This document shows, piece after piece, positions 1-64,000 of a stretch of 64,000 bases of DNA. Numbering within the stretch: position 1 is the first letter of the stretch; each line of letters opens with the position of its first letter. Source of the DNA: Novosphingobium flavum (GTDB taxonomy: Bacteria > Pseudomonadota > Alphaproteobacteria > Sphingomonadales > Sphingomonadaceae); NCBI RefSeq assembly GCF_014230315.1, contig NZ_JACLAW010000007.1, positions 62,001 to 126,000 of the forward strand, given 5' to 3'. The position numbers and the translations under genes are program-made. The notes under the pieces are model-generated. The model was given only the letters and a program-made list of their open reading frames with translations. It was not told the DNA's origin and ran no database searches.

Positions 1-342
1 GATCAGGACCCGGCCACGGTCGGCGCTTATCACACGGCCGACATGCCCTACTGGCTCGGCACTTTCGATGCCTACAACATGCTGCGCCCGACCCGCGCCT
101 GGACGGCGTGGGACCGGGCGCTTTCGGCGCGGATGATGGGTGCGCTGATCGCCATGGCAGAGACGGGATCGCCCGCTACGGCCGCCATGCCGTGGCAGGC
201 CTGGAGCCCGCGCAACGATACGATGCTGGCCCTGGGCGATACCATTGCGACGAAGCCCTTCAACCTGGCCGGACAGGCCTGGCTCGCCGCCCATTCCGGG
301 GCCGCCGCAGCCCAGCCCCGGCCGGCGGGTCCGCGTGACTGA
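1..342 (+). CDS. Type-B carboxylesterase, C-terminal fragment
   Basis: This is the last 113 codons of a gene that begins before the window. The fragment reads in frame from base 1 and ends at TGA 340-342. The stretch AYHTADMPYWLGT near its start matches the catalytic-His region of alpha/beta-hydrolase fold type-B carboxylesterases (family PF00135), where a His precedes an (A/S)D(M/I)PYV-like motif. The following WTAWDRALSARMMG segment fits the C-terminal helix of that family. The nucleophile Ser and acidic residue would lie upstream and cannot be seen. It is followed on the same strand by a transporter and a dehydroshikimate dehydratase, so a role in hydrolysing an ester of quinate or shikimate is possible, but that is inference only. 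Confidence 0.8.
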   Translation, partial: DQDPATVGAYHTADMPYWLGTFDAYNMLRPTRAWTAWDRALSARMMGALIAMAETGSPATAAMPWQAWSPRNDTMLALGDTIATKPFNLAGQAWLAAHSGAAAAQPRPAGPRD

Positions 343-432
343 TGGAGCGGCCGGCCCGCATCAAACGCTTGCTGACGGCACCTTCATCGGTCGCTAGGCT
401 CGGCGCCAGGGAGCAAGGGAGCGGGGCGGACA

Positions 433-1410
433 ATGAACGGATCTTCTGGGCTGGCAAACCTGCACGCGCTGCTGGCCATGGCGGGTGTCGTCGCCCCGAT
501 CTTCCTGCTCATCGCCCTCGGCTTCGCACTCGGCAGGGCGCGGGTGTTCAGCCCCGAGCAGGTGCGCGGCTTCGGCCGCTTCGTGCTGCTGGTCGCCTTG
601 CCTGCCCTGCTGGTCAGCGTTCTGGCGCGGGCGGACATGTCACGGGTCCTGCGGCCGGATTACCTGCTGGTCTATACGCTGGCTTCGCTCGTGAGCTTCG
701 GGCTGGGCCTGGCGTGGTTTCGCACCGCCGCCAGAACCGACCTGCCGACCGCGGCGGTGCGGGCGATGGGGATGAGCTGCTCGAATTCCGCCTTCATCGG
801 CCTGCCGGTGGCGACCATGGTCTTCGGGGCCGCCGGGGCCGGGCCTTTCGCGCTCAACACGATCATCGAAAACCTCCTGATGTGGCCGGTCGTGCTGATC
901 CTGATCGAGGTGGGGCAAAGCGGGGAACATCATCCGGGCCGGGTCGTGTTGTCGGTCGCCAAAAACCTCGTGCGCTCGCCGATGCTGGTCGGGATCGTGA
1001 TCGGGGCGGGCATCTCGCTCTCGGGCGTTCACCTGCCCGAATTCGCCTCGCGCACGCTCGGGGTCGTGGCCGGCGCCTCGGCGCCGCTGGCCCTGTTCAC
1101 CATCGGGGCGAGCCTTGCCGGGGTCAGCCTGCACGGACGGCGCGCAGCGATCGGGGCGATCGCGCTGGGCAAGCTGGCGCTCCATCCCTTGCTGGTCGTC
1201 CTCGCCCTGATGGTCGTGCCGATCGGCGATCCGGTGTTCCGGTCGGCGGCCGTCCTGCTGGCGGCCGTGCCTATGCTCTCCTCGTTCCCGGTGCTTGCCC
1301 AGCGCACCGGCGACGAGGCAACCTGCAGCGCGGCGCTGCTGGTCACCACGGTCATCTCCTTCTTCACCCTGCTGGTGACCATGGCCCTGCTTGGGCTAAA
1401 CCTCGCATGA
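433..1410 (+). CDS. AEC (auxin efflux carrier) family permease
   Basis: A 325-residue integral membrane protein with about ten hydrophobic segments in two similar halves, the typical size and shape of bacterial AEC-family carriers (PF03547), which include malonate and other carboxylate transporters. Recognisable features are the early GVVAPIFLLIALGFALGR segment and the polar SCSNSAFIGLPV stretch in the middle, where AEC proteins carry a conserved Asn/Gly-rich helix. ATG 433 was chosen because it begins just before the first membrane helix. It sits 33 bases before the dehydroshikimate dehydratase on the same strand, so the two are probably co-transcribed and the substrate may be an aromatic-pathway acid. 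The substrate itself is not shown by the sequence. Confidence 0.85.
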   Translation: MNGSSGLANLHALLAMAGVVAPIFLLIALGFALGRARVFSPEQVRGFGRFVLLVALPALLVSVLARADMSRVLRPDYLLVYTLASLVSFGLGLAWFRTAARTDLPTAAVRAMGMSCSNSAFIGLPVATMVFGAAGAGPFALNTIIENLLMWPVVLILIEVGQSGEHHPGRVVLSVAKNLVRSPMLVGIVIGAGISLSGVHLPEFASRTLGVVAGASAPLALFTIGASLAGVSLHGRRAAIGAIALGKLALHPLLVVLALMVVPIGDPVFRSAAVLLAAVPMLSSFPVLAQRTGDEATCSAALLVTTVISFFTLLVTMALLGLNLA

Positions 1411-1443
1411 CGATACCCGCCCATCTGGGTCAGGAGGCCTGAC

Positions 1444-3294
1444 GTGAAGAACGCGATTGCATCGGTTTCGCTGAGCGGCACGCTGGAAGACAAGATCCGC
1501 GCCGCCGCCGCCGCCGGGTTCGACGAGATCGAGATCTTCGACCTCGACTTCGTCGCCTCGCCGCTCTCGGCGCGCGAGACGCGAAAGCTGATCGGCGATC
1601 TTGGCCTGACCGTGTCGCTTTACCAGCCGTTCCGCGATCTCGAAGGCATGCCCGCGCCCTTGCGCGAGCGGGCCTTTGCCCGGCTCGAGCAGAAGTTCGA
1701 TGTCATGGCCGAGCTGGGCTGCGACCGGTTGCTGCTCTGCTCGAACTGTTCGTCGCTGTCTTCGGGAGACCGGGGGCGGATGATCGCGGACCTGCGCGAA
1801 GCGGGCGAGCGGGCCGGTCGGCGCGGCCTGCTGATCGGCTACGAGGCGCTGGCCTGGGCCACCCATGTCTGGGATCACCGCGAGGCATGGGAGATCGTGA
1901 AGGCGGTCGATCATCCCAATTTCGGCATCCTGCTCGATTCGTTCCACTCGCTCTCGCGGCAGGTGCCGGTCGAATCGATCCGTGAGATCGACCCGGCCAA
2001 GATCGTCTACGTCCAGCTCGCCGATGCCCCCGTGCTCGACATGGACCGGCTTTACTGGAGCCGCCACTTCCGCAACCTGCCGGGGCAGGGCGGGTTCGAC
2101 GTCGAGGGCTATGTCACCGAACTGTTGCGGATCGGCTATGACGGCCCGCTCAGCCTCGAGATTTTCAACGACCGCTTCCGCTCGACCTCGGCCGCGCTGG
2201 TGGCGAAGGATGGGGTTCGTTCGCTCAATGCCGTGCGCGATGCCGCCTGCCGCAACCTTGCCCGCCAGACCGCGATGCCCGGCAAGGCCGAGATCGTCGG
2301 GCTAGAATTCGTCGAATTCGCCGTCGCCCCGGAAGACCGCGCGGCGATGGAGACGATGGCGGCGGAGATGGGCTTCGCTCTCGCCGGCCGCCACCGCGCC
2401 AAGGACGTCGAACTGTGGCGCAGCGGCGCGGCCAACCTCGTACTCAATTTCGAGGAGGAGGGCTTCGCCCGTTCCTACCGCCTGACCCACGGCAGCGCGC
2501 TCTGCGCGATCGGGCTCACGGTCAAGGACAGCGCGGCGGCCATCACCCGGGCCAAGGCGCTCGGCGGCAAGACCCACGTCAGCGACATTCCCTCGATGCC
2601 CGCGATCCGCGGGGTCGGCGGCAGCCTTGTCTACGTGCTCGACGAGGGCGTGGCCGCCGGGGTCTGGGAGAGCGAGTTTGAACTGGATGCCGCCGCGCTG
2701 GCCAGGCCCGGCCCGATCGAGGCGATCGATCACCTCGCGGTCGTGGTCCACACCGACGAGTTCCTGTCGTGGCAGCTTTACTGGCGCGCCCTGTTCGACG
2801 TGCGCCTGCAAACTGCGCAGGACGTAGTCGATCCCAACGGGCTCGTCGTCAGCCAGGCGATCCAGAACCCCTCGGGCACCTTCCGCCTGACCATGAATTC
2901 CACCGACGCGCGCAATGCGCTCAGTTCGCGCTTCCTAAACCAGACCTTCGGCGCGGGCTTCCAGCACATCGCCTTCCGCACGGCCGATCTTGTCTCGCTC
3001 GGCAAGCAGGTGCGGGCGAGCGGGCTGGAATGCCTGCCGATCCCGGCGAATTACCACGATGATGCCGCGGCCCGCTTCGCCCTGTCTGCCGAGGAGGGCG
3101 AGCAGATGCGCGCGCTCGACCTGCTGATCGACGAGGATGCCACCGGGCGCTACCTGCAGTTCTACAGCCGCGCCTTCAACAAGAGCTTCTTCTTCGAATT
3201 CGTCCAGCGCGATAGCTACGAGGGCTACGGCGCGCCGAATGCGCCGATCCGCCTCGCCGCACAGTCGCGCTACCGCACCGAGCCCGTGCCTTGA
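1444..3294 (+). CDS. quiC: 3-dehydroshikimate dehydratase, QuiC type (TIM barrel fused to HPPD-like domain)
   Basis: This 616-residue two-domain protein should convert 3-dehydroshikimate to protocatechuate, the step that commits quinate and shikimate to aromatic ring cleavage. Residues 1-250 form a xylose-isomerase-like TIM barrel. The metal ligands expected from characterised QuiC1 enzymes are present: E134 (GYEAL), D165 (LLDSFH), Q191 (VQLADAP) and E239 (LSLEIFND). Residues 285-600 form a vicinal-oxygen-chelate domain like 4-hydroxyphenylpyruvate dioxygenase, with its own H430, H508 and E585 triad retained. Length agrees with Pseudomonas QuiC1 (about 635 residues). The start is GTG 1444, placed 7 bases after AGGAGG. 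It follows the AEC carrier closely and converges with an aroQ gene. Confidence 0.92.
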   Translation: MKNAIASVSLSGTLEDKIRAAAAAGFDEIEIFDLDFVASPLSARETRKLIGDLGLTVSLYQPFRDLEGMPAPLRERAFARLEQKFDVMAELGCDRLLLCSNCSSLSSGDRGRMIADLREAGERAGRRGLLIGYEALAWATHVWDHREAWEIVKAVDHPNFGILLDSFHSLSRQVPVESIREIDPAKIVYVQLADAPVLDMDRLYWSRHFRNLPGQGGFDVEGYVTELLRIGYDGPLSLEIFNDRFRSTSAALVAKDGVRSLNAVRDAACRNLARQTAMPGKAEIVGLEFVEFAVAPEDRAAMETMAAEMGFALAGRHRAKDVELWRSGAANLVLNFEEEGFARSYRLTHGSALCAIGLTVKDSAAAITRAKALGGKTHVSDIPSMPAIRGVGGSLVYVLDEGVAAGVWESEFELDAAALARPGPIEAIDHLAVVVHTDEFLSWQLYWRALFDVRLQTAQDVVDPNGLVVSQAIQNPSGTFRLTMNSTDARNALSSRFLNQTFGAGFQHIAFRTADLVSLGKQVRASGLECLPIPANYHDDAAARFALSAEEGEQMRALDLLIDEDATGRYLQFYSRAFNKSFFFEFVQRDSYEGYGAPNAPIRLAAQSRYRTEPVP

Positions 3295-3320
3295 CGTTTT
3301 TTTGCCCTGAGATGGCCGGC

Positions 3321-3764
3321 TCAGGCCGCCTTAAGCTTGCGCGCCAGATGGGTCAGGGCCAGCTCGTAGCCCTGCACCCCCGCGCCGACGATCACCGCGT
3401 CGGCCCGGCCCGAGACGTAGGAGTGATGGCGGAAGGCCTCGCGCTTGTGGACGTTGGAAATGTGCACCTCGACCACCGGCCCCTCGAAAGCGTTGAGCGC
3501 GTCGAGCAAGGCGATCGAGGTATGCGTGAAGGCACCGGGATTGATCACGATGGCCGCCGCGTCATCGCGCGCCTGATGGACCCAGTCGATCAGCTGATGC
3601 TCGGCGTTGGACTGGAAGAAGGCCAGCTCCAGCCCAAGCGGCGCGGCCAGCGCCCGGCAGGTCTGTTCGACGTCGGCCAGCGTCTCGTGACCGTAGATGT
3701 GCGGCTCGCGCTTGCCGAGCAGGTTGAGGTTGGGGCCGTTGAGGACGAAGACCGGTTTGCTCAT
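3321..3764 (-). CDS. aroQ: Type II 3-dehydroquinate dehydratase (first copy)
   Basis: A 147-residue type II dehydroquinase, which interconverts 3-dehydroquinate and 3-dehydroshikimate by anti-elimination. The N-terminal [12 protein letters not shown] motif, active-site R19 and Y24 (KREPHIYG), the [11 protein letters not shown] loop and [11 protein letters not shown] are all present, so it should be active. It is convergent with quiC and divergent from the TetR gene. A second type II copy lies 0.9 kb away (4687-5136). One is probably catabolic and the other biosynthetic. This copy, standing alone on the minus strand without the candidate TetR operator, could be either. TATGCG-type promoter signals were not clear upstream. 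Confidence 0.93.
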
Positions 3765-3913
3765 GATTTCCCGCCGAATGTTGCGCCGCTCTGGCTAGGC
3801 GAGGGCGGGCGGCTTGACAACGGGTCGGGGGGCAACGGGCCGGGGATTGCGGAAATGCGTCTGTCCCCACTAGATGGTCCACGAATGGCAGCGCTTCAGG
3901 CTGCGCGAAAGGA

Positions 3914-4570
3914 ATGAAGGCCTTGGCCGATACCGAGACGAAGCCCAGCAAGCGCAGCCGCGAGGCGGCCGAGACCCGCGAGAACATTCTCGAGGTCGCA
4001 ACCCACGAATATGCCGACAAGGGCCTGGCCGGCGCGCGGATCGATGAGATCGCGGAGAAGACCGCCTCGTCGAAGCGGATGATCTACTACTACTTCGGCG
4101 GCAAGGACGAACTCTACCGCGCCGTGCTGGAGCGGGCCTACCATCGCATCCGCGCGCAGGAGCAGGACGCCCATTTCGAGAACCTGCCCCCGGTCGAGGC
4201 GCTGCGTGCGATCATCGGGCACAATTTCGATTATCACTTCGAGCACCCCGATTTCGTGCGTCTCGTCATGAACGAGAACGTCCATCACGGCGAACACATC
4301 GCGCATATCGCCAGCATGAAGCCGCGCAACCGGTCGGTGATTGAATCGCTCGGCGCGATCCTGAAGAAGGGGGCGGAAGCGGGCGTGTTCCGCGCCGGGA
4401 TCGATCCGGTCGACCTCCATTCGATGATCAGCGCGCTCAGCTTTTACAACGTCTCCAACCGCCACACCTTCCTCCACAATTTCGGGGTCGACTTCGCCGA
4501 GCCGGCGGTGCGGGCCAAGCGGCGCGAACAGATCATCGCCTGCATCCTGGCCTGGGTGACGCGCGACTGA
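3914..4570 (+). CDS. TetR-family transcriptional regulator, probable local repressor of the quinate/shikimate genes
   Basis: A 218-residue protein with an N-terminal TetR helix-turn-helix. The segment RENILEVATHEYADKG leads into the recognition helix SSKRMIYYYFGGKDEL at about residues 55-70. The rest is an all-alpha ligand-binding domain typical of the family. It lies upstream of and co-oriented with aroQ2-MFS-aroE, separated by 116 bases that contain a perfect 6-5-6 palindrome (4611-4627). This layout suggests it binds there and responds to a pathway intermediate. The effector is unknown. An alternative ATG is not obvious; the chosen start gives a short basic N-terminal arm of the kind seen in this family. 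Confidence 0.88.
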   Translation: MKALADTETKPSKRSREAAETRENILEVATHEYADKGLAGARIDEIAEKTASSKRMIYYYFGGKDELYRAVLERAYHRIRAQEQDAHFENLPPVEALRAIIGHNFDYHFEHPDFVRLVMNENVHHGEHIAHIASMKPRNRSVIESLGAILKKGAEAGVFRAGIDPVDLHSMISALSFYNVSNRHTFLHNFGVDFAEPAVRAKRREQIIACILAWVTRD

Positions 4571-4610
4571 ACCAGCGGCACGTGCCGCCCTCCTCAAAAA
4601 TTTCATGAAC

Positions 4611-4627
4611 CAGTTAGTACATAACTG
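4611..4627. promoter_or_regulatory. Palindromic operator candidate for the TetR regulator
   Basis: The sequence CAGTTA-GTACA-TAACTG is a perfect inverted repeat with 6-base arms and a 5-base spacer. The flanks extend the symmetry imperfectly (AACCAGTTA / TAACTGTT). It lies 41 bases after the TetR stop and 60 bases before the second aroQ start, in an AT-richer patch of an otherwise GC-rich region. Size and symmetry suit a TetR dimer. Binding by the neighbouring regulator is inferred from position. Confidence 0.6.
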
Positions 4628-4686
4628 TTCCCTTGTGCCCTGACTTCGGTTACAAGCCGAAAAAACACGGGCTCTGCGGGGGAGCG

Positions 4687-5136
4687 ATGACTGAGACGAT
4701 CCTGGTCCTCAACGGGCCCAACCTGAACCTGCTGGGCGAGCGCGAGCCGCAGATCTACGGCCATGAGACGCTCGCCGAAGTGGAGGCGATGTGCCGCGCG
4801 GAAGCCGGCGCGAAGGGCTATGCGCTCGACCTGCGCCAGACCAACAACGAGCATGAGATGGTCGAGTGGATCCAGCAGCACCGCAAGGGCTGCGCCGGGA
4901 TCGTGATCAATCCGGCCGCCTTTTCCTATGCCGCCTATCCCGTGCTCGACGCGCTCAAGCTGGTCGATTGCCCGGTAATCGAGGTTCACATTTCCAACAT
5001 TCACCGCCGCGAGGCCGAATGGCGCTCCAAGTCGATCATGACCCAGGTCGTGATCGGGATCGTCTCGGGCCTCGGCGTCCATGGCTATCCACTGGCGGTG
5101 CGTCACCTGATCTGGCTGAAGGAGCGCAGCGCATGA
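4687..5136 (+). CDS. aroQ: Type II 3-dehydroquinate dehydratase (second copy)
   Basis: A 149-residue type II dehydroquinase paralogous to the copy at 3321-3764. It keeps [14 protein letters not shown]19 and Y24 (EREPQIYG), VINPAAFSY and EVHISNIHRRE. An upstream in-frame start exists, but ATG 4687 has a GGGGGAG ribosome site at the right distance and puts the conserved LNGPN motif at residue 8, as in the family. Its stop overlaps the start of the MFS gene (ATGA), and aroE follows, so this copy belongs to an operon behind the TetR palindrome. That makes it the better candidate for the catabolic dehydroquinase acting before QuiC. Confidence 0.93.
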   Translation: MTETILVLNGPNLNLLGEREPQIYGHETLAEVEAMCRAEAGAKGYALDLRQTNNEHEMVEWIQQHRKGCAGIVINPAAFSYAAYPVLDALKLVDCPVIEVHISNIHRREAEWRSKSIMTQVVIGIVSGLGVHGYPLAVRHLIWLKERSA

Positions 5137-6398
5137 AACCGACCCGGGCCCGCCTTGGCGTCCTCGCCCTGATCAGCACGGCAACCCTGATCAACTATCT
5201 CGACCGTTCGGTGATGGGCGTGGCCAAGCCCGAACTGGTGGCCGAACTGCACATCTCGCCCGAAGTGATGGGCCTCATCTTCTCGGCCTTTTCCTGGACC
5301 TATGCCCTGGCGCAGATCCCCGGCGGCTTCGTGATCGACAAGCTCGGCACCCGGCTGACCTATGCGCTCTCGCTCGGCCTGTGGTCGACCGCGACCGCGA
5401 TCCACGGCTTCATGACCAATATCGCCGGGCTGGTTTCGGCCCGCCTCGCGCTCGGCATTGCCGAGGCGCCGTGCTTCCCCGCCAACAGCCGGGTGATGAG
5501 CACCTGGTTTCCGCAGCAGGAGCGGGCGCGGGCCACCGGCGTCTATACCGTCGGCGAATATATCGGGCTCGGCCTGCTGATCCCGGTGCTGGCCTGGATC
5601 ATGGGGCATTACGGCTGGCGCTCGCTGTTCTGGATCGTCGGGGCGATCGGCGTGGTCTTCGCCCTCATCTTCCACACGATGTACCGCGAGCCGCACGAGA
5701 GCGGCCGCGCCAACCAGGCCGAGCGCGACCTGATCGCGGCCGGCGGCGGCGTCGCCTCGGCTACACAGGCTCTTGGTTTTTCGTGGGGGCGGGTCTGGCG
5801 GCTGGTCACCACCCGGCAGATCGCCGGCGCCTCGATCGGCCAGTTCTGCAGCAATTCGACCCTGGTTTTCTTCCTCACCTGGTTCCCCTCCTACCTCGCC
5901 GAGGAGCGGGGGATGAGCTTCATCAAATCCGGCTACATGGTCTCGCTGCCCTATCTCGGGGCCTCGGTCGGGGTCATGCTCGGCGGCGTCGCTTCAGACT
6001 GGCTGATCCGCGCCACCGGCTCGCCCAGCATTGGCCGCAAGGCGCCGATCATCGCCGGGCTCCTGCTCTGCTCGACCATGGGGCTGGCCAATTTCCTCGA
6101 CAGCAATGCCGCGGTCATCGCCATCATGTCGGTCGCTTTCTTCGGGCAGGGCCTTGCCGGGCTCGGCTGGGCGCTGGTCTCTGACGTGGCCCCGAAGGAG
6201 ATGATGGGCCTCACCGGCGGCCTGTTCAATTTCTTCGCCAACCTGGCCGGGATCATCACCCCGCTGGTGGTCGGCTTCGTGGTCGGCGCGACCGGTTCGT
6301 TCTACGGCGCGCTCGCCTATGTGGGTGCGCTCGGGATCGTCGGCGCTCTTGCTTACTTGTTCCTGCTCGGCCCGGTCGAGCGGGTCACGATCGAGTGA
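5133..6398 (+). CDS. MFS permease, anion:cation symporter type (probable quinate/shikimate uptake)
   Basis: A 421-residue major-facilitator protein with 12 predicted membrane segments. The beginning, STATLINYLDRSVMGVAKP, followed by GLIFSAFSWTYALAQIPGG, is characteristic of the anion:cation symporter (ACS) branch that carries hexuronates, phthalates and other organic acids. ATG 5133 overlaps the preceding aroQ stop by four bases, indicating translational coupling. A longer upstream reading frame exists but runs through aroQ and is not credible. Between a dehydroquinase and a shikimate dehydrogenase, the likely substrate is quinate, shikimate or dehydroshikimate. This is inferred from context. 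Confidence 0.88.
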   Translation: MKPTRARLGVLALISTATLINYLDRSVMGVAKPELVAELHISPEVMGLIFSAFSWTYALAQIPGGFVIDKLGTRLTYALSLGLWSTATAIHGFMTNIAGLVSARLALGIAEAPCFPANSRVMSTWFPQQERARATGVYTVGEYIGLGLLIPVLAWIMGHYGWRSLFWIVGAIGVVFALIFHTMYREPHESGRANQAERDLIAAGGGVASATQALGFSWGRVWRLVTTRQIAGASIGQFCSNSTLVFFLTWFPSYLAEERGMSFIKSGYMVSLPYLGASVGVMLGGVASDWLIRATGSPSIGRKAPIIAGLLLCSTMGLANFLDSNAAVIAIMSVAFFGQGLAGLGWALVSDVAPKEMMGLTGGLFNFFANLAGIITPLVVGFVVGATGSFYGALAYVGALGIVGALAYLFLLGPVERVTIE

Positions 6399-6459
6399 AT
6401 ATCGTCCCACCATCGCGGCGCCCCGCCCTGATCCAACCCGACCTGATGGAACCTGCCCA

Positions 6460-7341
6460 GTGACCAGCCAGCCTCAAACCTCCGCCATCCGCGCCGGACG
6501 AATCCTCGCCGGTCTGCTCGGCCGCGGCATCCTCGAATCCCGCACCCCCTGGCTGCAGGAGCAGGAGGCCGAGGCGCACGGCTTGCGCATGGTCTATTCG
6601 CTGTTCGACTTCACCGATCGCGGCTGGCCGGACGAAGACCTTGCCGAAGTCGTTGCCGCCACCCAGCGGCTTGGCTTCGCCGGGCTCAACGTCACCTATC
6701 CCTTCAAGCAGGCGGTGCTTCCCCTGCTCGATGAGCTGTCCGAGGGCGCTGCCGCCATCGGCGCGGTCAACACCGTGGCTTTTGTCGATGGCCGCCGGAT
6801 CGGCCACAACACCGACGTCACCGGCTTCGCCGCCGGCTTCCGCCTTGGCTTCGGCGGCGCGGCGCCCGGCCGCGTGCTCCAGCTCGGCTGCGGCGGGGCG
6901 GGCTCGGCCACCTCGCATGCCCTGCTCGGCGTGCTAGGGGCCGACGAACTGGTGCTGTTCGATCCCGATCCCGAGCGGGTCGAGGCCCTGCGCGCACCCT
7001 TGGCTGCCCGCTATGGTGAGGCCCGCGTGAGCGCCACGACCGACCCCGTCACCGCCGCGCGCGAGGTCGATGGCCTGCTCAACGCCAGCCCGGTCGGCAT
7101 GTCCAAGCTGCCCGGCCTGCCCATCGCCGCCGAAGCGATCGAGCCGCGCCACTGGGTGGCAGACATCGTCTATTTCCCGCTGGAAACCGCCTTCCTCGCC
7201 GAGGCCCGCCGCAAGGGCTGCCGTACCCTCGACGGCGGCGGCATGGCCGTCCACCAGGCGGTCGATGCCTTCGCGATCTTCACCGGGCTCACTCCCGATC
7301 ACCAGCGCATGCGGGAAAGCTTCTTCGCCTTCGCGGGTTAA
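6460..7341 (+). CDS. aroE: Shikimate (quinate/shikimate) dehydrogenase
   Basis: A 293-residue NAD(P)-dependent shikimate dehydrogenase. The substrate-binding half has an ESRTP motif, NVTYPFKQAV with the catalytic Lys, and HNTDVTGF with the catalytic Asp. The Rossmann half begins with LGCGGAGSA at about residue 142 and continues to NASPVGM. GTG 6460 is the best start: it places the ligand motif near residue 25, whereas the longer frame to the left has no family similarity. It is the third gene of the aroQ-MFS-aroE unit. The glycine loop and the catabolic setting fit a quinate/shikimate dehydrogenase feeding dehydroquinate or dehydroshikimate toward QuiC. Cofactor preference cannot be read reliably. 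Confidence 0.9.
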   Translation: MTSQPQTSAIRAGRILAGLLGRGILESRTPWLQEQEAEAHGLRMVYSLFDFTDRGWPDEDLAEVVAATQRLGFAGLNVTYPFKQAVLPLLDELSEGAAAIGAVNTVAFVDGRRIGHNTDVTGFAAGFRLGFGGAAPGRVLQLGCGGAGSATSHALLGVLGADELVLFDPDPERVEALRAPLAARYGEARVSATTDPVTAAREVDGLLNASPVGMSKLPGLPIAAEAIEPRHWVADIVYFPLETAFLAEARRKGCRTLDGGGMAVHQAVDAFAIFTGLTPDHQRMRESFFAFAG

Positions 7342-8603
7342 CCGCCAGCCTGCTCGCGCTTCGCCTCGGCCTCGACCGCGGCCATCACGCGCAGCACGTT
7401 GCCCGACCAGATCTTGTCGATGTCGGCCTCGCTGTAGCCGGCTTCGACCAGGATCTCGGTGATCTCGGGCAGCTGCGAGGCGTCTTCCAGACCGGCCACG
7501 CCGCCGCCGCCGTCCCAGTCCATGCCGATGCCCACATGATCGGGGCCAACCACCTTGAGCGCGTGCAGCAACTGCGCGCGGAAGTCCTCGAAGGTGGCGC
7601 GGTCGCTATCCGGGTAGAGCCGGTCGATCTCGGCCCGCTTGGCAAGGAATTCGGCGCGCGCCTCCTTGCTCATCCGCGCCTCGCCGCGGTTGGCGAACAG
7701 CGCCTTGAGCGCAGCGGCCCGCTCGGGGCTGACCTTGCTGTTCTTCAGGTATGCACCGTAGGAATTGATCTGGATGACCCCGCCCTTCGCCGCCAGCGCG
7801 CGCAGGTGATCGTCATCGATGTTGCGCGGATGGTCGAACACCGCCTTGCAGCCGGAGTGCGAGAGGATGGCCGGCGCTTTCGACAGGCGCAGCAGGTCGT
7901 CCAGCACCTTGTCGGACGAGTGCGAGCCATCGGGGATGATCCCCAACCGGTTCATTTCCGCCAGCAGCTGAATGCCGAGCGGGCTGAGCCCGCCCCACTT
8001 CTCGCCCTTGGGATCGGTCGAACTGTCGGCAAACTGGTTGTTCTGGAAATGGGCGAAGCCCACCAGCCGCACGCCCATCCCGTAGAAGGTGGAGAGCAGG
8101 CTGGTATCCTCGCCCAGCGGATAGGCGTTCTCCATCGACATGAAGACCACCCGCTTGCCGCTCCTGGCGATCGGCGCGGCATCGGCGGCATTATAGGCGA
8201 AGGCGAAATGGGCCGGGTCCTTCAGCACCATTTCGCGGATCGCCATGCCCCGCATCAAGGCAAAGTCGCGTGCCTTGTGCAGCCCGGCCGTGTCGAGCGG
8301 CCCCTGCGCGGTGTAGATCGCCCAGTATCCGCCATCGAGCCCGCCCTTGATCATGCGCGGCAGGTCGACCTGCGTATAGTCGGTGTGGACGTCGTGCCCC
8401 TCCTCGATCGACCAGCCGGGGATGGCGAGCGAGGCGGGCGTGTCGAGGTGGGTGTCAAGCGTCAGCGCCCGCTGGTGGATCGCCATGGCCCTGGCGCTGA
8501 CCTTGATTCCCATGGGCGTCGCCCCCGGACCGGCCGCGAGAGCCGGTCCGGTAAGCGAGAGCGCCAGCACGGCCGCCAGCGCCCGGTTGATCGTGAGCTT
8601 CAT
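7338..8603 (-). CDS. Exported M19 membrane dipeptidase (renal dipeptidase family)
   Basis: A 421-residue zinc dipeptidase of family M19. The signal peptide runs MKLTINRALAAVLALSLTGPALA. The metal-binding motif TLDTHLDTP (HxD) appears near residue 48. GSHSSDKVLDDL, ILSHSGCKAV, and GIGMDWDG follow in the usual order. The start at 8603 overlaps the stop of the upstream TonB receptor gene (TGATG), so the two are translationally coupled. A longer frame would enter the receptor gene. The pairing suggests that the receptor imports a substrate whose amide or dipeptide bond is cut in the periplasm. It converges with aroE, overlapping by four bases. Confidence 0.9.
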   Translation of the reverse strand: MKLTINRALAAVLALSLTGPALAAGPGATPMGIKVSARAMAIHQRALTLDTHLDTPASLAIPGWSIEEGHDVHTDYTQVDLPRMIKGGLDGGYWAIYTAQGPLDTAGLHKARDFALMRGMAIREMVLKDPAHFAFAYNAADAAPIARSGKRVVFMSMENAYPLGEDTSLLSTFYGMGVRLVGFAHFQNNQFADSSTDPKGEKWGGLSPLGIQLLAEMNRLGIIPDGSHSSDKVLDDLLRLSKAPAILSHSGCKAVFDHPRNIDDDHLRALAAKGGVIQINSYGAYLKNSKVSPERAAALKALFANRGEARMSKEARAEFLAKRAEIDRLYPDSDRATFEDFRAQLLHALKVVGPDHVGIGMDWDGGGGVAGLEDASQLPEITEILVEAGYSEADIDKIWSGNVLRVMAAVEAEAKREQAGG

Positions 8604-10999
8604 CAATATTCCGCCGAGAGGGTGAACTGGAACGTGCGCGGGCTCTGCGGCCGGAACGAGCCGTCGCCCGAAACCGCCGGAGAAATGAAGGCGAGCGTAT
8701 TCGTATCGAACACGTTGTCGAGGTTGAACCGCGCCTTGACCGTCTTGAGCGGCCCGACCGTCCAACCGTCACCGATGTCGACATAGGCGCTGAACACGGT
8801 GAACGGCGCGACCGCCGAGCCCGGCGTATTGGCCATGGTCGACCAGCGCGTGCCGGTGTGCTTGCCCGAGAAGTTGGCCACCAGCCACGAGGCCGGCTCG
8901 ACCGTCACCCCGCCATTGACGACCCATTTGGCACTGTCAGGCAGATACTTGCCTGCGGTCAGCACCGTGGCCGAGCCGACGATGTTGTCCTGGAACGTGG
9001 CGTGATTGTAGGTCGCGTTGAGGTTGAAATAGGCCAGCCCATGCAGGAAGGCCGGCTTGTACGTCGCGGTCAGTTCCGCGCCGTAGGCCTTCACCCGCCC
9101 GACATTGGTGTAGAAGGTCTCGGTTGCCCCCGAGGAACCCGCCAGGAAGGTCGTGATCGACTGGATGCGGTTCTGGAACTTGGTGTAAAAGCCCGAGAGT
9201 GAGGCATAGAATTGCGGCTGGTTGGTGCGGATGCCCACCTCGAAGTTCTGCGAACGCTCCGGCGCCGGTGCCGGAACCACGCCCGGCCCGCTGGCGAGGG
9301 TGACCGAGTAGATGTCGTCCATTCCCTTGGGCAGGGCCACGTTTTCCGAATAGGAGGCGAACATCTGCGTCCGGCTGTCCAGCTTGTAGAGCGCGCCGAC
9401 CTGCGGGAGGAAGAAGTCCTTGTAATGGGCGCGGTTGTATTGCGGGCCATAGCCGGCCACGGCGACGCCGTTCACGATCCGGTAGTAGTCGGCGAAATCG
9501 CGGTAGCCGCGCTGCTGGTAATCCATGTCGAGGCCCTTGACCCCGAGCTGGACCTGCAGCCGATCGTCCATCAGCTTGATCGTGTCCTTGGCGAAGAGCT
9601 GGACGATATTGCGCTCCGACTGGTAGTTGCGGCGGTAATAGACCACCTGGCCCAGCACCGGGGCGCTGGCGGGCGAACCATCGACCGTGTTCACGCGCAG
9701 CTGGGTACGGTTGTATTCGTCCAGCTCGTACCAGATGCCCGCCTCGATCGTGTGGGCGCCCATGTCCCAGTGCAGCTTGTTGGTGATGCCGTAGCGATCG
9801 CCGCCCACGCCGGAGCGGCCATATTGCGTGCCCTTGGGGGCGACCACGGCCAGACCGACCGCCGCTTCCGGGGTATAGCGGCTGAGGCTGTTATCATAGC
9901 TGTCGGGGCTGACGCCGTAGCCCTGCTTGTTTTCCCAGTAGAGCGTGGATTCGAAATAGACCCCCGGCGCCATGGCGAGGTGGACTGTGCCGCCGTAGAG
10001 CTTGTCGTTGCGCACGTTGATCGCCAGCGGCGAGGTGTAGGTGTAATTGACGTTGGAATAAGGCACCCCGGTCGTGGTCGGGGTGAAGCCCGCCGTGGTC
10101 GGCGACGGGGTGTCGATATAGCCGCGATAGCGCCCGGTATTGCCGCCGAGATCGGGTGTGGTGGAATAGTACTGCGCGCGGGTCAGCGTCGGGCTGTCAT
10201 AGTCGAAGAAGTCGTTGGAAACGAACTTCAACCGTAGCCACGAATCCCCGCCGAGGTCGGCCTTGACCTGCGCTTCCCAGTGCTCGCGGTCGATCGTGCC
10301 GGTCCCGCGCCACAGGTTGCTGTTGAGCTTGGTGCGGCTGACATAGCCCGCGAACGGCCCGATCTTGCCGGTCGAAACGCGGATGAAGGTGCGCTTCAGG
10401 CTGTCGTCGCCGAAGGTCTGCGAGGCGAAGACGCCGAATTCGTCCTGCGGCGCGATCGAATTGTAGGAGATCACCGGGCCGAGCGAGGAATAGGACGGCA
10501 GCGAGACGTCGCCCGCGCCGACCGAGGCCTCGACCCCGGCAAGGTTCTCGTTGTCGACATAGCGGAACACCGGGCTGCCGCCGAAGGCGTCGGAGCGGCC
10601 GGTCGGGATGCCGTCGATCAGGAAGCCGATCTGGTCGAGGTTGAAGGCGCGGGTCTGGACCGAGTTGCCGAATTCGTAGAGCCCGAGCGCGCCATCGGTC
10701 TGCACGTTGAAGCCGGGCAGCTGTTCCAGCATCTTGAGGCCGGAGACGCCCGATGGCGCCGACAGCAGGGCCTCGCGGGTCACGGCCACCACGGTGGTCA
10801 CCTTGTCCTCGCCGATCGTTTCCGAGGCTGCCGAGACGCGGCGGCCGGTCACGGTGATCTCGGGCGGGCTATCCCCTTCCGCATCCTCGGCGGCCGGGAT
10901 CGGCGCGGCCTGCGCGTGGGCGAGGGACGGAGCCACGGCGGAAACCGCCAGCAATGCGGGGGCGGAGATACCGAGCCGGAGCAGCGCGAGACGCTTCAT
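8603..10999 (-). CDS. TonB-dependent outer-membrane receptor
   Basis: A 798-residue receptor with a signal peptide ending AHAQ, a TonB box-like EITVTGRR, a plug domain containing LKMLEQLPGFNVQTDG, FLIDGIPTG and VEASVGAGDVSLPSYSSLGPVISY, and a 22-strand beta-barrel ending ...TFQFTLSAEY. The start at 10999 was preferred over the one six codons earlier because AGGAAAGG lies at ribosome-site distance. It is the first gene of a two-gene unit with the M19 dipeptidase. The ligand is unknown. Given the neighbours it could be a peptide-like or aromatic-ester compound. Confidence 0.92.
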   Translation of the reverse strand: MKRLALLRLGISAPALLAVSAVAPSLAHAQAAPIPAAEDAEGDSPPEITVTGRRVSAASETIGEDKVTTVVAVTREALLSAPSGVSGLKMLEQLPGFNVQTDGALGLYEFGNSVQTRAFNLDQIGFLIDGIPTGRSDAFGGSPVFRYVDNENLAGVEASVGAGDVSLPSYSSLGPVISYNSIAPQDEFGVFASQTFGDDSLKRTFIRVSTGKIGPFAGYVSRTKLNSNLWRGTGTIDREHWEAQVKADLGGDSWLRLKFVSNDFFDYDSPTLTRAQYYSTTPDLGGNTGRYRGYIDTPSPTTAGFTPTTTGVPYSNVNYTYTSPLAINVRNDKLYGGTVHLAMAPGVYFESTLYWENKQGYGVSPDSYDNSLSRYTPEAAVGLAVVAPKGTQYGRSGVGGDRYGITNKLHWDMGAHTIEAGIWYELDEYNRTQLRVNTVDGSPASAPVLGQVVYYRRNYQSERNIVQLFAKDTIKLMDDRLQVQLGVKGLDMDYQQRGYRDFADYYRIVNGVAVAGYGPQYNRAHYKDFFLPQVGALYKLDSRTQMFASYSENVALPKGMDDIYSVTLASGPGVVPAPAPERSQNFEVGIRTNQPQFYASLSGFYTKFQNRIQSITTFLAGSSGATETFYTNVGRVKAYGAELTATYKPAFLHGLAYFNLNATYNHATFQDNIVGSATVLTAGKYLPDSAKWVVNGGVTVEPASWLVANFSGKHTGTRWSTMANTPGSAVAPFTVFSAYVDIGDGWTVGPLKTVKARFNLDNVFDTNTLAFISPAVSGDGSFRPQSPRTFQFTLSAEY

Positions 11000-11200
11000 C
11001 GAAAGACCTTTCCTCATGTTCCGCCGGTTGTGGCGACGGAGTTTTCCTGGCCTTTCGGACGCGCGCCAAAGCGCGCGGCATTACCCCCAATGCCGGCTGC
11101 CCGCCCCTATGTGTCGAGTTTCAAACGGCAACCTGCCGGCATGGGCTATGGGTTGCGGGGGCCCCGCGATATACGCACTACGGCGTAAGGGGGCCCGGTC

Positions 11201-12544
11201 TCAGCGGAACAGCGAGATCAGCAGGACCATGATCAGGCCCATCACCGCGATCGCCGTTTCCAGCATCGACCAGGTGCGGAAGGTGTCACGGGTCGAGGTG
11301 CCGAGGTAGCCGCGCACGAGCCAGAAGCCCGGATCGTTGACGTGGGAAAAGATCACCGAGCCCGCGCCGATCGCCAGCACCATCAGCGCCGGGTCCGCGC
11401 CCGAGCGCGCGGCAACCTCGGCCATGATCCCCGAGGCGGTGATCGTGGCGACTGTGGCCGACCCCGTCGCCAGCCGGATCGCGGCCGAGACCAGCCAGGC
11501 CACCACCAGCGGCGAGACGATGTCGAGGCTCGCCAGCCGTCCGAACAGCGCGGGCAGGCCGATGGTGACGAGGATCTGCTTGAGCGCGCCGCCCGCGCCG
11601 ATGGCGAGGATGATCCCGCCGACCGGCACCATCGCCTCGCGCCAGATCGATTCCTGCACCCCCGGCGCCATGATCTGCCGGCCCAGCAGCACCGGCAGGG
11701 CCACCAGCACGCCCAGCAGCAGCGCCATCGGCGGGTCGGACAGCAGCCCGACCCATGACAGCGCGGCGGGTGAGAGATGCTCGTTGTCGAGCTTGAGCAC
11801 CGATCCGGCGCCGATCAGCAATACCGGCAGCAGCAGGACGGCCAGCGCCGCCAGCGGGCTGGCCGGGCGGGCGAGCAGGGCCGGGGCCACCGGCAGGGCG
11901 CCCGGATCGACCGCCACCCCGCGCGTGGTCCAGCGCGCCAGCAAGGGGCCGGCCGCCAGCGCGGTCGGAATGGCGGCGATCAGGCCCATGGTCATGGCCG
12001 GCAACAGGTCGGCCTTCAGTTCGCGCACGGCGATCAGCGGCCCTGGGTGCGGCGGCAGCAGCGCGTGAAGCACCGAGAGCCCGGCCAGCGCCGAGAGCAT
12101 GACCTTGAGCCGCAGTTCGGCACTGCCGCCCTGCGCCGCGAGCCCGGCGGCGATGATCGGCAGGAGCAGCACGGTCCCGGTCTCGAAAAACAGCGGCAGG
12201 CCGATCACGAAGGCGGCGACCAGCGCCCCCCAGGCGGCATTGCGCTCGCCGGTGAGCCCCAGCGCCCGGGCCGCCAGCGCCTGGGCCCCGCCCGAAACCT
12301 GCAGCACCGCGCCAAGCCCGAGCCCGAGCGCCACGACCATTCCGGTCCCGCGCAGGATGTCGGAAAAGCCCTTCTCGATGTCGGCGATCACCGCGGCCGG
12401 GTCCATCCCGGCGGTCAGCCCCGTCACCGCCGCGCCGCAGAGCAGGCCGACAAAGGGGTGAAGGCCGACCTTGGCGATCAGGAATATGGCAAGGGCAATC
12501 CCGAGGCAGGCCACGGCAACAAGCTGGAAATCGGCTGGCGCCAT
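11201..12544 (-). CDS. GntP-family gluconate:H+ symporter
   Basis: A 447-residue membrane protein with about 12-14 hydrophobic segments. GntP-family markers include ILRGTGMVVALGLGLGAVLQVSGGA, GLPLFFETGTVLLLPI, LLPPHPGP and the late FSHVNDPGFWLVRGYLG. It should import gluconate or a related sugar acid with protons. The start was set at 12544 (MAPADF) because GGGGGA precedes it by about ten bases. A start 11 codons upstream is possible. No gluconate kinase or dehydratase lies beside it, so the exact substrate is unsettled. Confidence 0.88.
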   Translation of the reverse strand: MAPADFQLVAVACLGIALAIFLIAKVGLHPFVGLLCGAAVTGLTAGMDPAAVIADIEKGFSDILRGTGMVVALGLGLGAVLQVSGGAQALAARALGLTGERNAAWGALVAAFVIGLPLFFETGTVLLLPIIAAGLAAQGGSAELRLKVMLSALAGLSVLHALLPPHPGPLIAVRELKADLLPAMTMGLIAAIPTALAAGPLLARWTTRGVAVDPGALPVAPALLARPASPLAALAVLLLPVLLIGAGSVLKLDNEHLSPAALSWVGLLSDPPMALLLGVLVALPVLLGRQIMAPGVQESIWREAMVPVGGIILAIGAGGALKQILVTIGLPALFGRLASLDIVSPLVVAWLVSAAIRLATGSATVATITASGIMAEVAARSGADPALMVLAIGAGSVIFSHVNDPGFWLVRGYLGTSTRDTFRTWSMLETAIAVMGLIMVLLISLFR

Positions 12545-12678
12545 GCGCAAAATCCCCCGGAAGCATCCCACTCGCATCCCGGCGTCTTGCCAGTGAGCGG
12601 CCTGCTCTGTGCCAGCTTCGGCGCAGGATGCAAGCGGGATGCCGTGCGGCTGGTCCAGGGCCGCCGACGGATTTCGTC

Positions 12679-14781
12679 CTAGGCGGGAACCAGTTCCAGC
12701 TCGTTCACCTGCTGCTTGACCCGGGCCCGCCAGGCATGGAGCAGCGGCTCGGTATAGCCGCTCGGCTGGGTTAGCCCCTCGAACACGAGGGCATGGGCCG
12801 CCTGGAACGCGGCGCTCGCCTGCGGGGCACGGGCCATCGGCCGGTAGAGCGGATCGCCCGCGTTCTGGGCATCGACCCGCGCCGCCATGCGCAGCAGCGC
12901 CGCTTCCACGTCAGCCGCCGAGCAGACCCCGTGAAGCAGCCAGTTGGTCATGTGCTGGCTCGAGATGCGCAGGGTGGCGCGGTCTTCCATCAGGCCAACG
13001 TCGTGGATGTCGGGCACCTTGGAGCAGCCGACGCCCTGGTCGATCCAGCGCACGACATAGCCAAGGACCCCTTGCGCATTGTTGTCCAGCTCGGCGCGGA
13101 TTTCCTCGGCCGTCCAGTCGGCGTTGGCCGCCAGCGGCAGGGTCAGCAGCGCGTCGAGCGCGGGCACCGGGGTCTCGGCCAGTTCGCGCTGGCGGGCAAA
13201 GACGTCGATCGCATGGTAATGCAGTGCGTGGAGCGTCGCCGCGGTCGGGCTCGGCACCCATGCGGTCGAGGCCCCGGCGAGCGGATGGGCGCTCTTCTGG
13301 GCCAGCATGTCGGCCATGCGGTCGGGCATGGCCCACATCCCCTTGCCGATCTGCGCCCTTCCCGAAAGCCCGCAGGCGAGGCCGATCGCCACGTTGCGCG
13401 CTTCATAGGCCTTGATCCAGGTCGCTTCCTTCATCGTGCCCTTGCGGACCATCGGCCCGGCCCGCATCGCGGTGTGGATCTCGTCGCCGGTCCGGTCGAG
13501 GAAACCGGTGTTGATGAAGACGATGCGGTGGCGCACGGCGTGGATGCAGGCGGCAAGGTTGACCGAAGTCCTCCGCTCCTCGTCCATCACCCCGATCTTG
13601 ATCGTGTGGCGGGCAAGGCCCAGCATGTCCTCGACCGCGTCGAACAGCCGGTCGGCGAAGGCCGCTTCCTCGGGCCCGTGCATCTTCGGCTTGACGATGT
13701 AGATCGAGCCTGTGCGGCTGTTGGACAGCATGCCCTTGCCGGTGAGGTCGTGCATCCCGATCACGCTGGTGACGATCGCGTCGAGAATGCCCTCCGGCGC
13801 CTCGCTGCCATCGGCCAGGCGCAGGGCCGGCGTGGTCATCAGGTGGCCCACGTTGCGGACGAACATCAGGCTGCGGCCGGGCAGGGTGAAGACCGTGCCG
13901 TCGGGCGCGGTCCAGGCCCGGTCGGGCGCCATTTCGCGGGTCGTCTCGTGGCCGTTCTTGTCAAACCGCGCGGTCAGCGTGCCCTGCATCAGGCCGAGCC
14001 AGTTGGCATAGGCCTCCACCTTGTCCGCCCCGTCGACCGCGGCGATCGAATCCTCGAAGTCGACGATCGTGGTCAGCGCCGCCTCGACGATGACGTCGGC
14101 CAGCCTGAGCGGATCGTGGCAACCGATCGGATGCTCGCCGTCGATCACCAGTTCGACGTGCAGGCCGTTGTGGCGAAACAGCAGGCCGCCCTCCCTGCGC
14201 CCGACCAGCGCCGGGTGCGGCGCGCCGTCGACCGCGTTCTGCCAGCCGGGAATCGTCTCGTTGAGGAACCGGCGCGCCCGGCAGATGACCTGGGCGCCGC
14301 GCTCGGGATCGAAGGCGCCAGGCTTCGGCTGGCCGGGCAGGGCGTCGGTTCCGTAGAGCGCGTCGTAGAGGCTGCCCCAGCGCGCATTGGCCGCGTTGAG
14401 CGCGAAGCGCGCGTTGAGCACGGGAACGACGAGCTGCGGCCCGGCCATGGTCGCGATCTCGGGATCGACGTTCTGGGTGTCGACCGTGAAGGGCGCCGGC
14501 TCGGGAACGAGGTAGCCGATCTGGCTGAGGAAGGCGCTGTAGGCGGCAGGATCGTGGGCATGGCCGGTGCGGGCCATGTGCCACAGGTCGATCCGGGCCT
14601 GGAGGTCGTTGCGCCGGGCGAGGAGTTGGCGGTTTTCCGGGGAGAAACGGGCGAACACGCCCGCCGCCCCGGCCCAGAAGGCCTGCGCCTCGATCCCGGT
14701 GCTGGGCAGGGCCCGCTCTTCCACGAAATGGCACAGCGCCTCGTCGATCGACAGTCCGGCGCGCTCGAGCATCTTGGTCAT
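12679..14781 (-). CDS. glcB: Malate synthase G
   Basis: A 700-residue malate synthase G, close to the 720-residue Escherichia coli enzyme. It condenses glyoxylate with acetyl-CoA to malate, the second step of the glyoxylate shunt. Seen in order are [53 protein letters not shown], and [23 protein letters not shown] follows, and the C-terminal third contains [23 protein letters not shown] with the conserved acidic patch. It is the last gene of aceA-small ORF-glcB, separated from the small gene by a strong hairpin. Confidence 0.95.
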
Positions 14782-14803
14782 GGCGTGGTCCTTCGTATCT
14801 GAA

Positions 14804-14835
14804 GTACCCGCCGGGGAGGCGCTCCCGGCGGGTAC
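14804..14835 (-). terminator. Hairpin between the 51-residue gene and glcB
   Basis: GTACCCGCCGGG pairs with CCCGGCGGGTAC, extended by GAG/CTC with one bulged base. On the minus strand the hairpin lies after the small gene and 23 bases before glcB, without a run of U. It is more likely an intercistronic stabiliser or processing site than a full terminator. Confidence 0.45.
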
Positions 14836-14859
14836 CCTTCCTCTCCCAGGAAGTTCAGT

Positions 14860-15015
14860 TCAACGGCCGGCCCGGCCGAGGCGGTGGTAGAGGTGCGAAT
14901 ACTTGGACGAGTCCGGCTCGTCGCCGTGTTCGACCAGGTAGGCATGGACGGCGCGCTTCAGCAGCTTGAAATCCTCGCTGGAGAAGATCGGGCGGGCGAG
15001 TGCGGGTTCAGGCAT
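14860..15015 (-). CDS. Small conserved-looking protein between aceA and glcB (51 residues)
   Basis: A short open frame reading MPEPALARPIFSSEDFKLLK, followed by a second half containing HAYLVEHGDEPDSSKYSHLY and ending HRLGRAGR. Its ATG lies 6-8 bases after GGAGAAAG. It is sandwiched between aceA (stop 15048) and glcB on the same strand with 32 bases to aceA, so it is almost certainly in the glyoxylate-shunt transcript. It has no signal peptide, no membrane segment and no motif I recognise. It looks helical and slightly charged. A role as a small regulator or partner of the shunt enzymes is speculation. Confidence 0.7.
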   Translation of the reverse strand: MPEPALARPIFSSEDFKLLKRAVHAYLVEHGDEPDSSKYSHLYHRLGRAGR

Positions 15016-15047
15016 GGTCTTTCTCCTTGATCCTGGTTGGTTTCAAT

Positions 15048-16640
15048 TCAGGCGAACTGGTTCATCGTGTTGTGGACGCCGCCGGCCTTGAGCGCGGCCT
15101 CGCCGGCGAACAGTTCCTTGTGATCGTCGCCGATGTCGGAGCCCGACATGTTCTGGTGCCTCACACAGGCGATCCCTTCGCGGATCTCCTTGCGCTGGAC
15201 CCCGGCGACGTAACCGAGCATCCCGGCCTCGCCGAAGTATTCGCGGGCAAGGTTGTCGGTCGAGAGCGCGGCCGTATGATAGGTCGGCAAGGTGATCAGG
15301 TGGTGGAAGATCCCCGCCCGCCTGGCCGCGTCCCGCTGGAAGGTGCGGATGCGCTCGTCGGCTTCGGCGGCCAGCTCCGTCGTGTCGTAGATCACGCTCA
15401 TCAGCGCGCCCCGATCATAGGCGGAAACATCGCGGCCTTCGGCCTTCCAGGCATCGTGGACCTGCTGGCGGAAGTTCAGCGTCCAGTTGAACGAGGGCGA
15501 GTTGTTGTAGACCAGCTTGGCGTTCGGAACGACCTCGCGGATCCGGTCAACCATCCCGGCGATCTGCTCGATATGCGGCTTCTCGGTCTCGATCCACAGC
15601 ATGTCGGCACCGTTCTGCAGCGCGGTGATGCAGTCGAGCACGCAGCGGTCTTCCCCGGTTCCGGCGCGGAACTGGAACAGGTTCGACGGCAGGCGCTTGG
15701 GCCGCATCAGCTTGCCCGCCCGGTTGATCAGGACATCGCCATTGACCGTGGCGATATCGCTGATCTCCTCGCAATCGAGGAAGGCGTTGTACTGGTCGCC
15801 AAGGTCCCCCGGCTCGCGGCTGAAGGCGATCTGCTTGGTCAGCCCAGCGCCGAGCGAGTCGGTCCGCGCCACGATCACCCCGTCGTCGACCCCCAGTTCG
15901 AGGAAGGCGTAACGGACCGCGCGGATCTTCGCGAGGAAGTCCTCGTGCGGGACGGTGACCTTGCCGTCCTGGTGGCCGCACTGCTTCTCGTCCGAGACCT
16001 GGTTCTCGATCTGGATCGCACAGGCCCCGGCCTCGATCATCTTCTTGGCCAGCAGGTAAGTCGCCTCGGCATTGCCGAAACCGGCATCGATATCGGCGAT
16101 GATCGGCACGACATGGCTCTCGTAAGTGTCGATCCGGTGCTGCAGGTCGGCGGCGCGGGTGGCGTCACCGGCCTCGCGGGCCGCATCGAGCTCGCGGAAG
16201 ATCATGCCCAGCTCGCGCGCGTCGGCCTGCTTGAGGAAGGTGTAGAGTTCGTCGATCAGCGCGGGGACGGAGGTCTTCTCGTGCATCGACTGGTCGGGCA
16301 GGGGCCCGAAGTCGCTGCGCAGCGCCGCGATCATCCACCCCGAGAGGTAGAGGTACTTGCGCTTCACCGTGCCGAAGTGCTTGCGGATCGCGATCATCTT
16401 CTGCTGGCCGATGAACCCGTGCCAGCAGCCGAGCGACTGGGTGTATTGCGCCGGGTCCGCGTCATAGGCGGCCATGTCGGCGCGCATGATCTTCGCGGTG
16501 TAGCGCGCGATGTCGAGCCCGGTGCGGAAGCGGTTCTGCAGCCGCATCCGCGCCGCACCTTCGGCATCGATCCCGTCCCACGGCGCGCCGCGGGCATCGA
16601 TCAGGGTGGCAAGGGTTTCAAGTTCGTTCCGGTAAGTCAT
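15048..16640 (-). CDS. aceA: Isocitrate lyase
   Basis: A 530-residue isocitrate lyase, cleaving isocitrate to glyoxylate and succinate. The active-site signature is KQCGH (residues 219-223, catalytic C221) followed by QDGKVTVPHEDF. This is the longer subtype found in Pseudomonas aeruginosa (about 531 residues) rather than the 430-residue E. coli type with KKCGH. YLYLSGWMIAALRSD, ADIDAGFGN and VYNNSPSFNW are further family landmarks. It starts 127 bases from the divergent ScfR-type regulator, whose candidate operators lie in the shared gap. It is the first gene of the shunt operon. Confidence 0.96.
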   Translation of the reverse strand: MTYRNELETLATLIDARGAPWDGIDAEGAARMRLQNRFRTGLDIARYTAKIMRADMAAYDADPAQYTQSLGCWHGFIGQQKMIAIRKHFGTVKRKYLYLSGWMIAALRSDFGPLPDQSMHEKTSVPALIDELYTFLKQADARELGMIFRELDAAREAGDATRAADLQHRIDTYESHVVPIIADIDAGFGNAEATYLLAKKMIEAGACAIQIENQVSDEKQCGHQDGKVTVPHEDFLAKIRAVRYAFLELGVDDGVIVARTDSLGAGLTKQIAFSREPGDLGDQYNAFLDCEEISDIATVNGDVLINRAGKLMRPKRLPSNLFQFRAGTGEDRCVLDCITALQNGADMLWIETEKPHIEQIAGMVDRIREVVPNAKLVYNNSPSFNWTLNFRQQVHDAWKAEGRDVSAYDRGALMSVIYDTTELAAEADERIRTFQRDAARRAGIFHHLITLPTYHTAALSTDNLAREYFGEAGMLGYVAGVQRKEIREGIACVRHQNMSGSDIGDDHKELFAGEAALKAGGVHNTMNQFA

Positions 16641-16720
16641 GGTAGAGGTTCCGTGTGCTTGGGAGCTGGCACCGGATTACCGCGCGAATCGGGGCTTTAA
16701 GAGGCCTCTTGCAGTGCAGC

Positions 16721-16757
16721 TGTAAAACTTTACAATAGTTATATGTAAAGTTGTGCA
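16721..16757. promoter_or_regulatory. Candidate ScfR/RamB-type operators in the aceA divergent promoter
   Basis: TGTAAA-AC-TTTACA (16721-16734) is a perfect inverted repeat. A second TGTAAAG half-site starts at 16744. The core AAAACTTTACAA closely resembles the RamB site AAAACTTTGCAAA known upstream of aceA and aceB in Corynebacterium. The pair lies between aceA and the regulator gene, 11-47 bases before the regulator start. Binding is inferred. Confidence 0.55.
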
Positions 16758-16767
16758 GGAGCGTACC

Positions 16768-18180
16768 ATGGCCCCTCCCGGCGCCTCGTCCTATCTCGGC
16801 CCCCGCCTGCGCCGCCTGCGCCGCGATCTTGGCTTGACCCAGGCCCAGATGGCGACCGACCTCGAGATTTCGCCGAGCTATATCGCCCTGCTCGAACGCA
16901 ACCAGCGCCCCCTTACGGCCGACCTGCTGCTGCGCCTCGCCCGCACCTACAAGCTCGACATGGCCCAGCTTGCCGCCGACGAGGGGCCCCAGCTCGCCGC
17001 CCGCCTCCAGGCCATGCTGCGCGATCCGATGTTCGCCGATATCGAGCTGCCCCCGCTCGAGGCGGGCGACGTGGCCAGCAATTTCCCCGCCGTGGCCGAG
17101 GCCATGCTGCGCCTCCACGCCGCCTACCAACGCGACCAGACCGCCCTGGCCGACCGCGCCGCCGAAGGGGCCGGGGCCGCCGCCGAGGGCGACGATCCGG
17201 TGGCCGAGGCCCGCCGTTTCATCGGCGCGCGGCGCAATTCCTTCCCCGCGCTCGATGACGCGGCCGAGCGGCTGGCCGAGGCCGTGGCATCGGATGGCGG
17301 GCTGGAGCAGTGGTTTCGCGCCCGCCATCAGTTGCGGGTGCGCTATCTTCCGCCAGACGTTCTGATGGGCTCGCTGCGGCGCTACGACCGGCACCGCGAG
17401 GAAGTGCTGATCAACGACACGCTCGACCAGCCCTCGCGCCGGTTCCAGCTCGCCCTGCAACTCGTTTACCTCGCCATGCGCCGCGATCTCGACGCCATGG
17501 TCAAGGAAGTGGGCGAAGCCAGCGAAAGCGGCCGCAAGCTGATCCGCCGGACCCTCGCCAACTATGCCGCAGCGGCCGTGCTCATGCCCTACACCGCCTT
17601 TGCAAGGGCGGTGGAAGCGCGCGCCTACGATGTCGAGGCGCTGGCCCGCCACTTCGGCACCAGTTTCGAGCAGACCGCCCACCGCCTCACCACCCTGCAC
17701 AAGCCGGGGCACGAGCGCGTGCCGTTCTTCTTCATCCGGGTTGACCAGGCGGGCAACGTCTCCAAGCGGCTCGACGGCGGCGGCTTCCCCTTCGCCCGCC
17801 ACGGCGGCGGTTGTCCGCTGTGGTCGCTCCACTCGGTCTTCACCGTGCCGGGGCAGGTCGTGCCCCAATGGATCGAACTGCCCGACGGCGCGCGCTACTT
17901 TTCCATCGCCCGCACGGTCGGGGCCGGGGGCGGCTCGTTCGGCGCGCCGCAGTTGGTCCGGGCCATTGCGCTGGTCTGCGCGGCGGCCGATGCGCCCCGC
18001 CTCGTCTATGCCCGCGCCCATCCCGATCCGGGGCCGGGCGGGGGCACGCCGATCGGGGTGACCTGCCGGTTGTGCCACCGTCCGCTCTGTCCGGCCCGCG
18101 CCCTGCCGCCGGTTGGCCGCGCCATCCTGTCCGACGAGACTCACCGCCCCGGGGCGGCCTACAGCCTCGCTGACGAGTAA
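16768..18180 (+). CDS. ScfR/RamB-type XRE transcriptional regulator of the glyoxylate shunt
   Basis: A 470-residue regulator. Residues 10-65 are an XRE helix-turn-helix (LGLTQAQMATDL, ISPSYIALLERNQRPLT). The middle has a degenerate IrrE-like region (RRFQLALQLVYLAM to ARHFGTSFEQTAHRLTTLHKPG). The C-terminal part matches the short-chain fatty acyl regulator (ScfR) family, with the Cys cluster CRLCHRPLCPAR (C-x2-C-x4-C). ATG 16768 has AGGAG six bases upstream; a GTG five codons earlier is less likely. Members of this family control acetate and propionate metabolism, and divergence from aceA supports control of aceA-glcB, probably with autoregulation. Confidence 0.85.
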   Translation: MAPPGASSYLGPRLRRLRRDLGLTQAQMATDLEISPSYIALLERNQRPLTADLLLRLARTYKLDMAQLAADEGPQLAARLQAMLRDPMFADIELPPLEAGDVASNFPAVAEAMLRLHAAYQRDQTALADRAAEGAGAAAEGDDPVAEARRFIGARRNSFPALDDAAERLAEAVASDGGLEQWFRARHQLRVRYLPPDVLMGSLRRYDRHREEVLINDTLDQPSRRFQLALQLVYLAMRRDLDAMVKEVGEASESGRKLIRRTLANYAAAAVLMPYTAFARAVEARAYDVEALARHFGTSFEQTAHRLTTLHKPGHERVPFFFIRVDQAGNVSKRLDGGGFPFARHGGGCPLWSLHSVFTVPGQVVPQWIELPDGARYFSIARTVGAGGGSFGAPQLVRAIALVCAAADAPRLVYARAHPDPGPGGGTPIGVTCRLCHRPLCPARALPPVGRAILSDETHRPGAAYSLADE

Positions 18181-18267
18181 GCCGATACGATTGGCGACAA
18201 ATCCGGCGATTGCCGCGATGCACACGCCGCTGATAGACCTTGCGCAACCGGAAGGGGCGTTGGGGCT

Positions 18268-20181
18268 ATGCGCAGACTTCTATCGTGGGCTGTCCTTGCC
18301 GTGCCCGGCGCCGCCATGGCGCAGGGGGTGAACGACAATGCCGTGGCCAGCGCCCGCGATGCCTTCGGGCTCGCGGTCGGCAACGAGCGGGTCGGGCTCT
18401 ACACCAATGCGGATGTGCGCGGCTTCTCCCCGGTCGATGCCGGCAATGCCCGGATCGAGGGGATCTATTTCGCCCCGGTAGCCGAACTGCCGATCCGGCT
18501 GGCCTCGGGCAGCAAGGTCCGGGTCGGGATCACGGCACAGGGCTATGCCTTCCCCGCGCCGACCGGGATCGTCGACTATGACCTGACCGTCGACGGGCGC
18601 CGCACCCAGGCCATGGTCAGTGCCGAGCGCGGCCAGTTCGGCTCCTTCGCGGTCAATTTCGACGGGCAGCTGAGGCTGGATGAACGCCTCGGCGCCTATG
18701 CCGGGACCACGATCAAGCGCCAGAACCGGCACGAGGGCGGGGACTACAAGACCGATATCTTCGCCGCGGGCCTGGCGTGGCGGCCATGGAGCGGGGCCCG
18801 CGTCGCCGCCTTCTACGGCTACAGCCGGATGTTCAACGACGAGACCGCGCCCTCGGTCTTTCCTGCCGGCGATTTCCTGCCGCCCCGCTATCCCCGCCGC
18901 CTGACCATCAGCCAGCCGTGGACCCGGCGCGACGTCAAGCTGCAGACCTACGGTGCGCTCGCCCGCCTGCCGCTGGGCGACTGGCGGGTCGATGCTGGCC
19001 TGTTCCGCACCGACCGGCAGACCCCGGCGACCTATATCGACATCTTCGCCGCCCGGCCCGACGGAACCACGGCGGACCGGGTGATCGTCGCCGACGTCGC
19101 CAATCGCGACCGGGCCTGGTCGGGCGAACTGCGCCTCGCGCGGACTTTCGCCGCCGCCGGTCTTGCCCACCGCCTCACCGTCAGCCTGCGCGGCAAGCGG
19201 ACCGATCGCCGCTTCGGCGCCGCCCAGCGCGTCTCGCTCGGCGCAAGCACGCTGTTCGCGCCCGACCCGCGCCCGGCGCCCGCCTTCACCTTCGGCCCGG
19301 ATGACAGCGACAGGTCCGACCAGACCACGGTCGGCCTCGGCTGGTCGGTCGCGCGGGGACAGCGCTTTGCCGCCGACCTCGCGCTGTCCCGCTCGAGCTA
19401 CGGCAAGACCATCCACTTCGCTGCCAGCCCGCTGCCGGTAACCGTGCGCGACCGGCCGGTGACCGGCAGTGTCACCGCCGCGCTCAACCTGACCGACAAG
19501 CTCGCCGTCTATGGCGGCCATGTCCGCGGCTTCGAGGAAGTGCCCGCCGCCCCGGCCAATGCCGCCAACCGCGGCACGGCGCCCCCGGCGATCCGCACGG
19601 CCCAGACCGACCTTGGCCTGCGCTACGCGGTGACCAGGGATCTCAGCCTCGTCGCCGGGATCTTCTCGATCACTAAGCCCTATTACAATCTCGACGGCGC
19701 GGCGATCTACCGTGAGCTGGGCCAGTCGGCCAACCGCGGCGTGGAAATGTCGCTCGCCGGTTCGGTCCTGCCCGGATTGAGCGTGGTGCTCGGCACGGTG
19801 CTGATCGACGCGAAGATCACCGGGGAGCTGGTCGCCAGCGGCGTGATCGGCCCGCGCCCGGTCGCCTCCGGGAAACGGCGCAGCGTGGCCAGCGCCGACT
19901 GGCGGCTGGATGGCGGCAAGAGCCCGCTGTCATTCGACATCGCGGTAGAGAGCCTGTCCAAGCGGATCGGCAATGCCAGCAACCGGCTGATGGTGCCGGC
20001 GCGGGAGGTGTTCGACATCGGCCTGCGCTACCGCTTCGCGCTGGGGCCGGCCAAGGCCCTGCTGCGGGCGCAGGTCACCAACCTGTTCAATGACTACAAC
20101 TGGTATGTCACCGCCAACGGCGCCTTCGTCTATACCCACAGCCGCCGCTTCCTCGCCGAGCTTCGGGTGGACCTTCAGTAG
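18268..20181 (+). CDS. TonB-dependent receptor with short, atypical plug
   Basis: A 637-residue outer-membrane protein. A signal peptide ends near PGAAMA. The mature protein starts with ARDAFGLAVGNERVGLY and VRGFSPVDAGNARIEGIYF, a plug variant seen in some sphingomonad receptors. No clear TonB box of the xVVTG type is visible. The barrel closes with VTNLFNDYNWYVTANGAF and a terminal ELRVDLQ. It is shorter than typical receptors (700-1000 residues), mainly in the plug. It starts 87 bases after the ScfR-type gene and may be read from the same promoter. The substrate is unknown; a siderophore-like ligand is one option. Confidence 0.8.
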   Translation: MRRLLSWAVLAVPGAAMAQGVNDNAVASARDAFGLAVGNERVGLYTNADVRGFSPVDAGNARIEGIYFAPVAELPIRLASGSKVRVGITAQGYAFPAPTGIVDYDLTVDGRRTQAMVSAERGQFGSFAVNFDGQLRLDERLGAYAGTTIKRQNRHEGGDYKTDIFAAGLAWRPWSGARVAAFYGYSRMFNDETAPSVFPAGDFLPPRYPRRLTISQPWTRRDVKLQTYGALARLPLGDWRVDAGLFRTDRQTPATYIDIFAARPDGTTADRVIVADVANRDRAWSGELRLARTFAAAGLAHRLTVSLRGKRTDRRFGAAQRVSLGASTLFAPDPRPAPAFTFGPDDSDRSDQTTVGLGWSVARGQRFAADLALSRSSYGKTIHFAASPLPVTVRDRPVTGSVTAALNLTDKLAVYGGHVRGFEEVPAAPANAANRGTAPPAIRTAQTDLGLRYAVTRDLSLVAGIFSITKPYYNLDGAAIYRELGQSANRGVEMSLAGSVLPGLSVVLGTVLIDAKITGELVASGVIGPRPVASGKRRSVASADWRLDGGKSPLSFDIAVESLSKRIGNASNRLMVPAREVFDIGLRYRFALGPAKALLRAQVTNLFNDYNWYVTANGAFVYTHSRRFLAELRVDLQ

Positions 20182-20296
20182 TCTGGCCGCGGACGATTTC
20201 GCTGCGACGTAATCTTGCGATTGGTTTCAAGCCGCAATCGGTAATTTTGAATCGATATGTGTTATCGCGTTGAAACAAACGCTCACGCTGTCGTAA

Positions 20297-20344
20297 ATTG
20301 TAACAATTTCATTGTTGACAATCTTGTGACCCTTTCTGCACAAT
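20297..20344 (+). promoter_or_regulatory. Promoter with two tandem ATTGT/ACAAT palindromes
   Basis: ATTGT-A-ACAAT (20297-20307) and ATTGT-TG-ACAAT (20311-20322) are adjacent near-identical palindromes. The second contains TTGACA (20315-20320), a consensus -35, followed after 18 bases by CACAAT (20339-20344) as a weak -10. The arrangement suggests repression by a factor covering the -35. The factor is not identified in the window. Confidence 0.5.
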
Positions 20345-20377
20345 CGGCCCCATAATTCAGGGAGAGGGGCTTTTTCC

Positions 20378-23300
20378 ATGAAGCAGATTGCACTGGTCGC
20401 CTTGCTGGCGACCACTGGCCTTGTCGTGCCCGGCGCGGCCATGGCCCAGACCGCCGCACAGGCGGCCGAGGAAGTGACCGAGGCGGTCGACGCGGCGGAC
20501 ATCGTCGTCACTGGATCGCGCGTCAGCACCAATGCCAACAGTCCGACCCCGCTGACCGTCCTGCCGGCCGACCAGTTCCTCAAGCTGCAGCCGACCACGG
20601 CGGTCGACGCGCTGGCGCTGATGCCGGCGATGATGGGCTCGCAGGGCACCAGCAGCCGCCCGGGCGGGGGGCAGCGCAACGGCGCGGCGGCCTATCTCTC
20701 GCTGCGCAACATGGGCGACCTGCGCACCCTGATCCTGATGGACGGCCAGCGCGTGGTGCCCACGATCAACTCCAACCAGGCCCAGGTCGATGCCGCGGTC
20801 GTGCCGCAGCTGCTGCTCAAGCGGGTCGACATGGTGACCGGCGGCGTCTCGGCGGTCTATGGCTCCGACGGCGTCAGCGGGGTGATCAACTTCGTCACCG
20901 ACCGCGATTTCAACGGGGTCAAGCTCCAGGCCAACAACGGCATCTCGACCTATGGCGACGCGCGGACCTGGGACGTGGGCATTGCCGCCGGCACCCGCTT
21001 TGCCGACGATCGCGGCCATATCGAATTCTCGTACCAGCACCTCAAGGACCACGGCGTGGTCGATCGCCGGGATTCGCTGGACCGGGCGATCTATGCCGCC
21101 AACACCGGCGGCGCGGGGACCGGCACGTCGGCCAATCCCTATTTCAACATCCCCGACATGCGCCAGTCGAACATGACGTTCGGTGGCCGTATCGTCAGCG
21201 TCGGCACCTCGGCCGATTCTGCCGCGCTCAACGGGCTGCAGTTCACCTCGCCGACCACGCTGGCTGCGTTCAACAACGGCCTGCTGCCGATCGTCGGCGG
21301 CTCGCTCGCCCCGTTCAGCTCGGCCCTGACCGTCTATAATGCCACGTCCAACCCGACCGGCACGATTGCCACCGGCAACGTCCAGAGCGGGGGCGACGGC
21401 GCCTACTACGCCAGCTCGTCGATCAAGCATGCCTCCAGCGCCGACCAGGCGTTCGGCCGCTTCGACTTCGACCTGACCGAGGACATCCATTTCTTCGCCC
21501 AGCTGGCCTACAGCCGCCTCGTCAATTCCAACCAGTTCCGCAGCCCGGCCTTCAACGGCAACGCGTCCCTGCGCTTCTCCTATGCCAATCCCTACCTGTG
21601 GAACGTGCAGGGCACGGCCGGAACCCTGTTCCGCAGCAACCCGGGCCGCTTCTTCAACATGGGCATCCTGCTGCTCAACGCGCCCACCTCGCAGAACACG
21701 ACCGAGACCTGGATGGCGCACACCGGGTTCGAGGGGAAGATCGGCGAGAAGCTGAACTGGACCCTGACCGGCGGCAAGTCGAGGTCGGTCATCAACTCGG
21801 AAGACTTCTTCAACTTCCGGCGCGACAAGTTCGCCGCCGCGCTCGACGCGGTCGATGTCGGCCAGGTTACCACCGGCACGCCCAGCGGCCAGATCGCCTG
21901 CCGCGCCACGGTTGCCTATACCGGCCATGCCGCCAATCCCAACCTTGCCGGCTGCGTCCCGCTCAATGTCTTCGGCGGGATCCAGAATTCCAGCCCGCAG
22001 GCCTTGGCCTGGCTTTATGAAACGACCTTCAACCGCCATGTCACCCGGCTGGAGACGATCAGCGGCTCGGTTACCGGCCAGCCGTTCGAGACCTGGGCCG
22101 GCCCGGTCAAGATGGCGCTCTCGGGCGAATGGCGCCAGATCCGCTGGGACGTGACCAGCAACGCCGATCCGCTCGACCTGGCGCCCGATTGCGCCGGCAT
22201 CCTCTACAACTGCACCGCCGGGACCACGGTCAAGTGGTTCAACAACTCGTTCGGCGCGATCTCCGGCGCGAAGCAGACGGTCAAGGAAGGAGCTTTCGAA
22301 GTGCAGGTCCCGCTGCTCAGGGACCAGCCGATGTTCCAGGACCTCTCGGTCACCGGCGCGGTCCGCCTGACCGACTACAGCACCAGCGGCAAGGTCACGA
22401 CCTGGAAGCTGGGCGCCGACTGGCACATCAACGACGACATCCGCATCCGCGCCACCCGCTCGCGCGATATCCGCGCGCCCAACCTGTTCGAGATGTTCTC
22501 CTCGGTGAAGCAGAACTGCGCGACCACCACGGTCGACAAGCTGACCGGGGCGACCAACAACAACAACTGCAACATCGAGCGGCCCAACCCCAACCTCACG
22601 CCCGAACTGGCCGACACACTGACTGCGGGCGTCGTGCTCACCCCCGGCTTCATTCCGGGCCTGACGCTGTCGGTCGATTACTACCGGATCAAGGTCAAGG
22701 ACGTGGTCTTCCTCGTCCAGGGCTTCAACCAGAACGTGCTGGCCAACTGCGCCGATCTCAAGGGCGCCCCGGCGATCTGCTCGATCGTGGTCAACCGCAA
22801 GGACTGGATCGACACCAACCCGGCGACCAACCCGATCCTCAACACCGAGAGCCAGTTCTTCAACATCGCCAACCAGCGAACCTGGGGCATCGATTTCGAG
22901 GCGAACTACAATACGAAGCTGGGCGAGCGCCCGCTCAACCTGCGCCTGCTCGCGGCCTATCAGCCGCAGCTTGATTATGATCAGGGCCCGGTCGGCGTCC
23001 TGACCATGGCCGGGGCCTTCAACGTCGGCACCAACCGCTTCTCGGCCTCGCCGAAGTGGCGCCTCACCGGCATCGCCTCGCTCGACGTGACCGACAACAT
23101 CAGCTTCACCTGGCTGCAACGCTGGCGCTCGGGGCTGAATGCCTACTACGATCCGGCGATCCAGCTGGTGCAGTCGAAGCTGCCCGCGCTCGGCACCACC
23201 ACGCTCAACCTGTCGTACAAGTTCGAGGACAACCGCCTCGGCAACGGCGAGCTGTTCCTCAACGTGCGCAACGTCTTCAATGCCTTCCCGACGAGCTATT

Positions 23301-23401
23301 ACTCGGGCCAGGTGACGCAGCCGTCCAGCCAGCCGTTCCTGCCCGAAGGGGATGACACGCTCGGCCGTTACTTCACCGTCGGTTTCCGCCTCAAGCTCTG
23401 A
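20378..23401 (+). CDS. TonB-dependent outer-membrane receptor, large (1007 residues)
   Basis: A 1007-residue receptor. It has a signal peptide ending GAAMA-QT, a TonB box DIVVTGSRV at about residue 45, a plug with ADQFLKLQPTTAVDALALMP, TLILMDGQRVVP, VSAVYGSDGVSGVINFVTD, and a barrel ending RYFTVGFRLKL. These features fit the oligotrophic-type receptors common in Caulobacter and sphingomonads, which take up plant or microbial oligomers. RBS GGGAGAGG precedes ATG 20378. Its own promoter with paired palindromes lies upstream. It faces the LysR gene across a strong hairpin. The ligand cannot be deduced. Confidence 0.9.
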   Translation: MKQIALVALLATTGLVVPGAAMAQTAAQAAEEVTEAVDAADIVVTGSRVSTNANSPTPLTVLPADQFLKLQPTTAVDALALMPAMMGSQGTSSRPGGGQRNGAAAYLSLRNMGDLRTLILMDGQRVVPTINSNQAQVDAAVVPQLLLKRVDMVTGGVSAVYGSDGVSGVINFVTDRDFNGVKLQANNGISTYGDARTWDVGIAAGTRFADDRGHIEFSYQHLKDHGVVDRRDSLDRAIYAANTGGAGTGTSANPYFNIPDMRQSNMTFGGRIVSVGTSADSAALNGLQFTSPTTLAAFNNGLLPIVGGSLAPFSSALTVYNATSNPTGTIATGNVQSGGDGAYYASSSIKHASSADQAFGRFDFDLTEDIHFFAQLAYSRLVNSNQFRSPAFNGNASLRFSYANPYLWNVQGTAGTLFRSNPGRFFNMGILLLNAPTSQNTTETWMAHTGFEGKIGEKLNWTLTGGKSRSVINSEDFFNFRRDKFAAALDAVDVGQVTTGTPSGQIACRATVAYTGHAANPNLAGCVPLNVFGGIQNSSPQALAWLYETTFNRHVTRLETISGSVTGQPFETWAGPVKMALSGEWRQIRWDVTSNADPLDLAPDCAGILYNCTAGTTVKWFNNSFGAISGAKQTVKEGAFEVQVPLLRDQPMFQDLSVTGAVRLTDYSTSGKVTTWKLGADWHINDDIRIRATRSRDIRAPNLFEMFSSVKQNCATTTVDKLTGATNNNNCNIERPNPNLTPELADTLTAGVVLTPGFIPGLTLSVDYYRIKVKDVVFLVQGFNQNVLANCADLKGAPAICSIVVNRKDWIDTNPATNPILNTESQFFNIANQRTWGIDFEANYNTKLGERPLNLRLLAAYQPQLDYDQGPVGVLTMAGAFNVGTNRFSASPKWRLTGIASLDVTDNISFTWLQRWRSGLNAYYDPAIQLVQSKLPALGTTTLNLSYKFEDNRLGNGELFLNVRNVFNAFPTSYYSGQVTQPSSQPFLPEGDDTLGRYFTVGFRLKL

Positions 23402-23445
23402 GCGCAGGGCGGCGGGGTGGCGCGTGCCGCTCCGCCGCGCCAGCC

Positions 23446-23484
23446 CTCCTCCCCGCGCGATTTGAACGCCCGCGCGGGGAGGAG
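23446..23484. terminator. Strong hairpin between convergent receptor and LysR genes
   Basis: CTCCTCCCCGCGCG pairs perfectly with CGCGCGGGGAGGAG, a 14-base stem around an 11-base loop, 44 bases after the receptor stop and before the LysR stop. There is no U-run directly after the stem. Its placement between converging genes supports a bidirectional terminator. Confidence 0.55.
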
Positions 23485-23498
23485 TGGCGGGTCTTTAT

Positions 23499-24416
23499 CT
23501 ACGCCCCTGGCCCGCATTGGGCGTGAAAGCGGGCGCCAAGCTCATCGCGGATCCAGCGTGCGGCCGGGCCAAGGTGGCTGCCGCGCTGCCAGGCGGCCCA
23601 GATCGGATAGGCCGTGCTGCGCCCTTCCGGAACCGGCAAGATCACCAGCCGCCCGGCGGCAAGGTCGGCCTCCACCATGTGGCGCGGCATGTTGCCCCAG
23701 CCGATCCCCTCCAGCAGCAGCGCATGTTTCGCGCCGAGATCGCCCAGCCGCCAGGTGCGCGCCGCGAACACGCCGAAGTCCTGCCCCTCGGTCAGGCTCG
23801 AGCGGTCGGTCAGCACCAGCTGGCGGTAGCGCCGGGCAATGCCGGGCTCGATCCGCTCCATCCGCGCCAGCGGATGGGCCGGCGCGGCCACCGGGACCAG
23901 TTCCAGATCGCCCAGCGCCTGCAGTTCGAGCAGCGGCTGACCCGCAGTCGCCGGCCCCGCCACGGCCAGTTGCGCCCGCCCGTCCAGCACCAGCCCGGCA
24001 ACCGCGCCGAGGCCTTCGACATGCAGGGTCAGGTCCACGGTCGGAAAGGCCAGTTCGAAATCGCGCAGCAGGCCCGAAAGTTGCCGCTGCGGCACCATCA
24101 CGTCGATGGCCAGGCCAAGGCAGGTCTCCAGCCCCTCGTTGTAGGCGCGCACCCCGGCGATCAGGTCGTCCACCCCGTCGCCGATCGCGCGGGCGTGTGT
24201 CAGCACGGCCTTGCCCGCCTCGGTCAGCACCGGGCGGCGCGATCCTTCGCGGTCGAACAGGCGCACGCCGAGCTGCGCCTCGAGCCCGGCAATGCCGTAG
24301 CTGATAGCCGAGACCGCGCGCCCCATCTGCCGCGCCGCGCCGTTGAACGAGCCTTGTTCGGCCACGGCAAGGAGGATCGCGAGTTGGTCGAGGGTAGGGC
24401 GGGCAACGTCAGCCAT
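23499..24416 (-). CDS. LysR-type transcriptional regulator
   Basis: A 305-residue LysR regulator. Its N-terminal winged helix-turn-helix is LDQLAILLAVAEQGSFNGAA followed by SAISYGIAGLEAQLGVRLFDRE. A substrate-binding domain of the periplasmic-binding-protein fold follows, with MVEADLAAGRLVILPVPEG near the end. The start was set at 24416 (MADVARP) because AGGA lies about 8-12 bases upstream; a longer start is unlikely. It is divergent from the pirin and nitroreductase genes with 137 bases between, so it probably regulates them, as LysR factors often do with adjacent redox genes. The inducer is unknown. Confidence 0.88.
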   Translation of the reverse strand: MADVARPTLDQLAILLAVAEQGSFNGAARQMGRAVSAISYGIAGLEAQLGVRLFDREGSRRPVLTEAGKAVLTHARAIGDGVDDLIAGVRAYNEGLETCLGLAIDVMVPQRQLSGLLRDFELAFPTVDLTLHVEGLGAVAGLVLDGRAQLAVAGPATAGQPLLELQALGDLELVPVAAPAHPLARMERIEPGIARRYRQLVLTDRSSLTEGQDFGVFAARTWRLGDLGAKHALLLEGIGWGNMPRHMVEADLAAGRLVILPVPEGRSTAYPIWAAWQRGSHLGPAARWIRDELGARFHAQCGPGA

Positions 24417-24436
24417 TCTAATATCCTGAACATTTG

Positions 24437-24454
24437 AGACGAATTTATCCGTCT
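24437..24454. promoter_or_regulatory. LysR operator candidate in the lysR-pirin gap
   Basis: AGACGAAT-TT-ATCCGTCT is an 18-base palindrome with one mismatch in the 8-base arms. It lies 21 bases before the LysR start in the divergent gap. Size and AT-rich centre fit a LysR recognition site that also autoregulates. Assignment is by position only. Confidence 0.45.
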
Positions 24455-24553
24455 TTTTCGATTGCCTGCCAAGCCCTATCTCCCCGTTCAACCACTAGCC
24501 ACGCAGCGGCCACGAACGAGAGTTCCGGGCCGGACTGCCTGGGGAGAAAGACG

Positions 24554-25249
24554 ATGATCGAACTGCGCCCCTTTTCCACCCTCGGTGCCGCCAACCACGG
24601 CTGGCTCGATGCGCACCACCACTTCTCCTTCGCCGACTACTACGAGCAGGAGCGGACTCACTGGGGCGCCCTGCGCGTCTGGAATGATGACGTGATCGCG
24701 CCGAAGTCCGGCTTCCCGCCGCATCCGCACCGCGACATGGAGATCATCACCTACATCCGCCAGGGCGCGATCTCGCACCGCGACAATCTCGGCAATTCCG
24801 GGCGGACCGAGGCGGGCGATGTCCAGGTCATGTCGGCCGGCACCGGGATCCAGCACGCCGAATACAACATGGAGGACGAGGAAACCCGCCTGTTCCAGAT
24901 CTGGATCATGCCCGACCGGCGCGGCCATGCGCCCAGCTGGGGCACCCGGCCGTTTCCGAAGGATGATCGTTCTGGTGCTTTCACCGTCCTTGCTTCCGGC
25001 ATTGCCGGGGATGACGCGCTGCAGATCAACGCTGATGCCCGCGTCCTCGGGGCGCTGGTCAAGGCCGGAGACACCGTGCGTTATGAAACCACGCCCGAAC
25101 GCCATGCCTATCTCGTCCCCGCCAGCGGCCGGATCAAGGTCGGGGAGGTTGAGGCCAATGCCCGCGACGGCGTCGCCATCACCGGCCTTCCGGTGATCGA
25201 GGTCACCGCGCTCGAGGACGCCGAACTGGTCCTGGTCGACGCCGCCTGA
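24554..25249 (+). CDS. Pirin family protein (YhhW-like cupin)
   Basis: A 231-residue bicupin of the pirin family. The metal-binding cluster HPHRDMEIITYI, the later GTGIQHAEYN and the N-terminal WLDAHHHFSFADYY are typical. E. coli YhhW of the same length is a quercetin 2,3-dioxygenase, but the physiological substrate is generally unknown. ATG 24554 has GGGGAGAAAG in front; a longer frame has no family match. The nitroreductase follows 60 bases later on the same strand, and the divergent LysR gene is the probable regulator. A role in oxidative or aromatic stress is inferred. Confidence 0.9.
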   Translation: MIELRPFSTLGAANHGWLDAHHHFSFADYYEQERTHWGALRVWNDDVIAPKSGFPPHPHRDMEIITYIRQGAISHRDNLGNSGRTEAGDVQVMSAGTGIQHAEYNMEDEETRLFQIWIMPDRRGHAPSWGTRPFPKDDRSGAFTVLASGIAGDDALQINADARVLGALVKAGDTVRYETTPERHAYLVPASGRIKVGEVEANARDGVAITGLPVIEVTALEDAELVLVDAA

Positions 25250-25309
25250 ACCCCTGTTTCCCTAACCCTCTCCCCCCAACCCTCTCCAAAGCCCCCAAGG
25301 AGTACCCCC

Positions 25310-25894
25310 ATGTCCGAACGTATCGCCAACACCCGCGTCCTGCCGGTGATCTTCGATCGCTGGTCGCCCCGCGCCTTTGACGGCAGCGCCGTGCCCCAGG
25401 CCGATCTCGACGTCATCTTCGAGGCCGCCGGGCTCGCCGCCTCGGCCTTCAACTACCAGCCTTGGCGGTTCCCCTATGCCCACCGCGCCGACGGCGCGCA
25501 GTTCGAAGCGTTTCTGTCGGCACTGGTGCCGTTCAACCAGTCGTGGGCCAAGGATGCCTCGGTGCTGGTCTTCGCGGTCTCCGACCAGGCGATGCGCAGC
25601 GACAAGGGCGCCAATCCGAACCACAGCCACTCGTTCGACACCGGGGCCGCCTGGGCCAACCTTGCCCTGCAGGCCACCGCGCTGGGCTATCACACCCACG
25701 GCATGACCGGGGTCGATTTCGAGCGCGCCGCCGAAGTGCTCAACCTGCCCGAAGGCTTCCGGATCGAGGCGGCGATCGCCATCGGCCGCCAGGCTCCGGC
25801 CGAGGTCCTGCCCGAAGGCCTGCGCGAACGCGAAGTGCCCACGGGGCGCAAGCCGGTGGCCGAATTTGCCTGGTCGGGCCCGTTCCCGGGCTGA
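25310..25894 (+). CDS. Nitroreductase family FMN oxidoreductase
   Basis: A 194-residue nitroreductase-fold protein. The N-terminal SPRAFDGSAVPQADLDVIFEAAGLAASAFNYQPWRF is the FMN-phosphate-binding motif (RxxRxF-like with S..NxQPWRF). GMTGVDFERAAEVLNLPEGFRIEAAIAIG matches the C-terminal dimer and flavin segment. Such enzymes reduce nitro compounds, quinones or enones with NAD(P)H. It is downstream of pirin and likely shares control by the divergent LysR. The natural substrate cannot be named. Confidence 0.88.
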   Translation: MSERIANTRVLPVIFDRWSPRAFDGSAVPQADLDVIFEAAGLAASAFNYQPWRFPYAHRADGAQFEAFLSALVPFNQSWAKDASVLVFAVSDQAMRSDKGANPNHSHSFDTGAAWANLALQATALGYHTHGMTGVDFERAAEVLNLPEGFRIEAAIAIGRQAPAEVLPEGLREREVPTGRKPVAEFAWSGPFPG

Positions 25895-25988
25895 TGCCCC
25901 ATTCGGCGCGGGGGTGGCGTAACCCCCGCGCCGCGCTTGCGTGCACTTGCACACCGGCCTAGTCTCCTGCGCGAACGGGGAGAATATC

Positions 25989-26831
25989 GTGGCCGATCAA
26001 CAGCCCGCGTCGCAGCAGCCGGCTCCCGGCGCCCTCGTTCGCCGCCACCGCCTGTCCACCCGGCTGTGGCACTGGCTCAACGTCATTACCCTCTTCGTCA
26101 TGCTGAAAAGCGGGCTGATGATCTTCAACGCCCATCCCCGGCTCTACTGGGGGATCTACGGCGCCAATTTCGATCACTCCTGGCTGCAGGTCACTCATCG
26201 CGGCGACGAAGGCATCCTGCGCATCGGCGATGCCGTCTTCGTCACCACCGGCCTGCTCGGCAGCTACCGGGACGCGGGCGGCGCCGTGCAGTTCCACGCC
26301 TTTCCCTACTGGCTGACCTTGCCGTCCAACTACAGCCTCGCCGATGCCCGGCTCTGGCACCTCGCTTTCGCCTGGGTCCTCGCGCTCGGCTTCGCGGCCT
26401 ATCTCCTCTGGTCCTTGCTTAACGGCCACATCCGCCGCGATCTCCACATCACCCGCGGCGAATGGTCCCCGGCCCATATCTGGGGCGACATCAAGCAACA
26501 TGCCCGCCTGCGCTTCCCCACCGGTGCGGCGGCCCTGCGCTACAACGTCCTCCAGAAGCTGGCCTATGGCTCGGTCCTGTTCGTCCTGCTCCCGCTGATC
26601 ATCCTCACCGGCCTCACCATGTCGCCGGGAATGAACGCGGCGATCCCGGCCCTGCTCGACCTGTTCGGCGGCCGGCAGACGGCGCGCTCGCTCCATTTCC
26701 TCGCCGCGCTCGGCCTCGTCCTCTTCTTCGTGGTCCATATCGCCATGGTCCTGCTTGCCGGGCCGCTGAACGAGGTGCGCGGGATGATCACCGGCTGGTA
26801 TCGCCTGCCCAAGGATCGCGATCATGGCTGA
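25989..26831 (+). CDS. Membrane cytochrome b (b561/b6-type) electron-transfer subunit
   Basis: A 280-residue membrane protein with four to five hydrophobic helices. Heme-ligand His residues are suggested by LSTRLWHWLN (first helix), ARLWHLAFAW, ARSLHFLAALG and FFVVHIAMV, as in di-heme b-type cytochromes of family PF01292. GTG 25989, with GGGGAGAA seven bases upstream, is favoured. It overlaps the start of the molybdopterin oxidoreductase gene by eight bases, so the two are co-translated. The cytochrome should exchange electrons between the quinone pool and the molybdenum partner on the periplasmic face. Confidence 0.85.
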   Translation: MADQQPASQQPAPGALVRRHRLSTRLWHWLNVITLFVMLKSGLMIFNAHPRLYWGIYGANFDHSWLQVTHRGDEGILRIGDAVFVTTGLLGSYRDAGGAVQFHAFPYWLTLPSNYSLADARLWHLAFAWVLALGFAAYLLWSLLNGHIRRDLHITRGEWSPAHIWGDIKQHARLRFPTGAAALRYNVLQKLAYGSVLFVLLPLIILTGLTMSPGMNAAIPALLDLFGGRQTARSLHFLAALGLVLFFVVHIAMVLLAGPLNEVRGMITGWYRLPKDRDHG

Positions 26832-27576
26832 GCCGATCTCCCGCCGGGGTCTGATCGCCGCGGGCGGCTCGCTGCTTCTCGCCGGCTGCGACAAGCTGAA
26901 TGGCAACCCCGCCTTGCGTGGCCTGCTGATCAGCGCCGAAGATGCCCACCGCGCCAGCCAGCGCCTGCTTACCGGCGGCGCGCTCGCCCCCGAATTCGCT
27001 GAGAACCAGCGCTCGCCCAACTTCCGCTCCAACGGCAATGCCACCGCTGCCGGCAACGCCGAGTGGGACCGCCACGCCGCCGAAAACTTCGCCCGCTGGT
27101 CCCTGCGGGTCGACGGCCTCGTCATGCGCCCGCTCGATCTCACGCTGGAGGCGCTGAAAGCCCTGCCGCAGCGCAGCCAGATCACCCGGCACGACTGCGT
27201 CGAGGGCTGGAGCGCGATTGGCGGCTGGACCGGGCCGCAGCTTGGCACGGTCCTGCGCATGGCCAGCCTGCTCCCCGCCGCGCGCTATCTCGTGTTCCAC
27301 TGCGCCGACCGCTTCGGCCCCACCCCCTATTACGAATCGATCGACCTGATCGACGCCTTCCATCCGCAGACGATCCTCGCCCACACCATGAACGGCGGCC
27401 CCCTGCCGACAGGCCACGGCGCCCCCCTGCGCCTCCGGGTCGAGCGTCAGCTGGGCTACAAGCAGGCCAAATACGTCATGCGGATCGAGGCCCGCGCCAG
27501 CCTCGCCGGGCTCTACGGCGGCAAGGGCGGCTTCTGGGAGGACCGGTCGGACTATGCGTGGTACGCCGGAATTTAA
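26824..27576 (+). CDS. Tat-exported molybdopterin oxidoreductase (sulfite-oxidase fold)
   Basis: A 250-residue protein of the sulfite oxidase/YedY fold (PF00174). Twin arginine R7-R8 begins a Tat signal, and C22 follows a lipobox-like LLAG, so it is probably a lipoprotein. The molybdenum-ligand Cys is C125 in HDCVEGWSAIGGWTGPQL. LRLRVERQLGYKQAKYVMRIE matches the rest of the cofactor domain. Its start overlaps the cytochrome b gene. This pairing resembles electron-coupled Mo enzymes such as MsrPQ, but the partner here is a b561-type protein, not MsrQ. The substrate (sulfite, sulfoxide or another) is not determined. Confidence 0.87.
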   Translation: MAEPISRRGLIAAGGSLLLAGCDKLNGNPALRGLLISAEDAHRASQRLLTGGALAPEFAENQRSPNFRSNGNATAAGNAEWDRHAAENFARWSLRVDGLVMRPLDLTLEALKALPQRSQITRHDCVEGWSAIGGWTGPQLGTVLRMASLLPAARYLVFHCADRFGPTPYYESIDLIDAFHPQTILAHTMNGGPLPTGHGAPLRLRVERQLGYKQAKYVMRIEARASLAGLYGGKGGFWEDRSDYAWYAGI

Positions 27577-27610
27577 CCCCCTCGCAAACCCCGCAAGCTA
27601 AGGGAGCGGC

Positions 27611-28609
27611 ATGAAAGTCCTCGTCACCGGCGCCGCCGGCTTCATCGGTTTCAGCCTGATCCGCGCCTTGGCCGCCCGCGGTGACAGCGTGGTCGGCATC
27701 GACAACTGCAACGACTACTATCAGGTCTCGCTGAAGCGCGACCGCCTTGCCCTGCTGACGGCGGAGGCGGGCGAGCGCTTCACTTTCATCGAGCAGGACT
27801 TTGCCGACTATCCCGCGCTCACCGCCGCGCTCGCCGGGCACGAGTTCGACGCCATCGCCCACCTCGGCGCCCAGGCGGGTGTGCGCTACTCCCTCGAAAA
27901 CCCCCACGCCTACGTCCAGTCGAACCTTGCCGGCCACGTCAACCTGCTGGAGATCGCCCGCCACCGGAAGGTCGGCCATATGGTCTATGCCAGCTCCTCC
28001 TCGGTCTATGGCGGCAACACCAAGCTGCCTTTCGCGGTGGAGGACCGCACCGATCACCCCGTCTCGCTCTACGCCGCCACCAAGCGCGCCGACGAACTGA
28101 TGAGCGAGACCTACGCCCACCTCTACCGGCTCCCGCTCACGGGCCTCAGGTTCTTCACCGTCTATGGCCCCTGGGGCCGCCCCGACATGATGCTGTGGAT
28201 CTTCACCCGAAAGATCCTCGCCGGCGAGCGCCTGCCCGTGTTCAACCACGGCGACATGTACCGCGACTTCACTTACATCGACGACATCGTCGACGGCGTG
28301 ATCCGCAGCCTCGACAATCCCCCGGCCGACGACGGCGCGGCGAAAGCGGGCGGCAGCACCAAGCCGCACCGCCTCTACAACATCGGCAATCACCGCAGCG
28401 AACACCTGATGAAGGTGATCGGCCTGATCGAGCAGGCCACCGGGCGCAAGGCCGACCTCGACCTCCTGCCCATGCAGGCCGGAGACGTCCACCGCACCGA
28501 GGCCGACATCGAAGCCATCGCCTCGGACCTCGGCTATGCCCCCACAACCACCATCGAGCAGGGCGTCCCCGCCTTCGTCGAATGGTACCGGGGATATCAC
28601 TCTGTTTGA
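27611..28609 (+). CDS. UDP-glucuronate 4-epimerase (NAD-dependent SDR epimerase)
   Basis: A 332-residue extended short-chain dehydrogenase. It begins with [11 protein letters not shown] (NAD-binding GxxGxxG) and contains the catalytic SSSSVYGGN and YAATK motif. [32 protein letters not shown] and [15 protein letters not shown] are hallmarks of the bacterial UDP-glucuronate epimerase group. It should interconvert UDP-glucuronate and UDP-galacturonate for surface polysaccharide. It follows the Mo enzyme by 34 bases but is functionally unrelated. It ends at a perfect 9-base hairpin. Confidence 0.9.
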
Positions 28610-28616
28610 TGGGTAC

Positions 28617-28638
28617 GCCTTGGCCATCCGGCCAAGGC
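28617..28638 (+). terminator. Hairpin after the epimerase gene
   Basis: GCCTTGGCC-ATCC-GGCCAAGGC is a perfect 9-base stem with a 4-base loop, eight bases after the epimerase stop. Only TT follows. It is probably a weak terminator or 3' stabiliser. Confidence 0.5.
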
Positions 28639-28731
28639 TTGCGGCACCGGGCCGGGGGAACGGGCCGATACCGGGGGTATAACTTGCCGCGTGCTCTTGC
28701 CCCGGCCACAGCCATCGGGAATGAACCCGCC

Positions 28732-29286
28732 ATGGCGATTCTTTCAGACAAGTGGATCCGCGAAAAGGCCCTCAATGAAGGGATGATCGAACCGTTCGTG
28801 GAGAGCCAGCGGCGCGAAGGCTGCATTTCCTACGGCCTTTCGTCCTATGGCTACGACGCCCGCGTTGCGCCCGAGTTCAAGATCTTCACCAATGTCGACA
28901 GCGCCGTGGTCGATCCCAAGGACTTCGCCGCCAACTCCTTCGTCGACCGCACGACCGACGTCTGCGTCATCCCGCCCAATTCCTTCGCGCTGGCCCGCAC
29001 GGTCGAATATTTCCGCGTGCCCCGCGACGTGCTGGTGATCTGCCTCGGCAAGAGCACCTATGCCCGCTGCGGCATCATCGTGAACGTCACCCCGCTCGAA
29101 CCGGGCTGGGAAGGCCACGTCACGCTGGAATTCTCCAACACCACCCCGCTCCCGGCCAAGATCTACGCCAACGAAGGCGCCTGCCAGTTCCTGTTCCTGG
29201 CTGGCAACGAACCTTGCGAGACCAGCTATGCCGACCGCGCCGGCAAATACATGGGCCAGCGCGGGGTCACCCTGCCGAGGCTCTGA
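28732..29286 (+). CDS. dcd: dCTP deaminase
   Basis: A 184-residue dCTP deaminase converting dCTP to dUTP for thymidylate synthesis. [14 protein letters not shown], the substrate loop [44 protein letters not shown] with the catalytic Glu, and the trimer-forming [10 protein letters not shown] are characteristic. Length is as expected. ATG 28732 gives the canonical N-terminus; the reading frame extends far upstream through the epimerase and is not coding there. Confidence 0.95.
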
Positions 29287-29301
29287 GCCACCCCGCAATC
29301 T

Positions 29302-29326
29302 CGTCATGCCAGCGCAGGCTGGCATC
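29302..29326. repeat. REP-like element, CGTC plus hairpin
   Basis: CGTC-ATGCCAGC-GCAG-GCTGGCAT: a conserved CGTC lead and a perfect 8-base hairpin. It belongs to the common extragenic palindromes of alphaproteobacteria. A relative with the same CGTC lead lies at 42027-42051. It follows dcd by 15 bases and may shape mRNA ends. Confidence 0.6.
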
Positions 29327-29407
29327 GCTGTCGGCGAGGCAAGGCCATGTGTCAGGCGCGGCGACAACGGATTCCACCCGCCCGCCGGCCCTGCTAACAC
29401 CCGCCGC

Positions 29408-29962
29408 GTGAGCGCCTTCCTCTTCGCCTTCCTCGCCGTCCTCGTCTGCGGAATCGGTGCGCGCGACCAGTCGCTCGTCGCCGGCGTCACCCGCGTTCAG
29501 GGCCAGCGCCCGCTGCTGCTCCTCACCGCGCTGGCCGCCGCCGCTGCCACCACGGCCTTCGCCGGCTGGGCCGCCACGCGGCTGGTCGCCGACATGGTCC
29601 CCGCCGCCCGCATCCTGTTCGCCGCCATGGCCCTCGTCCTCGCCGGGCTCGAGATCCTCGTCCTGCGCGCGCCGCGCCAGCCGGAGGAGCCGACCGGCTC
29701 GCTCTTCGCCGCCTTCGTCGTCCTCGCCGCCCAGCAGATCACCGACGGCGCCCGTTTCCTGATCCTCGCCATCGCCGTAGCCACCGCCATGCCGCTCACC
29801 GCCGCGCTCGGCGGCGGCATGGCCTCGATGGCCATGGTCAGTGCCGGCTGGCTGCGCCCCGACCTCGTCGCCGCCCGCCCGGTCCGGCTCGTGCGCCGCC
29901 TCGCCGGCACCGTGCTGGTCCTGATCGGGCTCTGGCTCGGCCTTGCTCAACTTATCGGGTGA
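29408..29962 (+). CDS. Predicted six-helix membrane protein, possibly a degenerate GDT1/UPF0016 relative
   Basis: A 184-residue hydrophobic protein with about six membrane segments in two halves. Each half has a polar motif, GIGARDQSLVAG near residue 18 and ITDGARFLILA near residue 115. Their spacing recalls the ExGDK(T/S) motifs of the UPF0016/TMEM165-GDT1 Mn2+/Ca2+ transporters, but the acidic Glu and central Gly-Asp-Lys are not preserved. GTG 29408 was chosen because it begins at the first helix. It is read in the same direction as dcd and dps. If it is a GDT1 derivative it has lost the known cation-binding residues; a divergent membrane protein is equally possible. Confidence 0.6.
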   Translation: MSAFLFAFLAVLVCGIGARDQSLVAGVTRVQGQRPLLLLTALAAAAATTAFAGWAATRLVADMVPAARILFAAMALVLAGLEILVLRAPRQPEEPTGSLFAAFVVLAAQQITDGARFLILAIAVATAMPLTAALGGGMASMAMVSAGWLRPDLVAARPVRLVRRLAGTVLVLIGLWLGLAQLIG

Positions 29963-30061
29963 AGCGATCAGCAAGCGCGGAATTGCCGGGGAACCCGATT
30001 TCTCTTCCGGGCGTATAAGGGCCGGGTTCAAGGGCAACCGAACAGGAAAAGGGTTCAGGCA

Positions 30062-30514
30062 ATGGGCGACAATTCGAAGAAGGCACTGGTCGAAAGCCTC
30101 AACACTCTGCTGGCCGACACCTTCGCGCTCTACATCAAGACCAAGAATTTCCACTGGCACGTCAAGGGCCCGAATTTCCGCGACCTGCACCTGCTGTTCG
30201 ACGAGCAGGCCGCCGAGATCTTCGCCCTGACCGACCTGATCGCCGAGCGTGTCCGCAAGAACGGGGCCGATACCCTGACCTCGCTCGGCGCGATTGTCCG
30301 CAAGTCGCAGGTCGCCGATCAGGACAGCACCGGGCTCGATGCCGCGGCCATGGTCAAGGAACTGATCGGAGACAACGAAACCTACCTCGCCGCCCTGCGT
30401 GCCGCCAAGGCCGCCGCCGGCGAAGCGGGCGACAATGCCACCGAAGGCCAGAGCGACGACTGGACCGACCAGTGCGAACGCCGCATCTGGTTCCTCAAGC
30501 AGACCGTGGCCTGA
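30062..30514 (+). CDS. dps: Dps-family DNA-binding ferritin-like protein
   Basis: A 150-residue Dps protein. The four-helix ferritin-like core includes KNFHWHVKGPNFRDLHLLFDEQAAEIF. Ferroxidase ligands H31, H43 and D47 are in the expected positions at the subunit interface. Dps forms dodecamers that store iron, consume hydrogen peroxide and coat DNA in starvation. The N-terminus (MGDNSKKAL) is short with a single Lys pair, so DNA binding may be weak. It stands alone with short gaps on both sides. Confidence 0.93.
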   Translation: MGDNSKKALVESLNTLLADTFALYIKTKNFHWHVKGPNFRDLHLLFDEQAAEIFALTDLIAERVRKNGADTLTSLGAIVRKSQVADQDSTGLDAAAMVKELIGDNETYLAALRAAKAAAGEAGDNATEGQSDDWTDQCERRIWFLKQTVA

Positions 30515-30580
30515 TCTCCTTGGCGCGCATAGCAATGCAGCACCGTTCCGGCCGGGCCGGGGCGGTGCTATGCCGCTGCC

Positions 30581-31201
30581 ATGTCCATTGAAATCATCGA
30601 CGGCGCGAACGACGCCGCCATTGCCGACTGGCTGGCAGACCGCCTGCTCGTCGCGCTCGACAAGGCCGGGCCGGAGGGGATCGCGATCTCGCTGCCCGGC
30701 GGCTCGACCCCGTTCCCGATCCTCGCCGCGCTCCAGGGCCACCCGATCGACTGGTCGCGCGTGGCGGTCTGGCCGGGGGATGACCGGATCGTCGAGGAAG
30801 CGAGCCCCTTCAGCAATGTCGGCCGGATTCGCGCCCTGCTCGAACCGCTCGGCGCGCGGATCGTGGCGCTCGAGGAAGGGGCCCTGCCGCCCCGTTTCGC
30901 CCTCGTCTGGCTCGGCATGGGTGAGGACGGGCACATTGCCTCGCTTTTCCCGAACACCGATCCGCGCGCTGACGCGGGCCGCGCGGTGATCCGGCTGACC
31001 CCTGATCCGCTCCCGCCCGAGGCGCCGTTCGACCGGCTCTCGCTGACCATCCCGGCCCTGACCGATGCCGATGGTCTGCTGTTCGTCATCCGGGGCGGTT
31101 CCAAGCGCGCGCTGTTCGAGGCGGCCTCGCTCGGCGCGCACGACCTGCCGGTGGCGCGTCTGCTGGCGGCGCGCAGCCAGCCGGTCACGTGCTTCGCCTG
31201 A
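30581..31201 (+). CDS. pgl: 6-phosphogluconolactonase
   Basis: A 206-residue lactonase of the DevB/Pgl type. It hydrolyses 6-phosphogluconolactone to 6-phosphogluconate in the Entner-Doudoroff and pentose phosphate routes. AISLPGGSTPFPIL, the VWPGDDRIVEEASPFSNVG segment and LVWLGMGEDGHIASLFPNT are the standard motifs. Slightly shorter than the usual 230 residues. The next gene (NUDIX) overlaps it by 13 bases. Confidence 0.9.
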   Translation: MSIEIIDGANDAAIADWLADRLLVALDKAGPEGIAISLPGGSTPFPILAALQGHPIDWSRVAVWPGDDRIVEEASPFSNVGRIRALLEPLGARIVALEEGALPPRFALVWLGMGEDGHIASLFPNTDPRADAGRAVIRLTPDPLPPEAPFDRLSLTIPALTDADGLLFVIRGGSKRALFEAASLGAHDLPVARLLAARSQPVTCFA

Positions 31202-31692
31202 ACCGGATAACCATTGGCCTGATTCCGGCGCCGCTGCACATCGCGGCGCTGCGTCTGGCGCACTGGGTCCGCCTGCGTTGGTGGAAGCTCGCCGGCAGCC
31301 GGGTGCGGGGCTGCCGCGTCCTGGTGCTCGATCCGCATAGCCGGGTCCTGCTGATCCGCCATTCCTATGGCTCGGGGCAATGGATGCTGCCGGGCGGCGG
31401 CCTTGGCCGGGGGGAAGATCCGGTGATCGGCGCGGTGCGCGAAATGTTCGAGGAAGTCGGCCTGCGGCTCGATGAGGCCTGCCTCGTCGGTCAGGTCGGC
31501 GATGCCCTGTCGTCCCACGAATCCTGGCTGGTCGCGGGCACCAGTTCGGATGAACCCCACCCCGACCGGCGCGAGGTCCTCGAAGCGCGCTTCTTCGCGG
31601 CGGAGGACCTGCCCGAAGAGACCGCGCCCCGGGTGAAGCGGGAACTGCCCGGCTGGATCACAGCAGCGAAAGCTGCCCGTCCGGCGGCCTGA
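31189..31692 (+). CDS. NUDIX hydrolase
   Basis: A 167-residue NUDIX protein with a complete Nudix box: GGGLGRGEDPV, then GAVREMFEEVGL, fitting GX5EX7REUXEEXGU. It hydrolyses a nucleoside-diphosphate-linked compound; the substrate is unknown. The first 30 residues (HIAALRLAHWVRLRWWKLAG) are an amphipathic Trp/Arg-rich lead of uncertain role, common in this subgroup. The GTG start overlaps pgl by 13 bases, suggesting coupling. The 3' end overlaps the convergent dinB by 35 bases. Confidence 0.88.
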   Translation: MLRLNRITIGLIPAPLHIAALRLAHWVRLRWWKLAGSRVRGCRVLVLDPHSRVLLIRHSYGSGQWMLPGGGLGRGEDPVIGAVREMFEEVGLRLDEACLVGQVGDALSSHESWLVAGTSSDEPHPDRREVLEARFFAAEDLPEETAPRVKRELPGWITAAKAARPAA

Positions 31693-32767
31693 CCTCCGCT
31701 CTCTCGCGCCCTTCCAGCGAAGACAGGGTCAGCCCCATCAGCCGCACCGGCTGGGGCAGGGGCAGGGCCTCGTCCAGCAGGCCGTGGCCGAGCGCGGCGA
31801 ATTCGGCCTTGCCCGCCACCGCGCGCGGCAGCGAGCGAGCGCGGGTGAGGGTGGTGAAGTCCGACAGGCGCAGCTTGAGCGTCACCGTCCGGCCTTTGGC
31901 CTCGGCTCCGGCGATCCGTTCCCACACGATCTCCACGATCCCGTCCAGCGTCTCGCGCAGGGCCGGGCCGGAGGAAATGTCGTGGTGGAACGTCCGCTCA
32001 CCGCCGATCGATTTCCGCGGCCGGTTGGCCCGTACCGGCCTGAGGTCGATTCCCCGCGCCGCGCGGTAGAGATAGTCTCCAAAAGATCCGAACGCGGCGC
32101 GCAGGAAGGCGAGGTCCTTTTCCCTCAGGTCCGCCCCGGTTGCGATCCCGAGCCGCGCCATCTTCTCCGCCCCGCGCGGGCCGACCCCGTGGAACCGCCC
32201 CACCGGCAGGCCGGCCACGAACCGGGCTCCATCGCCGGGCCGGATCACGCAGAGCCCGTCGGGCTTGTTCTGGTCGCTGGCGAGCTTGGCGAGAAACTTG
32301 TTGTAGGACACCCCCGCGCTCGCGGTCAGTCCGGTCTCCGCCTTGATCCGCGCCCGGATCAGCTCGGCGATGCGGGTGGCCGACCCGATGCCCTTGAGAT
32401 CGTCGGTCACGTCGAGATAGGCCTCGTCGAGGCTGAGCGGTTCGACGTGCGGGGTATAGTCGAGAAAGATCGTCCGGATCTGGCGCGAAACCTCGCGGTA
32501 GACCTCGAAGCGCGGCTTGCGGAACACCAGGTCGGGGCAGAGCCGGATCGCCCGCGCCGAGGCCATGGCCGAACGCACCCCGAACCGCCGCGCCTCGTAG
32601 CTCGCCGCCGCCACGACCCCGCGCGCGGACGATCCGCCCACAGCCACCGGCAGCCCGCGCAGCTCCGGCTCGTCGCGCTGCTCGACGCTGGCGAAGAAGG
32701 CATCCATGTCGACGTGGATCACCTTGCGCAGGCCCTGGGCCTCGTCATCTGGCTCGTTGTCGTCCAT
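31658..32767 (-). CDS. dinB: DNA polymerase IV
   Basis: A 369-residue Y-family polymerase. VIHVDMDAFFASVEQRD carries the first catalytic acids; SLDEAYLDVTDDL carries the second set. GLTASAGVSYNKFLAKLAS and GVGPRGAEKMARLGI (helix-hairpin-helix) follow. It ends GQLSLL, a beta-clamp binding motif. ATG 32767 begins just before the palm domain; longer starts add unrelated sequence. It performs translesion synthesis and is usually SOS-induced; no LexA box was confirmed in the 97-base gap shared with the MFS exporter. Confidence 0.94.
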   Translation of the reverse strand: MDDNEPDDEAQGLRKVIHVDMDAFFASVEQRDEPELRGLPVAVGGSSARGVVAAASYEARRFGVRSAMASARAIRLCPDLVFRKPRFEVYREVSRQIRTIFLDYTPHVEPLSLDEAYLDVTDDLKGIGSATRIAELIRARIKAETGLTASAGVSYNKFLAKLASDQNKPDGLCVIRPGDGARFVAGLPVGRFHGVGPRGAEKMARLGIATGADLREKDLAFLRAAFGSFGDYLYRAARGIDLRPVRANRPRKSIGGERTFHHDISSGPALRETLDGIVEIVWERIAGAEAKGRTVTLKLRLSDFTTLTRARSLPRAVAGKAEFAALGHGLLDEALPLPQPVRLMGLTLSSLEGRERAEVRPPDGQLSLL

Positions 32768-32864
32768 CCTAGGTAGCCCATAGCAAAGTCTGATTGGCTC
32801 GGCCCCAAGCAAAGGTTGCAGCATCGGGGCTGGTCTTCGCAGGCGCAACAAGGCATTGGGGGCC

Positions 32865-34133
32865 ATGGCCTCCACTCCCGTCGCATCCGTCCGGAAAGAC
32901 CGCCTTCCGCTCCCGATCGGGCAGCGCGAGCTGGTCTTCATGCTCGCGCTGACCCAGGCGCTTCAGGCGCTTGCGGTCGATTCCATGCTGCCGGGACTGG
33001 CCGACATTGCCCGCGATCTTGCCGTCACCGATCCCAACCGGCGCCAGCTGATCGTCGGTCTCTACCTGTTCGGGGTTGGCTTCGGTTCGCTGATTCCCGG
33101 CATGCTTGCCGATCGCTATGGCCGCAAGAAGGTCTTGCTCGTCTGCATCGCTGCCTATGTCGTGATCTGTGCGGCCTGCGCGCTGGTCAACGATTTCACT
33201 GTCTTGGCCGGCTTGCGCTTCCTCCAGGGCGTTCTCTGCGCCGGCCTCGCGGTGGTCCCGCCCGCCGTGATCCGCGACCGGTTCGACGGGGACCGCATGG
33301 CCAGCCTGCAATCGCTGATCGCGGTGATCTTCCTCGTCGTGCCGATGCTGGCGCCCTCGCTCGGCCAGCTCATCCTGCTCTTCGCGGGCTGGCGCTGGAT
33401 CTTTGGGCTGATGGCGCTGCTGGGCGCGGGGATGTTCGCCTGGCTTGCCCTGCGCTTGCCTGAAACGCTTCATCCCGAATACCGCCAGCCGATCTCGGTT
33501 TCCTCGATCACGCACAACCTGCGCGCCGCCACCACCACCCGCGCCTCGATCGGCTATGTCCTTGCCGGCGCGGCGACCATGGCAGTGATGTGGGGCTACG
33601 TGCAGTCGTGCCAGCAATTGCTGGGCGAGCATTTTGGGGTGGGCCGGGCTTTCCCGATCTTCTTCGGCGGCATGGCGATGTGCATCGCTGGGGCCAACTT
33701 CACCAATTCCCGGATCGTGGAACGGTTCGGTGCGCGCCGGGTCGGCCACACGGCGCTGCTGGCCTACATCGTTTTTGCCGTGGGACAGTGGATCCTCGCT
33801 CACGGCCCGCACGAGACCCTGTGGCAGTTCGTACCGCTGATGACGCTGACGATGATCTGCGGCGGCTTTACGGGTGCCAATTTCAGCTCGATCGCGCTCC
33901 AGCCTTTCGCCCGGATGGCGGGAGCGGCCAGCTCGGTCCAGATGTTCATCCGCAACGTGTTGGCGGGCGGCATCGCCGCGATGATCGGGCAGGCCTATGA
34001 CGGCACGGCCCGGCCGCTGTCCACCGCCATGGTCCTCGCCGGCGTCATTGCCCTGTCGCTGGTCCTGTGGAGCGAGCGGGGCCGCCTGTTCCGCCGCCTC
34101 TATCCCGCCGGCACCCCGCGCCCGGAAGCCTGA
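32865..34133 (+). CDS. MFS drug efflux transporter, Bcr/CflA type
   Basis: A 422-residue permease with 12 helices. Family marks: ALQALAVDSMLPGLADIA in the first helix, the motif-A loop GMLADRYGRKKVL and the motif-C-like LRFLQGVLCAGLAVVPPAVIRDRF segment. The Bcr/CflA branch exports bicyclomycin, sulfonamides and peptides. ATG 32865 is used; a TTG three codons earlier also has a plausible ribosome site. The 3' end overlaps crtB (convergent) by 34 bases. No local regulator is seen. Confidence 0.88.
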   Translation: MASTPVASVRKDRLPLPIGQRELVFMLALTQALQALAVDSMLPGLADIARDLAVTDPNRRQLIVGLYLFGVGFGSLIPGMLADRYGRKKVLLVCIAAYVVICAACALVNDFTVLAGLRFLQGVLCAGLAVVPPAVIRDRFDGDRMASLQSLIAVIFLVVPMLAPSLGQLILLFAGWRWIFGLMALLGAGMFAWLALRLPETLHPEYRQPISVSSITHNLRAATTTRASIGYVLAGAATMAVMWGYVQSCQQLLGEHFGVGRAFPIFFGGMAMCIAGANFTNSRIVERFGARRVGHTALLAYIVFAVGQWILAHGPHETLWQFVPLMTLTMICGGFTGANFSSIALQPFARMAGAASSVQMFIRNVLAGGIAAMIGQAYDGTARPLSTAMVLAGVIALSLVLWSERGRLFRRLYPAGTPRPEA

Positions 34134-35074
34134 CGGGCCCGCGCCGCCAGCGCGCGCCGGTGCCACTGCGGCCTCGGGCCCTTCGGCTCCGGCCAGGGCA
34201 GGGCTTGCCACCACCCCCGCGCAAGGTGGCCGAGCTTTTCCCATTTCCCGGTCGAAACCCGCCGGTCCCAGGCATGGCCCCCACGCGCCGCCACCTTGCG
34301 CGCGATCGCGCCATAGATCCCGGCGGCGGCGAGCACTGCCCAGCGCTCGCGAAAGCCCAGCCGCGCCGCGCCGACCCGGGCCGAAGCCTCATAGTCTTCC
34401 GCGAGCCGGCACAGCCGCCCGGCCGCGCCCATCAGTGCCTCGCGATAGGGCGGCTTCATCTGCTCGCCGGGGGGAATGTCGGCCTCGGCCAGCCACTCGG
34501 CCGGCAGGTAGCAGCGCCCGGCCCGGTCGTCCTCGGCCACGTCGCGCGCGATATTGCCGAGCTGGAACGCGAGGCCGAGGTCGCAGGCCCGGTCGAGCGT
34601 GTCCTCGTCATTCGCTGCCACGCCCATGACCACGGCCATCATCACCCCCACGGCGCCCGCCACGTGAAAGCAGTACTGGAGCAGGTCGGCCTCACTACGC
34701 GGCGTCCACTCCGCCGCGTCGAGCGCAAAGCCCGCGATCACGTCCTCGGCCATTTCCGCGGTGATCCCGCACTCGGCCGCCACCACGGCAAAGGCATCGA
34801 AACTGGGCTCCCCGCTCGGCTCCCCGGCCAGCGCCATGGCGGTCAGCGAGCGGATGCGGGCCAGCCGCTCCGCTGCCCCGGCCTGATCGCCCAGCGCGCC
34901 GCCCATGTCCTGCGCATCGGCGAGGTCATCGCAGGCCCGGCACCAGGCATAGAGCAGCCAGACCCGCTCGCGCGTTTCCCGCCCGAACAGGGTCGAGGCC
35001 GCGGCGAAGCTCTTCGATCCGCGCGCGATCGTCTCCCGGGCCTGGGCAACAAGGGCAGGGCGGTCGAATGGCAT
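34100..35074 (-). CDS. crtB: Phytoene synthase
   Basis: A 324-residue prenyltransferase joining two geranylgeranyl diphosphates into phytoene. The first Asp-rich motif is AWCRACDDLAD; the second is GNIARDVAEDDRAGRCYLP. FQLGNIARDV and the YGAIARKV segment are typical of bacterial CrtB. It is the last gene of crtY-crtI-log-crtB, 12 bases after the LOG gene. It should supply phytoene for the yellow carotenoids, such as zeaxanthin or nostoxanthin, made by sphingomonads. Confidence 0.94.
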   Translation of the reverse strand: MPFDRPALVAQARETIARGSKSFAAASTLFGRETRERVWLLYAWCRACDDLADAQDMGGALGDQAGAAERLARIRSLTAMALAGEPSGEPSFDAFAVVAAECGITAEMAEDVIAGFALDAAEWTPRSEADLLQYCFHVAGAVGVMMAVVMGVAANDEDTLDRACDLGLAFQLGNIARDVAEDDRAGRCYLPAEWLAEADIPPGEQMKPPYREALMGAAGRLCRLAEDYEASARVGAARLGFRERWAVLAAAGIYGAIARKVAARGGHAWDRRVSTGKWEKLGHLARGWWQALPWPEPKGPRPQWHRRALAARARQASGRGVPAG

Positions 35075-35086
35075 GGCTGAAAAGGA

Positions 35087-35668
35087 CTAGAGGTCCGTCG
35101 CCTTCATGCGAAAGATCGGCACGTGCGGCTCATAGGCCGTCATCCGCGTCAGCAGCAGGTCCAGCTCGCGCTCGGCGATGATGATCCCGGTGTGCAATTG
35201 CCGGATGAACCCGGTCTCGACCATGTGGCGGTTGAAGGCCAGCAGGTGGTCGAAGAAGCCATAGGCGTTGAGCAGGCCCACCGGCTTGTCATGATAGCCC
35301 AGCTGAGACCAGCTCACCGCCTCCCACAGCTCGTCCATCGTTCCCACCCCGCCGGGCAGGGTCAGGAACCCGTCGGAAAGGTCGGTGAAGGCCTGCTTGC
35401 GGGCGTGCATGTTGGGCACCACCTGCAGCACCGAGCAGTCCGGGTTGGCGATCTCCGCCCCGGCCAGCGCCTCGGGGATCACTCCGATCACCTCGCCGCC
35501 CGCTTCCAGCGCGGCGGCGGCGACCGCGCCCATCAGCCCCCTGCGCCCGCCGCCATAGACCACGCCGATCCCGCGCTCGGCGAGCGTGCGCCCCACGGTC
35601 TCGGCCAGTTCCATGTAGCGCGGGTCTTCGGGCGTGGCCGATCCGCAATAGACCGCAATCCGCTTCAT
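35087..35668 (-). CDS. LOG family protein (cytokinin riboside 5'-monophosphate phosphoribohydrolase type)
   Basis: A 193-residue Rossmann-fold LOG protein. The signature PGGVGTMDELWEA with the catalytic Glu, the VYGGGRRGLMG phosphate loop and NMHARKQ are intact. LOG enzymes cleave nucleotide monophosphates such as isopentenyladenine riboside monophosphate to free the base. It is inserted between crtI and crtB: its start overlaps the crtI stop (ATGA). Carotenoid operons do not usually carry it, so its role here is not known. It may simply be co-transcribed, or a metabolite-repair function may be shared. Confidence 0.92.
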   Translation of the reverse strand: MKRIAVYCGSATPEDPRYMELAETVGRTLAERGIGVVYGGGRRGLMGAVAAAALEAGGEVIGVIPEALAGAEIANPDCSVLQVVPNMHARKQAFTDLSDGFLTLPGGVGTMDELWEAVSWSQLGYHDKPVGLLNAYGFFDHLLAFNRHMVETGFIRQLHTGIIIAERELDLLLTRMTAYEPHVPIFRMKATDL

Positions 35669-37152
35669 GACAGGTCCTCCAGCATAAGTCCGGCCGTGGC
35701 CTTGGCGCTGCCCACCACGCCGGGGATGCCCGCGCCCGGATGCGTGCCCGCGCCGACGAGGTACAAGTTGCGCAGCCGGTCATCGCGGTTGTGCCCGCGA
35801 AACCACGCGCTCTGGGTCAGGATCGGCTCAAGGCTGAAGGCGCTGCCCATATAGGCGTTGAGGTCGAGCGTGAAATCGCGCGGGGCATAGTGGAACTTGG
35901 TCACGATCCGGTCGTGGATGTCGGGGATCAGCCGCCGGCCCACCTCGTCGAGGATGCGCTTCTCCAGCAGCGGCCCGACCTGTTCCCAGTCGATCGTCAG
36001 CTTGCCGGTGTGCGCCACCGGGATCAGCGCATAGAACGTGCTCTTGCCCGGCGGCGCCACGCTCGGGTCGGTCACGCTCGGGTGGTGGAGATAGATCGAG
36101 AAGTCGTGGGGCAGAACGCCGTGGCCGTAGATGTCGTCGAGCAGCCCTTTGTAGCGCGGGCCGAACAGGATCATGTGGTGCGGAATTCCCGGCCATGTCC
36201 CCTCGATCCCGAAATGGACCACGAACAGGCTCGGCGAAAAGCGCTTGCCCGCCAGCTTGCGCCCGTGCGCCGCCGCCGCCGGGGTGTCCTTCAGCAGGTC
36301 GCGGTAGGTGTGGACGATGTCGGCATTGCTGGCCACGGCCTCGAACCGCTCGCGCCAGCCGCTCTGGCATTCCACCTCGCTCACCCTGTCGCCGAAGGTG
36401 TGGATCGCGGTGACCGGATCGTGCAGGCGGATGGTCCCGCCCAGCCGCTCGAACAGGCGCACCATGCCCGCGATCAGCCGGTTGGTCCCGCCCTTGGCCC
36501 ACCAGACCCCGCCGTCCTTCTCCAGCTTGTGGATCAGGGCATAGATCGAGCTGGTGGTCATCGGGTTGCCGCCCACCAGCAGGGTGTGAAACGAGAGCGC
36601 CTCGCGCAGCTTCTCGCTCTTCACATAGCTGGAAACGATCGAATAGACCGAACGCCAGGCTTGGTGCTTGATCAGCGCGGGCGCCGCCTTGACCATCTGC
36701 GCGAAGTCGAGGAACGGCACCGAGCCCAGCTTGACGTAGCCTTCCTGGTAGACCCCGGCGGCATAGCGCAGGAAGGCAAGGTAGCCCTCCCAGTCTCCTG
36801 GGGCCACGCGGCCGATCTCGGCGCGCAGGGCACCGTCGTCGTTGGAATAGTCGAAATTGGTCCCGTCGGGCCAGTTGAGCCGGTAGAACGGCATGACCGG
36901 CATCAGTTCGACGTCTTCGGAAATGTGCCGCCCCGACAGGGCCCACAGTTCCTCGAGACAGGCCGGATCGGTGATCACAGTCGGCCCGGCATCGAAGGTA
37001 AAGCCGTCCCGCTCCCAGAAATAGGCGCGCCCGCCCGGCTTGTCGCGCGCCTCGATCACGGTGGTCGCGATCCCCGCCGATTGCAGGCGGATCGCCAGCG
37101 CCAGTCCGCCAAAGCCCGATCCGATCACGCAGGCGCGCCGTGCCCCGCTCAT
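35665..37152 (-). CDS. crtI: Phytoene desaturase
   Basis: A 495-residue CrtI-type FAD desaturase making lycopene from phytoene by four desaturations. Residues 6-35 form the dinucleotide-binding fold (ACVIGSGFGGLALAIRL, EARDKPGGRAYFW). The C-terminal bacterial-type signature LYLVGAGTHPGAGIPGVVGSA is complete. It overlaps the crtY stop (ATGA) and in turn the LOG start, so the four genes form one translationally coupled operon. Confidence 0.95.
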   Translation of the reverse strand: MSGARRACVIGSGFGGLALAIRLQSAGIATTVIEARDKPGGRAYFWERDGFTFDAGPTVITDPACLEELWALSGRHISEDVELMPVMPFYRLNWPDGTNFDYSNDDGALRAEIGRVAPGDWEGYLAFLRYAAGVYQEGYVKLGSVPFLDFAQMVKAAPALIKHQAWRSVYSIVSSYVKSEKLREALSFHTLLVGGNPMTTSSIYALIHKLEKDGGVWWAKGGTNRLIAGMVRLFERLGGTIRLHDPVTAIHTFGDRVSEVECQSGWRERFEAVASNADIVHTYRDLLKDTPAAAAHGRKLAGKRFSPSLFVVHFGIEGTWPGIPHHMILFGPRYKGLLDDIYGHGVLPHDFSIYLHHPSVTDPSVAPPGKSTFYALIPVAHTGKLTIDWEQVGPLLEKRILDEVGRRLIPDIHDRIVTKFHYAPRDFTLDLNAYMGSAFSLEPILTQSAWFRGHNRDDRLRNLYLVGAGTHPGAGIPGVVGSAKATAGLMLEDLS

Positions 37153-38333
37153 GCCGCCAGCTCCAGCCGTGCCAGCGGGGCCTGCCCGGTCAGCGCGCTC
37201 AGGGCCGCGCCGAGGGGCACGGGCGGCCTGCCGGTGAGGATGCGGGCCTTGTCCGTCATTGTGCTCCTGCCCGCATAGAACCGTTCGATCAGGCCGGGGG
37301 CCAGCCGGTAGAATCGCTCCAGCACCCTGTGGCGCTCATCGGGCGCGGCCGCGCCGAACAACATGGCCGAGAGCATCCGGTAAAAGCGTCCCTCGCGCCA
37401 GTGCCGCTCGGCCGAGGCGCGCGACAGGGCCAGCAGCCCCGCGCCGCCGAGGTCCGCCGTCGCCGCCACTTCGAGGGCAAAGCGCACGGCAAACGGCAGT
37501 GAATAGGAGGTGAGGGGGTGGAACAGGGCGGCGCGCACGCCCGCAAGAGCCACGCCGTGGTCGCTCGCGGCGCGAAAAGCCCGCCAGTCGCCGCCCGCGA
37601 CCACCGGCAGGACCCCGGTCTCCTCGCTCTCGATTTCGGCGATCGCCCAGCCCTGCGCCTCGGCATAGGCCGCGATCCGCCCGCGCAGGGCGGGCAGGTC
37701 GAGCGCCGGTCCATCGGCGTAATAGGTATCCTCGATGAACACGCGGTCGGCGGCGAAGGGCAGCGAATAGACGAAGCGGAACCCGTCGATCTGGGCCACG
37801 CTGGCATCCATCACCATCGGCCGCGCCAGCCCGTGCGGGCTCGCGGTGCGCACCATCTGCCCGAGGAACTTCTGCCATCCGCCCACGAGATGCGGCAGGC
37901 TCGCCGCGCCGCGCGCGTCAATCACCCCGCCCACGGCCAGCTTGCGCCCATCGGCCAACCGCACGAAATCCGGGCCCGCTTCGGCCACCGCAGCCCCGGT
38001 CAGGATCGCGCCGGGGGGCAGGGCCTCGCGCAGCACGGCGCCGAGCCGCGCGCTGGTAATCGAGCGGTATGCACTGGCCAGTTCCCGCTCATGCCCGGCA
38101 AAGCGCACCGAATAGCCCGGCCAGCGCGCTGCCACCATCGGCTCGACCAGCGCCGCCCCTTCCGGCGAAAGGTCCGAGGCGAAGAACGACCAGACATGGT
38201 TGCCGCCCAGCGCCGCACCCTGTTCGATCAGGACGACGCGGACCTGCGGGCGCAGCTTCGCCAACGCGAGCGCGATGAGGCCCCCGCTGAGACCGCCCCC
38301 CAGCACGGCAATGTCTGCGTCCCGCTGTTGCAT
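37149..38333 (-). CDS. crtY: Lycopene beta-cyclase
   Basis: A 394-residue CrtY-type cyclase turning lycopene to beta-carotene. It opens with [17 protein letters not shown] (FAD/NAD fold), then [24 protein letters not shown] is the cyclase motif, and [16 protein letters not shown] is a later landmark. ATG 38333, with AAGGTGG about 11 bases upstream, is preferred; the reading frame runs 100 codons further without family similarity. It is the first gene of the carotenoid operon. Confidence 0.92.
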
Positions 38334-38415
38334 TGCCCGCCACCTTAAACCGCCTTGGGCCGAGCGCAAGGCATGCGCTGGACTTGTCGCCCGGCAATGG
38401 CGTACCGGGCGGAGC

Positions 38416-39027
38416 ATGGGGGCCACACGGAATCGATCGCGCCGCAGCCTGCTTCCGGGCAGCAATGGCTGGCTGCTCGCCGTCCTGATCGCACTCGCGG
38501 TCGGCGCGGCCGAACTGTTGATGGGCCGCGCGCCGATCTGCCGCTGCGGCACGGTCAAGCCGTGGTGGGGCGTGGTCCACTCCAGCCAGAACAGCCAGCA
38601 CATTGCCGACTGGTATTCGTTCAGCCACGTCATCCACGGCCTGCTGTTCTACGCCGCGGCGCACCTTTTGTGGCGGCGCTGGAAGCTGCTCGGCGGCAAT
38701 CCTTCCGCCCGGGCGCTGCCGATTGCCGTCGCCTTCGAGGGCTTCTGGGAATTGCTGGAAAACTCGCCGGTGATCATCAACCGCTACCGCGCGGTCACGA
38801 TCTCGTGGGGCTACGCGGGCGACAGCGTGGTCAATTCGCTGGCCGACATCGGCTTCATGGCGCTCGGCTTCATCCTCGCCGCGCGCCTGCCGGTCCGCGC
38901 CTCGATCGCGCTGGCGATTGGCTTCGAGCTGTTCACCCTCGTCATGATCCGCGACAACCTGACGCTCAACGTGCTGATGCTGGTCTCGCCGGTCGAGGCG
39001 ATCCGCCACTGGCAGGCCGGGGCCTAA
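38416..39027 (+). CDS. DUF2585 / UPF0314 membrane protein
   Basis: A 203-residue predicted membrane protein with four or five hydrophobic segments. The body [20 protein letters not shown], then [41 protein letters not shown], and [10 protein letters not shown] match the UPF0314/DUF2585 family found in alphaproteobacteria. Its function is unknown. The Cys-rich CRCG and the [14 protein letters not shown] His residues could bind metal, which is speculation. It is divergent from crtY. ATG 38416 was picked at the first credible start before the first helix. Confidence 0.85.
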
Positions 39028-39491
39028 AGCTCCGTCCAGCGGTCAAAGGCCGCCGCCTGCCCGCGCACCGTGCCCTCCGCGTCGACAAGGTTCCACACCG
39101 TGGCCTGCTCGATCCGGAACCGCGCGCCCGTCGCCGCGATCCGCACCCCGGCATAATCAGCGATGAACCCGTCCCGGCTCACCCGCTCCAGCAGCGCCTG
39201 CCGCTCCTCGCGCAGCGGCGCCTCGGCCGAAAACCGGCTTGGCAAGCCCACGAACCGCTCCACCGGACAGGCAAACCGCGCCAGCGCCGCCGCATTGCCG
39301 AAGAAGAACAACGGGTCCGCCTCGGTCCCGTGCGCCACGATCACTATCGGGGCCTCCCACAGCGCCCGCACGACATCGCCGCCGGGACCGACCAGCGGCC
39401 GTCCCAGCAATCGCGCATGACTCTCCGCGATCAGCGCAATCTGCGCGGCAATCTCGGGCGCGCGGTAACAGGGCGGGACGGCGGACCACAT
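39024..39491 (-). CDS. MEKHLA domain protein
   Basis: A 155-residue single-domain protein of the MEKHLA family (PAS-like fold). [32 protein letters not shown], and [14 protein letters not shown] are typical. Functions are unproven; the fold suggests small-molecule sensing. The stop overlaps the DUF2585 stop region by four bases (convergent). No histidine kinase or effector is attached. Confidence 0.85.
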
Positions 39492-39539
39492 GATCCGCCG
39501 TCCTGAAGCCCGCGCGCGGCCAAGGCAAGCGCCTTGCCA

Positions 39540-39770
39540 TCAGGCCTTGCGCTTGGTCACCTTGTGCTTGGCCGCGGCCTTGGCCACCTTGTGGTGCCGC
39601 ATCGCCTTCTTGTGCGCCGCCGTGTGCCCGGCCGGGCGCTGCATGCAGTTGTCGGTCACCTTGGCCGAGCAGAACGGCACGGCCTCGTCGGCCAGGGCCG
39701 GCGTCGCAAGGACGGCCACCGCGCCTGCGCCCATCAGCGCCAGCAGCGAGCGGGAAAGGTTCATGGTCAT
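39540..39770 (-). CDS. Small exported Lys/His/Ala-rich protein
   Basis: A 76-residue protein with a clear signal peptide (LLALMGAGAVAVLATPALA). The mature part starts DEAVPFCSAKV and contains two Cys (FCSAK, DNCMQ). The tail is basic, with KKAMRHHKVAKAAAKHK. A second ATG two codons in is possible. The composition resembles acid-shock or histone-like periplasmic peptides, but I recognise no family. It stands upstream of the divergent thiC leader. Confidence 0.65.
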   Translation of the reverse strand: MTMNLSRSLLALMGAGAVAVLATPALADEAVPFCSAKVTDNCMQRPAGHTAAHKKAMRHHKVAKAAAKHKVTKRKA

Positions 39771-39914
39771 GGCATTTCACTCCGCCTGCTCCCATCCGGT
39801 CCCGACCCTGCGCCCCTCCGCATTATCCCGCCTATTCCGCACGATTAAGCTTTGGTCATCTCGCCCCGCCGCAAGCCCGCTTGCCAGCCGGGGATGACAC
39901 GCCTAAACCCGCGC

Positions 39915-41928
<2,014 letters not shown>

Positions 41929-41930
41929 TC

Positions 41931-41961
41931 CTCCCCGTTTTTGCGCAGTACAAACGGGGAG
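41931..41961 (+). terminator. Hairpin after thiC
   Basis: CTCCCCGTTT pairs perfectly with AAACGGGGAG, a 10-base stem around an 11-base loop, three bases after the thiC stop. No U-run follows the stem, so termination efficiency is uncertain. Confidence 0.5.
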
Positions 41962-41963
41962 GG

Positions 41964-41990
41964 GGACCATCCGGCCCCGCCGGATGGTCC
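41964..41990. repeat. Perfect 12-base palindrome GGACCATCCGGC/GCCGGATGGTCC
   Basis: GGACCATCCGGC and GCCGGATGGTCC form a perfect stem with a CCC loop. It immediately follows the thiC hairpin. The dinucleotide core CCATCCGGC also appears in the hairpin at 28617-28638. It resembles sphingomonad extragenic palindromes. Confidence 0.55.
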
Positions 41991-42026
41991 AGGGGCCAAA
42001 ACCCCACCTCCCAAAGTGGCAACCCC

Positions 42027-42051
42027 CGTCACCCCGGCCTTGAGCCGGGGT
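42027..42051. repeat. REP-like element, CGTC plus CCCCGGC hairpin
   Basis: CGTC-ACCCCGGC-CTTGA-GCCGGGGT, a perfect 8-base hairpin with the CGTC lead also seen at 29302. It lies between the ends of thiC and the convergent protease gene, the usual place for such elements. Confidence 0.6.
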
Positions 42052-42086
42052 CCCGCTATCCTGCGCGAGGCACCAAGCCGCCCGCT

Positions 42087-43862
42087 TCAGATCCCGTAGC
42101 GCTGGAACAGCCCGGCGATCTCGGGATTGCTGTCCATGGCAGCCTTCAAGTCGCTTCGTCCCGCCTCGGCTTGACCGCTGCGCTCTCGGGCGAGGCCCAA
42201 CCCATAGCGCGACCATGCCAGGCCTGGCACTTCAGCCAACACCTTTTCATAGGCTGAAATCGCCGCAGGATATTGCTTCAGCCTGAGCAGGGTCAGCCCC
42301 ATGCTGTCGAGATAGGACGCCTTCGCGCCGTCGCGCTTGATCGCCGTGCGGCAGTCGGCCAGCGCTTCGTCGAGAAGCTGGTTCGCCAGGGTCCGCGCCC
42401 AGCACCGGGCGTTGAGGCCCGATCCCAGATCGGCATCGTTGCGGTGTAAGTCGACCCAGCGGTCGAGCAGCGGCAGGGCCGCGGCCGGCTGCTCCAGCTC
42501 GATCAGGAAAGAGGCGACCGCCCGGCTCTTGTCGGACCCGGCGGGTACCCGGTCCCGCGCCGCGGCAATGTCTTCGTCGCTTCCCTTGCGGTCCGTGTGG
42601 GCCAGCCGCAACCCCGCGCGCATCAGGCGGGCGTCGATGTCAGCGGGGTCTGAGGCGATCGCCTTGTCGAGGTCGCCAAGGGCCGCATCGTCCTGCTTGA
42701 GTTCCCGATGCACCCGGGCCCGGGCGAGGTGCCAGCCGGCCCTGTCCGGGCCCATGGTGATGGCCCTGTCAAGGTCGGCCAGCGCCGCCGCCGGCTCCCC
42801 CCGCGCCAGCAGGGCCTGGCCGCGCAGGGCAAAGTCCTCTGCCGTCTTCGGGCCATCTTCGCCAGCAGTCGCGATCTGGTCCAGCGCCGATTGCTTCGGC
42901 GGCTTGCCCAGCGCAAAGATCCGCCCGCCATTGTAGGTGAAGTAGATCTTGTGCTGGCTGTTGGCGATGAAGATGTGATGGGCGAGGAAGAAGTCCGCCC
43001 CGAGGAGCATGTCCGGGCCGTCACTGCCACCGATCGTCCCGTCCATCACCTGCATCTGGGTGTGCTGGATCGTTTCCGTGCCGATCGTGAAGGTGTCGAC
43101 CGGCACGATCCAGCTCTGATAGGCCTTCGTTCCGAAGCCACTGGTCATCCCGCCCGGCTTGGCCTGGGGCCCATCCAGCTTGATCCCCGCGCGTTCGGCG
43201 GCCGGACGGGTGAGGACGGTCGTCGGTGCACCGGTATCGAGCACGGCCCTGACCGACTTGCCGTTGATCGTCACGTCGACCACCGTGCTGCGGCTGAGGC
43301 GCCCATCGCTCGGCCTGATGTCGGCAACCTGGAAATTGCCGTCCTTGGTCCAATAGGCCATGGCCACCTTCCCGCACCCCTGCGGCCTGAGCAGCCGCAT
43401 CTTGCCGTGGGCGAGGTCCGCATCGAGATCGACGGCATTGAGCAGGTTGGAGCCGATCAGGCCGGTCCCGGCATCCGATCCACCGACGATGAACTCAACA
43501 TTGTGCAGCGTCCCGCCAAGGATGCCGAATTCCTTGATCCTTGCGACTTCCAGCGCGAAACTGCCGCCGATCCCCACGCCGCGCATTCCCGGCGGGGCCG
43601 CGTCCAGCTTGAGCCCAAGGGCATCGGCATTGGCGCGCGACATGGTGTTGAAGAACGCCCCGGTGTCGAGGATGAAGCGCGCGTCCTGCCCGTTGACCTT
43701 GATCACCGTCGTCGGTCGGAGGCCTTGCATGTCCACGGCCAGCGTGCCGAAATTGTCGACGCGGCACTCGGCGGCCGAAGCAGGCTCTGCCGCCAGCCCG
43801 GCCGCTGCGCCCGAAGCAAGCAGGATTGACCACAGGTATTTGGCGCAGGTGGAGTTTCTCAT
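42087..43862 (-). CDS. Exported double retropepsin-like protease with TPR domain
   Basis: A 591-residue protein. A signal peptide ends near EPASA-AEC. Two tandem retropepsin-like domains follow: the first with FILDTGA (D66-T67-G68) and the second with AVLDTGA (D209-T210-G211) and later GPDMLLGADFFLAHHI. Residues 345-591 are tetratricopeptide-like repeats (ALADLDRAITMGPDRAGWHLA, ALGDLDKAIASDPADIDARL). Each aspartic domain normally dimerises, so the two halves may form a pseudo-dimer as in pepsin. TPRs suggest binding of protein substrates. It starts near an AT-rich divergent gap. The biological substrate is unknown. Confidence 0.85.
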   Translation of the reverse strand: MRNSTCAKYLWSILLASGAAAGLAAEPASAAECRVDNFGTLAVDMQGLRPTTVIKVNGQDARFILDTGAFFNTMSRANADALGLKLDAAPPGMRGVGIGGSFALEVARIKEFGILGGTLHNVEFIVGGSDAGTGLIGSNLLNAVDLDADLAHGKMRLLRPQGCGKVAMAYWTKDGNFQVADIRPSDGRLSRSTVVDVTINGKSVRAVLDTGAPTTVLTRPAAERAGIKLDGPQAKPGGMTSGFGTKAYQSWIVPVDTFTIGTETIQHTQMQVMDGTIGGSDGPDMLLGADFFLAHHIFIANSQHKIYFTYNGGRIFALGKPPKQSALDQIATAGEDGPKTAEDFALRGQALLARGEPAAALADLDRAITMGPDRAGWHLARARVHRELKQDDAALGDLDKAIASDPADIDARLMRAGLRLAHTDRKGSDEDIAAARDRVPAGSDKSRAVASFLIELEQPAAALPLLDRWVDLHRNDADLGSGLNARCWARTLANQLLDEALADCRTAIKRDGAKASYLDSMGLTLLRLKQYPAAISAYEKVLAEVPGLAWSRYGLGLARERSGQAEAGRSDLKAAMDSNPEIAGLFQRYGI

Positions 43863-44015
43863 GGCAAAATCCGCGGTGGTCAATAATTTACGCAGTAACT
43901 GGAATCTATGCTTTGGAAACGCAATATATAATTGACACGGTTTCGGTGCTGGCGCGCGGTCATGCGGTCCCGTCCGCGCTTTCCTACAGGGCGCCATTTT
44001 GGTTATTTTGCGGAA

Positions 44016-44627
44016 ATGATCAAACCAAAATACACCCTCCCCAAACCCATCCCCTCAACCCCGCGCCACGCCGACACCAACAAATGGTGCGCGTCCCGCA
44101 TGGCCGATTTCCTCCGCGCGCTTGCCGGCACGCACTGCGTCCATAGCGCGGCAAGGTCCGTCGGCATGTCGCGCCAGTCGGCCTATCGCCTCCGCGCGCG
44201 GCTCAAGGGCGAACCGTTCGACATCGCCTGGGAAGCCGCCTTCCAGCACACTTACGATGCCTTGGCCCAGGCCGCGCTCGAACGCGCGCTGCATGGGGTC
44301 GAGGTGCCGGTGTTCCACAAGGGCGAACAGGTCGGCGCATACCGGAAATATGACGAGCGGCTGACCGCCTTCCTGCTTGCCCGCCGCAACATGTTCGGCG
44401 CGCAGAAGCTGGGCCGCTATACGGCGGCGGCCGAATACTGGTCCGAACGGTGGGAGCGGATGTTGGCCATGGTCGAGCATGGCCCGGTGCATTGGCTGCA
44501 GGAGGATGGCACGCCCCATGATGCCGAAAGCCGGCGCGAAGCGGACGAGCGCGATGCCGCTGCCCTCGAGGCGCGCCATGTCGACGATATCGTCATCCGC
44601 ACCTGCGGTCCGCTGCGGGATGACTGA
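44016..44627 (+). CDS. Helix-turn-helix protein of unknown function
   Basis: A 203-residue protein. Residues 40-65 contain HSAARSVGMSRQSAYRLRAR, a convincing helix-turn-helix of the homeodomain/transposase type. The rest is helical, Arg- and Glu-rich with KYDERLTAFLLARRNMFGAQ and AAAEYWSERWERML. Sphingomonads carry similar orphan proteins; none has a known function to my knowledge. It could be a regulator or a terminase-small-subunit-like relic. ATG 44016 is the first start inside the AT-rich gap. It converges on a perfect terminator. Confidence 0.65.
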   Translation: MIKPKYTLPKPIPSTPRHADTNKWCASRMADFLRALAGTHCVHSAARSVGMSRQSAYRLRARLKGEPFDIAWEAAFQHTYDALAQAALERALHGVEVPVFHKGEQVGAYRKYDERLTAFLLARRNMFGAQKLGRYTAAAEYWSERWERMLAMVEHGPVHWLQEDGTPHDAESRREADERDAAALEARHVDDIVIRTCGPLRDD

Positions 44628-44746
44628 TCGGCTGGTCCGCCCGCGCCCCCGCGGACGGGCGGGAAAGGCGATTCCGTTGGAAAAGTGTCACCCATGCACT
44701 CTCTGGGCACGCCAAATGATTTCAGGCACTTGGCCACAAACGGGAA

Positions 44747-44787
44747 GGGCGGGAAGGTGACAGTGGTGTCACCTTCCCGCCCTTTAT
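44747..44787. terminator. Perfect bidirectional terminator
   Basis: GGGCGGGAAGGTGACA pairs perfectly with TGTCACCTTCCCGCCC (16 bases, loop GTGG) and is followed by TTTAT. It separates the HTH gene from the convergent small secreted gene. It is among the clearest rho-independent terminators in the window. Confidence 0.85.
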
Positions 44788-44831
44788 CCCGATCGGTCCG
44801 GGGCCTTGTTCAGCCCCGGTCCTCACGCCGC

Positions 44832-45116
44832 TCAGCGCATGGCCAGCGAGGAGCCCTTGGCTTCGGCCGTGGTGAAGGTCACCGGCTGGTAGCCGAAGTT
44901 CCCGGTCACCACGCCGTCCTTGACGACGAGGCGGAACGCGCGGTTGTCGGCGGTGCCCGAGAGGACGGTGGCGCCCTTTTCCTCGGTCTTGGTGTAGGTG
45001 TACTTCACGCCGTCGCGGACAAAGGTCTTGGCCTCATCAGCCTGGGCGACAGCGGGGAGAGCAAGGGCAGCAGCCGGAACGAGCAGGAGGGCCTTGCGGA
45101 AGAGGTTGTTGATCAT
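44832..45116 (-). CDS. Small secreted protein (94 residues)
   Basis: A 94-residue exported protein. The signal is MINNLFRKALLLVPAAALAL-PAVAQA; the mature part begins DEAKTFVRDGVKYTYTKTEEKG. About 70 residues of beta-strand-like sequence follow (TVLSGTADNRAFRLVVKDGVVTGNFG). ATG 45116 has GAAGGAAA at ribosome-site distance. A longer frame upstream is not supported by any motif. It belongs to a group of small uncharacterised periplasmic proteins in sphingomonads. Confidence 0.75.
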   Translation of the reverse strand: MINNLFRKALLLVPAAALALPAVAQADEAKTFVRDGVKYTYTKTEEKGATVLSGTADNRAFRLVVKDGVVTGNFGYQPVTFTTAEAKGSSLAMR

Positions 45117-45543
45117 GGCAATTTCCTTCGGTTTGAGAGGATCTTGCCTCGGGCATCTCGTATGTTGTGCCCCCACTTTACGATTGTTGCGCTGGCGAGC
45201 AATTGCCTTGTGCAGTGCAGCAATTGCATCCTTCGCAACTGCCTGCGCCAAAATGCGTACTGTCTCTGCCATGTTTCACGAAATGGCGGATTGGCGTAAT
45301 AAAGCTGCGCGAGGATGGGTGCCGGCCGTCTCTATCTGTCGCAATGTTAACGATTGGACCGGGCGCGCTTTGCCCCGGCAGGGGTGGCGCAGGCGAAGAT
45401 CGCTCTATTCCAGAGCCGAATCGCCTTCATTCGCGGCCGCCTTCGCGCGGTGCGGCCTCGGGGCCGGAACCGCGGGGCCCAAGGATCATTCTTTCCCTGT
45501 CCAGCGGAGGGAGGGCCGCACACGCGAAAAGAGAGGAAAAACG
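45117..45543. other. 427-base divergent spacer
   Basis: No gene is supported here. The middle holds an AT-richer stretch with CAATTGC repeats (GAGCAATTGCC at 45198-45208 and GCAGCAATTGCATCC at 45218-45232) that could mark divergent promoters for the two small envelope genes. An in-frame extension of the left gene through part of this stretch has no similarity and was not accepted. Otherwise nothing distinct is seen. Confidence 0.5.
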
Positions 45544-45978
45544 ATGTCCCGGCTGATGCTACTCCCCCTCGCAGCTGCAGCATTCGTGGGAGGCTGCGCC
45601 ACCACAGACCAGTACGGCTCCGACAACAGCTACGGCTATTACAACCGTGGTTATTACGACCGCTACGGTCGTTACGACTACAACAACCCCGATCCGCGCT
45701 ACAACGGCTACTATGCCGACAATTACTACACCCGCGACCGCCGTTATCGTGAACGGACCCTGTCGAGCGACGACCGCATCTATCGCGGGCGTGACGGCCG
45801 CTACTACTGCCGCCGTTCCGACGGCACCACCGGCCTGATTGTCGGCGGCATCGCGGGCGGCATCATCGGCAACATCATCGCGCCGGGCGATTCCAAGACC
45901 CTCGGCACGGTGATCGGCGCGATCGGCGGCGCCGCCGTCGGTGCCGCGGCGGATTCCGGCTCGACCCGCTGCCAGTAG
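45544..45978 (+). CDS. Tyr/Asp/Arg-rich lipoprotein with glycine-zipper domain (17-kDa antigen type)
   Basis: A 144-residue lipoprotein with a lipobox FVGGC (C18). Residues 20-85 are very rich in Tyr, Arg, Asp and Asn (YGYYNRGYYDRYGRY and similar). The C-terminus, GLIVGGIAGGIIGNII then GTVIGAIGGAAVGAAAD, is a glycine-zipper 2TM segment like Rickettsia 17-kDa antigen. Such proteins insert into the outer membrane. ATG 45544 is followed directly by the signal. The low-complexity Tyr block is unusual even for this family. Confidence 0.82.
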   Translation: MSRLMLLPLAAAAFVGGCATTDQYGSDNSYGYYNRGYYDRYGRYDYNNPDPRYNGYYADNYYTRDRRYRERTLSSDDRIYRGRDGRYYCRRSDGTTGLIVGGIAGGIIGNIIAPGDSKTLGTVIGAIGGAAVGAAADSGSTRCQ

Positions 45979-45981
45979 CCT

Positions 45982-47109
45982 CTAGAACCGGGGCGATAGT
46001 CCCCGGCCCACCGGACCCGGCTGGCGCGGCGCATTGAACACCGCGCCGGCCGCGACCCGGCTGCCCCGGATCACCAGGACGACCGTGTCGCCGCCCTCGA
46101 TCCGGACGTCCTCGCCGGGATGGATGAAGCTCTGGCCCCCGGCACTCTGGCCGCCCGCGCGGTCGATCTGGACGATGAAGAACGCACCCCCGCCGCGCCG
46201 TTCGGCGTCGGCCACGGTCTCTCCCGCCAGGGCCGAACTCGCCGGAACGTCCACCGCTTCGACTTCCAGCCCGAATTCGTGCAGGCCGCGCTTGAGGTCC
46301 CTGAGCTGGGCGCTTTCCCCGAGGAAGCGCGCCGTGGTCGGATAGATGATCATCTCGGCGATCCGCTCTGCCCCGATGTGGGTCGGCAGGACCACCTTGT
46401 CGGCCCCGGCGTGGATCAGCTTGCTCTCGGTCGTCGGCAATTCGCCGCGCGCGATGATCTCCAGCCGCGGATTGAGGTTGCGGGCCGAGAGGGTGATGAA
46501 CACGTTGGTCGCATCGTCCGGCAGAACGGTCGCCAGCACCCGCGCCCGTTCGATCCCGGCCTGCTTGAGAGAGGCCTCGTCCGTCGCATCGGCGGCAAGG
46601 GTGAGGAAGCCGAGCGCCTCGGCCTCGGCAATGCGCGCCGCGCTGCGCTCCACCACGATGAACTGGGCGCGCGCCGCCGCCAGCTCCTTGGCAAGCTGGA
46701 CGCCGATGCGGCCGAACCCGCAGATGATGGCATGGTCGCTCAGGCGTTCGATCTGGGTCTGCATGCGGTCGATCCCTAGCAGGCTGCGCAGCTGGTAATG
46801 GGCAAAGACCTGCACCAGCGCACCGGTCAGCACGATCATCCCGGTACAGCCCAGTACGATCGTGGCAATGGCAAGCGCGCGCAGGTAAGGCGTGTCGATC
46901 GGATGAACTTCGCCATAGCCGACCGAAAAGATGGTGAGCGTAACCATATAGGCCGCATCGCCCAGCGACCATCCCGCAGCCATGAAACCGGCCACCGCCG
47001 CGAGATAGACGAACGCCATATAGACCAGCGTCCGCAGCAGGTTCTGCAGCGGATTGCCGAAAGCTGCATCGGCGGCCTGCCTGATTACGCGGTTGCCCTG
47101 TTTCGCCAT
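45982..47109 (-). CDS. Two-helix K+ channel with RCK domain
   Basis: A 375-residue potassium channel subunit. Two membrane helices flank a selectivity filter SVGYGEVHP at about residue 64. The cytoplasmic part is a TrkA-N (RCK) Rossmann domain with HAIICGFGRIGVQLAKELA and VVERSAARIAEA. A TrkA-C-like domain follows. This is the KtrA-gated MthK/Kch-type design. It lies between the lipoprotein and the sucrose receptor, divergent from the latter by 211 bases. No partner gene is seen. Confidence 0.88.
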   Translation of the reverse strand: MAKQGNRVIRQAADAAFGNPLQNLLRTLVYMAFVYLAAVAGFMAAGWSLGDAAYMVTLTIFSVGYGEVHPIDTPYLRALAIATIVLGCTGMIVLTGALVQVFAHYQLRSLLGIDRMQTQIERLSDHAIICGFGRIGVQLAKELAAARAQFIVVERSAARIAEAEALGFLTLAADATDEASLKQAGIERARVLATVLPDDATNVFITLSARNLNPRLEIIARGELPTTESKLIHAGADKVVLPTHIGAERIAEMIIYPTTARFLGESAQLRDLKRGLHEFGLEVEAVDVPASSALAGETVADAERRGGGAFFIVQIDRAGGQSAGGQSFIHPGEDVRIEGGDTVVLVIRGSRVAAGAVFNAPRQPGPVGRGLSPRF

Positions 47110-47217
47110 ATGTCCCGTCCTGACGTTTCACTGGCCGGATGCCCGGTGCTTGTCCAGTGGGCGGCAGAAAGCAGGCGGCCGCGACGGGCGGTGAGAGGGG
47201 GGAAGCTTTTGCACAAT

Positions 47218-47253
47218 AACAATCGATTGCAGAAATGTGTTGCAATCGATTTA
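47218..47253. promoter_or_regulatory. Two LacI-type operators upstream of the sucrose receptor
   Basis: CAATCGATTG (47220-47229, perfect 10-base palindrome, in AACAATCGATTGCA) and CAATCGATTT (47243-47252, in TTGCAATCGATTTA) lie 23 bases apart, 68-101 bases before the receptor start. The same palindrome occurs before the symporter (51895) and the fructokinase (57112). They are the best candidates for binding by the LacI-type regulator at 55034-56065. Confidence 0.7.
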
Positions 47254-47320
47254 ATAAGGGTTATGACCCTAGCCAAGGCCGAAACAGGCCTGCACTTGGG
47301 AACAGCATCGGGAGGATGCC

Positions 47321-49765
47321 ATGAACAAAACTGCTCTGAACACGTGTGGTTCTGCCTTCGCGCTTGGCTGGATGGCCTTGGCGGCGCCAGCTTCGGCGCA
47401 AACTGTCGATCAGGTCCCGGCCACCGAAGAGGCGCCAGCCGAGGAAATCGTCGTCACCGGCGTGGCGCGCGCCGCCAACCGGCTCGACAGTTCGATTTCG
47501 GTGAGCGCGATCGGCGCCCAGGCGATTGCCGAGGCTGCGCCGCGTTCCGCCGCCGAACTGTTCCGCTCGCTGCCGGGAATTCGCTCGGAAAGCTCGGGCG
47601 GCGAGGGCAACGCCAACATCCAGATGCGCGGCATTCCGATCTCGACCGGCGGGGCCAAGTTCCTGCAGATCCAGGAAGATGGCCTGCCCGTGCTGGAATT
47701 CGGCGACATCGCCTTCGGCAATGCCGACATCTTCATGCGTATCGATGGCAATATTGCCCGGGTCGAGGCCGTGCGCGGCGGTTCGGCCTCGACCTTCGCC
47801 TCAAATTCGCCGGGAGGGATCATCAACCTGATCAGCAAGACCGGCGACCGCGCCGGCGGCGCCGTTCAGGCCTCGGTCGGCGTGGACTACGGCGAATACC
47901 GGGTCGATGGCGACTATGGCGGCGCGCTGGGCGAAAACCTGACGTTCCATGTCGGCGGGTTCTACCGGCAGGGTGAGGGGCCGCGCCGCGCCGGCTATGA
48001 CGGCAACAAGGGCGGCCAGATCCGTGGCAACATCACCCGTACGTTCTCGGGCGGGTTCTTCCGGGTCAACTTCAAGTACCTCAACGATCGCGCCATCGCC
48101 TATATGCCGAGCGCGGTACGGGTGACCGGCAGCAATGCCAGCCCGACCTGGACCGCGCTGCCGGGCCTCAGCCCGCAGAATGATGCGATCCAGTCGGTCT
48201 ATTTCACTCGCGCGGTTGGCCTCGACGGCGCGAACAACCGCGTGACCGACGATATACGCGACGGCATGCACCCGGTGGTCAAGGCGCTCGGCTTTGAGTT
48301 CGAGGACGAGTTTGCCAAGGGCTGGACGGTCAACAACAAGTTCCGTTACGCCGATATCTCCGGCCGCTTCATCGCGCCCTTCACCGCTACGGTCGACACG
48401 GTCCAGAACCTTTCGGCCGCGATCGGCGGCACCGGGGCCACGGCTGTCTATGCCAATGGGCCGAGCGCCGGGCAGGCCGTTTCGCCCAGCGCCAATGCCT
48501 TCGGCATCGTGCTGTTCAACACCAAGCTCAATGCGCTGGACAACATCACCAACGACCTGCGGCTCAGCCATGCGGCCGACCTTGGCGGCGGCAAGCTTGA
48601 CCTGTCGGTCGGCTTCTACAAGTCGCGCCAGAAGATCGACATGGACTGGACCTGGTCGTCCTACCTGCTGGAGGCGAAGGGCGATAATGCGGCGCTGATC
48701 AACGTGAAGAATGCGGCCGGGGCCTTGCAGACCGACAATGGCCTGATCGCCTACGGCGCTTCGTTCTTCGGTGATTGCTGCCGGCGCACCTACAAGCTGA
48801 CGTTCGACACCAATGCGCCTTATGCCCAGCTGTCGTGGAACAGCGGCGCGCTGACCCTCGACAGCTCGCTGCGCTACGACTTCGGCCATGCCGGGGGCTA
48901 TGTCGCCGGTGACGGCGGGGTTTCCAGCTACGACGTCGACGGCAACGGCACGATCTCGGTGCCCGAGACGAAGACTACCCTGATGCCGCTGACCGCGCGG
49001 CGGCCGGTGAATTACGACTATCACTACTGGTCCTACTCGGTCGGTGCCAACTACCGCATCGGGGCCGATCTCTCGGTCTTCGCGCGCTACAGCCGGGGCG
49101 GCCGCGCCAATGCGGATCGCTACGTGTTCGGCGGCAATACCAGCGCGGTGACCGGGGCCCTGCTGCCCGGCGCGCGGCCGGTGGACTTCGTGCGCCAGGC
49201 CGAGGCCGGGGTGAAGTACCAGACCCCCTCGCTCCAGCTCTACGCCACCGGCTTCTGGGCCAGGACCGAGGAGCAGAACTACGAGGCGACGACCCAGAAG
49301 AGCACGGCCAAGACCTACCGTGCCTATGGCCTCGAACTCGAGGGCAATTACCGCTCGGGCGGCTTCACCCTCGCGGCGAGCGGCACGCTGACTTCGGCCA
49401 GGATCCTCGCCTCCAACACGGCGGCCGAGGTGGGGCACCGCCCGCGCCGGCAGGCCGAGTTCACGTACCGGGTCAGCCCGTCCTACAGCGCCGGGATGTT
49501 CAGTCTCGGCGCCAGCCTGGTTGGTACGACTTCGAGCTACACCCAGGACGACAACCAGCTCAAGATGCCCGGCTACACTGTGGTCAACGCATTCGTCACG
49601 GTGCGCCCGGTCGAGCGGGTCTCGCTCTCGCTAAGCGCCAACAACCTGTTCGACGTGGCTGGCTATACCGAGGCGGAAGAAGGCTCGATCCCGGCGAACG
49701 GTATTGTCCGGGCCCGTTCGATCAACGGCCGCACGTTGCTTGCCTCGCTGCGCTACGACTTCTGA
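47321..49765 (+). CDS. TonB-dependent receptor of the sucrose locus
   Basis: An 814-residue receptor. The signal ends ASAQ. A TonB box EEIVVTGVA precedes the plug (RSLPGIRSESSGGEGNANIQ, NIARVEAVRGGSASTFASNS). The barrel ends RTLLASLRYDF. It is behind two LacI-type operators and at the left end of the sucrose locus, so by comparison with SuxA of Xanthomonas it probably takes up sucrose or sucrose-like glycosides through the outer membrane. Direct evidence for the ligand is lacking. A hairpin terminator follows. Confidence 0.88.
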   Translation: MNKTALNTCGSAFALGWMALAAPASAQTVDQVPATEEAPAEEIVVTGVARAANRLDSSISVSAIGAQAIAEAAPRSAAELFRSLPGIRSESSGGEGNANIQMRGIPISTGGAKFLQIQEDGLPVLEFGDIAFGNADIFMRIDGNIARVEAVRGGSASTFASNSPGGIINLISKTGDRAGGAVQASVGVDYGEYRVDGDYGGALGENLTFHVGGFYRQGEGPRRAGYDGNKGGQIRGNITRTFSGGFFRVNFKYLNDRAIAYMPSAVRVTGSNASPTWTALPGLSPQNDAIQSVYFTRAVGLDGANNRVTDDIRDGMHPVVKALGFEFEDEFAKGWTVNNKFRYADISGRFIAPFTATVDTVQNLSAAIGGTGATAVYANGPSAGQAVSPSANAFGIVLFNTKLNALDNITNDLRLSHAADLGGGKLDLSVGFYKSRQKIDMDWTWSSYLLEAKGDNAALINVKNAAGALQTDNGLIAYGASFFGDCCRRTYKLTFDTNAPYAQLSWNSGALTLDSSLRYDFGHAGGYVAGDGGVSSYDVDGNGTISVPETKTTLMPLTARRPVNYDYHYWSYSVGANYRIGADLSVFARYSRGGRANADRYVFGGNTSAVTGALLPGARPVDFVRQAEAGVKYQTPSLQLYATGFWARTEEQNYEATTQKSTAKTYRAYGLELEGNYRSGGFTLAASGTLTSARILASNTAAEVGHRPRRQAEFTYRVSPSYSAGMFSLGASLVGTTSSYTQDDNQLKMPGYTVVNAFVTVRPVERVSLSLSANNLFDVAGYTEAEEGSIPANGIVRARSINGRTLLASLRYDF

Positions 49766-49791
49766 GCGAAGCTGGCTGCAAGGCCGGACGA

Positions 49792-49821
49792 GGGGAGGGT
49801 GCCGCGGCATCCTCCCCTTTT
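49792..49821 (+). terminator. Terminator after the sucrose receptor
   Basis: GGGGAGGGTGCC and GGCATCCTCCCC form an 11-12 base stem with one G-T pair, followed by TTTT. Rho-independent. Confidence 0.75.
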
Positions 49822-49825
49822 CGCG

Positions 49826-50908
49826 TCAGGCCGGCTCGAAGGCCTTGGCCTGACGCCCGGCGAGCGCCCCGGTCAGTGCGGCGATGAACTGGTCGGTCGC
49901 CTTCTCCCAGGTGAAGCGGGCGCCGTAGACCGCCGCCGCCTTGCGGTCGAGCCGCAGGGCCTTGCGTACCGCGACCGCGATGTCCCGGTCGAGCGCGGAA
50001 AAGGTCGCCGGGAGCGGGTCGAACTGGCCGCGCCCATCGGCGCCCAGCACGTCGAGCGGACCGGCGACCGGCAGGGCCGCCACCGGCAGCCCGCAGGCGA
50101 GCGCCTCGATCACCACCAGCCCGAAGGTATCGGTCCGGCTCGGAAAGACGAAGACGTCTGCCGCGCGGTAGGCATTGGCAAGGTCATCGCCGGCAAGCGC
50201 CCCGGTGAACACCGCTTGCGGGTAGAGGGCGCGAAGGCGCTCAAGATCCGGGCCGTCGCCGACCACCACCTTGGTGCCGGGCAGGTCGGCCGAGAGAAAC
50301 GCCTCGAGGTTCTTTTCCGGCGCGACCCGGCCAACGTTGAGCATGATCGGGCGGGGCAGGTCGGCCAGGGCCGGGTGGCGATCGCCGACAGGGCGGAAGG
50401 TCCACCCGTCAATTCCGCGTCCCCAGGGCGCGACCGGACCGATGCCGCGCTGTTCAAGCTCGGCGGCAAGGCTCGGCGTGGAGACGAGCACGGCGCGGCT
50501 CGGCTGGTGGAAGCGGCGCATGAGCGGCCAGAAGCGTTCGGCGTCTATCCCGGTGCGCAGGGCGAGATAATCGGGAAAGCGGGTATGAAATGCGCTGGTG
50601 AAGCCAATCCCGCGCGCCTTGCACCAGCCTCGCGCCGCCCAGCCGATGGGGCCTTCGGTGGCAATGTGGACGATGTCGGGCGCGAAGCTGTCCAGCAGGC
50701 GGCGCGCGGCGAAACGCGGGGCCAGCGCCAGGCGGATCTGGCTGTATCCGGGCAGCGGCAGGGTAGTGAAGCGCTGCGGGGTGATCAGTTCCACTTCGTA
50801 GCCGCGCCGGTCGAGTTCGGCCACGGTCGCGGCCAGGCTGCGGACCACGCCGTTGACTTGCGGGAACCAGGCGTCGGTGGCGATGGCGATGCGCAGCGGG
50901 GCGCTCAT
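49826..50908 (-). CDS. GT4-family glycosyltransferase
   Basis: A 360-residue GT-B glycosyltransferase of family 4. The early DAWFPQVNGVVRSL, and the donor-site pair GRVAPEKNLEAFLSA and VFPSRTDTFGLVVIEALACGLPV with its conserved Glu, resemble mannosyl- or glucosyltransferases acting on lipid carriers. It overlaps the upstream phosphoesterase by four bases (ATGA). The two genes are on the minus strand inside the sucrose locus. A combined role in a glycolipid is suggested by known LpxH relatives, but not proved. Confidence 0.85.
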   Translation of the reverse strand: MSAPLRIAIATDAWFPQVNGVVRSLAATVAELDRRGYEVELITPQRFTTLPLPGYSQIRLALAPRFAARRLLDSFAPDIVHIATEGPIGWAARGWCKARGIGFTSAFHTRFPDYLALRTGIDAERFWPLMRRFHQPSRAVLVSTPSLAAELEQRGIGPVAPWGRGIDGWTFRPVGDRHPALADLPRPIMLNVGRVAPEKNLEAFLSADLPGTKVVVGDGPDLERLRALYPQAVFTGALAGDDLANAYRAADVFVFPSRTDTFGLVVIEALACGLPVAALPVAGPLDVLGADGRGQFDPLPATFSALDRDIAVAVRKALRLDRKAAAVYGARFTWEKATDQFIAALTGALAGRQAKAFEPA

Positions 50909-51786
50909 GCGACCAACTCCCCTTCGCGCACGGGATTTGCGGCAGCGCGCCGGTTTTCCTCGGCCCAGTCGAGGATGTGCATCCGGCCGTCGGCTTCCTC
51001 GACCAGCGCGGTGCAGCTCTCCACCCAGTCGCCATCGTTGTAATAGGTCACCGCGCCGATCCGGCGGATCTCGGCGCAGTGGATGTGGCCGCAGACGATG
51101 CCGTCGGCCCCGCGCGAAAGCGCTTCCTGCGCGACGGCTTCCTCGAAGTTGGAAACGTACTGGACCGCGTTCTTGACGCGCTTCTTGAGATAGCTCGACA
51201 GCGACCAGTAGGGCAGGCGGAACATCCGGCGCACCCGGTTGACCACGACGTTCAGGCGCAGCAGCAGGCCGTAGGCCTTGTCGCCCAGGAAGGCGAGCCA
51301 GCGGGCATAGAGCACGACCCCATCATAGGCATCGCCGTGCTGGACCAGCAGGCGGCGCCCGTCGGCCGTTTCGTGGATCGCTTCCAGCACCAGTTCCACC
51401 CCGCCGAAGGTGAGCCCGGCATAGTCGCGCAGCACCTCGTCGTGATTGCCGGCGACGAAGACCACGCGGGTGCCGCGGTGCGCCATCTTGAGGATCCGGC
51501 GGATCACCTCGTTGTGGGCATCGGGCCAGTACCAGCCCTTGCGCAGCCGCCAGCCGTCGACGATGTCGCCGACGAGGTAGAGCGTCTCGCACTCGATCGC
51601 GCGGAGGAAATCGACCAGCAGCGCCGCATTGCAGCCGCGCGTGCCGAGGTGGATGTCGGAAATCCACACGGTGCGGACCTTGCGCTTGGGGCGGAAGCCG
51701 CGCGGATCTGGCAGGTCGAGCCAATCGGGGATCGAGGGGCGCCCGGTGGCTGCGGGCGGATCGAGCAGGGTGGCGGTATCGAACAT
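50905..51786 (-). CDS. LpxH-like metallophosphoesterase (UDP-2,3-diacylglucosamine diphosphatase family)
   Basis: A 293-residue calcineurin-like phosphoesterase. The metal motifs are all there: DIHLG, GDIVDGW, GNHDEVL, VQHGDAYDG and GHIHCAE. This arrangement is that of the UDP-2,3-diacylglucosamine diphosphatase (LpxH) family. Many alphaproteobacteria use the unrelated LpxI for lipid A, so this member may serve another lipid. ATG 51786 was chosen because the extended frame upstream lacks similarity. It is divergent from the sucrose symporter with two palindromes between. Confidence 0.83.
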   Translation of the reverse strand: MFDTATLLDPPAATGRPSIPDWLDLPDPRGFRPKRKVRTVWISDIHLGTRGCNAALLVDFLRAIECETLYLVGDIVDGWRLRKGWYWPDAHNEVIRRILKMAHRGTRVVFVAGNHDEVLRDYAGLTFGGVELVLEAIHETADGRRLLVQHGDAYDGVVLYARWLAFLGDKAYGLLLRLNVVVNRVRRMFRLPYWSLSSYLKKRVKNAVQYVSNFEEAVAQEALSRGADGIVCGHIHCAEIRRIGAVTYYNDGDWVESCTALVEEADGRMHILDWAEENRRAAANPVREGELVA

Positions 51787-51892
51787 CGCAGGGAAACCCT
51801 TCGCGGGGATGATGGCAAAGGGGTGCCATGCGCAGGTTTCGAGGTGGTGACGGCTTGGCGACAGTTTGGTTACATCCGCGCAGATCTGAGCA

Positions 51893-51922
51893 TGCAATCG
51901 ATTGTTGCAATCGTTTTGCAAA
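51893..51922. promoter_or_regulatory. LacI-type operators before the sucrose symporter
   Basis: CAATCGATTG (51895-51904) is a perfect 10-base palindrome. A second, weaker copy CAATCGTTTT (51908-51917, in TTGCAATCGTTTTGCAA) is 13 bases further on. They lie about 73-100 bases before the symporter start and also face the LpxH-like gene. Confidence 0.7.
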
Positions 51923-51994
51923 TATGCCATTGCCACTTTCGGAATGCCGGTAGAGCATCCGCCCCCAAGCCTGCTCTGTGGGAGAGCGATTGCG

Positions 51995-53380
51995 ATGGAA
52001 GTGCCAGTATCCGTGCCGCGACCGCACCTGTCGCTCTCCCGCATTCTCGAGATGAACCTGGGGTTCCTGGGTCTCCAGTTCAGTTTCGGCCTGCAGCAGG
52101 GGAACATGGGGCCGATCTATTCCTACCTCGGCGCAAGCGAGGGTGCCCTCCCGCTGCTGCAACTGGCCGGGCCGATGACCGGGTTGCTGGTCCAGCCGCT
52201 GATCGGCGCCCTGTCCGACCGGACGGGCAGCAAGTGGGGGCGGCGTACGCCCTATTTCCTTGCCGGAGCTCTGCTCTGTGCGCTGGGCCTGCTGTTCATG
52301 CCGCTCGCATCGTCGCTGCTGATGGCGGCCTCGCTGCTGTGGCTGCTCGATGCCGGCAACAACATCACGATGGAGCCATACCGGGCCTACGTCGCCGACC
52401 GGCTCGATCCGGGCCAGCGTCAGTTCGGTTTCCTGACGCAGAGCGCCTTCACCGGCCTTGCCCAGATGCTGGCCTATCTCACGCCGTCGCTGCTGGTAAT
52501 GGCCGGGATGGACCGCGACTGGGTCGATCCCCACGGCATTCCCTATACGGTGCGGGTGGTGTTCTGGGCCGGGGCGGCGCTCTCGCTCGGCACGATCGTC
52601 TGGTCCGTGCTGCGGGTGCCCGAACTGCCACTGGGCGATGCGGACCGCGCGCGGATCGCTGCCGCGCCCAAGGGCTTCGGTGCGGCCCTGACCGAGATCG
52701 GCGCCGCGATCCGCGAGATGCCCATCGCCATGCGCAAACTCGGCCTGATGAGCCTGTTCCAGTGGTTCGCCTTCTGGGGTTACTGGACCTATGTAACTTA
52801 CGTCGTCGCGCGCAATGTCTACGGCACGGCCGATCCGGCGAGTGGCGGTTTTCACGAGGCCGTTTTGACCAATGGCCAGATGGCGGCCTTCTACAATCTC
52901 GTCGCTTTCGTGGCCGCTTTCGCCATGGTTCCGCTGGTCCGCCGGATCGGGCCGGGGCCGGTTCATGCGCTGTGCCTGATGGCGGGCGGGGCGGGCATGC
53001 TCGCCCTGCCGCTGGTCACTGCCAAGGCCGCCCTGTTCGTGCCGATGCTGGGCATCGGCCTGGCCTGGGGCAGCACCATGGGCAACCCCTATGCGATCCT
53101 CTCGAATTCGATCCCGCCCGAGCGGACCGGGGTCTACATGGGGATCTTCAACATGATGATCGTCCTGCCCATGCTCGGGTTCTCGGTGTTGATGAGCTCG
53201 CTCGACCTCGGCTTCGTGACCTTCGGCTTCGGCATGTACGAGAAACTCCTGGCCGGCGATCCGCGCAACCTGCTCTCGCTGTGCGGGGCCTGCCTGATTG
53301 CCGCAGGCTTTGCGGTCCTGTGGGTGCGTGAAGGTCGCGCCCCGGCTGCGCTCGCAAGCCCCGGAATGCTCCATTCGTGA
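51995..53380 (+). CDS. Sucrose symporter (GPH/SUT-type MFS permease)
   Basis: A 461-residue, 12-helix permease. The loop DRTGSKWGRRTPYFL carries the RxGRRxP-type signature of plant SUT and bacterial SuxC sucrose transporters. FGLQQGNMGPIYSYLGA and MEPYRAYVADRLDPGQRQFGF are shared with that group. ATG 51995 has GGGAGAG eight bases upstream; the longer frame runs into the operator and is not plausible. It is directly followed by, and overlaps, the GH68 gene, supporting sucrose transport into the cytoplasm. Confidence 0.88.
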   Translation: MEVPVSVPRPHLSLSRILEMNLGFLGLQFSFGLQQGNMGPIYSYLGASEGALPLLQLAGPMTGLLVQPLIGALSDRTGSKWGRRTPYFLAGALLCALGLLFMPLASSLLMAASLLWLLDAGNNITMEPYRAYVADRLDPGQRQFGFLTQSAFTGLAQMLAYLTPSLLVMAGMDRDWVDPHGIPYTVRVVFWAGAALSLGTIVWSVLRVPELPLGDADRARIAAAPKGFGAALTEIGAAIREMPIAMRKLGLMSLFQWFAFWGYWTYVTYVVARNVYGTADPASGGFHEAVLTNGQMAAFYNLVAFVAAFAMVPLVRRIGPGPVHALCLMAGGAGMLALPLVTAKAALFVPMLGIGLAWGSTMGNPYAILSNSIPPERTGVYMGIFNMMIVLPMLGFSVLMSSLDLGFVTFGFGMYEKLLAGDPRNLLSLCGACLIAAGFAVLWVREGRAPAALASPGMLHS

Positions 53381-54552
53381 TTGATGGGAAGATGATGCCT
53401 GACGATACCCTTTCGCACGCCCATTCCGGCAATCCTTTGCAGGTGCGCCCGCTGGCGACCGGCGCCTGGCGGCCTGAACGGTTCGGTGCTGATGGCGGGC
53501 ATATTCCCCTGATCGGGGCGGAGGATGTTCGCCCCCTCGTGCCCGGGCTCGACCTGTGGGACTGCTGGCCGCTCACCCGCGATGATGGCAGCACAGCCGC
53601 GATCGGCGGGCGGCATTACTGGTTCTTCCTCAGCGCCCCGCAGTTTCCCGACCCGGTCCAGCGCCATGGCCAGGCCCGCATCCGCCTGCTTTCGCACGGC
53701 GCCGACGGCTGGCGCGACCATGGCAATGCCTTGCCCGACGGGCTTAACCCCGGTTCGCGCGAATGGGCCGGCTCAGCGGTTCTGCACGAGGACGGGGTGT
53801 CGCTGACCCTGTACTTCACCGCAGCCGGAAGGCGCGGGGAGCAGGCCCTCACTTTCGAGCAGCGGCTCTTTGCCGTGGATGGCCGCCTCGGACCCGGCGG
53901 GACCGGCGATTGGGGCGAGCCGGCCGAGATCGTCGCGGCCGATGGTTCGCTCTATGCCCTGGCCAACGATGCGGTCGAACGCGGCCCCGGCACCCTCAAG
54001 GCCTTTCGTGATCCGTTCTACTTCCGCGATCCTGCCACCGGCAAGGCGCACATCGTGTTCACCGCCAGCGCAGGGTGGAGCGACGATCCGCACAACGGCA
54101 TGATCGGCCTCGCCACGCTGACCAAGCAGGGCTGGATACTAGGCGACCCATTGGTCGAGGCGATCGGCGTCAACAACGAACTGGAGCGGGCCCAGGCCCA
54201 TTTCCGCGACGGGCGCTATTACCTGTTCTGGTCGACCCAGTCCCACACCTTCGCCCCCGGCGCGCCGAAGGGGCCCAACGGGCTCTACGGCATGGTCGGC
54301 GAAAGCCTGCGCGGGCCGTGGCGGCCGGTCAACGGCTCGGGGCTGGTGGCAGCCAATCCGGCGAACGAGCCGGCCCAGTCCTATTCCTGGGTGGTGACCG
54401 GGGAGGACGAGGTCTGGTCGTTCGTCGACTACTGGGGGCTGGCGGGACGCGGGATTGCCGACCATCCCGAACTGCTGCGCAGCCACTTTGGCGGCACAGC
54501 CGCGCCGGTGTTCAAGCTGGCCTTCGCCGGCGACCGGGTGGACGTCATCTGA
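53377..54552 (+). CDS. GH68 sucrose-splitting enzyme (levansucrase/invertase family), cytoplasmic
   Basis: A 391-residue glycoside hydrolase family 68 protein. The catalytic residues are visible: nucleophile D62 in LWDCWP, transition-state stabiliser D212 in FRDPFYF, and acid/base E270 in NNELERAQ. No signal peptide is present, unlike secreted levansucrases. With an upstream symporter and a downstream fructokinase, sucrose hydrolysis inside the cell is likelier than polymer synthesis. GTG 53377 overlaps the symporter stop; ATG 53392 or 53395 are alternatives with poorer ribosome sites. Confidence 0.9.
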   Translation: MIDGKMMPDDTLSHAHSGNPLQVRPLATGAWRPERFGADGGHIPLIGAEDVRPLVPGLDLWDCWPLTRDDGSTAAIGGRHYWFFLSAPQFPDPVQRHGQARIRLLSHGADGWRDHGNALPDGLNPGSREWAGSAVLHEDGVSLTLYFTAAGRRGEQALTFEQRLFAVDGRLGPGGTGDWGEPAEIVAADGSLYALANDAVERGPGTLKAFRDPFYFRDPATGKAHIVFTASAGWSDDPHNGMIGLATLTKQGWILGDPLVEAIGVNNELERAQAHFRDGRYYLFWSTQSHTFAPGAPKGPNGLYGMVGESLRGPWRPVNGSGLVAANPANEPAQSYSWVVTGEDEVWSFVDYWGLAGRGIADHPELLRSHFGGTAAPVFKLAFAGDRVDVI

Positions 54553-54975
54553 TCACCGGGCGGCGGGAGCGTCGCCGATGATCCGCGCTTCCCGCCAATA
54601 GCCGAACTCACCTTCGCCGGGCCAGGCTCGCCCGTCGGGAAAACGCAGTTCGATCCCGGCAAGTTCGCTCTCGTCGGCCAGCCACATGTTCACACCCATC
54701 AGGGTATTGCCATATTTCGCCACGGCGCTCTCGGTCAGGCTGAAATGAGTGGTCGAGCCGCAGACCGGGCAGAAATGAAAGTTCGTCCCCGGCTCCGCCT
54801 TGTCGCTGCGGTGATAGGCGGTCGTGGCACCCGTGATGTGCACTTCGGAAGGATGGAAATAACCCCACCGCGCGCCCGACTTGCCGCAGATGGAGCAATT
54901 GCAGGCGTTGATATAGTCGGGCCGCTTGCCAAGCGTGATGCGGACCGCGCCGCAGTGGCAGGAAAATGTCTTCAT
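54553..54975 (-). CDS. GFA/CENP-V-domain zinc protein
   Basis: A 140-residue protein of the glutathione-dependent formaldehyde-activating (GFA) fold. Zinc-binding Cys motifs are FSCHCGAVRI, CNCSICGKSGA and FHFCPVCGSTTHF. Members are often annotated as S-(hydroxymethyl)glutathione synthases, though activity is unproven for most. It converges with the GH68 gene, touching it without overlap. It follows the LacI gene by 58 bases and may be co-transcribed. A link to sucrose is not apparent. Confidence 0.88.
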   Translation of the reverse strand: MKTFSCHCGAVRITLGKRPDYINACNCSICGKSGARWGYFHPSEVHITGATTAYHRSDKAEPGTNFHFCPVCGSTTHFSLTESAVAKYGNTLMGVNMWLADESELAGIELRFPDGRAWPGEGEFGYWREARIIGDAPAAR

Positions 54976-55033
54976 GCCCGCGTCATACAGCCCCGGGCGG
55001 GGGCGAGGCAATTGGTCCGGCCCGGTACCCGGC

Positions 55034-56065
55034 TCAGGCGCTTTCGCGGACGATCAGCCGGGGCTCCATCACCAGCGAGTCGGTCTCTTCCCCCGCGATC
55101 CGGCGCAGCAGACGCGAAACCATTTCCTCGGCGCCGCGTCCGATCTGTTGGTGGATGGAGCTGAGCTGCGGAACGGTCTGCGTCGCCAGCGGCAAGTCGT
55201 CGAAGCCAACCAGTGCGATGTCGCGCGGCACTTGCTGTCCGCGCTCGTGCAATTGGCGCAGGGTGGCCATGGCGATCACGTCGGAGGCGGTGAAGATGCC
55301 GGTGATGGCCGGGTCCATCGCCTCGAGATCGGCGGCGATCCGCTCGGCCATATTGTCGGTTGCGAGGGGGGTGGCAAACAGCTCGATGTTGGCCCCGGTT
55401 CCTGCCTCGGCCACGGCGGCACGGGCGCCCTTGAGGCGCTCCTCGATCTCGATGCCGCGAATGTCGCCGAAAAAGGCAAGGCGCTTGCGGCCCTGCGCGA
55501 GCAGGTGCTGCGCCGCGAGCTTGCCGCCGGTGAAATTGTCGGTCCCTACCGCGCAGTGCACCTGCCCCGGCTGGTGGACGCCCCAGGCGACCAGCGGGCG
55601 ATAGTGAGCGGCGACCTGTTCGATCACTGCGAACTGGTCGGACTGGCCGATCATCAGCACTCCTTCCAGCATCCCGGAATCGACCAGTCGTTCCAGCCAC
55701 TCGTCGTTGTGCTCGGGAATGACGCGGCTCAGCATCAGGTCATACCCGCGCTCGGTCAACGCGTCGGCCAGATAGCCCAGCAAGGTCATGAAGAAGGGGT
55801 CTGAAATATGCTGGCGCTTGTCATGGCCAAGCGGAATGACCACGCCGATCACGCCGGTCTGCCCGGTGCGCAAGCGGCTCGCCATCTGGTTGGGGCGGAA
55901 GCCGTGTTCGCGGGCCAGGGCCTGAATTCGTTCACGCGTCTCGCGGTTGACCAGGTCCTTGCCCGCCAGTGCACGCGAAACCGTGCCCGCCGACACCCCC
56001 GCGAGCTTTGCCAACTCCGAGATGTTTCGGATCCGGCGCGGCTTGTCCCGAGATTCCGTTGCCAT
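55034..56065 (-). CDS. LacI-family transcriptional regulator of the sucrose locus
   Basis: A 343-residue LacI regulator. The N-terminal headpiece ISELAKLAGVSAGTVSRALAG is the DNA-binding helix-turn-helix, followed by the hinge LVNRETRERIQALARE. The rest is a sugar-binding domain with GVVIPLGHD, GVLMIGQSD, and IALVGFDDLPLA. ATG 56065 (MATES) is preferred over one seven codons upstream. It is placed after the ROK gene on the same strand. CAATCGATTG palindromes occur at three promoters of this locus, as expected for its operator. The inducer might be sucrose or fructose. Confidence 0.85.
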   Translation of the reverse strand: MATESRDKPRRIRNISELAKLAGVSAGTVSRALAGKDLVNRETRERIQALAREHGFRPNQMASRLRTGQTGVIGVVIPLGHDKRQHISDPFFMTLLGYLADALTERGYDLMLSRVIPEHNDEWLERLVDSGMLEGVLMIGQSDQFAVIEQVAAHYRPLVAWGVHQPGQVHCAVGTDNFTGGKLAAQHLLAQGRKRLAFFGDIRGIEIEERLKGARAAVAEAGTGANIELFATPLATDNMAERIAADLEAMDPAITGIFTASDVIAMATLRQLHERGQQVPRDIALVGFDDLPLATQTVPQLSSIHQQIGRGAEEMVSRLLRRIAGEETDSLVMEPRLIVRESA

Positions 56066-56140
56066 TCGCTCGCCCAGTGTCCCCATTGGACAGGTTGTTA
56101 TCGGTGCTGCCCCATTGCGCCCCTGTTCCGAATCAGGGGC

Positions 56141-57055
56141 TTACGCGGCGGCGTCACGCTGCGCAATGGCCTGTCGAGCAAGTTCTGCCGCTCCCGTAAT
56201 TCCGGCTTCGTCGCCCAGGCCGGGCGAGACGATGTAGTGTTCCAGCTCCGGATCGTCATGGAGATGGGCGACATAGCCTGCCAGCCGCCGTGCGGTTTCG
56301 CGGCGCAGCGCGGGGATCAGGCCCGGCGCCTTCATCACGCCGCCGCCGAACACCAACCGGTCCGGAGCGTGAAGCAAGACGAGATTGGTTGCAAGATCAG
56401 CCAGATAGCCCGAGATGAGCGCCACGGCCGGCGCCGGATCAGCCATGGCATCAAGGCTGTCTCCGAAGCGTGCGCGGATCGCCGGGCCGGCGGCCAGCCC
56501 CTCGAGGCAATCGCCGTGGTAGGGGCAGAGGCCATCGAACGGATCGCGCGCGCGGTCGTGCGCCACCGGGATGTGCCCGGATTCGTAGTGGCTGAAGCCG
56601 GCCATCGGGCGCAGGTCCCGCACCACGCCGGTACCGATCCCGGTGCCGACGGTGGTATAGGCTAAAGTCCGGCAACCCTTGCCCGCGCCGCTCAGCGCCT
56701 CGCCCAGCGCGGCGCCGTTGACGTCGGTGTCGACCTTGAGCGGCACGCCGAGCGGGCGGAGCCAGTCGATGAAGCTGGCGCCTGACCAGCCGGGCTTTGG
56801 AGTGGTGGTAATCGTGCCGTAAGTGGGCGAGGCGGGGTCGATGTCGAGCGGGCCGAAGCTGGCGACGCCGATCGCGGCAAGCTCGCCGTGCCCGGACGGG
56901 GCTTCGCTGAAGAAGCGGATGACCTCGGGCATGGTTTCCGCCGCCGTCAGGGTCGCAATGCGTTGCTCCGCTACAATCCGCCCGGCTTCGTCCATCAGGG
57001 CGAGGACGAACTTGGTCCCGCCAGCCTCGATCGCGCCGATCAGGGGTTTGGCCAT
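56141..57055 (-). CDS. ROK-family fructokinase
   Basis: A 304-residue ROK kinase. GAIEAGGTKFVLAL is the phosphate-binding loop. The zinc and fructokinase motif is SGHIPVAHD with CPYHGDCLEGLAAGPAI, as in Zymomonas and Bacillus fructokinases. LVFGGGVM closes the second phosphate site. It should make fructose 6-phosphate from fructose freed by the GH68 enzyme. A perfect LacI-type palindrome lies 57 bases before it. LacI follows on the same strand. Confidence 0.93.
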   Translation of the reverse strand: MAKPLIGAIEAGGTKFVLALMDEAGRIVAEQRIATLTAAETMPEVIRFFSEAPSGHGELAAIGVASFGPLDIDPASPTYGTITTTPKPGWSGASFIDWLRPLGVPLKVDTDVNGAALGEALSGAGKGCRTLAYTTVGTGIGTGVVRDLRPMAGFSHYESGHIPVAHDRARDPFDGLCPYHGDCLEGLAAGPAIRARFGDSLDAMADPAPAVALISGYLADLATNLVLLHAPDRLVFGGGVMKAPGLIPALRRETARRLAGYVAHLHDDPELEHYIVSPGLGDEAGITGAAELARQAIAQRDAAA

Positions 57056-57111
57056 GCTTCCAGTCTCCCGTTTATCGTTGCCGCTTGAATGCCCTTACAG
57101 GCAAGAGATTG

Positions 57112-57121
57112 CAATCGATTG
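57112..57121. promoter_or_regulatory. LacI-type operator before the fructokinase
   Basis: CAATCGATTG, identical to the palindromes at 47220 and 51895, with GATTG extending the symmetry on the left. It lies in the 115-base gap between the fructokinase and the aminotransferase, 57 bases from the kinase start. It could also affect the aminotransferase. Confidence 0.65.
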
Positions 57122-57170
57122 TTGTATCCCGCTCTTGTGCAGCGGCGGAGACGATCCTAGCAGCAACGCC

Positions 57171-58322
57171 ATGAAATCGAACCTGCCCGTCGCCGCGGTC
57201 GAACCGTTTCACGCCATCGCCATTAGCCGCATCGCCCATGACCTCAAGCAGCAGGGCGCCCGGATCATCCACATGGAGTTCGGCCAGCCATCGACCGGCG
57301 CGCCCGATGCCGCCATCGCTGAGGCGCACCGCGTGCTGGACAGCGAGGCGATGGGCTATTGGGAAAGCGTACCGCTCAAGCAGCGCATCGCCCGGCACTA
57401 TGCGGACCGGCACGGTCTGGCAATCGACCCGGAGCAGGTGATCCTGACCTGCGGCGCCTCGCCCGCCTTCGTGATGGCCCTGTCCTGCCTGTTCCGCCCG
57501 GGCGCGCGGGTCGCGCTGGCCCGGCCCGGCTACGTTGCCTACCGCAACACGCTGCGGGCTCATTATCTCGAGCCGGTTGAACTCGCCTGCGGGCCGGACG
57601 AGCGCTTTCAGGTGACCGCCGCCGCCCTTGCCGCGCTTGATCCGGCGCCGGACGGGCTGATCCTGGCCAGTCCGGCCAATCCCACCGGCACGATCATCGC
57701 GGAGGACGAGCTGGCGGCGATAGCCGAAGTCTGCCGCGAACGCGGGATCAGGGTCATTTCCGACGAGATTTACCACGGCCTCAGCTACGGTGCCCCGGCC
57801 GCCTCGATGCTCGAGCATCTGGAGGATGCGCTGGTGGTCAACAGCTTCTCCAAGTATTTCTCGATGCCGGGTTGGCGGCTCGGCTGGCTGGTCGTGCCCG
57901 CGGCGCTGATCGGCGCGGCGCGGGCGCGGATGGGCAACCTGTTCCTGACCCCGCCGGTGATCGCCCAGCGCGCGGGCCTGGTTGCCTTCGATTGCGAGGA
58001 GCAACTCCAGTCCTACCTCGCGACCTATGCCCGCAACCGGGAGCTGATGCTCGCGGCCTTGCCCGCGCTGGGGCTGGACCGCATCGCCCCGCCGGACGGC
58101 GCCTTCTACATCTATGCCGACATCGGGCACCTGACCGACGACAGCCTGGCATTCTGCGAGAAACTGCTGCGCGAGACCGCCGTGGCCACGGCTCCTGGCA
58201 TCGACTTCGACCCGGTGGACGGCCGGTCCTTCATGCGATTCAGCTTTGCCGTCTCGACCGCCGAGGTGGAGGAAGCAATCGCCCGGATGGTGCCATGGTT
58301 CGCCGCCCAGCCGCGGCGCTGA
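57171..58322 (+). CDS. Class I/II aminotransferase
   Basis: A 383-residue PLP enzyme of fold type I. Substrate and cofactor motifs: GQPSTGAPDAAIAEAHRVLDS, LASPANPTGTI, and the Lys-containing SFSKYFSMPGWRLGW. GAFYIYADIGHLTDDS and RFSFAVSTAEVEEAI complete the class I pattern. ATG 57171 is clear. Substrate specificity (aspartate, alanine, or an aromatic amino acid) cannot be fixed. It is divergent from the fructokinase. Confidence 0.85.
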   Translation: MKSNLPVAAVEPFHAIAISRIAHDLKQQGARIIHMEFGQPSTGAPDAAIAEAHRVLDSEAMGYWESVPLKQRIARHYADRHGLAIDPEQVILTCGASPAFVMALSCLFRPGARVALARPGYVAYRNTLRAHYLEPVELACGPDERFQVTAAALAALDPAPDGLILASPANPTGTIIAEDELAAIAEVCRERGIRVISDEIYHGLSYGAPAASMLEHLEDALVVNSFSKYFSMPGWRLGWLVVPAALIGAARARMGNLFLTPPVIAQRAGLVAFDCEEQLQSYLATYARNRELMLAALPALGLDRIAPPDGAFYIYADIGHLTDDSLAFCEKLLRETAVATAPGIDFDPVDGRSFMRFSFAVSTAEVEEAIARMVPWFAAQPRR

Positions 58323-58542
58323 ACTGTGCGGGCAGAGCGCGCCTTGCGTTGTAAAAGAACCTGAAAATCTGCCATTTAACGCATGTGCGTCATGCGTCTT
58401 CCTGCGTAGGACACCGTTCAGTCAGGCTTCAGCAGATGTAGCGGATTGATACGCCTGTCGGAATCGCGGGTTTGTCCGCGATTGACTCGTGTCCAGCAGC
58501 CGCGGATTAACGTCCGGCTGCAAAAGAGCGTAAACGAGGCTC

Positions 58543-59001
58543 ATGCCCAAGAAGCCGCCTATGCCGAACGACGAAATGAGCTTGTGGCGATACCGCGCGG
58601 GCGAGCTGGCTCTTGCCTGCGGGGGTTCGTTTGCGGCTGACGAAGTCGAGCGCCTGCGCGAGCTGCTCCACCTGCTGCGCCGGGCGCCGCTCGGGCTCGA
58701 TCCGGGCCTTTGCCTCCCCGACGCGGCGCGGGTCGAGCCGCTGCTCGCCGCGGGCGGGGCCATTGCCGTTGCCCTGTCGCTATTCGACGGCTCCGAGGCC
58801 GGCTACATCCTCTCGCGCGGCGGCGCGGGGCAGCACATCGCCTCGGTGTTCCTGCCCGGCGCGGGTGAGGAAACCAACGCTGGCGGTGAGTCGGCGTCCC
58901 TTGCCATGCTCGGTGCGCTCTGCCTCGCCCTGGCGGAATTGACCGCAGGCGTGCCGATTTCGCCCGACTTGCGGGCTCCGGACGGCGCGCGCCTTAACTG
59001 A
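58543..59001 (+). CDS. Protein of unknown function (152 residues)
   Basis: A 152-residue soluble protein with a basic Pro-rich start (MPKKPPMPND). The rest is two helices with leucine repeats (EVERLRELLHLLRRAPLGLDP) and a hydrophobic C-terminal segment ending ELTAGVPISPDLRAPDGARL. No motif I recognise. ATG 58561 is an alternative start. It is 220 bases after the aminotransferase and converges with the regulator at 59034. Function unknown. Confidence 0.55.
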   Translation: MPKKPPMPNDEMSLWRYRAGELALACGGSFAADEVERLRELLHLLRRAPLGLDPGLCLPDAARVEPLLAAGGAIAVALSLFDGSEAGYILSRGGAGQHIASVFLPGAGEETNAGGESASLAMLGALCLALAELTAGVPISPDLRAPDGARLN

Positions 59002-59033
59002 CCTGCCCGCAGGTTTGGCCGGCGGCCGGCACC

Positions 59034-59636
59034 TCAGTTGACCAGCGAAGCCTCGATCGCGATGCGGATCGCCTCGGACGTGTGATTGGCGCCCATCTTG
59101 TTCAGCATGTTGGCGCGGTGAATTTCCACGGTACGCGGGCTGATGTTGAGCTTCTCGCCGATCAGGCGGTTGGACAGGCCGCCGGCCACGCCGGTCAGCA
59201 CCTCGCGTTCGCGCTTGGTCAGCCGTTCGACCCGGCTGCGCGCCACCGCCTCGCGCAGCTTCGAGCCGGCCACCGACTGGGCGCGTCCTTCCGCCAGCCG
59301 CACGCTCTCGGCCAGGTCCGCTTCCTCGAACGGCCAGACCAGATAATCCACCGCGCCCTGCATCACGGCCTCGACGATCCGGCGGATCGAGGGCTGTTCC
59401 GCAAAGGCGATGATCGGCAGCCAGTCCCCGCTGCGGCCCATGTGTTCGAGCAGCCCGTTGATCGCATCGTCGCTGTCATGAACCAGCAGCATCCCGTCGC
59501 GCGGCCAGCGCGAGACCAGTTCCGCCGTATCCTCGAAAGGCTCGACATGCAGGTCGCTGCCGGCGAGGCAGTGGGAGATGGCGGCACGACGGCGGAAGTC
59601 GCCATCGACGAGGAGGATGTTGGTGCGTCGGCTCAT
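59034..59636 (-). CDS. FixJ/NarL-type response regulator with degenerate receiver
   Basis: A 200-residue regulator. The receiver starts ILLVDGD (D11, D13) and keeps D54 in LLVHD, the usual phosphate acceptor. The switch Thr is replaced by Ala in PIIAFAE and the conserved Lys by Trp in VDYLVWPF, so normal phosphorelay switching is doubtful. The C-terminal LuxR-type HTH is RLTKREREVLTGVAG followed by RLIGEKLNISPRTVEIHRANML. ATG 59636 was chosen at the receiver start. It lies after the flagellar genes on the same strand, 182 bases from fliS, and may control flagellar or motility genes. Confidence 0.85.
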   Translation of the reverse strand: MSRRTNILLVDGDFRRRAAISHCLAGSDLHVEPFEDTAELVSRWPRDGMLLVHDSDDAINGLLEHMGRSGDWLPIIAFAEQPSIRRIVEAVMQGAVDYLVWPFEEADLAESVRLAEGRAQSVAGSKLREAVARSRVERLTKREREVLTGVAGGLSNRLIGEKLNISPRTVEIHRANMLNKMGANHTSEAIRIAIEASLVN

Positions 59637-59818
59637 GGCAAAAACTTTAAGCGCAGGTGCCATAAGGGGAGAAACGGAGACGCCTCCGCTTCGGACGTTG
59701 CACTGCAATCGTTTTATCCGTTTCGGGCGCGAAACTTTGCTGAAAAGCTTGCCCGGTGCGAATCCCTAGTGAGAATCACGAGGCCGACAATTTCCGGGAT
59801 TACGGCGCACAAATGCGA

Positions 59819-60208
59819 TCACGAGCCGGGGCGGGCGGCGGTCAGCGCGGCAGCGATATCGACAAAGTCCTGCCGCACCTGATTGATCCGCTGCGGATCG
59901 AAAGTCAGCACGCCGTCGAGCACGGCGCCCCGCGCAGACTGGTAAAACTGCCGCAGGGCGAGCGCGACCCCCTCGCTGCCGGCCACGCCGAGCTGCAGCG
60001 CGGTAAGCGCGGACAGGGCCCGGGTCAGGGCCTTGCTCTTGTTGTGATTGTCGCCCCGCTCATATGCGAACAGGGCCGAACCGAGCGCGGCGATCAGCTG
60101 TTCGTAGCACACGGCGACCAGTTCCATCGGATCGCAGCCGCTGACCCGCGCGTCGAAATCGACCTTGCGGTAAGCATCTTGGGGGGTGTGGCGGGCGAGC
60201 AGGGTCAT
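59819..60208 (-). CDS. fliS: Flagellar export chaperone
   Basis: A 129-residue FliS-like four-helix protein. The N-terminal HTPQDAYRKVDFDARVSGCDPMELVAVCYEQLI and the DNHNKSKALTRALSALTALQ stretch fit the flagellin-specific chaperone that prevents premature filament polymerisation. It follows fliD by 19 bases, the standard fliD-fliS pairing. Length is as in the family. Confidence 0.85.
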   Translation of the reverse strand: MTLLARHTPQDAYRKVDFDARVSGCDPMELVAVCYEQLIAALGSALFAYERGDNHNKSKALTRALSALTALQLGVAGSEGVALALRQFYQSARGAVLDGVLTFDPQRINQVRQDFVDIAAALTAARPGS

Positions 60209-60227
60209 GGCGCTGGTTCCGGCGGGC

Positions 60228-61706
60228 TCAGTTGTCGCTCGAATTCCACGCGTCGATCTGGTTCTTGAGGAACGTCAGGGTCGAGGTGGAGGCGGAAATG
60301 TTGGTCTGGGTCGCGGCGAAGCGCGAGACGAGCTGGACGCGCAAGGCTTCCTGCTTGGTCGAGAGGTCGGACAGGTCGGTGGTCACCTGGGTTTTCTGGG
60401 CGGTCAACCGGGTGATCGAATTGGCCAGCGAATAGGCGTTGCCCGATGCCGCCATCTGTCGGTTGAGCCCGTCGACCGTGCCGTAGACGCCGTAAAGCCC
60501 GTTGGTGAACATGGCGGCGACGGCGGTCGGATTGTCGGCCAGGGCCTTGGCCAGCATTGCCCCGTCGAGCGCGAAAGTTCCGTCACGCTGGATCGAGACG
60601 CCAAGGTCCGACAGGGTTCGCGGCTCGCCCGCCGCGGCATTGGGCATGATCACCGTGCCGGAGAGGGCCGACAGCGCCCGCTTGAGCGCAAGCGCGCCGC
60701 CATCGCGGGCAAGGTCGCCGGTCATCGGGTCGGTGGCCGTCTTGACCTGGCTTACCATCTCGTTGAGCGCGTCGACGAGGTCGGTCATGGTCGAGCTGAT
60801 CGAGGCGGTGTTGTCGGCGAAGCTGAGCGTGGCCGGGCTGCCCGCATTGGTTGCGGTCAGCTTCAGGTTCACGCCGGGTATGGCTTCGGTGATGGTGTTG
60901 GTGGCCGAGCTCATAGGCAGCCCGTCGAGCTTCCACGCCGCGTCCTGCGAGGTCTGGAGAAGCTGGTTCGATGCGCCGGTCGACGGGTTCCAGGCGAGCT
61001 GGGAGAGGCCGGGATCGGCGCTGTTCTCGCTTGCCTCGAGAATGAAGCCGTTGGCCGCGCCCTCCGCCCCCTTCATCACCAGCCGGGGGCCGTCCGTCGT
61101 GTTGGCCACATAGGCGGTGACCCCGGCCTTGGCCGCGTTGATCGCGCTGGCCACGTCGGACAGCGTCGCTCCGGCCGGGATGGTGATCGCGGCGGCGGTG
61201 TGCGCGGTATCCTCGGTGAAGCCGGTCGTGGTGGTGGTCACGCCGTTGGCGTCGGTCGTGCTCGTCTGGGCCATCGAGCCAAAGCGCAGCGTCAGGGTGC
61301 CCGAGCCGACCGTCGTCGTGGTCGACGCCACTGTCGGGCTCGCCAGGGTCTGGGCCTTGGCAAGCTGGGTGACCTCGATCGAATAGGACCCTTTCGGCGT
61401 GGCCGAGCCGGAGAGGGTGGGGGTCGCCACCGCGCTGTTGCTCATGCTCGGCTGCGGTGAGAGATCCCCGCTGCGCACCGCCGTGGCGATCGAGGTGGTC
61501 AGCGTCAGCAGGGTCGACTTGAGCGACGAGGCCGTGCTGATCTGGGCGTCCAGCGTATCGGACCTGGTGGTCAGCCGGTCGTTCTGGGTCGCGAACTGGG
61601 CGACCGAGAGGTTGGTGGCCAGCGTCGACCAGTCGATCCCTCCGCTGTTCAGCGAAGACAGGATCGTGCTGCCGGCGGAGGTCGTGGAGGAGGTGGTGGT
61701 GGCCAT
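60228..61706 (-). CDS. fliD: Flagellar filament cap protein
   Basis: A 492-residue FliD (HAP2). Its start TTSSTTSAGSTILSSL leads to SGGIDWSTLATNLSVAQ, typical of the N-terminal FliD_N domain. The middle is Ala/Thr/Ser-rich (D2-D3 domains); the C-terminus LKNQIDAWNS matches FliD_C. It forms the cap that folds flagellin at the filament tip. It follows flhB by 49 bases on the same strand. Confidence 0.9.
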   Translation of the reverse strand: MATTTSSTTSAGSTILSSLNSGGIDWSTLATNLSVAQFATQNDRLTTRSDTLDAQISTASSLKSTLLTLTTSIATAVRSGDLSPQPSMSNSAVATPTLSGSATPKGSYSIEVTQLAKAQTLASPTVASTTTTVGSGTLTLRFGSMAQTSTTDANGVTTTTTGFTEDTAHTAAAITIPAGATLSDVASAINAAKAGVTAYVANTTDGPRLVMKGAEGAANGFILEASENSADPGLSQLAWNPSTGASNQLLQTSQDAAWKLDGLPMSSATNTITEAIPGVNLKLTATNAGSPATLSFADNTASISSTMTDLVDALNEMVSQVKTATDPMTGDLARDGGALALKRALSALSGTVIMPNAAAGEPRTLSDLGVSIQRDGTFALDGAMLAKALADNPTAVAAMFTNGLYGVYGTVDGLNRQMAASGNAYSLANSITRLTAQKTQVTTDLSDLSTKQEALRVQLVSRFAATQTNISASTSTLTFLKNQIDAWNSSDN

Positions 61707-61755
61707 GTCGTTCAGGACGGCAGCCGGGGCCGGCGATTAAGCGTTTTTCCGCGCA

Positions 61756-62895
61756 TCAGGCAGCAACCTTCTGGTCGGGGCGCCCCTCGGGGTCGAAGCG
61801 AAGTTCGAGCGGAACATGAACCTGCGGGAAGGGGCGCTCCTCGCCGCGCTTCAGCGCCATGACGAAGCCGAGCACGCCGGCCACGGCGGCATAGAGCTCC
61901 TCGCGGATCACCTGATTCTCGCGGGTGGTGAAATAGACCGAGCGGGCCAGCGCCGGGATTTCGAGCAGTGGTACGTCCAGTTCGCGCGCCAGTTCGCGCA
62001 TGGCCAGCGCCTTCTCGCCGCGTCCCTTGGCCAACACGATCGGTGCCGATGCGCGTTCCGGATCATAGATCAGCGCGACCGAGAAGTGCGTGGGGTTGGT
62101 GATCACGAACTGCGCCTCGCGCATCGCCTTCTGCAGGCCGCCCATGGCCAGCTGGCGCTGACGCTGGCGGATTGCCGCCTTCTTTTCCGGGCTGCCCTCG
62201 GTCTCCTTGTGCTCGTCGCGCATTTCCTGATGGCTCATCCGCAGGCGCAGGAAACGGCGGACCCATTGCACCGGAAAGTCGATCAGGGCGATGATGACGA
62301 GCCCGAAGGTGAGGGCGAAGAGCAGCGAAGTGAGCAGGTCCCACGCGGCGGCGAGCTGGCCGGGGAGCGGCGCACGGCCAAGGTTCAGCGCGCCGGGCAG
62401 GTGCGAACGGGCCCACGACCACGCGATCACGCCGAGCAGGGCCGCCTTGGCGAGGCTCTTGCCCAGCTCGATCAGGCCATTGAGGCCGAACATCCGCTTG
62501 AGCCCGGAGAGCGGATTGATCCGGCTCGCCTTGGGGGCAAGGTTGCTGGCCAGCCAGCGGCCCTCGCCAAAGCCAAGCTGCGAGACCAGCGCCGCCAGCC
62601 CGACGACCGCGCCCAGCACGATGACCGGCGGCAGGACGGCGACGAGCGCGGCGAGCATCAGCCGGCCGGGCGAGAAATCGGTGAGCGCGGCGCGGTCGAA
62701 CTGCAAGCCCGCTGACAGCTCGCCGGCAAGGATTCCCAGCAGCCACGGCCCGGCGAACTTGAGCCAGGCGGCGCCGGCCAGCATGGTCGCCGCGGTCGCC
62801 AGCTCGCGCGAGCGCAGGACGTCGCCGTTTTTCGCGGCGTCGCGTTTGCGCTTCTCGGTTGGCGCAAGGGTCTTTTCGCCGGCGCTCTCGCTCAC
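61756..62895 (-). CDS. flhB: Flagellar type III export switch protein
   Basis: A 379-residue FlhB. Four membrane helices at residues 35-215 are followed by a cytoplasmic domain with the self-cleavage motif NPTH (residues 267-270). The early KTLAPTEKRKRDAAKNGDVLRSREL is characteristic. FlhB switches export from hook to filament substrates. It overlaps fliR by four bases. It is part of fliP-fliQ-fliR-flhB-fliD-fliS. Confidence 0.95.
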   Translation of the reverse strand: MSESAGEKTLAPTEKRKRDAAKNGDVLRSRELATAATMLAGAAWLKFAGPWLLGILAGELSAGLQFDRAALTDFSPGRLMLAALVAVLPPVIVLGAVVGLAALVSQLGFGEGRWLASNLAPKASRINPLSGLKRMFGLNGLIELGKSLAKAALLGVIAWSWARSHLPGALNLGRAPLPGQLAAAWDLLTSLLFALTFGLVIIALIDFPVQWVRRFLRLRMSHQEMRDEHKETEGSPEKKAAIRQRQRQLAMGGLQKAMREAQFVITNPTHFSVALIYDPERASAPIVLAKGRGEKALAMRELARELDVPLLEIPALARSVYFTTRENQVIREELYAAVAGVLGFVMALKRGEERPFPQVHVPLELRFDPEGRPDQKVAA

Positions 62896-63674
62896 CGCGC
62901 GATCACCTGCTCGGCCTGGCGCAAGGCCATCGCGGAAATATCGGCCATCATGTCGCCGGTCAGCGGGGCGGAAATGATCAGCGCGGCAATGCCCGCCACA
63001 ACGCCGGCAGGAAGCCCGAGCGAGAACAGGTTGAGCGCCGGGGCCGAGCGGCTCAGCACGCCGGCCGCGACCTGGACCAGCAGCAGGACGAGCGTCACGG
63101 GCAGGGCGATCGCCAGCGCCGTCACGAACATCTGCCCGGCGAACTGGAGGATGAGGGCGATCCGCTCGGGCCCCAGCCAGGCATGGCCGGGCGGGAACGT
63201 GGTGTAGGACCTGATCACCAGATCGAGGAAGACGAGGTGTCCGCCGAGGCCGAGGAACACGAGGGTCAGGACGATCCCGAAATACTGGCCGAGCGCCGGG
63301 GAATGGGCGCCCGTATTGGGATCGGCGGCGGTTGCGATCGACATGCCCATGCCCGCGCCGATCACTTCGGCGGCGATCGTCGGCGCGGCGAAGGCGACCT
63401 GCAGAACGAAGCCGAGGGCGAGGCCGATCACCACTTCGGCGGCGACGGCCAGCATGCCGGGCAAGGTGAACAGGGCGGCGGGGGCCGCCACGCTGGTCCA
63501 GTTGCAGACGAGGATCGCGACCGCGCCGGTCACGATCACGCGGGCCTGTGCGGGCACGGCGGCGGCGCCGAAGAACGGCGCGGCCATGATCGCCGCGCCG
63601 ATCCGGGTCATGACGAAGAGCCAGCGCCAGAATTCGGCCTCGACGGGCCCGAAACCGAAGGTGAGGTTCATCAC
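62892..63674 (-). CDS. fliR: Flagellar type III export membrane protein FliR
   Basis: A 260-residue membrane protein with about six helices, the usual size for FliR. FVMTRIGAAIMAAPFFGAAAVPAQARV and GFVLQVAFAAPTIAAEVIGAGMGMSIA are diagnostic. It forms the core export gate with FliP and FliQ. Its stop overlaps flhB, and its start overlaps fliQ by four bases. Confidence 0.94.
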   Translation of the reverse strand: MMNLTFGFGPVEAEFWRWLFVMTRIGAAIMAAPFFGAAAVPAQARVIVTGAVAILVCNWTSVAAPAALFTLPGMLAVAAEVVIGLALGFVLQVAFAAPTIAAEVIGAGMGMSIATAADPNTGAHSPALGQYFGIVLTLVFLGLGGHLVFLDLVIRSYTTFPPGHAWLGPERIALILQFAGQMFVTALAIALPVTLVLLLVQVAAGVLSRSAPALNLFSLGLPAGVVAGIAALIISAPLTGDMMADISAMALRQAEQVIAR

Positions 63675-63946
63675 TGGTGCCCGAGCGCCGCGATCTCGGC
63701 GAAGATTTCCTGCGTGAAATCGCCGACGAGGCCGAGCATCGAGCCGCCGAGCACGACCAGCACCAGCGCGATCGCGGCGAGCTTGGGGACGAAGGTCAGG
63801 GTCTGCTCGTTGACCGAGGTTGCCGCCTGGACGATGCCGACGACGAGGCCGACCGCGAGGCTGGCGAGGAGCACCGGGGCGGCGATCAGCGCGGTTACGT
63901 AGAGCATCCGGTCGGCCAGCGAGAGGAGGGAGGCAGTGTCTTCCAT
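63671..63946 (-). CDS. fliQ: Flagellar type III export membrane protein FliQ
   Basis: A 91-residue two-helix FliQ. LYVTALIAAPVLLASLAVGLVVGIVQAATSVNEQTLTFVPKL is close to the family pattern, including the conserved QxxTxxxEQTLxFVPK loop. Start 63946 overlaps the fliP stop (TGATG). Confidence 0.95.
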   Translation of the reverse strand: MEDTASLLSLADRMLYVTALIAAPVLLASLAVGLVVGIVQAATSVNEQTLTFVPKLAAIALVLVVLGGSMLGLVGDFTQEIFAEIAALGHQ

Positions 63947-64000
63947 CAGCCGAAGCTCGCCGCGAGGCTGCCCATCAGCAGGGCCCAGCCATCGACCAGG
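63946..64000 (-). CDS. fliP: Flagellar export protein FliP, C-terminal fragment
   Basis: The last 17 residues (LVDGWALLMGSLAASFG) and stop of a gene running out of the window on the right. LVDGWxLLxGSLxxSF is the standard end of FliP. It precedes fliQ by a one-base overlap. Confidence 0.92.
   Translation of the reverse strand, partial: LVDGWALLMGSLAASFG

Follow-up and report, generated by a model that had tools for sequence, protein, structure and literature searches.

A predicted sucrose utilisation regulon under a LacI-type regulator in Novosphingobium flavum and its sphingomonad relatives

Genes and candidate operators at the locus

The window, by which we mean the whole 64-kb stretch of Novosphingobium flavum DNA analysed here, contains genes for a TonB-dependent receptor, an MFS transporter resembling the SUT symporters, a GH68 enzyme, a LacI-family regulator and a ROK kinase, as a first-pass annotation had assigned them and as holds at family level. 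Candidate operators lie in the tonB, sut-gh68 and rok-lacI promoters; in the list below, L087 and L174 denote related sequences, L087 being from the closest relative that shares this gene order.

47217..47232, no strand: first candidate operator in the tonB promoter, TAACAATCGATTGCAG; kept as CAACAATCGATTGCAG in L174
47240..47255, no strand: second candidate operator in the tonB promoter, TTGCAATCGATTTAAT, spaced 23 bp from the first; kept as TTGCAATCGATTTTAG with the same spacing in L174
47321..49765, plus strand: TonB-dependent receptor gene (PF00593 and PF07715 above cut-off)
51892..51907, no strand: candidate operator of the sut-gh68 promoter, ATGCAATCGATTGTTG; all 16 bases identical in L087
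51905..51921, no strand: doubtful, imperfect second element of the symporter promoter, TTGCAATCGTTTTGCAA, with an extra base in its right half; unconserved in L087
51995..53380, plus strand: SUT-like MFS symporter gene (PF07690 above cut-off)
53377..54552, plus strand: GH68 gene, which begins within the last bases of sut (PF02435, 167 bits against a cut-off of 27)
55034..56065, minus strand: LacI-family regulator gene (PF00356, the LacI HTH, and PF13377, a periplasmic-binding-like domain, both above cut-off)
56141..57055, minus strand: ROK kinase gene, lying upstream of lacI in the same orientation and probably coding for a fructokinase (PF00480)
57109..57124, no strand: candidate operator in the promoter of rok-lacI, reading CAACAATCGATTGCAA on the minus strand; L087 has the identical AACAATCGATTGCAA between flanks that have diverged

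Within the window, the decamer CAATCGATTG occurs exactly at 47220-47229, 51895-51904 and 57112-57121, before the TonB, symporter and ROK genes, respectively, and these three copies against 0.08 expected place it first among all 1024 palindromic decamers. The whole 4.1-Mb genome, searched as the first-pass annotation had proposed, holds it exactly at four places, three of them at this locus. The single copy described there for the ROK fructokinase is one of the exact ones, while the pairs described for the other two promoters each have one exact member: the second tonB site, CAATCGATTT at 47243-47252, has one mismatch though it is conserved, and the second symporter site is the imperfect element, which we regard as doubtful. 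The fourth exact copy in the genome, at C4:104545, lies about 130 bp past the 3' end of a TonB gene, and no gene of at least 90 aa was seen starting beside it; we rejected it as an additional regulon member because of this position and because the palindrome does not continue into its flanks. With one mismatch allowed, the window has four matches to CAATCGATTG, which is not unusual since 13 of 100 shuffles reach four. The 16-base family consensus, from which the window operators differ at 3–4 of 16 bases, matches 11 places in the genome with up to three mismatches; four are in the window, three of these being operators and the fourth lying within an aminotransferase gene, and the symporter site, with four mismatches, is absent from this set. 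A scan for consensus promoters at the three operator sites found nothing.

Operator conservation and the regulator

The L087 genome contains only three exact copies of CAATCGATTG, at the same three promoters, and its operator sites are conserved while the surrounding sequence has diverged. Its tonB promoter keeps the operator pair with the same 23-bp spacing, including the mismatch of the second site, and its symporter promoter retains ATGCAATCGATTGTTG but not TTGCAATCGTTTTGCAA. Operators with a central CG are a habit of the LacI family, and the putative operator here is such a palindrome, conserved upstream of relatives. Across the family it takes the form TTGCAAWCGWTTGCAA, usually doubled at tonB with sites 22–24 bp apart (double sites at 56 of 61 TonB promoters, mostly with this spacing). 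The core was detected upstream of 58 of 61 TonB and 61 of 69 symporter relatives, where 59 scrambled palindromes reached at most 4 and 1, although the two counts are not independent, as divergently arranged genes have overlapping promoters. When similar upstream stretches were grouped, the core was present in 28/30 TonB and 40/46 SUT stretches, and the palindrome ranked first in frequency among palindromic decamers in each of the five upstream sets. The published peak for the LacI family is at 22 bp (PMC4052901); the spacing at tonB is near this peak, which we count in favour of a LacI regulon.

The palindrome was found upstream of the other genes in fewer relatives (rok 19/73, GH68 16/77, LacI 53/116), low counts that other gene orders may explain. 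Neighbouring genes taken as controls, with 2–3 stretches each and up to two mismatches, gave 1/3 for an aminotransferase, 0/2 for a potassium channel, 0/2 for GT4 and 1/2 for a phosphoesterase, and in the window two of these four genes lie next to promoters of the regulon itself. The counts for the five gene sets and their controls drew on 116 of 120 rows, with L055 dropped as not being a LacI locus and L101, L124 and L140 for sharing contigs with L035, L037 and L038. Gene matches required bit scores of at least 150 (TonB), 300 (SUT), 150 (GH68), 250 (LacI) and 120 (ROK), and upstream stretches shorter than 150 bases were excluded.

Nine LacI-type proteins are encoded in the genome, and the recognition helix SAGTVSRAL is present only in the one in the window. 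Inspection by eye showed no link between recognition helix and operator centre (TCGA or ACGT): L035 and L047 both have VSAGTVSRAL, yet their centres are TCGA and ACGT. The number of LacI-type proteins leaves some room for the palindrome to be the target of a different LacI-family protein or of a global regulator, with the local LacI using an operator of another kind. The same palindrome also stands near more distant LacI relatives of about 50% identity, so it may be shared by other regulators. We nevertheless consider it very improbable that another regulator binds the sites in place of the local LacI, as the motif is nearly confined to the locus here and, in the L087 genome, exactly so, and the remaining eight LacI proteins have different recognition helices. 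Together with a family-wide conservation far above that of the scrambled controls, these observations agree with the first-pass proposal that a single LacI regulon spans three promoters. In the most likely reading, this LacI protein binds TTGCAAWCGWTTGCAA-type palindromes at the three promoters and represses, rather than activates, tonB, sut-gh68 and rok-lacI; the last would amount to autoregulation, and the two genes, rok and lacI, are probably co-transcribed as a single autoregulated operon.

The predicted route and its splitting enzyme

We suggest that sucrose would pass the outer membrane through the TonB receptor and, still intact, the inner membrane through the SUT-like symporter, to be cleaved in the cytoplasm by the GH68 enzyme, after which the ROK kinase would phosphorylate the fructose; intracellular sucrose, or fructose derived from it, would release the repressor. 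The protein families fit this import-split-phosphorylate route, which the first-pass annotation had also read from the locus. The only NCBIfam model that the symporter matched is TIGR01301 (sucrose/proton symporter), at 72.5 bits against a curated cut-off of 511; on this weak match and on plant SUC1 in the PDB (E=4.6e-13), we liken it to sucrose transporters. NF045550 (fructokinase ScrK) is the best NCBIfam model for the ROK kinase, though at 228 bits against a curated cut-off of 400, and the nearest solved structures are fructokinases (PDB 1xc3, E=5e-66). The GH68 protein matched levansucrase 7bj4 in the PDB (E=3.6e-67) and aligns with it at WDCW, RDP and ELER; the WDxW, RDP and ER motifs are what we take to be the catalytic residues of GH68, and these short patterns occur in 77/77 relatives. 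It has no hydrophobic N-terminal stretch, with a hydropathy of 0.6 against a line of 1.8 that 7/77 GH68 relatives and 47/61 TonB receptors pass; this test, which used the longest reading frame per relative, is no signal-peptide predictor, and the window TonB receptor fails it at 1.6.

The symporter is present in 34 genomes of the family: 29 of them also carry GH68, and two carry an amylosucrase-type GH13 instead; both of the latter lack GH68, and their loci contain the operator. An amylosucrase-type query found no match in the N. flavum genome at E≤1e-100. This exchange strengthens the first-pass view of a sux-like route in which GH68 replaces amylosucrase.

Receptor specificity cannot be read from sequence, receptors under the operator vary (about 36% identity in L035 and L036, 51–67% in others) and the symporter is distantly similar to known sucrose transporters, so the regulon could be real but directed to a different sugar (raffinose, other sucrose-containing oligosaccharides or fructo-oligosaccharides, for example), sucrose being a minor substrate. 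We think this unlikely, since the GH68 enzyme, the sucrose-transporter-like protein and the fructokinase-like kinase all agree on sucrose, and the enzyme that replaces GH68 is nearest to amylosucrase and sucrose hydrolase. There is even less reason to expect that the GH68 enzyme makes levan or fructo-oligosaccharides instead of feeding sucrose to central metabolism, though its best solved relative is named levansucrase. Saro_1879, a GH68 enzyme of Novosphingobium aromaticivorans, has been studied in vitro as a fructan maker and yields oligolevans, but is mainly hydrolytic by kcat/Km, at 40.7 for hydrolysis vs 0.303 for transfer (PMC7432509). Many of the near relatives belong to this genus, and the window protein and Saro_1879 are both GH68 enzymes. 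Fructan synthesis also sits poorly with the N-terminus of the window enzyme, with the overlap of its gene with that of the importer, with its grouping with a kinase for its free product and with the GH13 enzyme standing in for it in two relatives. We hold, with considerable confidence, that this is a local sucrose utilisation regulon under the LacI protein at 55034-56065, with an import-split-phosphorylate route.

Known sucrose systems and the wider family

The sux locus of Xanthomonas campestris (suxA, suxB, suxC and suxR) serves to import intact sucrose, which is split inside the cell, and for SuxR repression with sucrose as the inducer has been proven (PMC1790865). Both loci bring together, at family level, a TonB receptor, an inner-membrane MFS transporter, a sucrose-splitting enzyme and a LacI-type regulator, whereas the window has GH68 in place of the amylosucrase-type GH13, and the ROK kinase in the set and three separated promoters are its own features; repression with sucrose as inducer, proven in Xanthomonas, is predicted for the window LacI. 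The Xanthomonas MFS transporter is well conserved in the sucrose CUT loci of Sphingomonas SK58 and Erythrobacter litoralis, and sux-like loci other than that of Caulobacter have a different enzyme (PMC1790865), so enzyme variation among such loci has been in print since 2007; the passages on the SK58 and E. litoralis loci name neither GH68 nor an operator. Local LacI regulators of the ScrR, CscR and SuxR groups control transporter, hydrolase and fructokinase genes, often through tandem sites (PMC4052901), an arrangement that the window resembles, though its host is a sphingomonad, a group that the passages on those regulons do not mention. Among the papers listed by literature searches with CAATCGATTG and two longer forms, none contains the 14-base core and none, judged by title, deals with this system; the listings of other searches likewise gave no description of this regulon. 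Supplements and RegPrecise lay outside these searches, and RegPrecise or the supplements of PMC4052901 may already list the motif.

Most interesting here are the operator shared across the family and the exchange of the splitting enzyme. We lean towards the view that TTGCAAWCGWTTGCAA defines a family-wide sucrose regulon in which operator, LacI and symporter are constant, the receptor is replaced and the splitting enzyme is exchangeable, mostly a cytoplasmic GH68 and in a few members an amylosucrase-type GH13, such that an unrelated enzyme occupies the same place under a conserved switch. The predicted regulon offers a ready-to-test operator for a large, environmentally common bacterial family. 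It also suggests that, in such loci, a GH68 gene without an export signal should be taken to encode an intracellular sucrose hydrolase; if this is true, many sphingomonad "levansucrase" annotations would denote enzymes that hydrolyse imported sucrose in the cytoplasm and do not make fructan.

Candidate operators at the locus

Five genes recognised by Pfam and NCBIfam scans, interspersed with genes for a GT4 glycosyltransferase, a calcineurin-like phosphoesterase and a GFA protein, lie alongside copies of a palindrome, CAATCGATTG, whose exact occurrences were located by motif search of the window.

Genes and palindrome copies (window coordinates)
47220: exact CAATCGATTG, before tonB
47243: one-mismatch copy of CAATCGATTG, tonB promoter
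47321-49765: TonB receptor gene (tonB)
51895: exact CAATCGATTG, before sut
51905-51921: TTGCAATCGTTTTGCAA, before the symporter gene, with an extra base in one half
51995-53380: MFS gene resembling SUT (sut)
53377-54552: GH68 gene (gh68)
55034-56065: LacI gene (lacI)
56141-57055: ROK gene (rok)
57112: exact CAATCGATTG, before rok

The overlap of gh68 with the end of sut, together with the 75-bp gap from rok to lacI on a common strand, points to three transcription units that these sites would control: tonB, sut-gh68 and rok-lacI. The GT4 and phosphoesterase genes (49826-51789) separate tonB from sut, an insertion also found in the relative L087 and with no evident tie to sucrose. The symporter and kinase fell under the curated TIGR01301 and NF045550 cut-offs, respectively; the closest solved structures are those of a plant sucrose transporter for the former and of a bacterial fructokinase for the latter. 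Hydropathy revealed no hydrophobic N-terminal stretch in the GH68 protein (0.6 against a line of 1.8), a line passed by 7 of 77 GH68 relatives versus 47 of 61 TonB receptors, with the window's own receptor below it at 1.6. Three short catalytic motif patterns were detected in all 77 GH68 relatives.

CAATCGATTG ranked first in over-representation among the 1024 palindromic decamers of the window (3 observed, 0.08 expected). In the genome search proposed in the first-pass annotation, exact copies occur at four places in 4.1 Mb (26 contigs), three of them here, and the chance of three of four random places falling in one given 10-kb stretch is ~6e-8, uncorrected for the choice of motif or stretch. 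The fourth copy (L055:9547, or C4:104545) lies downstream of a TonB gene and is probably there by chance. If one mismatch is tolerated, the window has four matches, a number within chance, as 13 of 100 shuffles reach four. The 16-base family consensus (≤3 mismatches) has 11 matches genome-wide, four of them in the window: three operators and one site within an aminotransferase gene. The symporter site, with 4 mismatches, is outside this set.

The annotation had placed two palindromes before tonB, two before the symporter gene and one before rok. The single rok copy is exact, and each of the other promoters has one exact copy; the second tonB copy, completing a pair spaced by 23 bp, has one mismatch. 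The annotation needs two corrections: the second symporter element is doubtful as an operator, and rok-lacI probably constitutes a single, autoregulated operon.

The putative operator across Sphingomonadaceae

Relatives of the LacI protein were searched in 199 family genomes (161 with a match) and in a further scan of named genomes, many of them Novosphingobium and Sphingomonas, from which the best 80 of 524 were kept. Stretches around 39 + 80 loci, less three duplicates, gave 116, in which the core TGCAAWCGWTTGCA (≤2 mismatches) was sought ≤250 bp upstream; controls were 59 palindromes with rearranged half-site letters.

Upstream occurrence of TGCAAWCGWTTGCA, the control maximum, and the motif-free count of CAATCGATTG
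TonB: 58/61; 4; 31/61
SUT: 61/69; 1; 35/69
LacI: 53/116; 3; 34/116
ROK: 19/73; 2; 4/73
GH68: 16/77; 2; 14/77

In the motif-free count, CAATCGATTG was the commonest palindromic decamer in all five upstream sets. Once similar upstream stretches were grouped, the core was present in 28/30 (TonB) and 40/46 (SUT). Two sites (≤3 mismatches) preceded 56/61 TonB and 23/69 SUT genes, and 22, 23 and 24 bp made up 51 of the 66 spacings at TonB; PMC4052901 gives spacing peaks of 13, 22 and 32 bp for tandem LacI-family sites.

The nearest syntenic relative, L087, from a Sphingomonadaceae MAG, shares the window's gene order (aminotransferase, rok, lacI, gh68, sut, phosphoesterase, GT4, tonB), with no GFA gene detected in the stretch. 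Its 2.8-Mb genome contains CAATCGATTG at exactly three places, the same three promoters as in the window, which strengthens the case for a regulon. The tonB promoter keeps AACAATCGATTGCAGAAAT, followed 23 bp on by TTGCAATCGATTT; in the symporter promoter ATGCAATCGATTGTTG is retained amid bases that differ, including the supposed second site; and the rok promoter keeps AACAATCGATTGCAA amid diverged flanks.

Among the nine LacI-type proteins of the window's own genome, only the one encoded here has the recognition helix SAGTVSRAL, and because the motif is also largely confined to the locus, the local LacI is the likely binder. LacI relatives ~50% identical have the same palindrome nearby, so related regulators in other genomes may share it. 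Three relatives of the window's LacI protein occur in Novosphingobium aerophilum (73, 73 and 63% identical; L086, L089, L100); the one in L086 sits between aminotransferase and potassium-channel genes without sucrose genes. The stretches L054 and L056-L062 contain LacI, GH68 and ROK relatives and several palindrome copies, but in them neither the symporter nor the receptor of the window has a recognised relative; they may represent a sister regulon served by different transporters.

Exchange of the sucrose-splitting enzyme

The locus L067 (genome G028) reads rok, GH13, esterase, tonB, two operators (2 and 3 mismatches), sut and lacI; the nearest solved structures to its GH13 are 2wpg, 'amylosucrase or alpha amylase', and the sucrose hydrolase 3cze. 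Among the 199 genomes, SUT (E≤1e-80) was detected in 34, GH68 (E≤1e-40) in 38 and L067-type GH13 (E≤1e-100) in 3. The 34 SUT genomes comprise 29 with GH68, two with GH13 and no GH68 (G028, G134), and three with neither at these thresholds (G002, G007, G025); GH68 occurs without SUT in nine genomes. In G134, a GH13 gene (48% identical to that of L067) and a ROK gene lie behind a TonB gene; one operator stands immediately before that TonB gene and a second before the LacI gene. The third GH13 genome, G046, has a LacI relative near its GH13 with a three-mismatch site ~130 bp upstream; SUT and GH68 are absent from it at the same thresholds.

Both GH13-type loci with a symporter have genes for esterases or alpha/beta-hydrolases, a single one in L067 (4482-5534) and four in L166 (7071-8147, 8326-9441, 9458-10360, 11737-13338); one reading is the use of acylated sucroses. 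A GH97 gene lies in another sucrose cluster (L051:3464-5497), flanked by gh68 and tonB.

Relation to the Xanthomonas sux system

The window locus would fill the same roles as Xanthomonas sux, with GH68 in place of the amylosucrase-type hydrolase. According to PMC1790865, SuxR is a repressor, the inducer is sucrose and not fructose or glucose, and Sphingomonas SK58 and Erythrobacter litoralis have well-conserved counterparts of the MFS transporter. The same source describes amylosucrase as well conserved in the Caulobacter locus only, other loci seeming to use more classical pathways, so a variable sucrose-splitting enzyme is already a known idea. Another GH68 enzyme, Saro_1879 of N. aromaticivorans, has been described as a levansucrase whose kcat/Km is 40.7 for hydrolysis versus 0.303 for transfer (PMC7432509). 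Outside RegPrecise and article supplements, a literature search gave no printed instance of the operator letters for this system.

The proposal of a sux-like route with GH68 replacing amylosucrase agrees with GH68 in the window and GH13 without GH68 in G028 and G134. The locus would work like sux, yet judged by amylosucrase it falls outside the sux loci. The family-wide operator and the L087 promoters likewise favour the proposed LacI control of three promoters. On the sequence evidence, this is a real LacI regulon, shared across the family, for importing sucrose and cleaving it in the cytoplasm.
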